Below, piece after piece: positions 1 through 43,522 of a stretch of 43,522 nucleotides of DNA. This DNA comes from Desulfovibrionaceae bacterium (GTDB taxonomy: Bacteria > Desulfobacterota > Desulfovibrionia > Desulfovibrionales > Desulfovibrionaceae): positions 1 through 43,522 of the forward strand of contig JAQXLA010000009.1 of NCBI GenBank assembly GCA_029011315.1, in the 5' to 3' direction. The position numbers were made by a program, and so were the translations under genes. Under the pieces are notes generated by a model that made no database searches, was not told the origin of the DNA, and saw only the letters and a program-made list of their open reading frames with translations. The number at the start of each line of letters is the position of its first letter. The stretch's first letter is position 1.

Positions 1-1806
1 GAACGCGTCGCCATCGAGGCGGCCAAGGCCGGATTCAACGTCATCTGCCTGAGCATCGTTCCCCCGAGGCGTTCGCATTCCTGCTGCGCCCAGGGCGGCA
101 TGCAGGCTGCTCTCGGCAACTCCATCATGGGCGATGGCGACTGTCCCGAAATCCATTTCAACGACACGGTCAAGGGCTCCGACTGGGGCTGTGACCAGGA
201 AGTGGCCCGTATCTTCGCGAAAACGGCCCCCATCGCCATGCGCGAAATGGCCTTCCTCGGCTGCCCCTGGAACCGCGTCGTTCCCGGCGAGCACACCTAC
301 TTCAAGGGCGGCAAGCCCTTCCAAGCCACGGAAAAGGCCGAAAATGAAGGCCTCATCCACTCCCGCGCCTTCGGCGGAACGGCCAAATGGCGTACCTGCT
401 ACACGTCGGACGGAACCGGACACGAAGTGCTGTACACCCTCGACAACAGAGCCATCCAGCTTGGCGTCACCGTGCATGACCGCATGCAGGCCGAAGCCCT
501 CATCCACGATGGCGATCAGTGCATGGGCTGCGTCGCCCGTGACCTGCGCACCGGCGAACTCGTCGGATACTTCGCCAAGGCCACGCTCATCGCCACCGGC
601 GGCTACGGCCGTATCTACCGTGCCACCACGAACTCCGTTATCTGCGACGGCGGCGGACACATCATCGCCCTTGATACCGGCATCGTTCCTCTCGGCAACA
701 TGGAAGCCGTTCAGTTCCATCCCACCGGCACGGTGCCCACTGACATTCTCGTGACCGAAGGCTGCCGCGGCGATGGCGGCACCCTCCTCGACAAGAATGA
801 ATACCGCTTCATGCCCGACTATGAGCCGGAGAAGGCCGAGCTGGCCTCCCGTGACGTCGTCTCCCGCCGCATGACCGAACACATGCGCAAGGGCTTCGGC
901 GTCAAGAGCCCTTACGGCGAACACCTCTGGCTTGATATCCGCCATCTCGGCGAAAAGCACATCAAGACCAACCTCCGTGAAGTCTACGATATCTGCACCT
1001 GCTTCCTCGGCGTGGATCCGGTGACCCAGCTCATCCCTGTCCGTCCCACCCAGCACTACAGCATGGGCGGCATCCGGACCAACAAGGACGGTGCTGTCTA
1101 CGGCATGAAGGGCCTCTTCTCCAACGGCGAATCCGCCTGCTGGGATATGCACGGCTTCAACCGTCTGGGCGGCAACTCCCTGGCGGAAACGATCGTTGCC
1201 GGCCGCATCGTCGGTAAGAAGGTCGTTGAATTCCTGCAGGGCTATGAAGTGGCCTTTAAGACGGCTGCCATGACCGACGCCGCCAAGAAGGTGCAGGCTC
1301 GCATTGAAAGCCTCAAGCACGGTAGCGAAAACTGCTTCGAGCTGCGTGACGCTCTCCAGGAAACCATGATGGAACATGTCGGCATCTTCCGTAATGGAAA
1401 AGACCTGCAGGCTGGCGTTGACAAGCTTCAGGAACTGCTGGAACGCTCCAAGAACATCGGCCTTACCGGTGGCTTCGTGAAGGGCTTCACTCCTGAAATG
1501 TCCACGGCTCTGCGCGTTCCCGGCATGATCAAGCTGGCTCTGTGCTCCGCTTACGGTGCTCTGAAGCGTACGGAAAGCCGCGGTGCTCATACCCGTGAAG
1601 ACTTCCCCGCTCGCGACGATGCCAAGTGGTTGAAGCGTACGCTCGCTCAGTGGAAGGAAGGCGACACCCTTCCGACCCTTAGCTACGAAGAAGTTTCTCC
1701 GTGGTTTGAATTGCCTCCTGGAGACCGTGGTTACGGCGGCGGCAAGATCATTCCCGGTGAAATCCCGGCTGAAAAGATGCGCCCCTTCGGCGGCAAGAAG
1801 GCCTAG
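1..1806 (+). CDS. frdA: Fumarate reductase (or succinate dehydrogenase) flavoprotein subunit, 5' partial
   Basis: FAD-binding catalytic subunit that interconverts fumarate and succinate at the membrane. The reading frame is open from base 1, so the start and the dinucleotide-binding glycines lie outside the window. The RSHS...AQGGMQ motif that carries the covalent-FAD histidine in this family is at 67-102, with His at 76-78; two cysteines follow where Wolinella has alanines. QFHPTG is at 712-729, HYSMGG at 1054-1071 and GFNRLGGNS at 1153-1179, and the C-terminal ESRGAHTREDFP block is present. The whole sequence resembles Wolinella/Helicobacter FrdA rather than E. coli FrdA, so a cytochrome b subunit FrdC is expected upstream (inference). 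frdB follows after 71 bases. Alanine codons change from almost all GCC to mostly GCT along the gene. Sequence alone cannot fix the direction of the reaction. Confidence 0.95.
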   Translation, partial: ERVAIEAAKAGFNVICLSIVPPRRSHSCCAQGGMQAALGNSIMGDGDCPEIHFNDTVKGSDWGCDQEVARIFAKTAPIAMREMAFLGCPWNRVVPGEHTYFKGGKPFQATEKAENEGLIHSRAFGGTAKWRTCYTSDGTGHEVLYTLDNRAIQLGVTVHDRMQAEALIHDGDQCMGCVARDLRTGELVGYFAKATLIATGGYGRIYRATTNSVICDGGGHIIALDTGIVPLGNMEAVQFHPTGTVPTDILVTEGCRGDGGTLLDKNEYRFMPDYEPEKAELASRDVVSRRMTEHMRKGFGVKSPYGEHLWLDIRHLGEKHIKTNLREVYDICTCFLGVDPVTQLIPVRPTQHYSMGGIRTNKDGAVYGMKGLFSNGESACWDMHGFNRLGGNSLAETIVAGRIVGKKVVEFLQGYEVAFKTAAMTDAAKKVQARIESLKHGSENCFELRDALQETMMEHVGIFRNGKDLQAGVDKLQELLERSKNIGLTGGFVKGFTPEMSTALRVPGMIKLALCSAYGALKRTESRGAHTREDFPARDDAKWLKRTLAQWKEGDTLPTLSYEEVSPWFELPPGDRGYGGGKIIPGEIPAEKMRPFGGKKA

Positions 1807-1877
1807 GACCCGGCATTTCGGCGGAGTCTGTGCAAGGCTCCGCCAGATAACGAATATCAAATGTATGGAGCATCCTT

Positions 1878-2654
1878 ATGGGACGCAAGTTAGAAGTTGA
1901 GATTTTCCGCTATAATCCGCTGGATCCCGCCTCTGAACCGCATATGCAGACATTTGAGGTTGAGGAAATTCCCAGCATGACCCTGTTCATCCTGCTTTCG
2001 CAGATCCGCGAAAAACAGGATCCCACGCTGATGTTTGACTTCTGTTGCCGCGCCGGTATCTGCGGTTCCTGCGGCATGGTGATCAACGGTCGTCCCGGTC
2101 TTGCCTGCACCACGCGTACGGCTGACCTGCCCGATCATATCACCCTTCTTCCTCTGCCTGTATTCAAACTGCTCGGCGACCTTTCCGTTGATACCGGAAC
2201 CTGGTTCCGCAATGTGGGCACCAAGATTGAATCCTGGATCCACACCAGCAAAACCTTTGATGAAAAGGCTCAGGAAGATCGCATGTCCAACGACGAAGCT
2301 CTCCAGGTCTTCGAACTGGAACGCTGCATTGAATGCGGTTGCTGCGTCGCTGCCTGCGGTACCGCCCGTATGCGTGAAGACTTCATCGGTGCCACGGCCA
2401 TCAACCGTCTCGCCCGCTTCTATGTGGATCCTCGTGACGAACGTACCGCTCAGGATTTCTACGAACTGATTGGCGATGACAACGGTGTGTTCGGTTGCAT
2501 GGGCCTGTTGGCCTGTGAAGACGTCTGCCCCAAGCAGGTTCCTCTGATCGACCAGCTCGGCATCATGCGCCGCATGGCTTCCGTGCAGTCCGTCAAGGGT
2601 ATTCTGCCTGCCGGTATTCGTCGCAAACTCTGCGGCGGCAAGTGCCACAAGTAG
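1878..2654 (+). CDS. frdB: Fumarate reductase iron-sulfur subunit
   Basis: Electron-transfer subunit between the membrane quinol site and FrdA; 258 residues. The N-terminal plant-ferredoxin-like domain has [2Fe-2S] ligands Cys57, Cys62, Cys65 and Cys77 (CRAGICGSC...C). The C-terminal domain has CIECGCCVAAC (150-160) and C207, C213 and C217 (CMGLLACEDVCP), the usual ligands for a [4Fe-4S] and a [3Fe-4S] cluster. The start is set by GGAG at 1867-1870, seven bases before the ATG. It lies directly downstream of frdA and is followed by a strong terminator, so it is the last gene of the operon. Codon use is of the highly expressed type (GCT, GGT, CGT, CTG), like the end of frdA. Confidence 0.96.
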   Translation: MGRKLEVEIFRYNPLDPASEPHMQTFEVEEIPSMTLFILLSQIREKQDPTLMFDFCCRAGICGSCGMVINGRPGLACTTRTADLPDHITLLPLPVFKLLGDLSVDTGTWFRNVGTKIESWIHTSKTFDEKAQEDRMSNDEALQVFELERCIECGCCVAACGTARMREDFIGATAINRLARFYVDPRDERTAQDFYELIGDDNGVFGCMGLLACEDVCPKQVPLIDQLGIMRRMASVQSVKGILPAGIRRKLCGGKCHK

Positions 2655-2673
2655 TTTTTGCCTCGTAAGAATG

Positions 2674-2707
2674 AAGCCCCCGCCTTATGGCGGGGGCTTT
2701 TTGTTTT
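2674..2707 (+). terminator. Rho-independent terminator after frdB
   Basis: A perfect 11-bp stem (AAGCCCCCGCC / GGCGGGGGCTT) with a TTAT loop is followed by a T-rich run. It lies 20 bases past the frdB stop and closes the frd operon. Confidence 0.93.
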
Positions 2708-2766
2708 TCATTGATTTTTCATGCAATAGAATATAGCTTTCCTCCCAGAAAAATCGGAGGCGTATC

Positions 2767-4092
2767 ATGCGCAGAATTATCGGTGGCTTTTTGATTTCCG
2801 GATTGACGTGTGCCATTTTTTCCGTTTTGCCGGCCTATGCAGAAACGGAATCGGTTCAGCCGAAAACAGCTTCTCAGAATATGGCAGGCAATTCCCGCTT
2901 TGAGGCCTTGAAGAGGTTTAGTCAGGTGCTTGACATCGTTGAGCGCTATTACGTCTCTGAAACAGACCGTGCCGATTTGGTTCAAGGAGCCTTAAAAGGC
3001 ATGCTGCAGCATCTTGATCCCCATTCCACATTACTGAGTTCCGATGAATTTCGTGAAATGCGGGAAACGACTTCCGGGGAATTTTTTGGTATTGGCATTG
3101 AAATCACCATGGAAAACGGGCAATTGACTGTTGTGACGCCGATAGAGGATACCCCCGCAGACAGGGCTGGCCTGAAAGCCGGTGATTCTATTTTAATGAT
3201 TAACGGCAACGCGACGCTGTATATGTCTCTTCAGGAAGCCGTAAGCCAGATCCGTGGAAAGAAGGGAACGGATGTGGAATTGACGGTTCTGCATAAAGAC
3301 GGAGGGGAGCCTTTGACCGTCAGAATCAAGCGAGATTCCATTCCCATGATAAGCGTTAAATCCATGGAACTTGAAGAAGGGTATCATTGGGTTCGTATCA
3401 CTCGTTTTAGCGAAAAAACGACGCAGGAACTGCATGATGCCTTGAAAAAAGCCGCAGCTCATCGAGAAATCAGGGGAATTATTCTGGATTTGCGCAATAA
3501 TCCCGGGGGATTGCTGGATCAGGCTGTCAGCGTTACCGATACATTTCTTTCATCCGGAACGATTGTGTCCATCAAAGGCCGCTCCAGCATGAATGTTCGA
3601 GATTTTATGGCTCAGGAACAGCCTTCAGATATTAAGGCACCGATGGTTGTGCTTGTTAATTCCGGATCCGCTTCAGCTTCGGAAATCGTTGCCGGAGCTC
3701 TGAGAGACAGGAACAGAGCACTTCTTGCGGGGGAAAAGACTTTTGGCAAGGGATCTGTGCAAAATGTTATCCCTCTCTCGGACGGGTCGGGGCTGAAGCT
3801 GACGGTGGCTCGGTATTATACTCCTTCCGGACGGTGTATTCAGGCTGAAGGCATCGAACCTGATTTTATTGTTCCGTTTGAGACAGGAACAGACAATAAA
3901 AAGGATAGTGACGGAATTCGGCTGCGGGAGAAAGATTTGACGCATCATCTGGATGCTTCCGGGCAGAAAGCTGACGGATTGAAAAAAAGTATGCCTACGG
4001 GGGATGCCGCTCGAGCTTTGCAAAAGGATAATCAGCTTCGCATTGGTCTTCAGCTGGTAAAAACCATGCCGCGCATGCGGACTTTGCGATAA
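2767..4092 (+). CDS. ctpA: C-terminal processing peptidase (S41 family, PDZ domain)
   Basis: Periplasmic serine protease of the CtpA/Prc family; 441 residues. Residues 1-25 form a signal peptide ending in AYA. A PDZ domain covers about 103-190 (GIGIEI..., with RAGLKAGDSILMING). The S41 core follows, with DLRNNPGG at 241-248, the serine-nucleophile motif GSASASE at 300-306 and the general-base lysine in FGKG (Lys328), so the Ser-Lys dyad looks intact. The start follows AGGAGG-like bases at 2757-2761. The YibQ-like gene starts three bases after the stop, so the two are co-transcribed. The same pairing of a CtpA-type protease with a divergent deacetylase is common near cell-wall hydrolase regulators, but the substrate is not known here. 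Confidence 0.93.
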   Translation: MRRIIGGFLISGLTCAIFSVLPAYAETESVQPKTASQNMAGNSRFEALKRFSQVLDIVERYYVSETDRADLVQGALKGMLQHLDPHSTLLSSDEFREMRETTSGEFFGIGIEITMENGQLTVVTPIEDTPADRAGLKAGDSILMINGNATLYMSLQEAVSQIRGKKGTDVELTVLHKDGGEPLTVRIKRDSIPMISVKSMELEEGYHWVRITRFSEKTTQELHDALKKAAAHREIRGIILDLRNNPGGLLDQAVSVTDTFLSSGTIVSIKGRSSMNVRDFMAQEQPSDIKAPMVVLVNSGSASASEIVAGALRDRNRALLAGEKTFGKGSVQNVIPLSDGSGLKLTVARYYTPSGRCIQAEGIEPDFIVPFETGTDNKKDSDGIRLREKDLTHHLDASGQKADGLKKSMPTGDAARALQKDNQLRIGLQLVKTMPRMRTLR

Positions 4093-4095
4093 TTT

Positions 4096-5517
4096 ATGGC
4101 AAAGAAAAGAAATCCTCCACCGCTTAGATCTGCAGATGCTCCTCGAGAAAAAGGCCCTGTGGAATGGTTGTGGTCTCGTGTTTCATTTCGTCCCTATCCG
4201 TATACGCGCAGAACTCTGACTGGTTCTTTTTGCATAACGCTGATTTTGGGATTGCTGTGGGGAGGAGTCCTGATCAGCTGGCGTTCTCTGTCATTGAACA
4301 TTGGCATTTCAGAGCAGTGCTATCTGTATATTCAGGCATTGCTTTGGCCGGATAAGGTGCGGCAAGACGAAATAGAAATACCGCTGCCTGTGTTTTCATC
4401 GGTTGATCCTTCTTCAGGCAACATGATCGAAGATGAAGTGGTGCAGCCGATCGTGACGGATAAGCTGGAGACGTATTTGATACCATTTTCCGAAACAGTG
4501 AACCCAGAATTGACAGATTTGGAAAAACGGGCTGATTTTGCCATATGGCAGGTTTTAAAGCGTTTTCGCATTTCGTCTTCAGCCGTTATGCCAATACAAA
4601 CCGTGCGCAGAGTCGATGGCGAGTCAGCATGGATGTTTCAGCGTATGAGAATCATGATTCCTGTACCAGTACGGCAATTTGTAGCCGCTGTGCGGGAAAG
4701 CCTTGAGGCATGGGCTGAAGGCGTAAATATGGAATATGAAAATGGTGAGATTCGTCTTTTATTCGGCTCACGTCTTGCCCGTATCCATGTTTTGGATTGC
4801 GCTTCTTCCGTGAATATGCCTGATGTCTTGCCGACATCGCCGAAGATGGTTGTTGTGCTGGAAAAAATCGGCACGGATCCGGACATGATAGCAAAAGCCT
4901 GTTCACTGGGTATTCCATTTACAGCGGCTGTTCTTCCGTCTGAAAAATATGCGCAGCAGGCTGCTTCTCTGCTTTATGAAAAAGGATGGGAAATTCTGAT
5001 TCAACAGCCGATGCAGTCTTCACAGTTTCCGGCTTTGCAGAAGGACTCTGATATGTGTCTGACAGTCGAGATGCAGGAAAACGAGATGCGAGATGTTCTT
5101 CAGAAGTCTCTCCGGCTTGTGCCACATGCATCCGGTCTGTACGGTACTGCTTCCAAGGTGACAGGTCATGCCCCGGCAGCTTCCAGACTGAGTCAGGCCG
5201 CTTCGGATCTTGGTTGCTTCGTGATCGATACGGATGTTTCTAGAAAATCTTTTCTTTATAACGAAGCAAGAATGCAAGGTATTTCGGTTTTTCGCATTGG
5301 TGAAAAGCTGGATGCTGGCTTGCATCCTACGGCAGAGAGTATTTTGAAAAATCTTCAGAAGGCAGAGCTGAGAGCTTTACAGGGGGAAACGGTGATTGTG
5401 GGGTGCAGGATTTCGGAACACGCTCTGGAGGCTTTGCGTCGTTGGATTCCTGCACGGCATGCTGATATTTCCTGTGTTCCTTTCCGTGCAGCCGGATATT
5501 TTTCCGATCTCAATTAA
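4096..5517 (+). CDS. Divergent polysaccharide deacetylase (YibQ-like), metal ligands lost
   Basis: 473 residues. It has a short basic N-terminus, one membrane segment at about 41-62, a middle region of unknown fold, and a C-terminal domain from about 248 that aligns along its length with the YibQ/PF04748 family. In that family the metal and active-site motifs read IDDxG, HLPM, NNHMGS, FLDS and GHPH (recalled from E. coli YibQ). Here the matching stretches read LEKIG, QQPM, YGTASK, VIDT and GCRI, so essentially every expected ligand is replaced while the spacing of the fold is kept. It is probably a membrane-anchored periplasmic protein acting as a scaffold or regulator with CtpA rather than as an enzyme (inference). 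It is translated three bases after ctpA and followed by a bidirectional terminator. Confidence 0.8.
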   Translation: MAKKRNPPPLRSADAPREKGPVEWLWSRVSFRPYPYTRRTLTGSFCITLILGLLWGGVLISWRSLSLNIGISEQCYLYIQALLWPDKVRQDEIEIPLPVFSSVDPSSGNMIEDEVVQPIVTDKLETYLIPFSETVNPELTDLEKRADFAIWQVLKRFRISSSAVMPIQTVRRVDGESAWMFQRMRIMIPVPVRQFVAAVRESLEAWAEGVNMEYENGEIRLLFGSRLARIHVLDCASSVNMPDVLPTSPKMVVVLEKIGTDPDMIAKACSLGIPFTAAVLPSEKYAQQAASLLYEKGWEILIQQPMQSSQFPALQKDSDMCLTVEMQENEMRDVLQKSLRLVPHASGLYGTASKVTGHAPAASRLSQAASDLGCFVIDTDVSRKSFLYNEARMQGISVFRIGEKLDAGLHPTAESILKNLQKAELRALQGETVIVGCRISEHALEALRRWIPARHADISCVPFRAAGYFSDLN

Positions 5518-5523
5518 TGCAAT

Positions 5524-5551
5524 AAAAAAGGAGCCGATCGGCTCCTTTTTT
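5524..5551. terminator. Bidirectional terminator between the ctpA operon and argJ
   Basis: A perfect inverted repeat: A6-GGAGCC, loop GATC, GGCTCC-T6. It has a U-run in both directions and sits between convergent genes, so it can serve both. Confidence 0.92.
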
Positions 5552-5592
5552 ATCTAAATTGTCACAGAAAAGTTGTCTGCTTCGGAAAGCAG

Positions 5593-6777
5593 TCAACTTC
5601 TGTAAGAGGCATTGCAATCAACATATTCATGGCCGAGATCTGCGGCCAGAAGGGAATAGCTTCCCTGTCCGGATCCAAGAGAAATGTCAATGCTCAGATC
5701 CCTTTGCTTCAAAGGTTCGGCCAGCGCGGAATCGAAATCCGTATCGGTTGGACAGCCGTGACGGAACAGCTCCACGCCGCAAAGGGAAACGGTGACATCA
5801 TCGGCATTGAAGGCCGCATCCGTTCTGCCAATCGCGGCAACGATGCGTCCCCAGTTGGCATCTTGACCGTACAGAGCCGTTTTGACTAGCTGAGACTGTC
5901 CGACAGTGCGGGCGACCTGTTCTGCATCGCTATCGGAAGAAGCACCAGTAACCGTGATGCGAGCAACCTTGGAAGCTCCTTCTCCATCTTTGACGACCAT
6001 GTAGGACAGCTCTTGAAGAACCTTTTCAGCCGTTGAGGCCAGCAGTTTCCTATCTGATTCGGATACAATTTTAACGCCGGATGCGCCGTTGGCCAGCGCA
6101 TAGACCGTATCGTTTGTTGAGGTATCGCCGTCTACGGTAATCTGATTAAAGGAATGGTTAACGGCGTTTTTGACAATCTTATCCCAATTTGCGGCGTCGA
6201 TCTGTGCATCGGTCAGAAGCACCACCAGCAGAGTTGCCATATTAGGGCAGATCATCCCGGCACCTTTTGCCAATCCAAGGACACGAACAGTGCCCTGTTC
6301 GCAGGAAATTTCACGTGAGGAAATTTTATGAAACGCATCGGTTGTCATGATGGCCTTGGCCGCATCTTCAGCCGTGCAACGCCCAAGCTTGGAAGCCAGA
6401 GCGGAAATAGCAGGCTGCCATTTATCCATATGGAGCTGTTCGCCAATGACACCCGTTGAAGCCGGAAGAATATCTTTTGTTTTTACGCAGATGGGCTTGG
6501 AAAGCCATTCCAGAACCTGCTCGCAGTTTTTCCTGCCTTCGTCTCCCGTACAGGCGTTAGCCTGACCTGAATTGATGATGATTGCTCTGGCATACGGATT
6601 TTTTTCAAGATGTTCCCGGCCGATGACGACAGGAGCTGCCGGAAAGCGGTTTTTGGTAAAGGTTGCTGCGGCAACAGCAAGAGAATCACTGACTATCAAT
6701 GCGACGTCATTGCGTTTTTCTTTGCGGAAACCGGCGGAAGTCACGGCAAATCGGAATCCCTGAGGTGTAAAAGTCAT
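5593..6777 (-). CDS. argJ: Bifunctional ornithine acetyltransferase / N-acetylglutamate synthase
   Basis: Transfers acetyl from N-acetylornithine to glutamate in the cyclic arginine pathway and may also make N-acetylglutamate from acetyl-CoA; cytoplasmic; 394 residues. The self-cleavage motif KGAGMICPN-MATLL is at 171-184, giving predicted cleavage between Ala181 and Thr182, and Thr182 becomes the N-terminal nucleophile of the beta chain. IIINSGQANACTG near residue 67 is the typical oxyanion-side motif. The ATG at 6777 is preceded on the minus strand by AAAGGA. It stands alone, divergent from pyrK and convergent with the ctpA operon; argG and argH lie 4-7 kb away. Whether it is mono- or bifunctional cannot be read from sequence. 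Confidence 0.95.
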   Translation of the reverse strand: MTFTPQGFRFAVTSAGFRKEKRNDVALIVSDSLAVAAATFTKNRFPAAPVVIGREHLEKNPYARAIIINSGQANACTGDEGRKNCEQVLEWLSKPICVKTKDILPASTGVIGEQLHMDKWQPAISALASKLGRCTAEDAAKAIMTTDAFHKISSREISCEQGTVRVLGLAKGAGMICPNMATLLVVLLTDAQIDAANWDKIVKNAVNHSFNQITVDGDTSTNDTVYALANGASGVKIVSESDRKLLASTAEKVLQELSYMVVKDGEGASKVARITVTGASSDSDAEQVARTVGQSQLVKTALYGQDANWGRIVAAIGRTDAAFNADDVTVSLCGVELFRHGCPTDTDFDSALAEPLKQRDLSIDISLGSGQGSYSLLAADLGHEYVDCNASYRS

Positions 6778-6838
6778 AATAGAATCCTTTATCTACAGAT
6801 ATTGCGGCGCATGCGCCGAAGAAAACTGCTGTCTTTAC

Positions 6839-6870
6839 AGTATAGAAAAATGCAAAAAAAGTCTTGTCAA
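6839..6870 (-). promoter_or_regulatory. Possible argJ promoter
   Basis: On the minus strand there is a perfect TTGACA (6870-6865), followed by overlapping -10 candidates TCTATA (18-bp spacer) and TATACT (20-bp spacer). It lies about 60 bases before the argJ ATG, in the argJ/pyrK divergent gap. Confidence 0.45.
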
Positions 6871-6965
6871 AAAGCGGTATTCGGCTCTACAAAAAACAAT
6901 ATGCTATCACTGCAACAGTATTGAAGATATTGAAATATTTTGCAATGTCCTAAAGCGGAGGCTGT

Positions 6966-7787
6966 ATGGCTCAGAGTCCTGTATTTCCGTCTTCCATTCA
7001 GGAAATTCGTGTCTTGGACATCATTCCGTGTGGTTCTGAAGAACATCCTCTTTTTGAATTGCATCTGGAACGTCCGGACTGGAAGAAATGGTATCCCGGC
7101 CAATTCGTGATGATTCGTCACGCTGAAACAGCGGAAGAAAATCCTATTTTAGCCCGCCCTATTTCCATCAGCAATGTCACGGATACGGAATTGGTACTGC
7201 TGTTTCAGGTCGTCGGACGAGGGACGAAAAAACTGTCTCAGATCAAAAAGGGGGAAAGGCTTGTTGTTTGGGGACCTTTAGGATCGCATTTTGCGGTAGA
7301 AAAAACGGCTCCAACATTGCTCCTGGCCGGAGGTATCGGCATCGCTCCATTTGTCGGCTATGCTGCACAGCATCCCAGTCCTGAACAAGTATCTATGGTG
7401 TTCGGACATCGTCTTCCGGAAAGCCTTTATCCCGTAGAGACGCTTCGTCGCAGCATTGCCGTGCAGACATTTCAGGAGCGGTCTTCGAATGATCTGCCGG
7501 CATTCATTCATCTTCTGGAAAAGAGCATTCAAACCTGCGCTGAGAAAGAAGGACTGGTCTTGGCCTGCGGACCGACGCCATTCATGCGCAGCGTGCAGAA
7601 ATTTGCCGCGCAGTACGGCGTTCGCTGTCAGCTCTCTTTAGAACAGAAAATGGCCTGCGGCGTAGGAGCCTGTCTTGGCTGCGTGACGAAAACCACAGAA
7701 AAATATCCTGTTGCAGAAAAAGCTGGCTTCCCTGTGCAAATTTGCCTGCATGGTCCTGTCTTTCGTTCCGATGTGATTGAACTGTAA
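6966..7787 (+). CDS. pyrK: Dihydroorotate dehydrogenase electron-transfer subunit
   Basis: FAD and [2Fe-2S] subunit that passes electrons from dihydroorotate, via PyrD, to NAD+; 273 residues. It has a ferredoxin-reductase-like FAD domain with RPISIS at 64-69, an NAD-binding domain with GGIGIAPF at 122-129 and ACGPTPFM at 200-207, and a C-terminal cluster loop CGVGACLGC with Cys231, Cys236 and Cys239, plus Cys260. GGAG precedes the ATG. pyrD starts 11 bases after the stop, as expected for a class 1B enzyme pair. It is the first gene of a pyrK-pyrD-darP-like-flavoprotein run. Confidence 0.95.
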   Translation: MAQSPVFPSSIQEIRVLDIIPCGSEEHPLFELHLERPDWKKWYPGQFVMIRHAETAEENPILARPISISNVTDTELVLLFQVVGRGTKKLSQIKKGERLVVWGPLGSHFAVEKTAPTLLLAGGIGIAPFVGYAAQHPSPEQVSMVFGHRLPESLYPVETLRRSIAVQTFQERSSNDLPAFIHLLEKSIQTCAEKEGLVLACGPTPFMRSVQKFAAQYGVRCQLSLEQKMACGVGACLGCVTKTTEKYPVAEKAGFPVQICLHGPVFRSDVIEL

Positions 7788-7798
7788 GGAGAGTTGTC

Positions 7799-8713
7799 AT
7801 GATTGATTTGTCAGTCCGCATTCCGACTTTGCTTCGCAATCCTGTGATGACAGCTTCCGGAACCTTTGGTTATGGTCTTGAATTCCGCCCTTATGGAAAT
7901 TTGACGTCTTTGGGCGGTATTATCGTCAAAGGTCTTTCCCTGAAGCCACGATCCGGAAATCCTCTGCCGCGCATTGCTGAGACAGCTTCGGGAATGCTCA
8001 ATGCCGTCGGACTGCAGAATGACGGTGCCGAATATTTTCTCAAAAAAACGCTTCCTCGCCTTCCCTGGAAGGAACTTCCTGTTTTTGCCAATATTTACGC
8101 CACAGATGCCGCAGAATTTGGCGAGCTTGCCTCAGTATTGTCTTCCGCAGAGGGGCTGGCCGGACTTGAAATCAATATTTCCTGTCCGAATGTTCATAGC
8201 GGGGGAGTCCTCTTTGGCCAAAATCCGCATATGGCAGCGGAAGTCACGGAAGCTGTCAAAAAATATTCCGGCAATCTGCCGGTAATTGTGAAATTGACGC
8301 CGAATGTCACCGATATTGCTTCCATTGCAAGAGCTGTAGAGGATGCCGGTGCCGATGCCGTATCCTGCATCAATACACTGAGCGGAATGGCAATTGATCT
8401 GGAACGTCGCAGACCGAGACTGGCCAATATCATTGGAGGCCTTTCCGGACCGGCGATCAAGCCTGTGGCTCTTCGCTGCGTCTGGCAGGTCTGTCAGGCA
8501 GTAAAGATTCCAGTGATCGGCGTAGGAGGCATTGTTTCTGCCAGAGATGTTTTGGAATTTATTCTGGCAGGTGCTTCAGCCGTCTGCGTGGGAACAGCCA
8601 ATCTGATGCGGCCGGATGCGGCATTCCGCATTGCCGCAGAGCTTCCTTCTCTATGCGAACAGCTTGGAATTCAGGATTTGAACGCCTTCAGAGGTTCTTT
8701 GCAGGTGGCATAG
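7799..8713 (+). CDS. pyrD: Dihydroorotate dehydrogenase, class 1B catalytic subunit
   Basis: Oxidises dihydroorotate to orotate in UMP synthesis, using FMN; 304 residues. The TIM-barrel FMN enzyme starts with the typical NPVMTASGTFGYG (14-26), and NISCPNV carries the catalytic base Cys129, which marks class 1 enzymes; class 2 has serine. The C-terminal phosphate site GVGGI is followed by GASAVCVGTAN. A strong TAAGGAG site lies before the ATG, overlapping the pyrK stop. The adjacent PyrK makes class 1B, the NAD-linked heterotetramer, the clear assignment. Confidence 0.96.
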   Translation: MIDLSVRIPTLLRNPVMTASGTFGYGLEFRPYGNLTSLGGIIVKGLSLKPRSGNPLPRIAETASGMLNAVGLQNDGAEYFLKKTLPRLPWKELPVFANIYATDAAEFGELASVLSSAEGLAGLEINISCPNVHSGGVLFGQNPHMAAEVTEAVKKYSGNLPVIVKLTPNVTDIASIARAVEDAGADAVSCINTLSGMAIDLERRRPRLANIIGGLSGPAIKPVALRCVWQVCQAVKIPVIGVGGIVSARDVLEFILAGASAVCVGTANLMRPDAAFRIAAELPSLCEQLGIQDLNAFRGSLQVA

Positions 8714-8726
8714 GAAAGGAGATCGC

Positions 8727-9056
8727 ATGCCGAGAAAAAACAGCTTTCAATTGAAAGATGGATCATTGATCGATACCGTCGAAAGGCCAAGTCGATCGCA
8801 GAAGAAAAGAGACAGCCTTGCTTTGCAGAAAATAGGCTGTGAACTGGCATCATTATCAGCTGCTGTGACGGACTTGATGCCTATCAGTGATGATTTGCGC
8901 CGGGCATTGGCTGATTTGCGGGCCATGGAAGGTCTTGACGGCAGTCGGCGCAGGCAGATTCAGTATATCGGCAGGCTCATGCGGGAAGAGCCTGATCCTG
9001 ATGGAATTCGCGAATGCCTTGACAGGCTGAAGCAGGGGTTGCCCTTAAGGCCATGA
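8727..9056 (+). CDS. Short DarP/YjgA-like (DUF615) protein
   Basis: 109 residues, charged and mostly helical. The block from about 17 to 105 (PSRSQKKRDSLALQKIG, IPLD-like PISDDLRRAL, GSRRRQIQYIGRLMR) resembles the N-terminal half of E. coli YjgA/DarP, a protein bound to late 50S ribosomal precursors. The E. coli protein is about 180 residues, so the C-terminal half is absent; the frame ends cleanly with no matching continuation before the next gene six bases later. AAAGGAG precedes the ATG. It may be a naturally short form in this lineage or a truncation. Operon neighbours are pyrD and an HI0933 flavoprotein, which say little about its job. Confidence 0.7.
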   Translation: MPRKNSFQLKDGSLIDTVERPSRSQKKRDSLALQKIGCELASLSAAVTDLMPISDDLRRALADLRAMEGLDGSRRRQIQYIGRLMREEPDPDGIRECLDRLKQGLPLRP

Positions 9057-9062
9057 CAGACT

Positions 9063-10229
9063 ATGCCTGATATTGTTATTCTCGGCGCAGGGGCTTCAGG
9101 CTTGTTTTTCAGCCGTTTGGCTGCTTCCCGCGGCCTTGACTGCGTCATTCTTGATCATGCTGCCTGTACGGGGAGAAAATTGCGCATAGCCGGGGGCGGC
9201 CGGGGCAATATCACGAATCTGACAATGGGATCTGCCTATTATACGGGAGAGCATCCGGATTTTTCCTCAATGGCACTTCGCCGCTGTCCTCCTTCATGGA
9301 TTCTTGATTTCCTTGATGAACGGGGCATTCCATGGGAAGAGAGGGATCATCGCCGTATCTTTTGCCGGCGGCCATCCGGAGATTTGGCTGACTGTCTGGA
9401 GCGGGAATTTCTCGAACTCGGTGGAAGGATTATCTGCGGCGTCAAAATTGGAATGATTCGGAAAAATGCGGAATTTTGCATTGAAACCGATCAGGAAGTT
9501 TTTGTCGCAAAAAGGCTGGTTGTCGCGACAGGAGGCGTTTCATGGCCACAGATCGGATCCAGTGATTTCGGGCTGCGTACGGCGCATGCATTCGGCCATC
9601 GCATTGTTCCTCTCAGGCCGGCGTTGGTTCCGCTGATTTGTCCTGATGACTGGATTTTGCAGGGGCTGGCAGGCATCAGTGTCAATGTGCGCATCAGTAC
9701 GGGCGCGCATTCATTTGAGGATTCCCTGCTGTTTACGCATAAAGGACTGTCTGGTCCGGCTGCCTTATGTGCATCCTGTTTTCATCGTTCTGGAGATACC
9801 TTGCAGATCGATTTTCTGCCGAGCATGCCTTTGGAGGATCTGATGCTTCAAACAGAATACTCCCGGCTTTCCGTGCGGAATTTTTTGCGGAGGCTGCTGC
9901 CGGACAGACTCGCGGAACGCCTGATCCCGCCGATATTGTCTTCCTCAAGGATTGGCAGATTGAGCCGTGAAGAACGCAAGATATTCCTGAGATCCGTACA
10001 TCAGCATTGCGTTATTCCTTTGCGCACAGAGGGCATGAGAAAAGCGGAAGTCTCCGCAGGTGGCGTTGACGTCAGTGAAATCAATCCCAAGAGTATGGAG
10101 AGTCGTCTTTGCCCAGGGTTGTATTTTATTGGGGAGGTTATGGATATCACGGGAATGCTTGGCGGATATAACCTGCATTGGGCCTGGGCCTCGGCAAAAG
10201 CCTGCGCAGAGTCAATAAAAAAGGCGTAA
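9063..10229 (+). CDS. HI0933-family (BaiN-like) FAD-dependent oxidoreductase
   Basis: 388-residue flavoprotein of the HI0933/YhiN/BaiN group. The Rossmann FAD motif GAGASG is at 8-13, GRKLRIAGGGRGNITN follows near 37-52, the second glycine block VVATGGVSWPQIG is central, and GEVMDITGMLGGYNLHWAWASA is the family's C-terminal FAD signature. Members of the family are annotated as aminoacetone oxidases or bile-acid-related reductases; the substrate here is unknown. It starts six bases after the DarP-like gene and is the last gene of its transcription unit, with a bidirectional terminator just after the stop. Confidence 0.88.
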   Translation: MPDIVILGAGASGLFFSRLAASRGLDCVILDHAACTGRKLRIAGGGRGNITNLTMGSAYYTGEHPDFSSMALRRCPPSWILDFLDERGIPWEERDHRRIFCRRPSGDLADCLEREFLELGGRIICGVKIGMIRKNAEFCIETDQEVFVAKRLVVATGGVSWPQIGSSDFGLRTAHAFGHRIVPLRPALVPLICPDDWILQGLAGISVNVRISTGAHSFEDSLLFTHKGLSGPAALCASCFHRSGDTLQIDFLPSMPLEDLMLQTEYSRLSVRNFLRRLLPDRLAERLIPPILSSSRIGRLSREERKIFLRSVHQHCVIPLRTEGMRKAEVSAGGVDVSEINPKSMESRLCPGLYFIGEVMDITGMLGGYNLHWAWASAKACAESIKKA

Positions 10230-10234
10230 ATGAT

Positions 10235-10263
10235 GAAAAAAGGGGAAGCAAGGCTTCCCCTTT
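10235..10263. terminator. Bidirectional terminator between the flavoprotein gene and argH
   Basis: Stem GGGGAAGC (10242-10249) / GCTTCCCC (10253-10260) with flanking A7 on the left and TTT on the right. It lies in a 39-base gap between convergent genes; the U-run is longer in the minus direction, toward the argH transcript end. Confidence 0.88.
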
Positions 10264-10268
10264 ACGCG

Positions 10269-11648
10269 CTATGCAAGCAAAGTGCGAAGCGTCTGAATTT
10301 GCTGTTCTACGGAATCCGGACCTGTTCCGCCAGAAATATTTCTCCTGGCGACAGCTGTTTCATAGTCCAGAACAGTATAGACATCCTGTTCGATGGAGCT
10401 GTTGAGAGCTTGAAGCTGTTCCAGAGAGAGTTCCTCAAGAGAGCAATGCTGTTTTTCTGCCATGGCGACGGCATTGCCGGTGATACGGTGTGCTTCTCTG
10501 AAAGGAATACCTTTGCCAACCAGATAATCTGCCAATTCTGTTGCGTTGACAAAACCCCGGCTCAGGGCTGCATGCATGCGCTGTTCATCAAAGATAAGTT
10601 CTTTCAGCATTCCGGTCATGATCTGCAAAGAGGCACTGACTGTGCGATCGGCATCAAGAAAGGGTTCCTTATCTTCCTGCAGATCCCGATTATAGGTCAT
10701 GGGCAGTCCTTTCATCAGAGTGAGCATGGCAGTCAGATCTCCATAGACCCGTCCCGTCTTCCCGCGCATCAGCTCTGCGACATCAGGATTTTTTTTCTGA
10801 GGCATAATGGATGAACCGGTCGCATACGCATCGGGCAGTTTGACAAAGCCGAACATCGGGTTTGACCAGATAATAATTTCTTCACAGAAGCGGGAGAGAT
10901 GCATCATCGCTGTTGAAGCGCAGAAAAGTGCTTCCAGAACAAAGTCTCTGTCTGAAACGGCATCCATGCTATTGGCAAATACTCCGTACATGCCGAGTTT
11001 TTTCGCCGTAGATGTTGGATTCAGAGGATAGGTTGTTCCTGCGAGTGCGGCAGCTCCGAGAGGGCAGATGCGGGCGGCACGTTCGGCATCTGTAAAGCGG
11101 CGCATATCCCGAGTCAGCATCCAGGCATAAGCCAGCAGATGATGAGCCAGACTGACAGGCTGGGCAGGCTGCATATGCGTGCAGCCGGGGAGTACTGTTC
11201 TACGGTGTTCTTCGGCGCGTGCGACAAACATAGCGGCCAGTTTTTTTGCCAAACGGATCCATTCTCTCAAGCGATCTGAAACATAAAGACGAAAATCCAG
11301 AGCTACCTGATCATTGCGGCTTCTGCCAGTATGCAGCTTTTTGCCGACATCGCCGACCATTTCTGTCAGCCGGCTTTCGATATTCATGTGGACGTCTTCA
11401 AGTTCGCTTTTCCATTGAAAGGATCCGTTATGGATGTCATTGCGGATTTGTTCCAGACCTGCAATGAGCTGCTGCGCCTCGTCTGGAGTCAGCACTCCCT
11501 GCTCTGCCAACATGGAGGCATGTGCACAGGATCCGGAAATATCCTGTTCAAAAAGAGTACTGTCCCAGGAAACGGACTGGGTATACGCTTCAACAGAGGC
11601 ATTCATTCCCTCTTGAAAACGTCCTCCCCATGGTTTTGTATTCGCCAT
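10269..11648 (-). CDS. argH: Argininosuccinate lyase
   Basis: Splits argininosuccinate into arginine and fumarate, the last step of arginine synthesis; cytoplasmic homotetramer; 459 residues. Family marks: HTGRSRNDQ at 106-114, [10 protein letters not shown] at 155-164 and the fumarase/aspartase-superfamily signature [12 protein letters not shown] at 278-289, which holds the catalytic serine loop. The minus-strand start follows AAGGACA. It is downstream of argG with 104 bases between them, and that gap contains a terminator-like hairpin, so its expression may be partly uncoupled from argG. The product fumarate could be used by the frdAB enzyme (inference). Confidence 0.97.
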
Positions 11649-11689
11649 AAAATCTGTCCTTGTAGCGTTATGGGCTTTGCCTGATCGGC

Positions 11690-11729
11690 GAAAAAAGCGG
11701 GAGGAAGGTAATGAGCCTGTCCTCCCGCT
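11690..11729 (-). terminator. Terminator or attenuator between argG and argH
   Basis: Reading the minus strand, a 10-bp perfect stem AGCGGGAGGA / TCCTCCCGCT (11729-11720 with 11705-11696) and a 14-base loop are followed by six T. It stands in the argG-argH gap, so it would end or reduce transcription entering argH. Confidence 0.8.
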
Positions 11730-11752
11730 GGACTGGAAAATGTCCAGGAATC

Positions 11753-12964
11753 CTATCTGATTTTCTTATATCCTTTGATTCTCAGGCTATTAAGCTTGAT
11801 AAAACCGGATGCATCTCTGTGGTCATACGTGACACATTCTTCGAATGTCGCGAGATCCGCACAATACAGGGTATTTTTGGATTCGCGTCCGACAGGCCAT
11901 GCCATTCCCTTGTACAGCTTCAGATGCACTTTGCCGGATACCCGTTCCTGGGATTTGTCAATGAACGCCTGCATGGCTTCGCGTTCCGGAGAATACCAGA
12001 AACCATTATACACAGCATCGGCATAGGCCGGCATCATCATATCCCGGACACGCATGGTCATGCGATCAAGAGTGATGCCTTCCAGATCCTGATGTGCCAC
12101 ATGAATGACGGTGCCGCCAGGTGTTTCGTATACGCCGTGTGATTTCATGCCTACGAAACGGTTTTCGACCATGTCGACGCGTCCAATGCCATGCCGTCCG
12201 GCGATTTCGTTCAGACGGAGGATCATCTGCGCAGGAGAAAGCTCTTCATCATTGAGAGCAACAGGATCGCCATGTTCAAAGGTCAGCGTGATGTATTCCG
12301 GCTGATCAGGTGCCTTTTCTACGGGAACTGCCATAATATGCGACATTTCCAAAGGCTCTTCCCACGGATCCTCCAGTTCTCCGCCTTCAAAGCTACAGTG
12401 CAGCATGTTGCGATCCATGCTGTAGTGCTTGGCTCCTTTGGTGATCGGAATGCCGTGCTGTTCAGCAAAGAAATTAAGAGCGGTACGGGACATGAGATCC
12501 CATTCGCGCCAAGGGGCAATCACCCGAAGATCGGGAGCCAGAGCGGCAGCGGACAATTCGAAGCGAACCTGATCATTGCCTTTGCCCGTAGCTCCATGAG
12601 CCAGAGCATCAGCACCCTCGGCTCTCGCAATTTCTACAAGTCGCTTGGTGATCAGCGGACGGGCAATAGAGGTTCCGAGTAAATAGCGACCCTCATAAAC
12701 GACACCGGAACGCATCATCGGAAAAATGAAATCCCGAGCGAATTCCTCTTTGAGGTCTTCGACATAGGCTTTGCTGGCACCGGTTTTGCGGGCTTTTTCA
12801 TCAACTCCGGAAAGGTCATCTCCCTGACCCAGGTCAGCTGTCATAGTGATGACTTCGCAGTTGTAATTTTCAATCAGCCATTTCAAAATAACGGAAGTAT
12901 CCAGACCTCCGGAATAGGCAAGGACAACTTTTTTCACAGGTTTCTGTTTTACTGCAATAGCCAT
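11753..12964 (-). CDS. argG: Argininosuccinate synthase
   Basis: Joins citrulline and aspartate using ATP; 403 residues, the usual length. The PP-loop AYSGGLDTS is at 16-24 for ATP binding. Other family blocks are visible: [12 protein letters not shown] near 124 and the [23 protein letters not shown] block near 190. CGGAG lies before the ATG at 12964. It follows the metallo-hydrolase gene by 32 bases on the same strand and is followed by a hairpin terminator and argH. Confidence 0.97.
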
Positions 12965-12996
12965 GATGTGCTCCGTTTTCAGTGTAGAGAGATACT

Positions 12997-13626
12997 CTAC
13001 AGCCAGAGGTATGGATTATTGGCCAATTCCTCGCCGACATTGGTGTTGGAACCGTGTCCGGGATACACTTTTGTATTGGGAGGAAGAACAAAAATCTTTT
13101 TATGCAGGGATTTGATCAATGCTGCCGTACTGCTGCCAGGAAAATCCGTGCGTCCGACAGAATGGTAAAACAGCAGATCTCCAGTCAAAACGCCCTCCAT
13201 GGATGGCACATAGAAGGAAAGGCTTCCGGGCGTATGTCCGGGCGTGGACAGAACCTTGATTTCAATGCTGCCGAACGCATGATCCCCTTCACTCAAATCC
13301 GTCCATTCAAAAGGCGTCACCTTAGGAAATCCCCAGGCTCCTCCGCTGCCTACTTCTGTATTCCACAGAACCGAATCGCCCTGTGGAGCGTAAATTTCCG
13401 CACCGGTCAGTTCATGAAGTTCGGAAACTCCGTACAGATGATCAAAATGCAGATGGGTGCAGAGAATTGCCTGAACAGTCAATTTCTTTTCCGTTAAAAA
13501 CGCCAGAATATCATTGAGACCGGTTGCTTTGTCTCCGCCCGGATCCACAACGATCGCGTCGGTATCATTGTAAATAATATGACAATTCGTCTCCAGAGGA
13601 CCGAGAGAGAATGATGCGATGGGCAT
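12997..13626 (-). CDS. MBL-fold metallo-hydrolase (glyoxalase II-like)
   Basis: 209 residues; metallo-beta-lactamase fold hydrolase of the YcbL/GloB-like group. The zinc motif THLHFDH gives ligands His58, His60, Asp62 and His63. TPGHTPGS supplies the next histidine, GDLLF the bridging aspartate and YPGHG the last histidine, so the binuclear site is complete. I chose the ATG at 13626 rather than the GTG 21 bases upstream, because AAGGAG sits at the right distance before the ATG and would fall inside the longer form. It is upstream of argG on the same strand. The substrate (hydroxyacyl-thiol ester or another) is not known. Confidence 0.88.
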
Positions 13627-13740
13627 GCAATGCTCCTTGAGCGGCACCTGCCGCCAAAAATAATTCGTAAGCTGTTGGCTTTACAGTTGGGTCAAGTATA
13701 GATCGGACGGAAGAGAACTGCAATAACTGCATTTTTGTCT

Positions 13741-16188
13741 CTATGGCAGGAGAACGCCTGTTTTTTCTGCTTCTTCTTCACTCATTTCCCTGGTGTATCG
13801 GCATTTCTTGTCAGGGCAGCTTATTTTTAACGATCCGGAACGTGTTCGTTTTACGGTCAGCACAGGAAAGCCGCAATCGGGGCAGGGATCCGGCAGAGGC
13901 CACGCCCAGAGAGAAAAGTCGCATTTGGGGTAATTGGAACAGGAATAGAAAATTTTGCCTCGATGCGAGCTTTTTTCAACAACCGTTCCGTCACACCCCG
14001 GTCTGGGGCAGGGAACACCCGTAGAAAAGGGCTCCGCATAATGACATTCCGGATATCCGGAACAAGAGATAAAACGGCTTCCCGTTCTGGATTTTCTTAC
14101 CATCAGTGCTTTTCCGCAGCTGGGGCAAACACGATCGTCAAGGATTTGCTTGTCCTGATTCTGCAATTCCAGCTCCATGTCCCCCGCTTCATTCTTGCGG
14201 ATTCCGGAAGTGAAGCGGCATTCCGGATATCCGGAGCAGGCAGCAAACGGCCCGGTTTTGCTGAATTTGATTCTCAGAGGTTTTCCGCACTGCGGACAAA
14301 CGCCGATATCTTCCGCATTTGATGAAGATGTCAGAACGATTTTTCCGTGATCGTCTCGAATGAAGTCGGAAGTGAAGCGGCATTCCGGATATCCGGAGCA
14401 GGCGGCAAACGGTCCGGTTTTTCCAAATTTGATTACCAGTGCCTTGCCGCATTCTGGACAATTTATATCTGTTGCAAGCGTTCCGGCATTCGGGACATTC
14501 CGGGAACTGTTCAGTGTATCGCTGAATTCCGTATTAAAGGATCGAAGCAGCTCAACCCAATTTTTCTTGCCCTCGGCGACTTCATCCAAGGCGGTTTCCA
14601 TTTCCGCAGTGAAACCGACGTTGATCAGCTTTTTGAAGTGTTCTCTGAGGAATGTGCACACTACAGATCCCAAATCAGTAGGAATGAAATGTCTGTCCTC
14701 AAGCGTGACATAGCCTCTATCCTGAAGCGTGGAAATGATGGATGCATACGTGGACGGTCGTCCGATGCCAAGTTCCTCAAGAGTACGCACCAGAGAAGCT
14801 TCTGTAAAACGGGGTTCAGGCAGGGTGAACTTCTGTTCTCTGTTCAATCTGTTCAGTGTGAGTCGCTCGCCTTCTTGCAGGATCGGCAGGGCTTTGCATT
14901 CTTCTCCAGGCATCACTTTCATGAACCCGGGAAAAATCATCTGCACGCCTTTGGACTGCCACACTGTAGAACCGCACTCAATCGTTGCCGTCGTGTCATG
15001 ATACCGCGCATCAGCCATTTGAGATGCGACGAAACGAGACCAGATCAGCAGATACAGACGATACTGATCATCCTCCAGATAGGGACGGACGTCGGAAGGC
15101 GTCAAACGGACGTCAATAGGGCGGATGGCTTCGTGAGCATCCTGAGCCGAAGCTTTACCCTTGAAGACTCTGCGTCCTCCCGGAGCTGTAAAATCCTTGC
15201 CGAAGCGTTCCGCGATAAAGTCATAAGCGGCGGAGAGAGCCTCGTCCGCGATGCGGACAGAGTCGGTTCGCATATAGGTAATCAATGCGGAGGTGCCGCG
15301 TTCTCCAAGGTCAAGTCCTTCGTATAGTTTCTGAGCAATCGACATTGTCCTTTTTGAGGTATATCCCAAACGCTGGTTGGCGGTCTGCTGGAGGGTTGAG
15401 GTCGTAAATGGGGGCAAGGGGGAACGGGAACGTTCCTTATGCGCCAGACTTCTCACAATCCATACCGGAGGTTCAGAACCGTCTTCAGGTTCAAGTATGT
15501 GTAAAACGGAATCCGCTTCCTTCTGATTGGAAATGACAGCTTTTTTTCCCTGAATTTTGGTCAAGTCCGCACGGAATATGCCTTCTTCTCCGCCTTGCAG
15601 ATAGGCCTGAAAAATCCAGTATTCCTCAGGAGTGAAAGATCTGCGAGCCTCTTCCCTTTCGACAATCAGCCGCAGCGTAACAGATTGAACGCGGCCTGCG
15701 GAAATGCCTCTGCGCACCTTTTTCCAAAGGAGGGGAGACAGCTTGTAGCCTACAAGACGATCAAGGACTCGGCGAGCCTGCTGGGCATTGAATAAGTCCG
15801 TATTCAGATCCCGGGGATGCTGCAGTGCCTCTTTGACAGCTTTTGAAGTAATCTCGTTGAACTGAATGCGTTTGATATGTGAGTTTTTCTTCTGGAGCAG
15901 GCGGGCTATGTGGCAGGCGATGGCTTCTCCTTCCCGATCCGGATCCGGAGCAAGATAGACAGTATCCGCCTCAGAAGCGGCCTTTTCCAGTTCTTTGACC
16001 ACATTTTTTTTATCTTCCATAATTTCATACTGGGGAGCGAAATCATGGGCTTCATCCACACCAAGTGTCGTGCGGGGCAAATCGCAGACATGACCCCGAC
16101 TGGCATGAACCATATAACCGGATCCGAGAAATTTTTTAATGGTTTTTACTTTCGCGGGAGATTCAACGATAATAAGACTTTTGCTCAT
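13741..16188 (-). CDS. topA: DNA topoisomerase I with five C-terminal zinc ribbons
   Basis: Type IA topoisomerase that relaxes negative supercoils; 815 residues. The TOPRIM domain at the N-terminus has IVESPAK (7-13) and DPDREGE (82-88, metal site). The active-site tyrosine is Tyr305 in ITYMRTDS. From about 590 there are five Cys4 ribbons: CPECG, CPQCG, CPSCG, CPRPGC and CPDCG modules. The first two are nearly identical even at DNA level (see repeat). An AAGGA site precedes the ATG at 16188. It is divergent from rpiB and stands alone. Confidence 0.97.
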   Translation of the reverse strand: MSKSLIIVESPAKVKTIKKFLGSGYMVHASRGHVCDLPRTTLGVDEAHDFAPQYEIMEDKKNVVKELEKAASEADTVYLAPDPDREGEAIACHIARLLQKKNSHIKRIQFNEITSKAVKEALQHPRDLNTDLFNAQQARRVLDRLVGYKLSPLLWKKVRRGISAGRVQSVTLRLIVEREEARRSFTPEEYWIFQAYLQGGEEGIFRADLTKIQGKKAVISNQKEADSVLHILEPEDGSEPPVWIVRSLAHKERSRSPLPPFTTSTLQQTANQRLGYTSKRTMSIAQKLYEGLDLGERGTSALITYMRTDSVRIADEALSAAYDFIAERFGKDFTAPGGRRVFKGKASAQDAHEAIRPIDVRLTPSDVRPYLEDDQYRLYLLIWSRFVASQMADARYHDTTATIECGSTVWQSKGVQMIFPGFMKVMPGEECKALPILQEGERLTLNRLNREQKFTLPEPRFTEASLVRTLEELGIGRPSTYASIISTLQDRGYVTLEDRHFIPTDLGSVVCTFLREHFKKLINVGFTAEMETALDEVAEGKKNWVELLRSFNTEFSDTLNSSRNVPNAGTLATDINCPECGKALVIKFGKTGPFAACSGYPECRFTSDFIRDDHGKIVLTSSSNAEDIGVCPQCGKPLRIKFSKTGPFAACSGYPECRFTSGIRKNEAGDMELELQNQDKQILDDRVCPSCGKALMVRKSRTGSRFISCSGYPECHYAEPFSTGVPCPRPGCDGTVVEKSSHRGKIFYSCSNYPKCDFSLWAWPLPDPCPDCGFPVLTVKRTRSGSLKISCPDKKCRYTREMSEEEAEKTGVLLP
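14206..14421. repeat. Direct repeat of two zinc-ribbon segments inside topA
   Basis: Two 54-base copies at 14206-14259 and 14368-14421 differ at two positions, offset by exactly 54 codons. They encode the CSGYPECRFTS halves of the first two zinc ribbons, pointing to a recent duplication or gene conversion between modules. Confidence 0.9.
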
Positions 16189-16381
16189 GAATGTGTATCC
16201 TTGGAAGAAAGCATCGGCTTTTCAGCGAGAGTGCCAGTTCGATCTGTTGAGGCGATCTAAAACAAAAGAGATGGATATGCAATGCGAACTTTTTCATGAC
16301 TTTGGAAGAAGCTTGCCTTTTTGCTTTTCATGGATCATTCTTTTAAAAAATTTTTTTTGAAAAATCATCATTGGGGGATGT

Positions 16382-16852
16382 ATGCCTGTTACTGTATATA
16401 TCGGATCGGATCATGCCGGATGGAGCCTGAAAAGGCAACTGATTGAAAAAATTGCCGCTGAGGGTTTGACAATCATGGATTGCGGTCCGGATACTGACGC
16501 AAGCTGTGATTATCCTGATTATGCCGGACAGGTATGCAGACGTGTGCTGGAAGAGAACGGAAGCATAGGCCTTGATGAAAATCCCAGAGCATTGGGGATT
16601 CTGATTTGCGGTACGGGAATTGGAATGAGCATGGCGGCCAACCATATTTCTGGAATTCGGGCAGCACTATGCAGCTGTGAATTTCAGGCCAGAGCCACGC
16701 GTCAGCATAATAATGCAAATGTTCTATGCATCGGTGCCAGAGTGACAGGCAGTGATTTGGCTAAAGAAATCGTTAATGTCTTTTTGCATACGGGGTTTGA
16801 AAGCGGAAGACATCTTCGCAGAATTGGAAAACTTGAATCCTGTCTTGATTAG
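16382..16852 (+). CDS. rpiB: Ribose-5-phosphate isomerase B
   Basis: Interconverts ribose 5-phosphate and ribulose 5-phosphate; RpiB/LacAB fold; 156 residues. IGSDHAG is at the N-terminus (8-14), the catalytic-cysteine loop CGTGIGMS is in the middle, and QHNNANV(LCIGAR) carries the phosphate-handling histidine. GGGGGA precedes the ATG at 16382. cysS begins nine bases after the stop, so the two form one transcript. Some family members act on allose 6-phosphate instead; the housekeeping context favours ribose. Confidence 0.94.
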   Translation: MPVTVYIGSDHAGWSLKRQLIEKIAAEGLTIMDCGPDTDASCDYPDYAGQVCRRVLEENGSIGLDENPRALGILICGTGIGMSMAANHISGIRAALCSCEFQARATRQHNNANVLCIGARVTGSDLAKEIVNVFLHTGFESGRHLRRIGKLESCLD

Positions 16853-16861
16853 GGAGCAGCC

Positions 16862-18319
16862 ATGCAATTGTATAATACGATGACCAAAAGAAAGGAACCG
16901 TTTGAGCCTCTGCACGGCAATAAAGTCGGTGTGTATGTCTGCGGCATTACAGCGTATGCGCTTTCGCATATTGGTCATGCCCGTTCTGCTGTCGCTTTTG
17001 ACGTCTTGATTCGTGTTCTGCGCCATAGAGGGTATGATGTCACATTCGTGCGGAATTTTACGGATGTAGACGATAAAATCATTGCAAGGGCGAATGCCGA
17101 AGGCAGAACAAGCGAGGAAATTGCGGAAACCTATATTGAAGCTTTCCATGAGGATATGGATCGTCTCGGCGTGCAAAGAGCTGACTTGGAGCCGCGAGCT
17201 ACGCAGCACATTGAAGACATGATCGCGCTCTGTCGGAAGCTGATTGAAAATGGCCGGGCGTATGCCGTCCCTTCTGGGGATGTCTATTTCAGGGTGCGTT
17301 CCTTCCCCCAGTACGGTAAACTTTCGGGATGTTCCCCCGATGAGCTCCGTTCCGGAGCGAGAATCACTCCTGGCGAGTCGAAAGAGGATCCTTTGGACTT
17401 TGCTCTCTGGAAAGCGGCGAAACCCGGAGAACCGTTTTGGGAAAGTCCATGGGGGAAAGGCCGTCCCGGGTGGCATATTGAATGTTCGGCCATGAGCAAG
17501 AAATATCTTCCGTTGCCTTTGGATATTCATGGCGGCGGCCTCGATTTGATATTTCCGCACCATGAAAATGAAATTGCTCAGACAGAAGCGGCGAATCATG
17601 CGGAATTGGCGCATTTCTGGATGCACAATGTCTTTGTGCAGGTCAATTCTGAAAAAATGTCCAAATCTCTGGGAAATTTCAAAACCATACGTGATATTCT
17701 TGAAACCTGTCTTCCGGAAACGCTGCGCTTTTTCCTGCTTGGCAAGCAGTATCGGAGTCCCATTGATTTTTCTATGGAAAGTCTTGAAGAATGTGAAAAG
17801 GCGCAAAAAAGGGTCTATGAAGCTCTGGAAAGTGTGCAGCAGGCCTTGTCAGGCGGCAATTGGAAGCTTGGCGGGGATGGAGAAGCCCTTGCCGGTGAGC
17901 TTGCCGTTCAGGAAAAGGGTTTTCAGGATGCTTTGGACGATGACTGCAATACCGCTGCGGCTATCGGTCATCTGTTTAATATCGTGCATATCGCTGGCCG
18001 TATTCTGGAGAATAAAAAGCTTCGGACTGCTGAAGCGGGCAGGCAGCTGCTTGAGCGCATAGCGAAAAACGCTTCTTTGTGGAATGATCTTCTTGGCCTG
18101 TTTGGGGCTGATCCAGGAACTTTTCTTGACGAACTGCGCAATATGCAGGCGCACCGCCGTGGAATCGATATTGCCAGAGTGAATCAGCTCCTCGCAGAAA
18201 GACAGCTGGCGCGGCAAAATCGAGACTTTACCCGATCGGATGAGATTCGCGATGCATTGCAGAGCATGGGCGTTGAAATACGGGATATGCCTGGCGGTTC
18301 CGTATGGGATGTTCTGTAG
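16862..18319 (+). CDS. cysS: Cysteinyl-tRNA synthetase
   Basis: Class I synthetase that charges tRNA-Cys; 485 residues. The zinc ligand Cys27 in YVCGIT, the HIGH motif at 36-39 and KMSKS at 265-269 are intact. WHIECSAM and the GGGLDLIFPHHENE block, which hold the further zinc ligands, are also present. GGGAG lies before the ATG. The following protease gene overlaps its 3' end by 16 bases in another frame. Confidence 0.98.
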   Translation: MQLYNTMTKRKEPFEPLHGNKVGVYVCGITAYALSHIGHARSAVAFDVLIRVLRHRGYDVTFVRNFTDVDDKIIARANAEGRTSEEIAETYIEAFHEDMDRLGVQRADLEPRATQHIEDMIALCRKLIENGRAYAVPSGDVYFRVRSFPQYGKLSGCSPDELRSGARITPGESKEDPLDFALWKAAKPGEPFWESPWGKGRPGWHIECSAMSKKYLPLPLDIHGGGLDLIFPHHENEIAQTEAANHAELAHFWMHNVFVQVNSEKMSKSLGNFKTIRDILETCLPETLRFFLLGKQYRSPIDFSMESLEECEKAQKRVYEALESVQQALSGGNWKLGGDGEALAGELAVQEKGFQDALDDDCNTAAAIGHLFNIVHIAGRILENKKLRTAEAGRQLLERIAKNASLWNDLLGLFGADPGTFLDELRNMQAHRRGIDIARVNQLLAERQLARQNRDFTRSDEIRDALQSMGVEIRDMPGGSVWDVL

Positions 18320-19755
18320 GGATATTGCGGAAAATCAGAAAGGCATGGATCGGCTGTTTGGCAGTTTTGCTTGTTGCGATGCTGCTAACCAGCCGACATA
18401 GTGAGGCTTTGTCTCTGTTTCAGGGATTTGGTATCAGTCAGGAACGGGAACTGGGACGCAAATTTGAAGTATTGGTGCGATCTCGCATGCCCTTAATTGA
18501 AGATCCTGAAGTCCGGCTGTATGTGCAGTCTCTGGTTGATCGTCTTGCGGAAAAACTTCCTCCTCAGCCTTTTCCTTTTCGTTCCAGCGTGCTTCTTGAG
18601 AAGACGATGAACGCTTTTGCCGTACCCGGCGGTCAGGTGTTTGTCCATACAGGACTGCTCATGAATCTGGATCGGGAATCGGAACTGGTCGGTGTATTGG
18701 CGCATGAGCTGGCTCACGTCAGGCAGCGTCATATCGCAGGGCATATTGAGAGAGCGCAGCAAATGACCGTTGCAACGCTTGCCGGCATGCTTGCTGGAGC
18801 TCTGCTGGGAGGAACCGCGGCAGGCGGTGCTCTTATAGCAGGAAGCATGGCGGCCGGGCAGAGCGCGCTGCTGAAATATAACCGGGCTGATGAAGCAGAC
18901 GCGGATTTTCTCGGATTTCAAAACCTGATTGATGCCGGTTTCCCAGCGGATGGCATGTGGAGAGCGTTTGAAAAAATACGGAGTCGTCAGCGTCTGTACG
19001 GCCGGGATATTCCTGAGTATCTTTCATCTCATCCGGATATTACCGGGCGTATCGGAGAAATCAAAGCGCGCATTCAGACGCAGCCGGAGTCTGTGCGAAA
19101 AAGACAGGATTCCCCGGAGTCCGTTCGGAATTTTAATCGGGCTAAAACCGTACTGTGGGCCAGATTTGGCGATCGAACGTCAGCAGAAAAGATTTTTTCT
19201 GAAAGACTTCGGCAAAACGCCAATGATGCCTCTGCCGTTATGGGGCTTGCTATTCTGGCGGCACGAAGTCACGAGGTCCGTAAGGCTGACACCCTTTTTG
19301 CCGAAGCAATGAAAAAAGATCCTCATGATGAGCTTATCATAAGGGAATACGGTCGTTTTCTCTTTGAAACGGGAGATAATCGAGCGGGAGAGATGTTAAA
19401 AAAAGCTCTGGATATGAAATCTGATGATGTTATGGCGCAATTTTTTTATGCACGATTTCTCAGTGAGACCGGACAAAGAGACAGTGCCTATCCATATTTC
19501 GCCAGTTTGCTGAAAAAATTGCCGGATGATGCGGAACTGCACTATATTTACGGGCGATCCCTTGGAGAAGGAGGAAAACTTTTTGAGGGATCGTTGCATA
19601 TCGCATACAGCGGACTGTACGCCAATGATCGTCGGCGCGCCGAAACATGGCTGAAGAAAGCGGAAAGTCTGGTCTTGTCTTCAGAACAGAAGCAGAGCAT
19701 TGCCCGTTTTAAAAAAATCTATAAGGAACGCAGTGCCTATTGGAAAAATTCCTAA
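18304..19755 (+). CDS. M48 metalloprotease with repeat C-terminus (BepA/YfgC-like)
   Basis: Secreted zinc protease; 483 residues from the ATG at 18304. A hydrophobic signal segment covers about 14-35. The M48 domain has NAFAVPGG (103-110), the zinc motif HELAH (134-138) and the third ligand Glu197 in ADEADADF, with a glycine/alanine-rich hydrophobic stretch (157-185) between them. From about 270 to the end are helical repeats of the tetratricopeptide type. This architecture matches BepA, a periplasmic protease/chaperone that helps outer-membrane assembly. A TTG at 18325 is an alternative start and would give a shorter, more typical signal peptide. It overlaps cysS by 16 bases. Confidence 0.88.
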   Translation: MGCSVGILRKIRKAWIGCLAVLLVAMLLTSRHSEALSLFQGFGISQERELGRKFEVLVRSRMPLIEDPEVRLYVQSLVDRLAEKLPPQPFPFRSSVLLEKTMNAFAVPGGQVFVHTGLLMNLDRESELVGVLAHELAHVRQRHIAGHIERAQQMTVATLAGMLAGALLGGTAAGGALIAGSMAAGQSALLKYNRADEADADFLGFQNLIDAGFPADGMWRAFEKIRSRQRLYGRDIPEYLSSHPDITGRIGEIKARIQTQPESVRKRQDSPESVRNFNRAKTVLWARFGDRTSAEKIFSERLRQNANDASAVMGLAILAARSHEVRKADTLFAEAMKKDPHDELIIREYGRFLFETGDNRAGEMLKKALDMKSDDVMAQFFYARFLSETGQRDSAYPYFASLLKKLPDDAELHYIYGRSLGEGGKLFEGSLHIAYSGLYANDRRRAETWLKKAESLVLSSEQKQSIARFKKIYKERSAYWKNS

Positions 19756-19774
19756 GGAAGTTCAGAGAAAAATC

Positions 19775-20359
19775 ATGCATCAGTCTATCGGTCCGAAAGC
19801 TTTTCTTCTTCCATCGCCGGCTGTTTTAGCGGCTGCGTATGATAAAGAAGGTCGAGAAATTGTGGTGGAGGCGTCATGGATAGGCGTCTGTTCCTCTCAG
19901 CCCCCCATTATTGGCCTATCTTTAAAGCGCAGAGATCCTGCCTGCATGTCATTTTTAGAAAAACAGGCGGTAACGGTCAATATCCCGTCGCGCAGCATGG
20001 CAGCTCAGGTTGATTTTGTTGGCCAGCATACAGGGCAGAATCTTGATGTGGTCAAAACTCTGGATTTGCAGTGCGAACCATCGGAGCATGTCGATGCTCC
20101 TATGCTTCTGGACTGTCCTGTTATCATCGATTTGGCTCTTCAGGATATTCATACTTTAGGATCGCATTCTTTCTTTTTTGGGGAAGTACTGGATGTCAAA
20201 GTAAGGCAGGATTGTCTGCGCGCCGACGGAATTCCTGATCCCGAAAAAATTGATCCCCTGATTTTCATTCCCTTGGCGAGAGAATTCTGGTCTCTGGGAA
20301 CGTTTGTGGCTAAGACTTTTTCTGCAGGGCATACGTTGCGCAACGTATGCAAACGATAG
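19775..20359 (+). CDS. Flavin reductase-like FMN-binding protein
   Basis: 194 residues from the ATG at 19775. The split-barrel fold of the flavin reductase/flavoredoxin family is recognisable from the N-terminal SPAVLAAAYDKEGREIVVEASW, ISLKRRDP-like LSLKRRD and the FFFGEVLDVKV strand. Members bind FMN and reduce flavin or act as small electron carriers; flavoredoxins of this group occur in Desulfovibrio. An upstream frame extension to 19700 overlaps the protease gene and lacks support. It follows the M48 gene by 19 bases. The last codons lie inside a perfect palindrome. The partner enzyme is unknown. Confidence 0.8.
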   Translation: MHQSIGPKAFLLPSPAVLAAAYDKEGREIVVEASWIGVCSSQPPIIGLSLKRRDPACMSFLEKQAVTVNIPSRSMAAQVDFVGQHTGQNLDVVKTLDLQCEPSEHVDAPMLLDCPVIIDLALQDIHTLGSHSFFFGEVLDVKVRQDCLRADGIPDPEKIDPLIFIPLAREFWSLGTFVAKTFSAGHTLRNVCKR

Positions 20360-20371
20360 CGCGTTACGCGC
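20329..20371. other. Two hairpins between convergent flavin reductase and TSUP genes
   Basis: A perfect 22-bp palindrome (half-site GCATACGTTGC, 20329-20350) lies in the 3' end of the flavin reductase gene. It is followed by GCGCG-TTA-CGCGC (20359-20371), spanning both stop codons. There is no U-run, so neither is a typical terminator, but paired hairpins at a four-base convergent gap could stop or protect transcripts. Confidence 0.6.
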
Positions 20372-21113
20372 ACAAATCGAGCAAAATCTTAAAAAAGAAG
20401 ATGATCAGCACCAGAATGATGCTGACTTTGATGATGCTCTGTCCGCCTTTGACAAAACTTTTGGCTCCAAGCCAGTTGCCGGCAATTCCGAATATTCCGG
20501 CTGCAATACCGAGAGGAAGAATGACTTGGTTGTGCCAGAGAAAAACAGCTAAAGCTGACAGATTGGTGGAGAGATTAATAGCTTTTGTCAATCCGTTGGC
20601 CTGATACAGACTGATACGCGCCAGTCCGGTGAGCAGCAAAATCAGAAACGTACCGGTTCCAGGGCCGTAGAAGCCATCGTAAATGCCGATGCAAAATGCG
20701 GCAATCATGGAAATCAGCATGGTAGCAGTAGGAGTAAAAGACGGGCGATCGCAGGCAAGCGTCTTATCTTTGAGTACATAGATTGCCGTACAGGGAATGA
20801 TGGCCAGCATCAAAAACGTGAAAAGCCGTTCAGGAATCAGCATGGACATCCAGGCTCCGCATGCGGAGCCCAAAAATGCGCACGGAATGCAGAATGCTGT
20901 TGTGCGCCATGGAATAAAGCCAGCTCTGGCATATTGCAGTGCTGCAACAGCTGTTCCCATGGAGGAACTCATCTTGTTTGTCGCGATAGCTGCGTGCACG
21001 GGAAGACCGGCAATCATATAGCCGGGCAGAGAAATCAGTCCTCCGCCTCCGGCAATAGCATCAATAAAACCTGCAAGAAAAGTCAGCGGGCAGACAATAA
21101 GAAATGACAGCAT
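20364..21113 (-). CDS. TauE/SafE (TSUP) family membrane transporter
   Basis: 249-residue integral membrane protein with about seven or eight predicted hydrophobic segments. The family hallmark is the N-terminal half-repeat FLAGFIDAIAGGGGLISLPGYM with NKMSSSMGTA, echoed by FCIGIYDGFYGPGTGTFL in the second half. TSUP proteins export sulfite, sulfoacetate or related organosulfur anions; the substrate here is not known. AGGA precedes the ATG. It is downstream of aspA with a terminator between, and convergent with the flavin reductase gene. Confidence 0.88.
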   Translation of the reverse strand: MLSFLIVCPLTFLAGFIDAIAGGGGLISLPGYMIAGLPVHAAIATNKMSSSMGTAVAALQYARAGFIPWRTTAFCIPCAFLGSACGAWMSMLIPERLFTFLMLAIIPCTAIYVLKDKTLACDRPSFTPTATMLISMIAAFCIGIYDGFYGPGTGTFLILLLTGLARISLYQANGLTKAINLSTNLSALAVFLWHNQVILPLGIAAGIFGIAGNWLGAKSFVKGGQSIIKVSIILVLIIFFFKILLDLCA

Positions 21114-21136
21114 AAGTTTTCCTGAAGCAGTCTCTA

Positions 21137-21180
21137 TAAAAAACGCGGCATATCAGTCCAGGAGAGATTATGCCGCGCTT
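21137..21180 (-). terminator. Terminator after aspA
   Basis: On the minus strand, stem CGCGGCATA / TATGCCGCG (21177-21169 with 21152-21144) with a 16-base loop is followed by six T. It lies about 25 bases past the aspA stop and before the TSUP gene. Confidence 0.88.
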
Positions 21181-21202
21181 CTTATGACAATAAAGTCATC
21201 TG

Positions 21203-22597
21203 TTATTTCACAGTGGTGATCATGTTTTCGGGGAGAAGAGCTTCTTCCAATTCTTCCTGCGTCATAAGACCACGCTGCAATACCAGATCATACACGGAAG
21301 CACCAGTACTGAGAGCTTCCTTAGCAACGGAGGCAGAGTTTTCATAGCCAATTTTCGGATTCAGTGCCGTGACGATGCCAATGCTGTTTTCCGCCAGTTC
21401 CCGGCAGTGCTTTTCGTTGGCTGTAATGCCGTTGATGCAAAGTTCTCTCAGGGTATTAACGGCATTTTTCATGCGTTCCAACCCTTCAAACAGGCTCAGC
21501 GCAATGATGGGCTCCATAACATTGAGTTCTAATTGCCCCTGTTCCGCTGCAAAAGCAACAGTAGCATCTTTACCGATTACGTCAAAGCAAACCTGATTGA
21601 CGACTTCAGGAATGACTGGATTGACTTTGCCAGGCATGATGGAAGATCCGGGCTGAAGACGGGGAAGATTGATTTCATTCAATCCTGCCCTTGGTCCAGA
21701 AGACATCAGACGAAGATCCGAACAGATTTTGGAGAGCTTTACAGCAAAACGGCGTAAGTCTCCTGATACTTGGACATAGGAGCTGGCATCCCAGGTTCCT
21801 GAGATGAGATCATCTGCCAACGTAAAGGGAAGCCCTGTGATCTCACGGAGTTTTTGCACGCAAAGAGAGGCATAGCCATTTGGTGCGCAAATGCCGGTCC
21901 CAATGGCCGTCGCTCCCATATTGACTTCGAGCATGAGCGTGCAGGCCGAGTCAAAATGCCTGATACTCTCGCGGAGAGATTTTTCAAAGGAACGGAATTC
22001 CATCCCCAGAGTCATCGGCACAGCATCCTGAAGCTGGGTCCGTCCCATTTTTATGACTTTGTCAAATTCCCTGGCTTTCTGTGCCAGGGCGTCGCACAAA
22101 GCCTCGCAGGCTTGGCGCAAGATGAGAATTCTGCCGTACAACGTAATATGGAGTGAGGTGGGATAGGAGTCATTTGTAGACTGGGAACAGTTTACATGAT
22201 TGTTGGGATGACAGAATTGATATTCGCCTTTTTGGTGTCCGAGCAGTTCGAGAGCTCTGTTGGCAATGACTTCATTGGCATTCATATTGCAGGATGTTCC
22301 GGCTCCTCCCTGAATGCAGTCGATAGGGAATTGATCCTGCCACTTGCCTGCAAGAAGTTCATCGCACGCACTGCAGATGGCTTGTCCAATTTCCTGTGGC
22401 AGGACATTCAGATCCATATTTGCCATCGCTGCGGCTTTTTTGACTGTGGCAAAAGCCTGGATAAAATCGGGAAAATCAGAAAACCTTGTTCCGGAAATAT
22501 GAAAATTTTGCAGGGCTCTGAACGTTTGAATTCCATACAGTGTATTGGAAGGGATCTGCAACTCACCGAGGAAATCGTGCTCTATACGGTAATTCAT
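21203..22597 (-). CDS. aspA: Aspartate ammonia-lyase (aspartase)
   Basis: Converts aspartate to fumarate plus ammonia; 464 residues. The superfamily signature GSSIMPGKVNP is at 317-327, followed by VIPEVVNQV, which is typical of aspartases. GGAGTSCNMNANEV (97-110) and SQSTNDSYP (138-146) form the other active-site loops. I chose the ATG at 22597 because GAGGGG precedes it; a TTG 15 bases upstream has no such site. The family also contains fumarase C, which lacks the Asp-type motif choices seen here. Upstream lies an unusually AT-rich, palindrome-bearing region, so it is likely under specific control. The fumarate made could feed FrdAB (inference). Confidence 0.93.
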   Translation of the reverse strand: MNYRIEHDFLGELQIPSNTLYGIQTFRALQNFHISGTRFSDFPDFIQAFATVKKAAAMANMDLNVLPQEIGQAICSACDELLAGKWQDQFPIDCIQGGAGTSCNMNANEVIANRALELLGHQKGEYQFCHPNNHVNCSQSTNDSYPTSLHITLYGRILILRQACEALCDALAQKAREFDKVIKMGRTQLQDAVPMTLGMEFRSFEKSLRESIRHFDSACTLMLEVNMGATAIGTGICAPNGYASLCVQKLREITGLPFTLADDLISGTWDASSYVQVSGDLRRFAVKLSKICSDLRLMSSGPRAGLNEINLPRLQPGSSIMPGKVNPVIPEVVNQVCFDVIGKDATVAFAAEQGQLELNVMEPIIALSLFEGLERMKNAVNTLRELCINGITANEKHCRELAENSIGIVTALNPKIGYENSASVAKEALSTGASVYDLVLQRGLMTQEELEEALLPENMITTVK

Positions 22598-22873
22598 GAT
22601 TATACCCCTCAAAAGAAAAGTAATGATGTTTTTTTGAATTTTTTAACTTAAAAGATTGTATATGTAAATATTATGATGTTTTTTTTTATAAAAATGAAAT
22701 ATAAAACTTTGTATATTTTTGTTTGTATACAAATATGTATAATCAAATTTATATTTTTATCGAGTTGTTTTTTACAATTTTATACAAAATATTTTTGTAA
22801 TTTTGAACATATATATGTGATGATTACCTGAATTTGTTGAATCTATTTTTGAATATCCTGGAACTGAACTGCG
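22598..22873 (-). promoter_or_regulatory. AT-rich aspA control region with palindrome
   Basis: About 275 bases with no gene, strikingly A+T rich compared with its surroundings. It contains the perfect 12-bp palindrome TTTGTATACAAA (22722-22733) and further TTGTATA or TATACAA half-sites near 22655, 22708 and 22782. The TTGTATACAA core fits operators of FadR-subfamily GntR regulators (known pattern GT-N-AC). The palindrome is about 125 bases before the aspA ATG. No clear sigma-70 hexamer pair stands out. Confidence 0.55.
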
Positions 22874-23584
22874 TCAGCGAGCCAGTCGGCGAGACCGATT
22901 GCCTTCATCTCTGGTGACATTTGCGGAAGCAGTCGGAAGAACTTCTGCGGTGCCCGTATCCATTTCAATATAAGTTGGTTCAAAGGAGATGGTACGGCGG
23001 CTGCTTTTCATAAGATTATCGAAACGGCGCCGGGTGTTTATTGTTTCCCGCACAGCGAGAAGTCGCGGCGTTAAAATGCCGGTTGGCTTGGGGGGCACGC
23101 AGAGATAGTATTCCAGGCATTTGGCTTTTGCTGCAGTTTTGACTCGGCAGAGCAGAATCCAGTCTTCGTTCCCATCCCTATTCCAGTCCACAGAGGCGAG
23201 AATACTGACAGCGACTTCAGTTTGACCTTGATAAATTTGAAATCCTCCGGGATAGGTGCGGATTGTATCATTAGGACCGACAGTGCGGGCAAAGGTTTTC
23301 GGAGCTTCCTCTTTTCTGTCATATCGGAAGGAAGGAGAAAGACGAAGCAGCAGATCCCGGCCTGTATTTTTTTGAAGTGCTTGAGGAAACAGTGTTTCAA
23401 CGTACGCTCCATGCGCATCAAGAATACCCCGTTTATGTAGTTCATCAGGTATGCTTTTGGCAAAAAGGAGAAATTCTTTTTCTTGATGAACGGTAACCCA
23501 AGAGTGAGTGGAGCATCCTGCAGACAGCAGAAACACGATGCCTAGCAGGGCAATTTTGCATTTGAAGAAGAGAATCCGGTTCAT
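22874..23584 (-). CDS. Lipoprotein of unknown function
   Basis: 236 residues. The signal peptide ends in the lipobox LSAGC (Cys24), so it is predicted to be a lipoprotein. I do not recognise the family. The middle has DWNRDGNEDW, a pattern like a calcium-binding EF-hand-type or FG-GAP loop. The C-terminal third is rich in basic residues and serine/threonine. It is divergent from the SLBB export gene, with a 214-base gap to that start, and might belong with that envelope group by position only. Confidence 0.75.
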   Translation of the reverse strand: MNRILFFKCKIALLGIVFLLSAGCSTHSWVTVHQEKEFLLFAKSIPDELHKRGILDAHGAYVETLFPQALQKNTGRDLLLRLSPSFRYDRKEEAPKTFARTVGPNDTIRTYPGGFQIYQGQTEVAVSILASVDWNRDGNEDWILLCRVKTAAKAKCLEYYLCVPPKPTGILTPRLLAVRETINTRRRFDNLMKSSRRTISFEPTYIEMDTGTAEVLPTASANVTRDEGNRSRRLAR

Positions 23585-23798
23585 TTTTTCTGATTGGGGA
23601 GTTGAAGATTGATGAGAATGGGATACACCGTGCGTTTGTACAGAATTAAGACCGTTTTTTCAATGCAGTTGAAAAAAGCTATGTTTTTTCTTGATTTTGG
23701 CTCTAAAGAATCTTAAGTACAGATAAGAGCCTGAAAGAGATGTTTTTATGGTTTGAAAATTCGTAATGATATGCGTGTCAAGATGTACTGTGAGCTAT

Positions 23799-25343
23799 AT
23801 GAAAAAAAGCCTTTTTCTCTGTATATTGTCAGCGTGTCTTGTATTTTGCGTCAGTGTGAATGCGAATGCTGATGAAAAAGACATGCCTTTTGGAGCGAAT
23901 CTGTTTACGGGACATTTTACGGAAAAAACATCGCAGACTCTTCAGAGAGGCGATCAGCTTATCGTCAGAATCTGGGGAAGTCAGACGTTGGATGCCGTAG
24001 TGGCCGTAGATGCAGATGGACAAATAGATCTGGGCAGGTGGGGCAAAATTACTGTCGCCGGATTGCCTGCAGATCCGAAGGATGCTTTGGAAAAAGCTGT
24101 GCGGAGTAAGCTTGATGCCGCAGGTGCTGGTGAGGTTCAGCTGTATGTGCGTCCTCTTGATGCGCAGGGAATTTCCGTGTTCGTGACTGGTTACGTACGT
24201 CAGCCTGGTAAATATACCGGCTTGTCGCAGGACAGTACGCTTGCTTTTTTGGATCGGGCAGGAGGTATTGATGCCCGAGGCAGCTATCGGAATATTCGCA
24301 TCGTACGGCAGGATAAGGAGGCATGCGCTATCGATTTGTATCCTTTTATTACGCGCGGATTCCTTCCGAAGTGGAAATTTCGCGATGGCGATACGATCGT
24401 CGTTTCGGAAAAAGGTGCTGTCATCGCGGCATCGGGCAAAATCCTCAATGAAGCCTTGTTCGAATTTTGTGAATCCGTATCGGGCAGGGATCTCGCCGCG
24501 CTGGCAGATCCGGAGCCTGCGGTGACGCATGTGAGCCTGTCCGGAACCAGAAACGGAGCTCCGTATGAGCAGTATTTGACGCTTGAAGATTTTCAGGGCG
24601 TTTTGCTTGGCAACGGGGACAGAGTACGTTTTTTAGCTGATAGGCCTGGCGATACCATTACCGTGGAAATTCGCGGAGCGATTCGGGGACAGTCCGTATT
24701 TCCTGTGAGAAAGGAAACGAGACTTCGGGAGCTATGCCGCTATATTGCCGTTGATCCTTCCCGGGCAGATGTGAATGGGCTGTATGTCATGAGAAAGAGT
24801 GTGGCTGTACGGCAGAAAAAAGCGATAGAGGATGCATTGCGCAGGCTTGAACACAACGTGCATACAGCACCTTCGGCAAGTGCTGATGAAGCGCAGATTC
24901 GTGCCCGGGAAGCGGAAATGATTACGGGCTTTATTTCCAGAGCCAAGGAGGTGCAGCCTGAAGGCATCGTTGTGGTGAGTGAAAATGGCAACCTTGCCGA
25001 CATCGCTCTGGAACAGGGAGATATCGTTGTCGTACCGGAAAAAACAGATGTCGTTCTGATTAGCGGAGAGGTGATGGTGCCCCAGGCGGTGGTATGGAGC
25101 CGTGAAAAACAGATAGAGGATTACATTCGGCTGGCAGGAGGATTTACTGCGCGTGCTGAAAGATCTTCTCTGCTGGTCGTGCGTCCAAGCGGGGAATTGA
25201 TTCCTGATGCGGATCAGGTTGAAGCCGGAGATCAAATTCTCGTACTCCCCAAAGTAGAGTCAAAATCATTCCAGGCTGTGAAGGATATCACGCAGATTCT
25301 GTATCAAATTGCGGTTGCCTGTAAGGTTATTTTGCCAATTTAG
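23799..25343 (+). CDS. SLBB/poly-export domain periplasmic protein
   Basis: 514 residues. A signal peptide covers 1-24 (ending ANA) without a lipobox cysteine, unlike Wza. The polysaccharide export domain is at about 48-120 (LQRGDQLIVRIWG). The first SLBB domain is at about 126-205 (VFVTGYVRQPGKYTG), and later soluble-ligand-binding-type units start near VEIRGAIRGQSVFPV and VLISGEVMVPQAV. Such proteins form or line the export path for capsule or exopolysaccharide. No Wzc kinase, glycosyltransferase or flippase gene is adjacent, so the substrate is unknown. I chose the ATG at 23799 because it gives a clean signal peptide; the frame also opens at 23766. Confidence 0.85.
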   Translation: MKKSLFLCILSACLVFCVSVNANADEKDMPFGANLFTGHFTEKTSQTLQRGDQLIVRIWGSQTLDAVVAVDADGQIDLGRWGKITVAGLPADPKDALEKAVRSKLDAAGAGEVQLYVRPLDAQGISVFVTGYVRQPGKYTGLSQDSTLAFLDRAGGIDARGSYRNIRIVRQDKEACAIDLYPFITRGFLPKWKFRDGDTIVVSEKGAVIAASGKILNEALFEFCESVSGRDLAALADPEPAVTHVSLSGTRNGAPYEQYLTLEDFQGVLLGNGDRVRFLADRPGDTITVEIRGAIRGQSVFPVRKETRLRELCRYIAVDPSRADVNGLYVMRKSVAVRQKKAIEDALRRLEHNVHTAPSASADEAQIRAREAEMITGFISRAKEVQPEGIVVVSENGNLADIALEQGDIVVVPEKTDVVLISGEVMVPQAVVWSREKQIEDYIRLAGGFTARAERSSLLVVRPSGELIPDADQVEAGDQILVLPKVESKSFQAVKDITQILYQIAVACKVILPI

Positions 25344-25400
25344 GCACATCGTTTTGCCAAATCAAACATTGTTCAATCTGTTTTTGACAGGAATTCAGCT

Positions 25401-25616
25401 ATGTGGAAGTTGTTTTTTGCCATCGCGCTTTGTCTGGGACTTGTGGGGTGCCATCACCATCATGGAGGTTCGAAGCCTGATCGGTATGATCAGCATGAAC
25501 GTTATGAGTATGGAAAGCATAATCCTCCCCGTCATTCTATGGACAAAACGTATTCCGATTCCGACAGGCGTTATAGATCATCCCGTTCTCAATACCACGA
25601 TGGACGCCACTATTAG
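25401..25616 (+). CDS. Small histidine-rich lipoprotein
   Basis: 71 residues. Signal peptide with lipobox LVGC, so the mature protein would begin Cys-His-His-His-His. The remainder is very polar, rich in His, Tyr, Arg, Ser and Asp, with no clear fold. AGGA lies eight bases before the ATG. It sits between the SLBB gene and a larger proline-rich lipoprotein on the same strand, 57 and 33 bases from them. No homology is recognised; metal binding by the histidine cluster is only a suggestion. Confidence 0.65.
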   Translation: MWKLFFAIALCLGLVGCHHHHGGSKPDRYDQHERYEYGKHNPPRHSMDKTYSDSDRRYRSSRSQYHDGRHY

Positions 25617-25649
25617 TAGTTCTTTTACTTTCGGAGAGACATATTCAAA

Positions 25650-26255
25650 ATGCGCAAAATTGTTTTGATTATAGGCATAAGTCTCTGTATCGCGGGATGC
25701 AGAGAGTTACCTCCTGATCCCTATTACGATTACGATGATGTTTATTACAGGAATCATGGTGCTCCACCTCCTCCATATGTCAGGCCGTATCGTCCGGTTC
25801 CTCCGCATTACAGCCCCGGGATGCGGCCGAGACCTCCACATGGCAGGCCTGGATATCCTGTACCTCCTCCGGGATCTTTTCGACCAGGGAACCCAGGTTC
25901 GCACCCTCCTCATTTCCGGCCCGGAGAATCCAGACCTTCGCACAGCAAGCCCGGTTCTTCTGTTCCTCCTTCAGGAATGAGGCCTGTCAAGCCTAGTGGA
26001 GCTTCGAAAAAGCCGTATCGGGACGAGATGCGCAGGCATCCGGAGGCATATCGTCCGGACAGAGGGCATATTTCGGATTTGCCGCACCGTCGGGGATCAG
26101 AAATATCCCGCCATTCATCTGGTGCTTCGGCTGATCGATCTTACCGCAGCCGTTTTGATTCCAGAGAAAGCATGCGTCGAGAGCAGATACGGGCAAGACA
26201 GGAAACCTTTATGCAGCAGAAGCGTAGCCGGGGACATTCCGATTCCAGGCGTTAG
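25650..26255 (+). CDS. Proline-rich lipoprotein
   Basis: 201 residues. Lipobox CIAGC at the end of the signal peptide. Residues about 36-120 are low-complexity, full of Pro, Gly, Arg, His and Tyr in loose PPH/RPG-like repeats. The C-terminal 70 residues are basic and Ser/Arg-rich. It is probably an extended, disordered envelope protein. GGAGAG precedes the ATG. It is similar in style to the small histidine-rich lipoprotein just upstream; the two may be co-expressed with the SLBB gene. Function unknown. Confidence 0.7.
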   Translation: MRKIVLIIGISLCIAGCRELPPDPYYDYDDVYYRNHGAPPPPYVRPYRPVPPHYSPGMRPRPPHGRPGYPVPPPGSFRPGNPGSHPPHFRPGESRPSHSKPGSSVPPSGMRPVKPSGASKKPYRDEMRRHPEAYRPDRGHISDLPHRRGSEISRHSSGASADRSYRSRFDSRESMRREQIRARQETFMQQKRSRGHSDSRR

Positions 26256-26276
26256 TCGCAAGCGGTGCAGATCCAA

Positions 26277-26323
26277 ACACGATTCGGCAATCATAGGGCA
26301 TATGGCTGCCGAATCGTTGTGTG
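26277..26323. terminator. Hairpin between convergent lipoprotein and MFS genes
   Basis: Stem CGATTCGGCA (26280-26289) / TGCCGAATCG (26307-26316) with a 17-base loop lies in the 73-base convergent gap. The U-run is poor on both strands, so its role as a terminator is uncertain. Confidence 0.5.
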
Positions 26324-26328
26324 AAGCA

Positions 26329-27540
26329 TTAGATTTTTTTGATTTCCCGTTTTGTATTGAGACAGGTAATCGTCAAGGCCGTACAAATTGCTGCTGACAG
26401 AGTGAGAAGATATGGATTTAGGCCATAATGTCCATACAGATAAAGCGGAGCCCATGTTCCGATGGCACTGCAGCAGTAATAAACGGAAAGATAGATTCCA
26501 TTGGTGATCCCTGTCCCAGAACAGCTGATGCGGTTTACAATGCCGGGCATTGTCGTATACACCAGTGTGAATCCTATAGAGGTTCCAAACATTGTGATGC
26601 AGATTGCCGGAATGCTTTTCAGAAACAATGCCGGAAGAACGCAGAGAAAGACGATCAGTCCGGCTCTCATGCCCTTCATTTCATTGCCGAAGAAAGCGAT
26701 GACGCGCTTTGAGAGAAAGCCGAGGGAAGAGCAGGAAAACGCCAGAAGATACATGGAGCTGATTCCGAAATCTGTAATTTCCGGATGCAGGTGCTTCATA
26801 TAAAACGGCAGGAAATTCAGAATTGAGGCATGTGCGAAGATTGTAAGAGGAGCTATCATCATGATAGCAAAAAATCCCCTTTGGGATAATGTCTGCCATA
26901 TGCTCCGCAGACTGAATACCGTATAGGAAGAAATGGTATGCCTGTTGAGAAACAGCAGTGCGATGAGAGAGCTGATCATGAGTCCTGAGAACAGGATGAA
27001 AGAGGCTCTCCAGTTAAATATTGTTCCGACGGCTCCGGCCATCAGCCGTCCTGAAAAGGATCCAATCATCGTAAAGGCTGCATAAAGAGCCATCTGCCTT
27101 TGAACTTGAGCCGGATTAGCATTGACGACGATATGCGTCATCAAGCTGAGCATGACGGCTGGCGTAAGCATTCCGTGCAGGGCTCTGGCTGACAGGAAAA
27201 TATTGAAGCTGTCTGTAAAGGCTGGGATAAGGAGTATCGCCGCAACTAGAGGCAAGGCTCCGGAAAGCAGCTGAAATGTTGTGAATCGACTGAGAATAAA
27301 ACCGTACAGTATAGGGGCGAGGGCCAAGGGCGCGATATTGAGCGTCATGACAAGTCCAGCGCTTTGCTTGCTGACGGCAAACGTTTCCGCGATGCTGGTT
27401 AACAGCGGCTGAGGTCCGTACATGCAGATGAACGTGCAGCAGGTAATCCATAAAATGCAGCAGAATTCTGCGGAAGACTGGTTTTTTCCGGAATAGGCTG
27501 CGTTATGATGCCGGCGGAAGTCAAGATGCAGGAAATTCAT
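26329..27540 (-). CDS. MFS transporter (YnfM/arabinose-efflux-like)
   Basis: 403 residues with about 12 hydrophobic segments starting near residue 28. The layout is typical of drug/sugar efflux MFS proteins: YGPQPLLTSIAETF in the first helix region, RALHGMLTPAVMLSL in helix 4 and GRLMAGAVGTIFNWRASF at helices 5-6. The hydrophilic start (RRHHNAAYSGKNQSSAE) is cytoplasmic. GAGGA lies before the ATG. The substrate cannot be told. It stands alone, divergent from the alpha/beta-hydrolase-like gene. Confidence 0.85.
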   Translation of the reverse strand: MNFLHLDFRRHHNAAYSGKNQSSAEFCCILWITCCTFICMYGPQPLLTSIAETFAVSKQSAGLVMTLNIAPLALAPILYGFILSRFTTFQLLSGALPLVAAILLIPAFTDSFNIFLSARALHGMLTPAVMLSLMTHIVVNANPAQVQRQMALYAAFTMIGSFSGRLMAGAVGTIFNWRASFILFSGLMISSLIALLFLNRHTISSYTVFSLRSIWQTLSQRGFFAIMMIAPLTIFAHASILNFLPFYMKHLHPEITDFGISSMYLLAFSCSSLGFLSKRVIAFFGNEMKGMRAGLIVFLCVLPALFLKSIPAICITMFGTSIGFTLVYTTMPGIVNRISCSGTGITNGIYLSVYYCCSAIGTWAPLYLYGHYGLNPYLLTLSAAICTALTITCLNTKREIKKI

Positions 27541-27686
27541 GAGAATCCTCGACTTTTATGTCAATGTCACGCTGTATCGTTTGTATTCACTCCAGATTCT
27601 TGAACCATAGACCTTTTGGCAATTGCGTCAAGATAGGCAGAAAGAATCAGTTTGGCTGTTGGATGTCATCAATAAGGGAGAGGTGA

Positions 27687-28751
27687 ATGTACAGCTGTAT
27701 ACGTTTATTCTTGTTTGTGTGCAGAGTGATGACGATGCTGCTTGTATTTTGTCTGAGTCTGCCTGTGGCTGTGTCGGGAGCCGTATATCCCGGATTTAAA
27801 TCCCTGGGCATCTGGAATGCGGAAAAGAACCTGCGTCTTGATTTGGCGGTCTGGTATCCGTCTGGAAGAAAGCCTTTTTCTGTAAAATATAATGATTGGG
27901 AATTCCGCGCCGCCAGGGGGGCAGTACCTTCTCCTGGAAAGCATCCTGCGATTGTGTTGTCGCATGATTCCGGAGGATCGCGTTTTTCGCATCATGTTTT
28001 GGCATCGCAACTTGCATCTCGGGGCTTTGTAGTCATCGCCCCTACGCATTATGGCGATAATGAGTATCAGATGGATTTTCTGTTTTCAACGCGCCATATG
28101 CAAAGCCGGATATGGGAAATACATAACATCCTTGATCTTATGGAGACGCATGACGATTTGGCTGGCATGATTCGTTCCGATCGAATCTTTTTCGTTGGTA
28201 TCGGTGCCGGAGGCACAGCAGCTTTTCTCGCTGCCGGAGCTTTTCTTGATGCTGCGGGATGGAAAAATGCTTGCGCTTCTGAATCTGCAGATGTGGATAA
28301 CCAGACTGTTTCTGCGTATTGTGAAAGATGGGCGAGAGAACGCCTGGATCGTATGGCCTTCGCTCAGGATCTGCGATTTGACGGTTTTGACTCGCGATTC
28401 CAAAAGGTTGTGGCTATTATGCCGCATTACGGGATGTTTTTGACGAACAGGAGCCTGCGTGCGGTTCGGACTCCCTGCGTATGGATAACAACTTCTCAGG
28501 GAGGAGAGAAGCTTCTGAGGAAATCAGAACTGTCGGCTCTGCTGAAAATCTTCAGCTTGCCGGAAGCTGACACCGCGTCTCTTCGATCTCCCTGTGCGGA
28601 TCCGGAGCTTTCTTCCGTCCCTGAATTGTGTTCTCCGGAATTGTCTCAGAAGCAGAAGATGCTGCAGGAGCGGTTAGCTGCCGCATTGGCTTTGATATTT
28701 TCAGAAGCTGAGGAGGATAGGACGGATATGCCGAAAACGATCCTGCGGTAA
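27687..28751 (+). CDS. Secreted alpha/beta-hydrolase-like protein lacking the nucleophile serine
   Basis: 354 residues. Signal peptide at about 1-31. The body resembles the predicted dienelactone-hydrolase group: LAVWYP strand, HPAIVLSHDSGGSRFSHHVLA (86-106, oxyanion region), RGFVVIAPTHYGDN and a nucleophile-elbow region at 171-176. The elbow reads GIGAGG where GxSxGG is expected, so Gly173 replaces the catalytic serine. No other serine stands in the elbow. It is probably non-catalytic, or uses another chemistry (inference). GGGAGAGG precedes the ATG. It is monocistronic between the MFS gene and lysS. Confidence 0.72.
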   Translation: MYSCIRLFLFVCRVMTMLLVFCLSLPVAVSGAVYPGFKSLGIWNAEKNLRLDLAVWYPSGRKPFSVKYNDWEFRAARGAVPSPGKHPAIVLSHDSGGSRFSHHVLASQLASRGFVVIAPTHYGDNEYQMDFLFSTRHMQSRIWEIHNILDLMETHDDLAGMIRSDRIFFVGIGAGGTAAFLAAGAFLDAAGWKNACASESADVDNQTVSAYCERWARERLDRMAFAQDLRFDGFDSRFQKVVAIMPHYGMFLTNRSLRAVRTPCVWITTSQGGEKLLRKSELSALLKIFSLPEADTASLRSPCADPELSSVPELCSPELSQKQKMLQERLAAALALIFSEAEEDRTDMPKTILR

Positions 28752-28787
28752 TGAAGGGAAGGTTCTCGAACATCTTTTGATGTTTTC

Positions 28788-28816
28788 TTGACATGGCTTT
28801 TTTTTTGGCATAATGG
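28788..28816 (+). promoter_or_regulatory. Probable lysS promoter
   Basis: Perfect TTGACA (28788-28793), a 17-bp spacer and TAATGG (28811-28816); CATAAT with a TG two bases before is an overlapping -10 choice. It lies about 52 bases before the lysS GTG. Confidence 0.7.
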
Positions 28817-28867
28817 CAATTTTTTACAGCGGTATCAAAGCCTATATTTCTTTGACGGAGAAGTCCC

Positions 28868-30451
28868 GTGAGTGCCCAGGAAAATAAGAAAAGCAAGCCG
28901 ATCAATCTGGCTACAAAATCTGCGAATGCCGCATATTTTGCTCCGATGTTGCAGAGTCTCGCCGAAAAGGATGAGCTGAATGAAGTCGTTAAAAACTGTG
29001 TTGTCAAATCCTGCGAGCTGCTGGATGCCGGAGTGCCGCTGTATCCTAATGATTTTGTCAAAAAAGATGATATCGGAGAGCTTCGGGCTGAATACGAAGG
29101 ATGCTCTGCTGAAGAATTAAGCGATATGAAGGAAACGTTCGTCTGTGCAGGACGAATCGTTTCGCATCGTTCGTTTGGCAAAGTCTGCTTTTTTCATTTG
29201 ATGGATCGTAGCGGTCGGTTGCAGTGCTATGCATCCAGAGACGCATTGGGCGAAGAATCCTACCGTTTTTTCCGTAAATATGATGTGGGCGACATCGTTG
29301 GCGTTGAGGGGCATCTGTTTCGTACCAAAACAGATGAACTGACCCTGTCCTGCACCAGAGTTGTCCTGCTGTCAAAGTCGTTCCGATCGCTTCCTGAAAA
29401 ATACAAGGGGCTGACAAACGTCGAAATTCGTTATCGGCAGCGCTATGTAGATTTGATCGTCAATCCCAGAGTTCGGGAAATTTTTCGCAAGCGTAGCAAG
29501 CTGATTCGTGAATTTCGGGCATTTCTTGAGGAACATGGCTTTGTGGAAGTGGAAACGCCCATGCTTCAGCCGATTGCCGGAGGCGCTGCGGCGCGTCCGT
29601 TTATCACGCATCATAATGCTCTTGATATTCCTCTTTATATGCGCATCGCGCCGGAACTTTATTTAAAACGGCTCCTGGTAGGCGGTTTCGAGCGGGTTTT
29701 TGAAATTAACCGCAATTTCCGCAATGAAGGAGTTTCCGTACGGCACAATCCGGAATTTACAATGTGTGAATTTTACTGTGCGTACGCTACATTCACTGAT
29801 TTGATGGATTTGACGGAACAGCTTTTTTCTCGCATTGCTCTGGAAGTATGCGGAAGCAATATTATTCCGTATCAGGGAGAGCAGATAGATTTGACCCCCG
29901 GCCATTGGCGGCGCATCACATTTTATGACGCGCTGGAGCAGATCGGCGGTCATCGTCCTGATTTTTATAATGATTTCAATAAAGTCAGTGCCTATGTCCG
30001 CGAAAGGGGAGAAAAGGTGCTGAAGAGTGACAAGCTTGGCAAACTTCAGGCCATGCTGTTTGATCTCGACGTTGAGCCGAAACTGATTCAGCCGACTTTT
30101 GTATACCACTATCCAACAGAGATATCGCCGCTTGCCAGAAGAAATAAGGATAATCCTCAACTTACCGATCGCTATGAATTCTTCATCACTGGACGGGAAA
30201 TCGGCAACGCATTTTCCGAATTGAATGATCCTATCGATCAGAGAATGCGTTTTGAGGAACAGGTTATGGAGCGCAATGCCGGAGATGAGGAAGCTTGCCG
30301 TATGGATGAAGATTATCTGAGAGCTCTTGAATACGGCATGCCTCCCGCTGCTGGAGAAGGCATCGGCATTGATAGAATGGTGATGCTGTTTACGGATTCT
30401 CCATCTATTCGAGAAGTGATACTCTTCCCTTTGCTGAAACCCGAAGTGTAG
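28868..30451 (+). CDS. lysS: Lysyl-tRNA synthetase (class II)
   Basis: Charges tRNA-Lys; 527 residues, beginning at a GTG with GGAGAAG just upstream. The N-terminal OB-fold anticodon domain runs to about 185 (VCAGRIVSHRSFGKVCFFHLMD). The class II catalytic core follows with motif 1 (FVEVETPMLQPIAGGAAARPF), motif 2 (FEINRNFRNEGVSVRHNPEFT) and motif 3 (GEGIGIDRMVMLFT). There is an extension of some 25 polar residues before the usual start of the family. It stands alone and is followed by a terminator. Confidence 0.97.
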   Translation: MSAQENKKSKPINLATKSANAAYFAPMLQSLAEKDELNEVVKNCVVKSCELLDAGVPLYPNDFVKKDDIGELRAEYEGCSAEELSDMKETFVCAGRIVSHRSFGKVCFFHLMDRSGRLQCYASRDALGEESYRFFRKYDVGDIVGVEGHLFRTKTDELTLSCTRVVLLSKSFRSLPEKYKGLTNVEIRYRQRYVDLIVNPRVREIFRKRSKLIREFRAFLEEHGFVEVETPMLQPIAGGAAARPFITHHNALDIPLYMRIAPELYLKRLLVGGFERVFEINRNFRNEGVSVRHNPEFTMCEFYCAYATFTDLMDLTEQLFSRIALEVCGSNIIPYQGEQIDLTPGHWRRITFYDALEQIGGHRPDFYNDFNKVSAYVRERGEKVLKSDKLGKLQAMLFDLDVEPKLIQPTFVYHYPTEISPLARRNKDNPQLTDRYEFFITGREIGNAFSELNDPIDQRMRFEEQVMERNAGDEEACRMDEDYLRALEYGMPPAAGEGIGIDRMVMLFTDSPSIREVILFPLLKPEV

Positions 30452-30476
30452 TTGAGGCACGAATTTCAAGACAGTA

Positions 30477-30520
30477 AAGCAGCCCTTGCGGAGATTCATC
30501 CGTTAGGGCTGCTTATTGTT
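30477..30520 (+). terminator. Terminator after lysS
   Basis: Stem AGCAGCCCT / AGGGCTGCT (30478-30486 with 30505-30513) with an inner CGGA/TCCG pair is followed by TATTGTTAT. The U-run is weak, so some read-through into the lol-bam operon is possible. Confidence 0.65.
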
Positions 30521-30540
30521 ATGTATGCGAGGAACAGTCT

Positions 30541-31776
30541 ATGCGTTTTGCTTTTTTTGTCGCCAGGCATTATCTTTGCGCCCGCAGCCGCCAGACGTTT
30601 ATTTCCGTCATTACAGTGATGTCGGTGTTGGGTGTTGCTCTTGGCGTTGCCGCTTTAATTGTTGTCCTCGGCGTTTATAATGGCTTTTCAACAGATATTC
30701 GGGACAAAATTCTCGGTGTCAATGCTCATATAGTCATTACCGGAAATACGTCCGAATTTCGGAATGGCAATGGAATGCCGGAGCTGCTGAATGCTGTGCA
30801 CCGCACTTCGGGAGTTGTCAGTGCGACGCCTTTTATCTACGCAGAAGGCATGCTGTCTTCTTACAAAGGTGTAAAAGGGCTTGTTTTACGGGGGATCGAT
30901 CCTTCGTCTTCATCGGATGCCATAGCCGTGCTGCAGCATTTGCGGCGGGGAACAATCAGAGAACTTGCACCGGATCATGGTCTGCCAGGGGTGATTATCG
31001 GACAGGAACTGGCCGATAAGCTTGGCGTGACCTATGGCAGCCGTGTGAATCTTCTTTCTCCGGCCGGGCAGAAAACGGCCTCCGGTTTTCAGCCGAAGAT
31101 TCGGCCTTTTCGTGTCTCCGGACTGTTTCATACGGGAATGTATGAATACGATACATCTCTTGGCTTTATTGATTTGGATGCTGCCAGAGAGCTGATGGGG
31201 CTTCCTGATCGGTTTGTTACTGGCGTTGAAGTTACGGTATCTGATGCCTATGAAGCAGATAAAACAGCCGCATTGCTGCGGACAGTTTTGAGCCGGCCGA
31301 TAGGTATACGGACCTGGATGGACATGAATGCTAATCTTTTTGCCGCATTGAAGCTTGAGAAAATAGGCATGTTCATCTTGCTGACAATGGTTGTGCTGAT
31401 CGGATCATTCTCCATTGTGACATCTTTGGTGATGTTGGTGACGGAAAAAACGCGGGATATTGCGGTATTGATGGCAATGGGAGCGACGCGCGGTATGATT
31501 CGCAGCATTTTTATGATTCAGGGTACAGTAATTGGGCTCATTGGGACGCTGATTGGCTATGTCCTTGGCATAAGTGTCGCTTTGCTCTTGCAGAAGTATC
31601 AATTTATCAAGCTCCCTCCAGGAGTCTATACTTTGGATCATCTTCCTGTCTTGCTCAATTGGACAGATGGTTTTATTATTGGTGCCTCAGCTATGCTTCT
31701 TTGTTTTCTTGCCACGATTTATCCTGCAGGAAAGGCTGCTGCACTACAGCCCGCCGAAGCTCTGCGTTATGAATAA
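30541..31776 (+). CDS. lolC: Lipoprotein-releasing ABC transporter permease (LolC/LolE type)
   Basis: Inner-membrane permease that extracts outer-membrane lipoproteins; 411 residues. One N-terminal membrane segment (about 18-45), a large periplasmic domain, then three C-terminal segments (about 275-300, 318-345, 375-398). FFVARHYLCARSRQTFISVIT at the start and GATRGMIRSIFMIQG are family marks. GAGGA precedes the ATG. It is the first gene of the envelope operon, with lolD beginning three bases after the stop. Only one permease gene is present, suggesting a homodimer (LolF-like) instead of separate LolC and LolE. Confidence 0.92.
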   Translation: MRFAFFVARHYLCARSRQTFISVITVMSVLGVALGVAALIVVLGVYNGFSTDIRDKILGVNAHIVITGNTSEFRNGNGMPELLNAVHRTSGVVSATPFIYAEGMLSSYKGVKGLVLRGIDPSSSSDAIAVLQHLRRGTIRELAPDHGLPGVIIGQELADKLGVTYGSRVNLLSPAGQKTASGFQPKIRPFRVSGLFHTGMYEYDTSLGFIDLDAARELMGLPDRFVTGVEVTVSDAYEADKTAALLRTVLSRPIGIRTWMDMNANLFAALKLEKIGMFILLTMVVLIGSFSIVTSLVMLVTEKTRDIAVLMAMGATRGMIRSIFMIQGTVIGLIGTLIGYVLGISVALLLQKYQFIKLPPGVYTLDHLPVLLNWTDGFIIGASAMLLCFLATIYPAGKAAALQPAEALRYE

Positions 31777-31778
31777 AG

Positions 31779-32459
31779 ATGGAACTGCAATATTTACTTG
31801 ACTCAGTAGGAAAAACATGCAGAGGAATTTCGGAAGACGTAGAGATTCTGCGTCAGGTGAATCTCGAATTGCGCAGAGGAGAAACTCTGGCGGTGATTGG
31901 ATCTTCGGGATCTGGAAAATCAACGCTGTTGCATCTTCTCGGGGCGTTGGATACTCCGACATCCGGGCGCCTGCTGTTTAATGGTCAGTCTCTTCCGGAT
32001 CTCTCTCCTGGAAAGAAAGCCTGGGTTCGGAATCGGCATATTGGCTTTGTCTTTCAATTTCATCATCTGCTGCCTGAATTCAGCATTGAGGAAAATGTGG
32101 CAATGCAGGCTATGATTGCCGGAATGCCGAAGAAAGAATGTCTGGAAAAAGCCAGAATCATGCTGGAACGCGTTGGGCTCGCGCATCGTATCGGACATCG
32201 TGTTGCGACGCTTTCCGGAGGAGAACGGCAGCGCGCTGCAATAGCCAGGGCCGTTCTTCTTGAGCCGGAAGTGCTGCTTGCTGATGAGCCGACCGGTAAT
32301 CTTGATGAAAAAAATGGCGATTCTGTCGCCGACTTGCTGTTGGAATTGAACAGAACGGCCGGTATGACTCTGGTCGTTGTAACACATAACCGCGAACTGG
32401 CAAACAGACTCGGGCGCTGTCTGGAATTGCGCTCCGGAGAACTTCATGAAACGTTGTAG
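31779..32459 (+). CDS. lolD: Lipoprotein-releasing ABC transporter ATPase
   Basis: ATPase partner of the LolC/E permease; 226 residues. Walker A GSSGSGKST at 41-49, Q-loop at Gln94 (FVFQFHHLLPEF), ABC signature LSGGE at 146-150 and Walker B LLADEPTGNLD. The FQFHHLLPEFSIEENV stretch is typical of LolD. It is tightly coupled to its neighbours: three bases after lolC and overlapping bamA by 14 bases. Confidence 0.96.
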   Translation: MELQYLLDSVGKTCRGISEDVEILRQVNLELRRGETLAVIGSSGSGKSTLLHLLGALDTPTSGRLLFNGQSLPDLSPGKKAWVRNRHIGFVFQFHHLLPEFSIEENVAMQAMIAGMPKKECLEKARIMLERVGLAHRIGHRVATLSGGERQRAAIARAVLLEPEVLLADEPTGNLDEKNGDSVADLLLELNRTAGMTLVVVTHNRELANRLGRCLELRSGELHETL

Positions 32460-35157
32460 TCGCTTCCTTTTCAATGTATCGGCCTGGTTGTTACTTTCTT
32501 TCCTGACGCTGTCCGTGCTGGCGGTTGACGTTTATGCGAAGCCTTCAGGAAATAATGCCGTAAGTGTCGCGGTTCTTCCTTTTGCAGTGAATGGGGGACA
32601 GGAAGCTCAGGGACTGAGAAACGATCTCCCTCAGCAGTTGGGTACGCAGCTTGCTTCTCGTGGGCTTCGTGTCGTGCCTTATTCCAATATCAGGAATATG
32701 ATTGGGCGCAGGGGAATCACGGAATTGAATTTGGCGACGGTCAAGATGATCGCAGCGCAGCTCGGTGCGGAATACGCGGTATATGGCAGCCTCAGCAGTA
32801 TCGGCGATGCGTTCAGCATTGATGCCAGAATGGTCAGTGCCGCTTCTTCGAAAGCATCGCGTTCCTATTTTACAGAAAAAAAAAGCTTGTTGGAACTGCC
32901 GTTGGCTGTTGAAGAGCTAGCCGGAAAAATGGCCGGTGATACCGTTCATTCCGGTGCTATCGCAGATATTCGTGTACGCGGACTGCGTGTCTTGGATGCT
33001 GATGCGATTCTGATGCGGCTGTCCATCCGCAAGGGAGATCCCGTTGATTTGGATAAAATCAATGACGAAGTGAAGAAAATTTGGAATCTTGGATACTTCA
33101 GCGATGTCAGAGCCGATATTGAAAGCGATGTCGAGGGCAAAGTCCTGGTCTTTACTGTTCAGGAAAAGCCGAAAATCGAGGATGTGGTTATTAACGGTTC
33201 TGAAGCCGTAAAAAAGGACGATATTCTTGCCGCGATGTCTTTGAAGACCGGCTCGGTAATGAATGAACGGCTGCTGTCTGAAGATATTCAAAAGATTATG
33301 GAGCTGTATCGTAAAGAGGGCTACTACCTGGTTGAGATTTCCCATCATACTGAAGCCCGTAGAGACGGATCATCCGCTTTGCTGGTTTTTGATGTTAAGG
33401 AGGGGAACAAGCTGTATATCAAGGAAGTGAAGATTGAAGGCCTTGATCAGCTTGATGAGGGAGATGTCAAGAAACAGCTGGCTTTGCAGGAACGCGGCAT
33501 TCTGTCCTGGTTTACCGGTACGGGAGTCTTGCGTGAAGAGCATATGGAGAGGGATACTAACGCCATTACTGTTTTTGGATGGAACCAGGGATTTGTGGAT
33601 ATTCGTGTTTCAGCTCCGGAAATTTCATATGAGGAAGATGGCATTATCGTGACGTTTCGCGTCAACGAAGGTATTCGGTATAAACTTGGCGAAATTGGTT
33701 TTCGTGGAGATCTGATCGATACTGAAGAGCGCCTGTTTGAAGTCATTGCTCTGGATGAGCACAAGGAACTTGAAGAATACTGGTCGGCAACAGTTATGAA
33801 CAATGACATCAAGGCATTGACGGACTACTATTCGAATTTCGGATATGCCTATGCCGAAGTCAATGTGGATACGCGCAAAAATATGGAAGAGCAGAGCATA
33901 GACGTCATCTATGCCGTAACGAAGAAGCAGAAGGTCTTTGTTCGGCGCGTCAATCTTGATGGCAATATGCGCACCAGAGACAACGTCATTCTTCGAGAAC
34001 TTCGCCTTGCCGATGGTGATGTTTTTGACGGATCCAAATTGCGCCGGACGAATGAGCGTCTGACGCGTCTGCGGTATTTTTCCGATGTGGATTCATCTCT
34101 TGTGCCTGCAGACAGTCAGGATGAAGTGGATCTGAAGGTCAGCGTCAAGGAGGATAATACGGGCATGATTTCCGCCGGTGTCGGATATTCCACTTACTAT
34201 AGTGTCGGTGTTTCCGGTACCATTATGGAAAGAAATCTCTTCGGTCGCGGTTACCAGTTGGCATTAACCGGCTTCCTTTCGAAGAAATCGGCCTACTTGG
34301 ATCTCTCTTTTGCCAATCCCCGTCTGTATGACACCGATCTAGGCTTTACCTACGATGCCTATGTGCGCAGAGAAGAATGGGATGACTTTGAGAAAAAGAC
34401 CATAGGCAATACGATGCGCTTCATTTATCCTCTTGGGGAATACACCTCCGCTTCTTTAGGATACCGTTTGGATCGCTATACTTTGTATAATATTCCTGAA
34501 CAGGCTCCCCATGCGTATAAGGATTATGAAGGAAAGAATCTGTCCAGCGTTGTGAGTGCCGGTGTGGGATATGATTCAACAGATAACAGGGAACGTCCTA
34601 CCAGAGGGCATATTGCGAAAATTTTCCTTGAATACGGTGGTGGCGGTCTCGGCGGCAATGATAATTTCTTCAAGCCGATGATTGAAGGACAGGGCTTTTA
34701 TACGCTGTTCAAAAATCCTGATCATATCTTTCATTTGCGCGGCAGACTGGGAGGTGTCTTCCGTAACACGGGTAAAACGGTGCCTGTCTTTGACCGGTTC
34801 TTCATCGGCGGCATTGATTCTATTCGCGGTTATGACTCCGATGATATCGCACCGAAGGATCCGGAATATAACGATGAGCTCGGCGGTGACCGTATGGGGT
34901 TTGTCAATGTTGAATACATCTGGACCTTCCACAAAGAGCTTGGTTTGGCTCTGGTGCCTTTCTTCGATGCGGGCTTTAACGTTGATTCCAGGGAAAACGA
35001 TGCGTTTACCCAGATCAAAAAATCCGTAGGACTGGAGCTGCGCTGGCGTTCTCCCATGGGAGATCTGCGGTTTGCTTACGGGTATCCGTTGGACAAAAAT
35101 GTTGACGGCAGGCATCCTGGCGGTCGATTTGAATTTTCAATGGGGCAATTCTTTTAG
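32446..35157 (+). CDS. bamA: Outer-membrane assembly factor BamA with an extra N-terminal domain
   Basis: Inserts beta-barrel proteins into the outer membrane; 903 residues, about 100 longer than E. coli BamA. Signal peptide about 1-28. Residues about 33-160 form an extra domain (VAVLPFAVNGG, LASRGLRVVPYSNI, AAQLGAEYAVYGSLS) resembling the CsgG/FlgO/TolB-N type fold. Five POTRA domains follow at about 166-237, 238-316, 317-405, 406-490 and 491-567. The barrel runs from about 568 to the terminal phenylalanine; IRGY stands at the conserved VRGF site of loop 6. CCGGAGAA lies before the ATG, within the lolD end. Confidence 0.95.
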   Translation: MKRCSRFLFNVSAWLLLSFLTLSVLAVDVYAKPSGNNAVSVAVLPFAVNGGQEAQGLRNDLPQQLGTQLASRGLRVVPYSNIRNMIGRRGITELNLATVKMIAAQLGAEYAVYGSLSSIGDAFSIDARMVSAASSKASRSYFTEKKSLLELPLAVEELAGKMAGDTVHSGAIADIRVRGLRVLDADAILMRLSIRKGDPVDLDKINDEVKKIWNLGYFSDVRADIESDVEGKVLVFTVQEKPKIEDVVINGSEAVKKDDILAAMSLKTGSVMNERLLSEDIQKIMELYRKEGYYLVEISHHTEARRDGSSALLVFDVKEGNKLYIKEVKIEGLDQLDEGDVKKQLALQERGILSWFTGTGVLREEHMERDTNAITVFGWNQGFVDIRVSAPEISYEEDGIIVTFRVNEGIRYKLGEIGFRGDLIDTEERLFEVIALDEHKELEEYWSATVMNNDIKALTDYYSNFGYAYAEVNVDTRKNMEEQSIDVIYAVTKKQKVFVRRVNLDGNMRTRDNVILRELRLADGDVFDGSKLRRTNERLTRLRYFSDVDSSLVPADSQDEVDLKVSVKEDNTGMISAGVGYSTYYSVGVSGTIMERNLFGRGYQLALTGFLSKKSAYLDLSFANPRLYDTDLGFTYDAYVRREEWDDFEKKTIGNTMRFIYPLGEYTSASLGYRLDRYTLYNIPEQAPHAYKDYEGKNLSSVVSAGVGYDSTDNRERPTRGHIAKIFLEYGGGGLGGNDNFFKPMIEGQGFYTLFKNPDHIFHLRGRLGGVFRNTGKTVPVFDRFFIGGIDSIRGYDSDDIAPKDPEYNDELGGDRMGFVNVEYIWTFHKELGLALVPFFDAGFNVDSRENDAFTQIKKSVGLELRWRSPMGDLRFAYGYPLDKNVDGRHPGGRFEFSMGQFF

Positions 35158-35174
35158 GCCGGAGAACCGGAAGC

Positions 35175-36242
35175 ATGGCGTATTCGAGAATTTGGACAAT
35201 ATTGGTGTCTCTGAGCGCCTGTGTTTTCTGTTATTGTGCTTCGGCATATACGGCTCCGGATGCGGAGTATGCGCGGCTTCGGAAAAGTTTTGCAAAAGCT
35301 GTTGCCAGTCAGGGACAGAGTGAAAGTGAAGATGTCGAGTCAATGCAAGGCTATGCGAAGAGCTTTTTTGAAATGGCGCGGCGGAATCCGGCATGGGGCA
35401 AGGCTCCGGCTGCCCTGTATCGTTCCGGTCTGGCTTTAGAGCATGCGGCAAAATTGTCAGGAGAGCGATTTCTTGCCGTTCAGGCGGTGGAACGGTTCGA
35501 TCAGCTTGTCCGTCAATATCCGGTTCAAGTGCTGGCCGATGATGCATTGTTTCATGCGGCTTCCATTGTGTTGGAGCTGCTCGGGAATCGTTCCGAGGCA
35601 GAAGAACGGCTGAAACGACTGTGTGCGGACTATCCAAGAGGTGATATGGCTCCGAGAGCCATGGAACTGCTGAATCAGCTCTTGAGGGAAAAAGAGGCCG
35701 GTCAGCAGCCTCCAGAGGAGCAAAAAGCAGAAGATCCGCAAAATTTTGCGGTGTCCGGCAGCTTTTCCGCCAGATTCAGAGGAGAAGTAGCGGACAGCGC
35801 AAAGGGAGAGATCAAGCAGCATCAGGAGATGTTGACTTCAGCGAATACTGAAGCTGCGCTGCTGCATGTCAGAAGCCGTTCCATCGGCAGGCAACTTTCC
35901 CGAATTGATTTTCAGTTCGGTACAGATGTCACGGTTTGGCGCATTGAATCCCTGTATGGCGACCGGAAAAGACAGCGGCCTCCTCGGCTTGTGCTGACGT
36001 TTCGCAATGTGGAGCCTCAGAAGGATTTCCCGGTGAAACAGCTCTTTCATGACGGTCTCCTGCAATGCGTCAGAGTCGATTTCGATGCGGAAGATGAAAC
36101 GCGCCTGATTGCTGATTTTTCCAATTTTTCCTCTTTTTCCGTAAAAAAAGGGAGAAAGCGAACGCCACTGGATTGTTTTTGTTTCTGCACAACATCGTCT
36201 TTTGTCCGGAGGACGTCGAATAGGAGAAAATCTGAGCTCTGA
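35175..36242 (+). CDS. Amidase-like protein without the catalytic domain (repeat + AMIN-like)
   Basis: 355 residues. Signal peptide about 1-25. Residues about 60-175 are helical repeats of the tetratricopeptide type (AKAPAALYRSGLALEHAA, RFDQLVRQYP). Residues about 235-320 look like an AMIN domain, used by periplasmic amidases to bind the envelope. As I recall, the gene at this place in related operons encodes an N-acetylmuramoyl-L-alanine amidase whose zinc amidase domain comes after AMIN. Here the frame ends soon after AMIN, with a basic Cys-rich tail from another reading sense. A run of seven A (36143-36149) may hold a one-base insertion; the other frame reads ERHWIVFVSAQ and stops at 36276, still without a catalytic domain. 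Confidence 0.6.
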   Translation: MAYSRIWTILVSLSACVFCYCASAYTAPDAEYARLRKSFAKAVASQGQSESEDVESMQGYAKSFFEMARRNPAWGKAPAALYRSGLALEHAAKLSGERFLAVQAVERFDQLVRQYPVQVLADDALFHAASIVLELLGNRSEAEERLKRLCADYPRGDMAPRAMELLNQLLREKEAGQQPPEEQKAEDPQNFAVSGSFSARFRGEVADSAKGEIKQHQEMLTSANTEAALLHVRSRSIGRQLSRIDFQFGTDVTVWRIESLYGDRKRQRPPRLVLTFRNVEPQKDFPVKQLFHDGLLQCVRVDFDAEDETRLIADFSNFSSFSVKKGRKRTPLDCFCFCTTSSFVRRTSNRRKSEL

Positions 36243-36335
36243 AGATTTTTTATCACGTAGGGAGCGGAGGCGTTAACTGTCGTTGTTCTTGCGCTTCTAC
36301 TTGCTTAAGAAACTGGGGATGTCCAGTCGCGTATC

Positions 36336-36364
36336 TTGACGGAAGGTCATCTCGGGGATATTGA
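36336..36364 (+). promoter_or_regulatory. Possible promoter before skp
   Basis: TTGACG (36336-36341), a 17-bp spacer and TATTGA (36359-36364) lie in the 173-base gap between the amidase-like gene and skp. It could start a separate skp-lpxD-fabZ-lpxA transcript. The rest of this gap shows no gene. Confidence 0.4.
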
Positions 36365-36415
36365 AAAAAAAGTTTATACATTGATTATTGCGCAGAGCGC
36401 AGGGGGAGTAAGCTA

Positions 36416-36991
36416 ATGATCAGAATGTGTTCTCTGGTACTCGCAGCTGTGCTGATGTTTGCCGGAACGTCCTTTTCCGCTGATGTAAAAATCGGTATTT
36501 TTAATTCGGAATCAGTTGTGATGGACAGCGATGCCGCGAAAGCAGCCAGAAAAAAAATGGAAAGTGATTTTGGTGCGGAAAAACGCCAGCTTGAGTCTCA
36601 GGGTAAGGACCTTCAGAAGCGGGCCGAACAGCTCAGTGCTCAGGCTTCCAGCCTGTCTGAGAAAGCCCGTGAAGAAAAAGCAAATGATTTCATGAAAGCC
36701 CGCCGTGCCTATGAGGAAAAAGCCAGGAATTTCGCTCGCAGAGTGGAAAATACCAATGCGCAGATCCGTCAAAGCATGGCTCAGCAAATTTATCAGGCCG
36801 CTGCCAATGTCGCGAAGCAAAAAGGACTTGACCTTGTGCTCGATGCCGTAGCCGGCGGAGTGATTTTCACTGTTCCTCAGATGGACATTCAAAAGGACAT
36901 GCTTGCTGAGGTCAATCGGATTTGGAAGGCGAATGGTAGTCGGTTTTCCACTTCCTCCACTGGAGGAGACAGTAAAAGCAAAAGAAAATAG
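36416..36991 (+). CDS. skp: Periplasmic chaperone Skp/OmpH
   Basis: 191 residues. Signal peptide 1-21 (cleaved after FSA). The mature part begins with the core strand [12 protein letters not shown] and continues as a long, charged coiled coil (about 45-125, many Lys, Glu, Gln, Ala), the tentacles of the Skp trimer, ending with the [13 protein letters not shown] strand. Holds unfolded outer-membrane proteins on the way to BamA. GGGGGAG lies before the ATG. lpxD starts eight bases after the stop. Confidence 0.93.
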
Positions 36992-36999
36992 GGTGCCTG

Positions 37000-38034
37000 A
37001 TGACACTTTTTGAACTTGCCGCGCGCCTCGGACTTGAGTGCCGGGGCGAAGATATTGAATTAAAAGGGATTGGCACGCTGGAGCATGCAGGTCCCTCTGA
37101 GCTTTCCTTTCTTGCGAATCCCAAATATGCCGAGTTTCTGCCCAAAACGCAGGCTGGAGCCGTAATCGTGCATCCAGAATATGCTGATAAGGTGCAGCGT
37201 GCGTTGATCAGTATGCAGCCGTATCAGGATTTCGGGCGTGCTTTGCAGCTTTTTGCGAAGAAAAAAGGCGTATTTCAGGGCGTTAGCCCGCTGGCTTTCA
37301 TTCATCCTGATGCGAAAATCGGCGAAAATGCAACGATCTATCCTTTTGCCTGCATCGAGTCCGGAGTCGTGATAGACGATAACGTCGTTATTTATTCCGG
37401 CTGCTATCTCGGCCCCGGTGTGCATGTCGGGAGCCGGTCTGTTCTTTATCCCAACGTTGTTTTGATGGATGATACGCACATCGATGAGGGTGTGATTATT
37501 CATGCCGGTGCCGTTCTTGGAGCTGACGGCTTCGGCTTTTCCAAAACGGAAGCCGGAATCGAAAAAATTCCTCAAACAGGTAATGTCCAGATCGGCCGAA
37601 ATGTGGAAATCGGTGCGAATACCGCTATTGACAGAGCCGTACTTGATTCCACAACCGTAGGAGACGGCACCAAAATCGACAATCTCGTGCAGCTTGGGCA
37701 TAACGTGCGAGTTGGGAAGAACACCTTCATTGTTTCTCAGGTGGGCATTTCCGGCTCGACGCATATCGGTGACGGATGTACGCTGGCAGGACAGGTCGGC
37801 GTTGCCGGACATCTGCATATCGGGAACAACGTTACGATCGGACCTCAGTCCGGCGTCGCCAAGGATATTGCCGATTCGTCAACTGTAGGCGGATCTCCAG
37901 CTGTTGATTACGCTACTTTTATGAAAACATTGGCGCTTATGCCGAAATATCCGGATATCTTTAAACGTCTTTCAAAACTTGAAAAGGCGCTTGCTGCTCT
38001 GGAAACAGAACAGAATGAAAGGGAAAAGGCATGA
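37000..38034 (+). CDS. lpxD: UDP-3-O-acylglucosamine N-acyltransferase
   Basis: Third step of lipid A synthesis, adding a hydroxyacyl chain at the 2-amino group; cytoplasmic trimer; 344 residues. The N-terminal uridine-binding domain (1-100) is followed by about 25 hexapeptide repeats (100-320) forming a left-handed beta-helix. The catalytic histidine is His234 in [11 protein letters not shown], and ADGFGF is at 175-180. The C-terminal helix (about 318-344) is intact. It overlaps fabZ by four bases (ATGA). Confidence 0.97.
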
Positions 38035-38513
38035 CATCTGAAAATTCTTTGAAAACAACGCTGCCGATCAGCAGAATCCTGCAGCTTCTCCCCCACAGAT
38101 ATCCGTTTCTTCTGGTGGATCGTGTCGATAATATCATTGAGATGGATAAAATCTGGGCGCATAAGAATGTGACGTTTAATGAGCCTTTTTTTCTGGGACA
38201 TTTTCCCGGAGTTCCTGTTATGCCCGGGGTATTGATTGTTGAAGCCATGGCTCAGGCCGGAGGTATCCTGATTCTGCAAAGCCTGCTGAAAAATGCGGAA
38301 GAAGTTCAAGACAAGCTTTTTCTTTTTACCAGCATGGAACATGTGCGATTTCGCAGGCAGATTGTGCCGGGAGATCGGCTGGATCTTGAATGTCGCCTGA
38401 TTCGTCATCGTTTGAAATTATGGAAGATGGAAGGCAGGGCTTTTGTGGATGGAGAACTGGCTGCTGAAGCGGAATTGACGGCTGCCGTTCAGGAACGGGG
38501 CGAGATGCTGTGA
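38031..38513 (+). CDS. fabZ: 3-hydroxyacyl-ACP dehydratase
   Basis: Dehydrates 3-hydroxyacyl-ACP in fatty-acid synthesis; hot-dog fold; 160 residues. [14 protein letters not shown] at 19-32 and the active-site block [20 protein letters not shown], with His57 and Glu71. Translationally coupled to both neighbours: the ATG overlaps the lpxD stop, and its stop overlaps the lpxA GTG. Its place between lpxD and lpxA balances the supply of hydroxyacyl-ACP between lipid A and phospholipid. Confidence 0.97.
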
Positions 38514-39313
38514 ACATCCATTCTACGGCAATCATCGGAGAAAATGTTTCTCTCGGCAAAGACGTCATAATCGGGCCATATGCCATTGTCGAGGATCATG
38601 TCGTTATCGGAGATCGATCCCGCATCGAGGCACATGCGGTGATTAAGTCCTTTACTCGCATGGGGAATGACAACCATGTGTTTTCTCATGCGCAGGTTGG
38701 AGGTGAGCCGCAGGATTTGAAGTTCGGGGGAGAAGAGTCCTGGCTTGAAATCGGCAGCAGAAACAGAATCCGCGAATTTTCCACGATGCACAGAGGCACA
38801 TCTGCGGGAGGCGGCGTTACGCGCATCGGCGACGATAATCTGTTCATGGCGTACACGCATGTGGGGCATGACTGTCTGCTTGGCAGCCATATTGTGATGT
38901 CGAACGCGGCTACCCTGGCCGGACATGTCACTGTTGGCGACTGGGCAATTTTGAGCGGCTTATGTGCTGTGCACCAATTTTCCCGCATTGGTAAACATGC
39001 ATTTGTCGGAGGCATTACGGGAGTGTCTCAGGATGTTCCCCCGTGGATGCTCGTTGCTGCCCTTTCTCGTGTACACGGTGCCGTACAGGGGCCGAATCTT
39101 GTCGGACTGCGCCGTGCCGGTGCGTCAAAAGAGCTGATTGCCGCGATGAAAAAAGCGTTTCAGCTTGTATGGCGCAGTGATATGCTCCGAAAGGACGCAC
39201 TTCAGGAATTGGAGACGCGATATCCGGATTTCCCGGAGATTTTTGAATTTACTGAGTTTATCAGAAATTCTGAACGCGGAATCTGTCCGTGTGAAAAAAA
39301 TTTGCAGAAATAG
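38510..39313 (+). CDS. lpxA: UDP-N-acetylglucosamine acyltransferase
   Basis: First step of lipid A synthesis; cytoplasmic trimer; 267 residues, starting at a GTG that overlaps the fabZ TGA. Hexapeptide repeats cover about 3-190 (IHSTAIIGENV, IGPYAIV), the catalytic His120 is in YTHVGHDCLLG, and the helical C-terminal domain has LRRAGASKELIAAMKKAF. It is the last gene of the operon; the lpxB/lpxI genes often found next are not here, and a tRNA gene follows. Confidence 0.97.
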   Translation: MNIHSTAIIGENVSLGKDVIIGPYAIVEDHVVIGDRSRIEAHAVIKSFTRMGNDNHVFSHAQVGGEPQDLKFGGEESWLEIGSRNRIREFSTMHRGTSAGGGVTRIGDDNLFMAYTHVGHDCLLGSHIVMSNAATLAGHVTVGDWAILSGLCAVHQFSRIGKHAFVGGITGVSQDVPPWMLVAALSRVHGAVQGPNLVGLRRAGASKELIAAMKKAFQLVWRSDMLRKDALQELETRYPDFPEIFEFTEFIRNSERGICPCEKNLQK

Positions 39314-39314
39314 C

Positions 39315-39343
39315 TTGACGCTTCACAGGTTTCCGTATACACA
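39315..39343 (+). promoter_or_regulatory. Promoter of the tRNA-Thr gene
   Basis: TTGACG (39315-39320) with TATACA at 15 bp or TACACA at 17 bp spacing. It begins two bases after the lpxA stop, about 30 bases before the tRNA. Confidence 0.55.
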
Positions 39344-39371
39344 CTGACTGTGTCCAAACGGATACGAATAT

Positions 39372-39447
<76 letters not shown>

Positions 39448-39459
39448 TAAGAATATGAT

Positions 39460-39487
39460 AAGCCTCCCAAAAGGGAGGCTTTTTTGT
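39460..39487 (+). terminator. Terminator after tRNA-Thr
   Basis: Stem AGCCTCCC / GGGAGGCT with an AAAA loop, followed by TTTTTGTTG, 13 bases after the tRNA end. Confidence 0.92.
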
Positions 39488-39552
39488 TGTGAAACACTGT
39501 GTTTGCTCAGAACGAAGTGAAAAGAGGATTCATGATCTGTTACGGAGATGGC

Positions 39553-40923
39553 ATGATTCGCTATAGCCTTATAAAAGGATGGTTGATTGTTTTGGGGATG
39601 GCATTTTCTATTCTTCAGGCGGCCTGTTCCGCTCAGGCTGAGAATATCGCCGAAAGTCATCGGAACGGATTCGAAACACCGGAAAGTTTGCAAGGCCTGC
39701 AGGAAGCTTTTTCTTCTCCTGAAAACAGAAATGGCAATCTAGAAGATCCGGGATACGATACGCCACAGAATATGAAGCTGACGACTGCAAAAGTCATGCG
39801 CAGCGTTCATATTCGTTCGCCTAAATCTGCGATTTTTCGTCCTGATGGCAGGGTCTTTTATGTCAATGCTCTGGAAGGTATGAAAACTTTGGTTTGCAGT
39901 GCCGATACGTTGGAGATCCTGAAAGTTATTGAACATCGTTTCGGCTTGGAAGATCAGCACCTTTTTTTCGAAAATGAAACGACGCTGTTCGATTATCAAT
40001 ATCAAGTCCCTGTTTCTCCGTCTCTGCGTAATTGCTTTGGTGGAAAGCCTGTGGAAAGCGCGTTTTCTCATGGAGGCCGCTATCTATGGGTGACGTATTA
40101 CCGTAGAGATTATGATTCTCGGGCTTCTTCTCCGTCTGCTGTGGCAATTATTGATACGCAGACGGAAAAGATTGTGCGTGTTATGCCAACCGGGCCCCTG
40201 GCAAAGATGCTGGTGCCGTCTCCTGACGGAAAAACAATGGCAATCATTCACTGGGGTGATAACAGCATTGGTCTCATTGATATTCAGGGTCAGGATCCTG
40301 CAGAATTTCATTATAAAAAGCTTTTAGTTTCCGGCTCTCGTCTGCAAATGAAAAACCTTCCTCCGAATAGAGATTCTTTTTGCGGCCAGTGTCTGCGCGG
40401 CGCGGCATTCACTCCGGACAGCCGCTATCTTTTTGTCGGGAAAATGCATGAAGGAGGCATTACGGCTTTTGACATGGAGAGCGGACGGAATATCGGAACC
40501 CTAATCAGTGTAGCGCACACGCCGAGACATATGGTCGTTTCGCCTGATGAAAACACGCTTTATGTCTCTTCCAATGCTTCCGGCATTGTCTCTGCGCTGA
40601 ATATTGGCAAGCTCATTCAAACGTTAGAGCGTTCCGAAGGTAAGACGACATCGGCATATCGGGGCAGAGAGCTGTTTGTCGGATCAGGTGCCAGAACCCT
40701 GGCGGTTTCTCCTGATGGCAAACGCCTGTACGTCAGCTGCAACCGGCAGTCGAAGATCGTGTGCGTTGATGTTGCATCGTGGAAAATTGCCGCTTCTGCA
40801 CCGGTTCCTCCCTATGCTGTCGGACTTGCGGTCAGTCCTTCTGAAAAACTGATCGTCGTGACATCTCAGGGAAGGCAGGGAAAAGGAGGCGATACGGTTA
40901 CTGTCTATCGCACGCCTTTTTAG
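39553..40923 (+). CDS. Beta-propeller (YncE/WD40-like) lipoprotein
   Basis: 456 residues from the ATG at 39553, chosen because GGAG lies five bases before it and a signal peptide with lipobox LQAAC follows directly; starts at 39532 and 39499 are also open. After a polar linker (about 30-75), repeated blades of the type SPDGKTMAIIHWGDNSIGLID, SPDENTLYVSSN and SPDGKRLYVSCNRQSKIVCVD mark a seven-bladed propeller like YncE. One CGQC pair lies mid-protein and could form a disulfide; it is not a heme motif. Ligand or partner unknown. It stands alone. Confidence 0.85.
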   Translation: MIRYSLIKGWLIVLGMAFSILQAACSAQAENIAESHRNGFETPESLQGLQEAFSSPENRNGNLEDPGYDTPQNMKLTTAKVMRSVHIRSPKSAIFRPDGRVFYVNALEGMKTLVCSADTLEILKVIEHRFGLEDQHLFFENETTLFDYQYQVPVSPSLRNCFGGKPVESAFSHGGRYLWVTYYRRDYDSRASSPSAVAIIDTQTEKIVRVMPTGPLAKMLVPSPDGKTMAIIHWGDNSIGLIDIQGQDPAEFHYKKLLVSGSRLQMKNLPPNRDSFCGQCLRGAAFTPDSRYLFVGKMHEGGITAFDMESGRNIGTLISVAHTPRHMVVSPDENTLYVSSNASGIVSALNIGKLIQTLERSEGKTTSAYRGRELFVGSGARTLAVSPDGKRLYVSCNRQSKIVCVDVASWKIAASAPVPPYAVGLAVSPSEKLIVVTSQGRQGKGGDTVTVYRTPF

Positions 40924-40967
40924 TACATCCTGAGAAAAATGTTATCCTGATTTGGTGTTGGAACAGG

Positions 40968-41642
40968 TCATGCAGAAACCACGGGAAGGAGTTTCTTCTG
41001 AAGAAGCCGGTGTTCCTGACGATTCATTTCCAAAATTTCGTCTTTAGACAGACCTGCGCCGACCGCAGCTGCAAGAAATAATTCCGCCGTTTCGATCGAC
41101 TGGTTCTTCAGTCTATTGCCGGATCCTATTGTGAGCGGAAAATGGAAGACTCGGGCGAGATTTGCCAGATGTCCGTTGGCAAGACAATGAGGATGTTCCA
41201 GACTCAGCTCCATGAATATCCGCTTTTCTGCCGCTAATGCTGCATCCTCCGGTGTTAAAAGGCCTGGGCAGGTAATGATATCGACACCTGCTTCAATCCA
41301 GGCAAGATTCATGCCCCTGTTTTTTCCCGAATAGTCTGCATTGATGCCTTCTCCCCGTCCAAGAATCAGCTCGGCTCCGAAATTTCGAACAGTAGCTGTT
41401 ATCTCTTCTGCCATAGCCGGAGGAATGCCGCACAGCTCCACTCCGATGAGGATATCCGGCCCCCAGCAAAGTGCGTATCGGCGCAAGACTGGAATCAGTT
41501 TTCTGAAATCTGGCAGATCGCAGGACCCGTCGGTACGGAGAATCAGTCCGATTCCCTGAAATCCGGATGCTCCAGATCTGCCAATGACCTCAGCAGGAAG
41601 ATCGTTGTCTGACAGCGAGATGATGCGATGAAAGTCAAACAT
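40968..41642 (-). CDS. PHP-fold protein with metal ligands lost
   Basis: 224 residues. The order of elements follows PHP-domain phosphoesterases (histidinol-phosphatase-like): the opening MFDFHRIISLSDNDL, GVELCGIPP, LILGRGEG, the ITCPGLLTPEDAALAAE block and FMELSLEHPHCLANGH. In active members these sites read D-HxH-S-SDG, ITDH, GVELxHxPP, VHGE, HPGL and DAHSP. Here HxH is HRI, ITDH is ILRT, VHGE is GRGE, HPG is CPG and the DAH site is GSGN, so nearly all the metal ligands are gone. It is probably a non-catalytic fold (inference). It follows miaB by 46 bases on the same strand. Confidence 0.75.
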   Translation of the reverse strand: MFDFHRIISLSDNDLPAEVIGRSGASGFQGIGLILRTDGSCDLPDFRKLIPVLRRYALCWGPDILIGVELCGIPPAMAEEITATVRNFGAELILGRGEGINADYSGKNRGMNLAWIEAGVDIITCPGLLTPEDAALAAEKRIFMELSLEHPHCLANGHLANLARVFHFPLTIGSGNRLKNQSIETAELFLAAAVGAGLSKDEILEMNRQEHRLLQKKLLPVVSA

Positions 41643-41688
41643 TGCCGATATTGCTCAACTCGTAAAAGATGCTGCTGAAGATCAGAAT

Positions 41689-43086
41689 TTATGCGTCGGC
41701 TCTGTCAGCAGGGACGGCGATCAAAGAATGCTTTTTGGCTTCCTGGATGTGTACCCGAATCAGCGATCCGGTTCTGCCAATATGCTGGGGCAGCGCAATA
41801 TTTACCACATCCCCCCAGGGATCCCGTCCCTTCCAGCTTTCCAACCTGGGATCGTCAGATTGCTTTCTGCTCAATCCCTCTAAAAGAAGTTCCGTTTCAA
41901 GACCTATTCGTCCCTGCAGCCAGCGATTCGACAGCTCTTCCTGAAGCTCCTGAAGTCGGGTGAGCCGTTCTCCTTGAATTTCGGGATCGATTTTGTCGGT
42001 CATTCTGCTCGCCGCCGTCCCGGGTCTGTCGGAATAGCAGAATGAAAAGCTGGACATGAAGCCAATTTCCCGCACAGCATCCAACGTTTCCTGAAATTGT
42101 TCTTCTGTTTCTCCGGGAAATCCGACGATTAAATCTGTGGACAGAGCCAAATCTGGTCGAGCTTTGCGCAGTTTTTCGATCAGATTTAGGAATGTTTGCA
42201 TTGTATAGCGGCGTCCCATGCGTTTGAGAATCGGATTCGATCCTGACTGCATGGGAAGGTGCAGCCTTGGACAAAGCGTGTCAGACAGCTCCGCAAAAAG
42301 TTCAATATCCTCATCTGTAAAATCTTTAGGATGCGGTGTTACATAGCGAAGCCGTACAGAAGGGGAGTGTCGGCGGCATTGTTGTGCTGTGAGGCGCAGC
42401 AGATCGGAAAAACTGTGATCGGATTCGCCCTGTGTCAGTCGATCCTTGCCGAAGGCATTCACATTTTGTCCAAGCAAAGTGATCTCTCGTACTCCTCGGC
42501 TCAGCAGATCTCTGCATTCCTGAATAATGTCTTGGGGATTGCGGGATTTTTGCCGTCCTCTGGTAAACGGCACAATGCAGTAAGTACAAAAATTGTCGCA
42601 TCCCTGCATGATGTTGACATAGGCAATTGGAGAAATTGGTATCTGTCCGTGAGGGCAGGAATCGAGGATTCGATTGGGACGTTCCAGATATTTTTTTTCA
42701 AAATGAGTAAAGCAGAAACGTTTTTCGGGAAAACGGAACAGTTCTTCAACAGCGTCAGGAATACGGGACATTCCGTCGGCACCGGCGACCAGACGCACTT
42801 GGGGAAAACGGGGAAAAAAGTTTTCTCCGATTTGCTGCGCAACGCATCCAGCTATTCCGACAAAAGCCCGAGGATTGTTTCGTGTCAGCCATTCAATTCG
42901 TTTGAGAGCTGTATAGACGCGCTGTTCCGGTTTGTCTCTTACGGAACATGTATTGAGAAGAATGAAATCCGCCAATTCAATGGGAGCTTCATGCATTCCA
43001 GATACCGTCAATGCACGATGAAGCCAGGCTGAATCATTGAGATTCATTTGGCATCCAAAAGTCAGGATATGAAATGTTCCTTGCAT
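41689..43086 (-). CDS. miaB: tRNA-2-methylthio-N6-dimethylallyladenosine synthase
   Basis: Radical-SAM methylthiotransferase acting on A37 of tRNAs that read UNN codons; 465 residues. The N-terminal auxiliary-cluster cysteines are Cys12, Cys47 and Cys81 (FGCQMN, LNTCSVR, AGCVAQ). The radical-SAM cluster CDNFCTYC uses Cys163, Cys167 and Cys170. A TRAM domain lies at the C-terminus (about 385-455). It reads MiaB-like rather than RimO because of FGCQMNLNDS. GAGAAAG precedes the ATG. The PHP-like gene follows in the same direction. Confidence 0.95.
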   Translation of the reverse strand: MQGTFHILTFGCQMNLNDSAWLHRALTVSGMHEAPIELADFILLNTCSVRDKPEQRVYTALKRIEWLTRNNPRAFVGIAGCVAQQIGENFFPRFPQVRLVAGADGMSRIPDAVEELFRFPEKRFCFTHFEKKYLERPNRILDSCPHGQIPISPIAYVNIMQGCDNFCTYCIVPFTRGRQKSRNPQDIIQECRDLLSRGVREITLLGQNVNAFGKDRLTQGESDHSFSDLLRLTAQQCRRHSPSVRLRYVTPHPKDFTDEDIELFAELSDTLCPRLHLPMQSGSNPILKRMGRRYTMQTFLNLIEKLRKARPDLALSTDLIVGFPGETEEQFQETLDAVREIGFMSSFSFCYSDRPGTAASRMTDKIDPEIQGERLTRLQELQEELSNRWLQGRIGLETELLLEGLSRKQSDDPRLESWKGRDPWGDVVNIALPQHIGRTGSLIRVHIQEAKKHSLIAVPADRADA

Positions 43087-43323
43087 ACAGCTTTCTCACA
43101 AGCAAAGTTTGATTTTGATAATGAATTTAGAAAAATTGAGTCGATAAAGGAGTTCTTTCTTTATTGGGGTACACTTTGAAACAGGAAGTTCAGAAAGGCA
43201 AGAGAAGAAGTGAAGAAAAAGCAGAAGAGGGCTTTGACAGGTGGGAGTGAGCAAGCGGGCAAGGCTTTTCGTCGTCTGCGGGAGGATGGTAAGGCAGCCG
43301 GATCGCAGGGTGTGAAAATTTTT
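43087..43323. other. Non-coding region between miaB and the rRNA promoters
   Basis: About 237 bases with no supported gene. It holds the 5' flank of miaB (minus strand) and an A+G-rich stretch from 43195. A short frame at 43210-43407 (65 codons from a GTG) runs through the promoter block and has no ribosome site. Confidence 0.6.
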
Positions 43324-43365
43324 TTGAAAAAAGTAGTTGACAGGCTGCTGGAAATCGTTCATAAG
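43324..43365 (+). promoter_or_regulatory. Upstream rRNA-type promoter (P1)
   Basis: An A-rich upstream tract TTGAAAAAA leads to TTGACA (43337-43342), then CATAAG (17-bp spacer) or ATAAGA (18 bp). It shares a 21-base block with P2 (two differences). Confidence 0.6.
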
Positions 43366-43419
43366 AGCCGAACGCCGAGAGCGAAAGGCCGTGAGGCTGG
43401 GAGCTGAAGCGAAAAAAAG

Positions 43420-43461
43420 TTGAAAAAACTTGTTGACAGGGTAGAGCGAAGGGGATATTGA
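43420..43461 (+). promoter_or_regulatory. Downstream rRNA-type promoter (P2)
   Basis: TTGAAAAAA tract, TTGACA (43433-43438), a 17-bp spacer and TATTGA (43456-43461). The repeated upstream tract looks like an UP element. Confidence 0.72.
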
Positions 43462-43522
43462 TTCGCTTTACGAATGAGAACGAGCTGTTCTTTGAAAAGT
43501 GAAGAGCGAATAGGGAACAAGG
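43462..43522 (+). ncRNA. Leader of an rRNA operon with boxA-like site
   Basis: TGTTCTTTGAAAA (43488-43500) resembles boxA (E. coli TGCTCTTTAACAA), the antitermination site before 16S rRNA. ATTCGCT (43461-43467) can pair with AGCGAAT (43504-43510). No mature 16S start is seen, so the gene should lie just beyond the window. Confidence 0.65.

Follow-up and report, generated by a model that had tools for sequence, protein, structure and literature searches.

The open reading frame directly downstream of ctpA in the window, a stretch of 43,522 nucleotides that makes up contig 9 of the 1.485 Mb genome of a Desulfovibrionaceae bacterium, probably encodes an orthologue of SddA (YibQ) that has turned into a pseudoenzyme and is kept for binding or scaffolding at the septal peptidoglycan. 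The protein is homologous to SddA, its gene sits in the operon position of sddA, its catalytic residues are lost, and a pair of ligand-poor copies in the neighbouring genus g12 is under evident constraint. The gene order in the window is frdA - frdB - ctpA - ORF 4096-5517 - argJ, with argJ on the minus strand and with frdB and argJ named from the sequence. The frame is open and starts 3 nt past the ctpA stop, the gap given in an earlier note on this DNA, and the genome has no other PF04748 copy (Table 1). The frdA frame (window positions 100-1806) begins at profile position 47 of the FAD-binding domain; probably the contig end truncates the start of the gene, or else the start is in a different frame.

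Table 1. Features of the ctpA-sddA locus in the window; residue numbers are those of the window protein unless assigned to E. coli SddA.
Feature	Position	Strand	Basis
ctpA, S41 carboxy-terminal processing protease	2767..4092	+	TIGR00225 342.8 bits, PF03572, PDZ; GSASASE and GEKTFGKGS motifs
sddA (yibQ) orthologue, probable pseudoenzyme, 473 aa	4096..5517	+	PF04748 108.6 bits
Long hydrophobic helix 38-68, probable membrane anchor	4207..4299	+	AF2 helix; sequence reading
Juxtamembrane domain 137-234, helix-2 strands-helix-3 strands	4504..4797	+	Alignment; model pLDDT 88
PF04748 deacetylase-fold domain 253-463	4852..5484	+	Profile; model; structure matches
E256 K257, replacing zinc ligands D31 D32 of E. 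coli SddA	4861..4866	+	Alignment
Q303, replacing zinc ligand H78	5002..5004	+	Alignment
Y349 G350 T351 A352, NNHMG motif with the zinc-ligand His (H123) deleted	5140..5151	+	Alignment
D378, Asp of the LDS motif, kept in 6/6 damaged copies	5227..5229	+	Alignment
D406, equivalent of E. coli D179, kept in the window	5311..5313	+	Alignment
C437, replacing the invariant His of GHP (E. coli H209)	5404..5406	+	Alignment

The C-terminal domain belongs to PF04748 from end to end, as had been claimed, with residues 253-463 matching profile positions 1-208 of 212; the score is 108.6 bits, where the cut-off is 27.5. It is preceded by a short, basic N-terminus, the helix 38-68, a low-confidence linker and a small domain (137-234) that is conserved in Desulfovibrionales SddA, with D147, Q182 and H231 kept in the window. 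A Pfam search matched this juxtamembrane domain to no family. Its structure matches were weak and to common arrangements (best Z 8.3), and a fold assignment was dropped. The same domain is also present in some Desulfobacterales SddA, with near-invariant Asp and TH motifs.

The motifs were compared by aligning the window protein with 203 other PF04748 copies, with 196 intact copies as the reference, among which five positions are essentially invariant as D, D, H, H and H. Judged on this alignment, the motif loss in the window protein is far beyond chance. The earlier note had read four motifs as replaced with the spacing of the fold kept. Two of these replacements are seen in the alignment as described, IDDxG having become LEKIG (255-259) and GHP having become GCR (436-438). 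The NNHMGS motif is indeed lost (349-353), but it reads Y-G, a one-residue deletion, then TAS, and this single deletion is the one place where the spacing is not kept. At QQPM (303-306) the His is gone as stated, but the change amounts to H to Q only, the relatives in the genus already having HQPM.

An AF2 model built with 57 homologues gave a pLDDT of mostly 90-98 over the PF04748 domain. The best structure matches were 2NLY (BH1492; Z 28.6, 1.8 A over 211 residues) and 2QV5 (Atu2773; Z 26.2), with the CE4 enzymes well below at Z 13-19. The deacetylase beta/alpha-barrel fold is thus predicted to be kept in the window protein; with canonical homologues making up the alignment, the model establishes compatibility of the sequence with this fold and no more. 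Two of the checks proposed in the earlier note, alignment with PF04748 members and structure prediction, came out in its favour, the fold matching 2NLY and 2QV5 and the alignment showing the ligands to be absent from the window protein. With the catalytic and metal residues gone, a fold model that fits and an intact reading frame, its reading of the protein as a pseudoenzyme appears sound.

Loss of the ligands is rare and local. We surveyed 132 genomes from 54 genera, taking the PF04748 copies by profile search and not by motif. The ligand state is DDHHH in 125 of the 132 copies; one more reads DDHH and is cut off before the last His, and six deviate, namely the window (EKQ-C), G001 (NGAHN), G003 (HEHHQ), G014 and G054 (both TGHFQ) and G103 (TDW-R). 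These six are confined to two genera, the window's own genus g1 (the window and two congeners) and the neighbouring g12 (three species). The damaged copies are also set apart by the 25 positions conserved at 95% or above, of which intact copies keep 22-25 and damaged ones 6-16, so that the classes do not overlap. The first Asp and the GHP His are lost in all six, while H78 and H123 persist in some; G014 and G054, for example, are without D31, D32, H123 and H209 and keep H78. This pattern suggests that the catalytic residues were lost first and the His ligands later. Lawsonia intracellularis PHE/MN1-00, a gut bacterium that the genome taxonomy used here places in g1, has its ligands intact, which implies at least two losses if loss is irreversible. 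The ctpA tree recovers g12 as a clade but gives weak placements for the window, G001 and G002, and it does not fix how many independent losses there were. The sddA of G103 (L222:705-2192, minus strand) is a 496-codon open frame (68.5 bits) that keeps 6 of 24 invariant positions and is even more diverged than that of the window.

One explanation of such copies is non-functional decay, with the gene on its way to loss in a reduced genome and the open frame being a recent remnant. No copies in the survey are more diverged than those of the window and of G103 (111 and 71 bits, respectively), and many g40 genomes have dropped sddA entirely, both of which would fit this explanation. Decay is also given room by the scope of the dN/dS estimates, which cover the pair G014-G054 (g12) and active pairs of other genera, with the window's own branch outside: a species-genome scan with the window protein found no close relative, g1 consists of four genomes only, and the nearest relatives are 28-34% identical over the aligned stretches. 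However, all six damaged copies are open frames with no internal stops. The window frame is open over 473 codons, and simulated random substitution at 0.25 per site leaves no gene stop-free. The structural invariants P281, P305, G347 and D378 are retained in the window. Several of the ligand replacements take two substitutions or a deletion, and the loss is therefore not a very recent one. Most directly, the PF04748 domain of the G014-G054 pair has a dN/dS of 0.064 (bootstrap 0.036-0.107; dS 0.73, dN 0.047), next to 0.057 for the N-terminal domain, 0.072 for ctpA and 0.064-0.144 for the domain in active pairs of other genera. This ligand-poor domain is therefore as constrained as active copies and under strong purifying selection, which means that selection is able to preserve an SddA without catalysis. 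The selection on a dead copy that the earlier note had supposed is thus found in this g12 pair. For the window itself, the open frame and the retention of D147, Q182 and H231 in the N-terminal domain and of D378 and D406 in the PF04748 domain are indirect signs of it. For G103 against G014/G054, dN/dS is 0.54-0.56 for sddA and 0.18-0.19 for ctpA, but at 33% identity these values are saturated and unreliable. On balance, we consider decay rather unlikely.

What a maintained but inactive SddA could do is best approached from E. coli, where SddA is a septal enzyme that removes acetyl groups from the GlcNAc of denuded strands and whose overproduction blocks the septal amidases (PMC12440217). Substitution of D31 and D32 (D31A/D32A), of H78 (H78A) or of H123 (H123A) abolishes activity in each case, while D179A keeps activity and loses localisation and inhibition (PMC12440217). 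With hits of 1e-61 to 1e-175, a profile for EnvC built from ten operon copies found the protein in seven relatives; it matched the M23 part only, at 1e-11 to 1e-18, in 15 genomes, which comprise all of g1 and g12 and the tested members of g39, g40, g42 and g4. FtsX follows the same pattern, with matches of 1e-78 or better from eight genomes and no match from these 15; it was likewise not found in G020, which is incomplete and EnvC-positive, or in G040, and G006 is an incomplete assembly. EnvC and FtsX make up the partner pathway to which SddA is genetically linked in E. coli. The EnvC match beside the intact sddA of G038 (C5:170644-171912) holds three stop codons, and this envC may be broken or mis-assembled.

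Two simple causes for the loss of catalysis were rejected. Loss of the substrate machinery does not apply, as the window genome keeps one Amidase_3 protein with readable catalytic motifs (GHGG, VHIN, EAGY) and one SPOR protein, so denuded strands are probably still made. EnvC loss alone does not account for it either, since the copies in g39, g40 and g42 are without EnvC and yet catalytically intact; EnvC loss is thus not sufficient for the loss of catalysis. The window genome has a single M23 peptidase (G000:C10:49943-50227, L237), against 2-8 in the tested relatives, L. intracellularis with 5 among them.

We favour a second, non-catalytic job in cell division, which the damaged SddA probably has. 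In the course of events that we think likely, the first step would have been the loss of the FtsEX-EnvC pathway of amidase activation, in a wider clade whose SddA is still active. The Lawsonia lineage and its neighbour would then no longer have required catalysis, and their active site would have eroded stepwise while the non-catalytic function was retained. The window protein would be membrane-anchored, remaining in the inner membrane, would reach the septal peptidoglycan via the kept D406, and would act not by deacetylation but by binding, either directly or by way of the juxtamembrane domain, to denuded glycan strands or to a division or peptidoglycan partner. Several points weigh against this. 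By analogy, the H123A protein of E. coli may argue against a binding role: having lost both activity and amidase inhibition, this dead protein neither inhibits the amidase nor causes chaining (PMC12440217). The D406 position is Asn in G001 and G103, so a contact of the D179 type would not be kept throughout, and the H78 retained in G014 and G054 also sits uneasily with the proposal. In addition, the gene is dispensable in the family, as its loss from many g40 genomes indicates. A more specific version, in which SddA after the loss of FtsEX-EnvC would have become a membrane-anchored, non-catalytic reader of denuded strands (or of the remaining amidase, the SPOR protein or CtpA) that controls septal splitting spatially, is offered as a speculation that we think unlikely. 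Either way, these genomes raise the issue of how septal amidases are controlled where FtsEX-EnvC is not detected.

Another potential explanation is that the active site has been rebuilt or altered, such that residues like E256, D378, D406 and C437 would carry a metal or some other chemistry and the protein would still be an enzyme. The strong constraint on the domain in g12, the presence of D378 in all six damaged copies, and the H, E, H and H of G003 at the four zinc-ligand positions could be taken in this sense, as could MdaA, a CE4 enzyme that has Cys for the metal-binding Asp and is still active (PMC10838918). However, at the level of sequence the replacing residues differ by lineage (EKQ-C, NGAHN, HEHHQ, TGHFQ and TDW-R), and with no shared pattern among them no common rebuilt site is seen. 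In the window, moreover, K257 stands where a metal ligand belongs, and the GHP His is also lost. A rebuilt enzyme thus seems improbable.

The neighbourhood of ctpA is of interest because the earlier note had proposed that the pseudoenzyme serves the protease. Across the order, the genes commonly stand as envC - ctpA - sddA (envC - sddA in E. coli), and P. aeruginosa has the same arrangement, envC-ctpA-PA5135 (PMC12569750). The operon envC-ctpA-sddA is ancestral, and the adjacency of ctpA and sddA is common to active copies; it is therefore older than the loss of catalysis. In the window, frdB and no envC lies upstream of ctpA. All 15 genomes that were tested and gave no sddA domain keep CtpA, which consequently does not need SddA, and 12 of them have sddA cleanly absent beside ctpA; of the others, G006 has the N-terminal part of an sddA cut by the contig end, and G057 and G142 have too little flanking sequence. 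At five g40 loci (L257, L260, L263, L265 and L266), a proC-like ORF directly follows ctpA in the place of sddA, a clean loss. Known adaptors of CtpA and Prc, of the LbcA and NlpI type, are lipoproteins with TPR repeats. A Pfam search of the window protein returned PF04748 only, and a reading of its sequence found no lipobox. That SddA would be an adaptor or regulatory subunit of CtpA, with which it is paired 3 nt apart and stays paired after envC has gone, is thus very unlikely, given an adjacency that is ancestral and shared with active copies, the persistence of CtpA in 15/15 genomes without the domain, the want of TPR or lipoprotein features in the window protein, and the published data by which E. 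coli SddA is a likely substrate of the CtpA-type protease Prc (PMC12569750).

An SddA turned pseudoenzyme and kept for binding at the septum can be compared with several known systems. With E. coli SddA the window protein shares the family, an operon context by descent (envC-(ctpA)-sddA) and the equivalent of D179. It differs from it in the loss of all four zinc ligands and the GHP His, in having an extra membrane anchor and the juxtamembrane domain, and in a genome where EnvC and FtsX are not detected. It is in effect the reverse of D179A, with D406 present and the catalytic residues gone. BH1492 of Bacillus halodurans (2NLY) is its best structural match and, unlike the window protein, has an intact zinc site. 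Among deacetylase-fold proteins outside the family, the CE4 proteins BA3943 (PDB 7BKF), BA0330 and BA0331 of Bacillus are similarly without activity, and the latter two have cell-wall roles (PMC4505593). Unlike the window protein, these are NodB/CE4 proteins of independent origin, and their roles may differ. MdaA of Agrobacterium was set aside as a comparison, being a NodB protein and not a member of PF04748.

The closest parallel is Atu2773 of Agrobacterium tumefaciens (2QV5), which has the PF04748 fold and motifs from which the zinc ligands are absent, and which the authors of the SddA work proposed to be an inactive, regulatory SddA (PMC12440217). Unlike the window protein, it is alphaproteobacterial, represents an independent loss, is still in an envC operon and has other replacing residues. 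Zinc-ligand loss in a PF04748 protein is thus already on record. What is new is a second group, in the Desulfovibrionaceae, with graded losses, evidence that selection acts on a pair poor in ligands, and an association with a clade that gives no detected FtsEX-EnvC. From L. intracellularis (intact) through G003, G001 and G014/G054 (partly eroded) to G103 (nearly) and the window (fully eroded), these copies form a graded natural series that separates an enzymatic from a non-enzymatic role of SddA, the question already raised for Atu2773.
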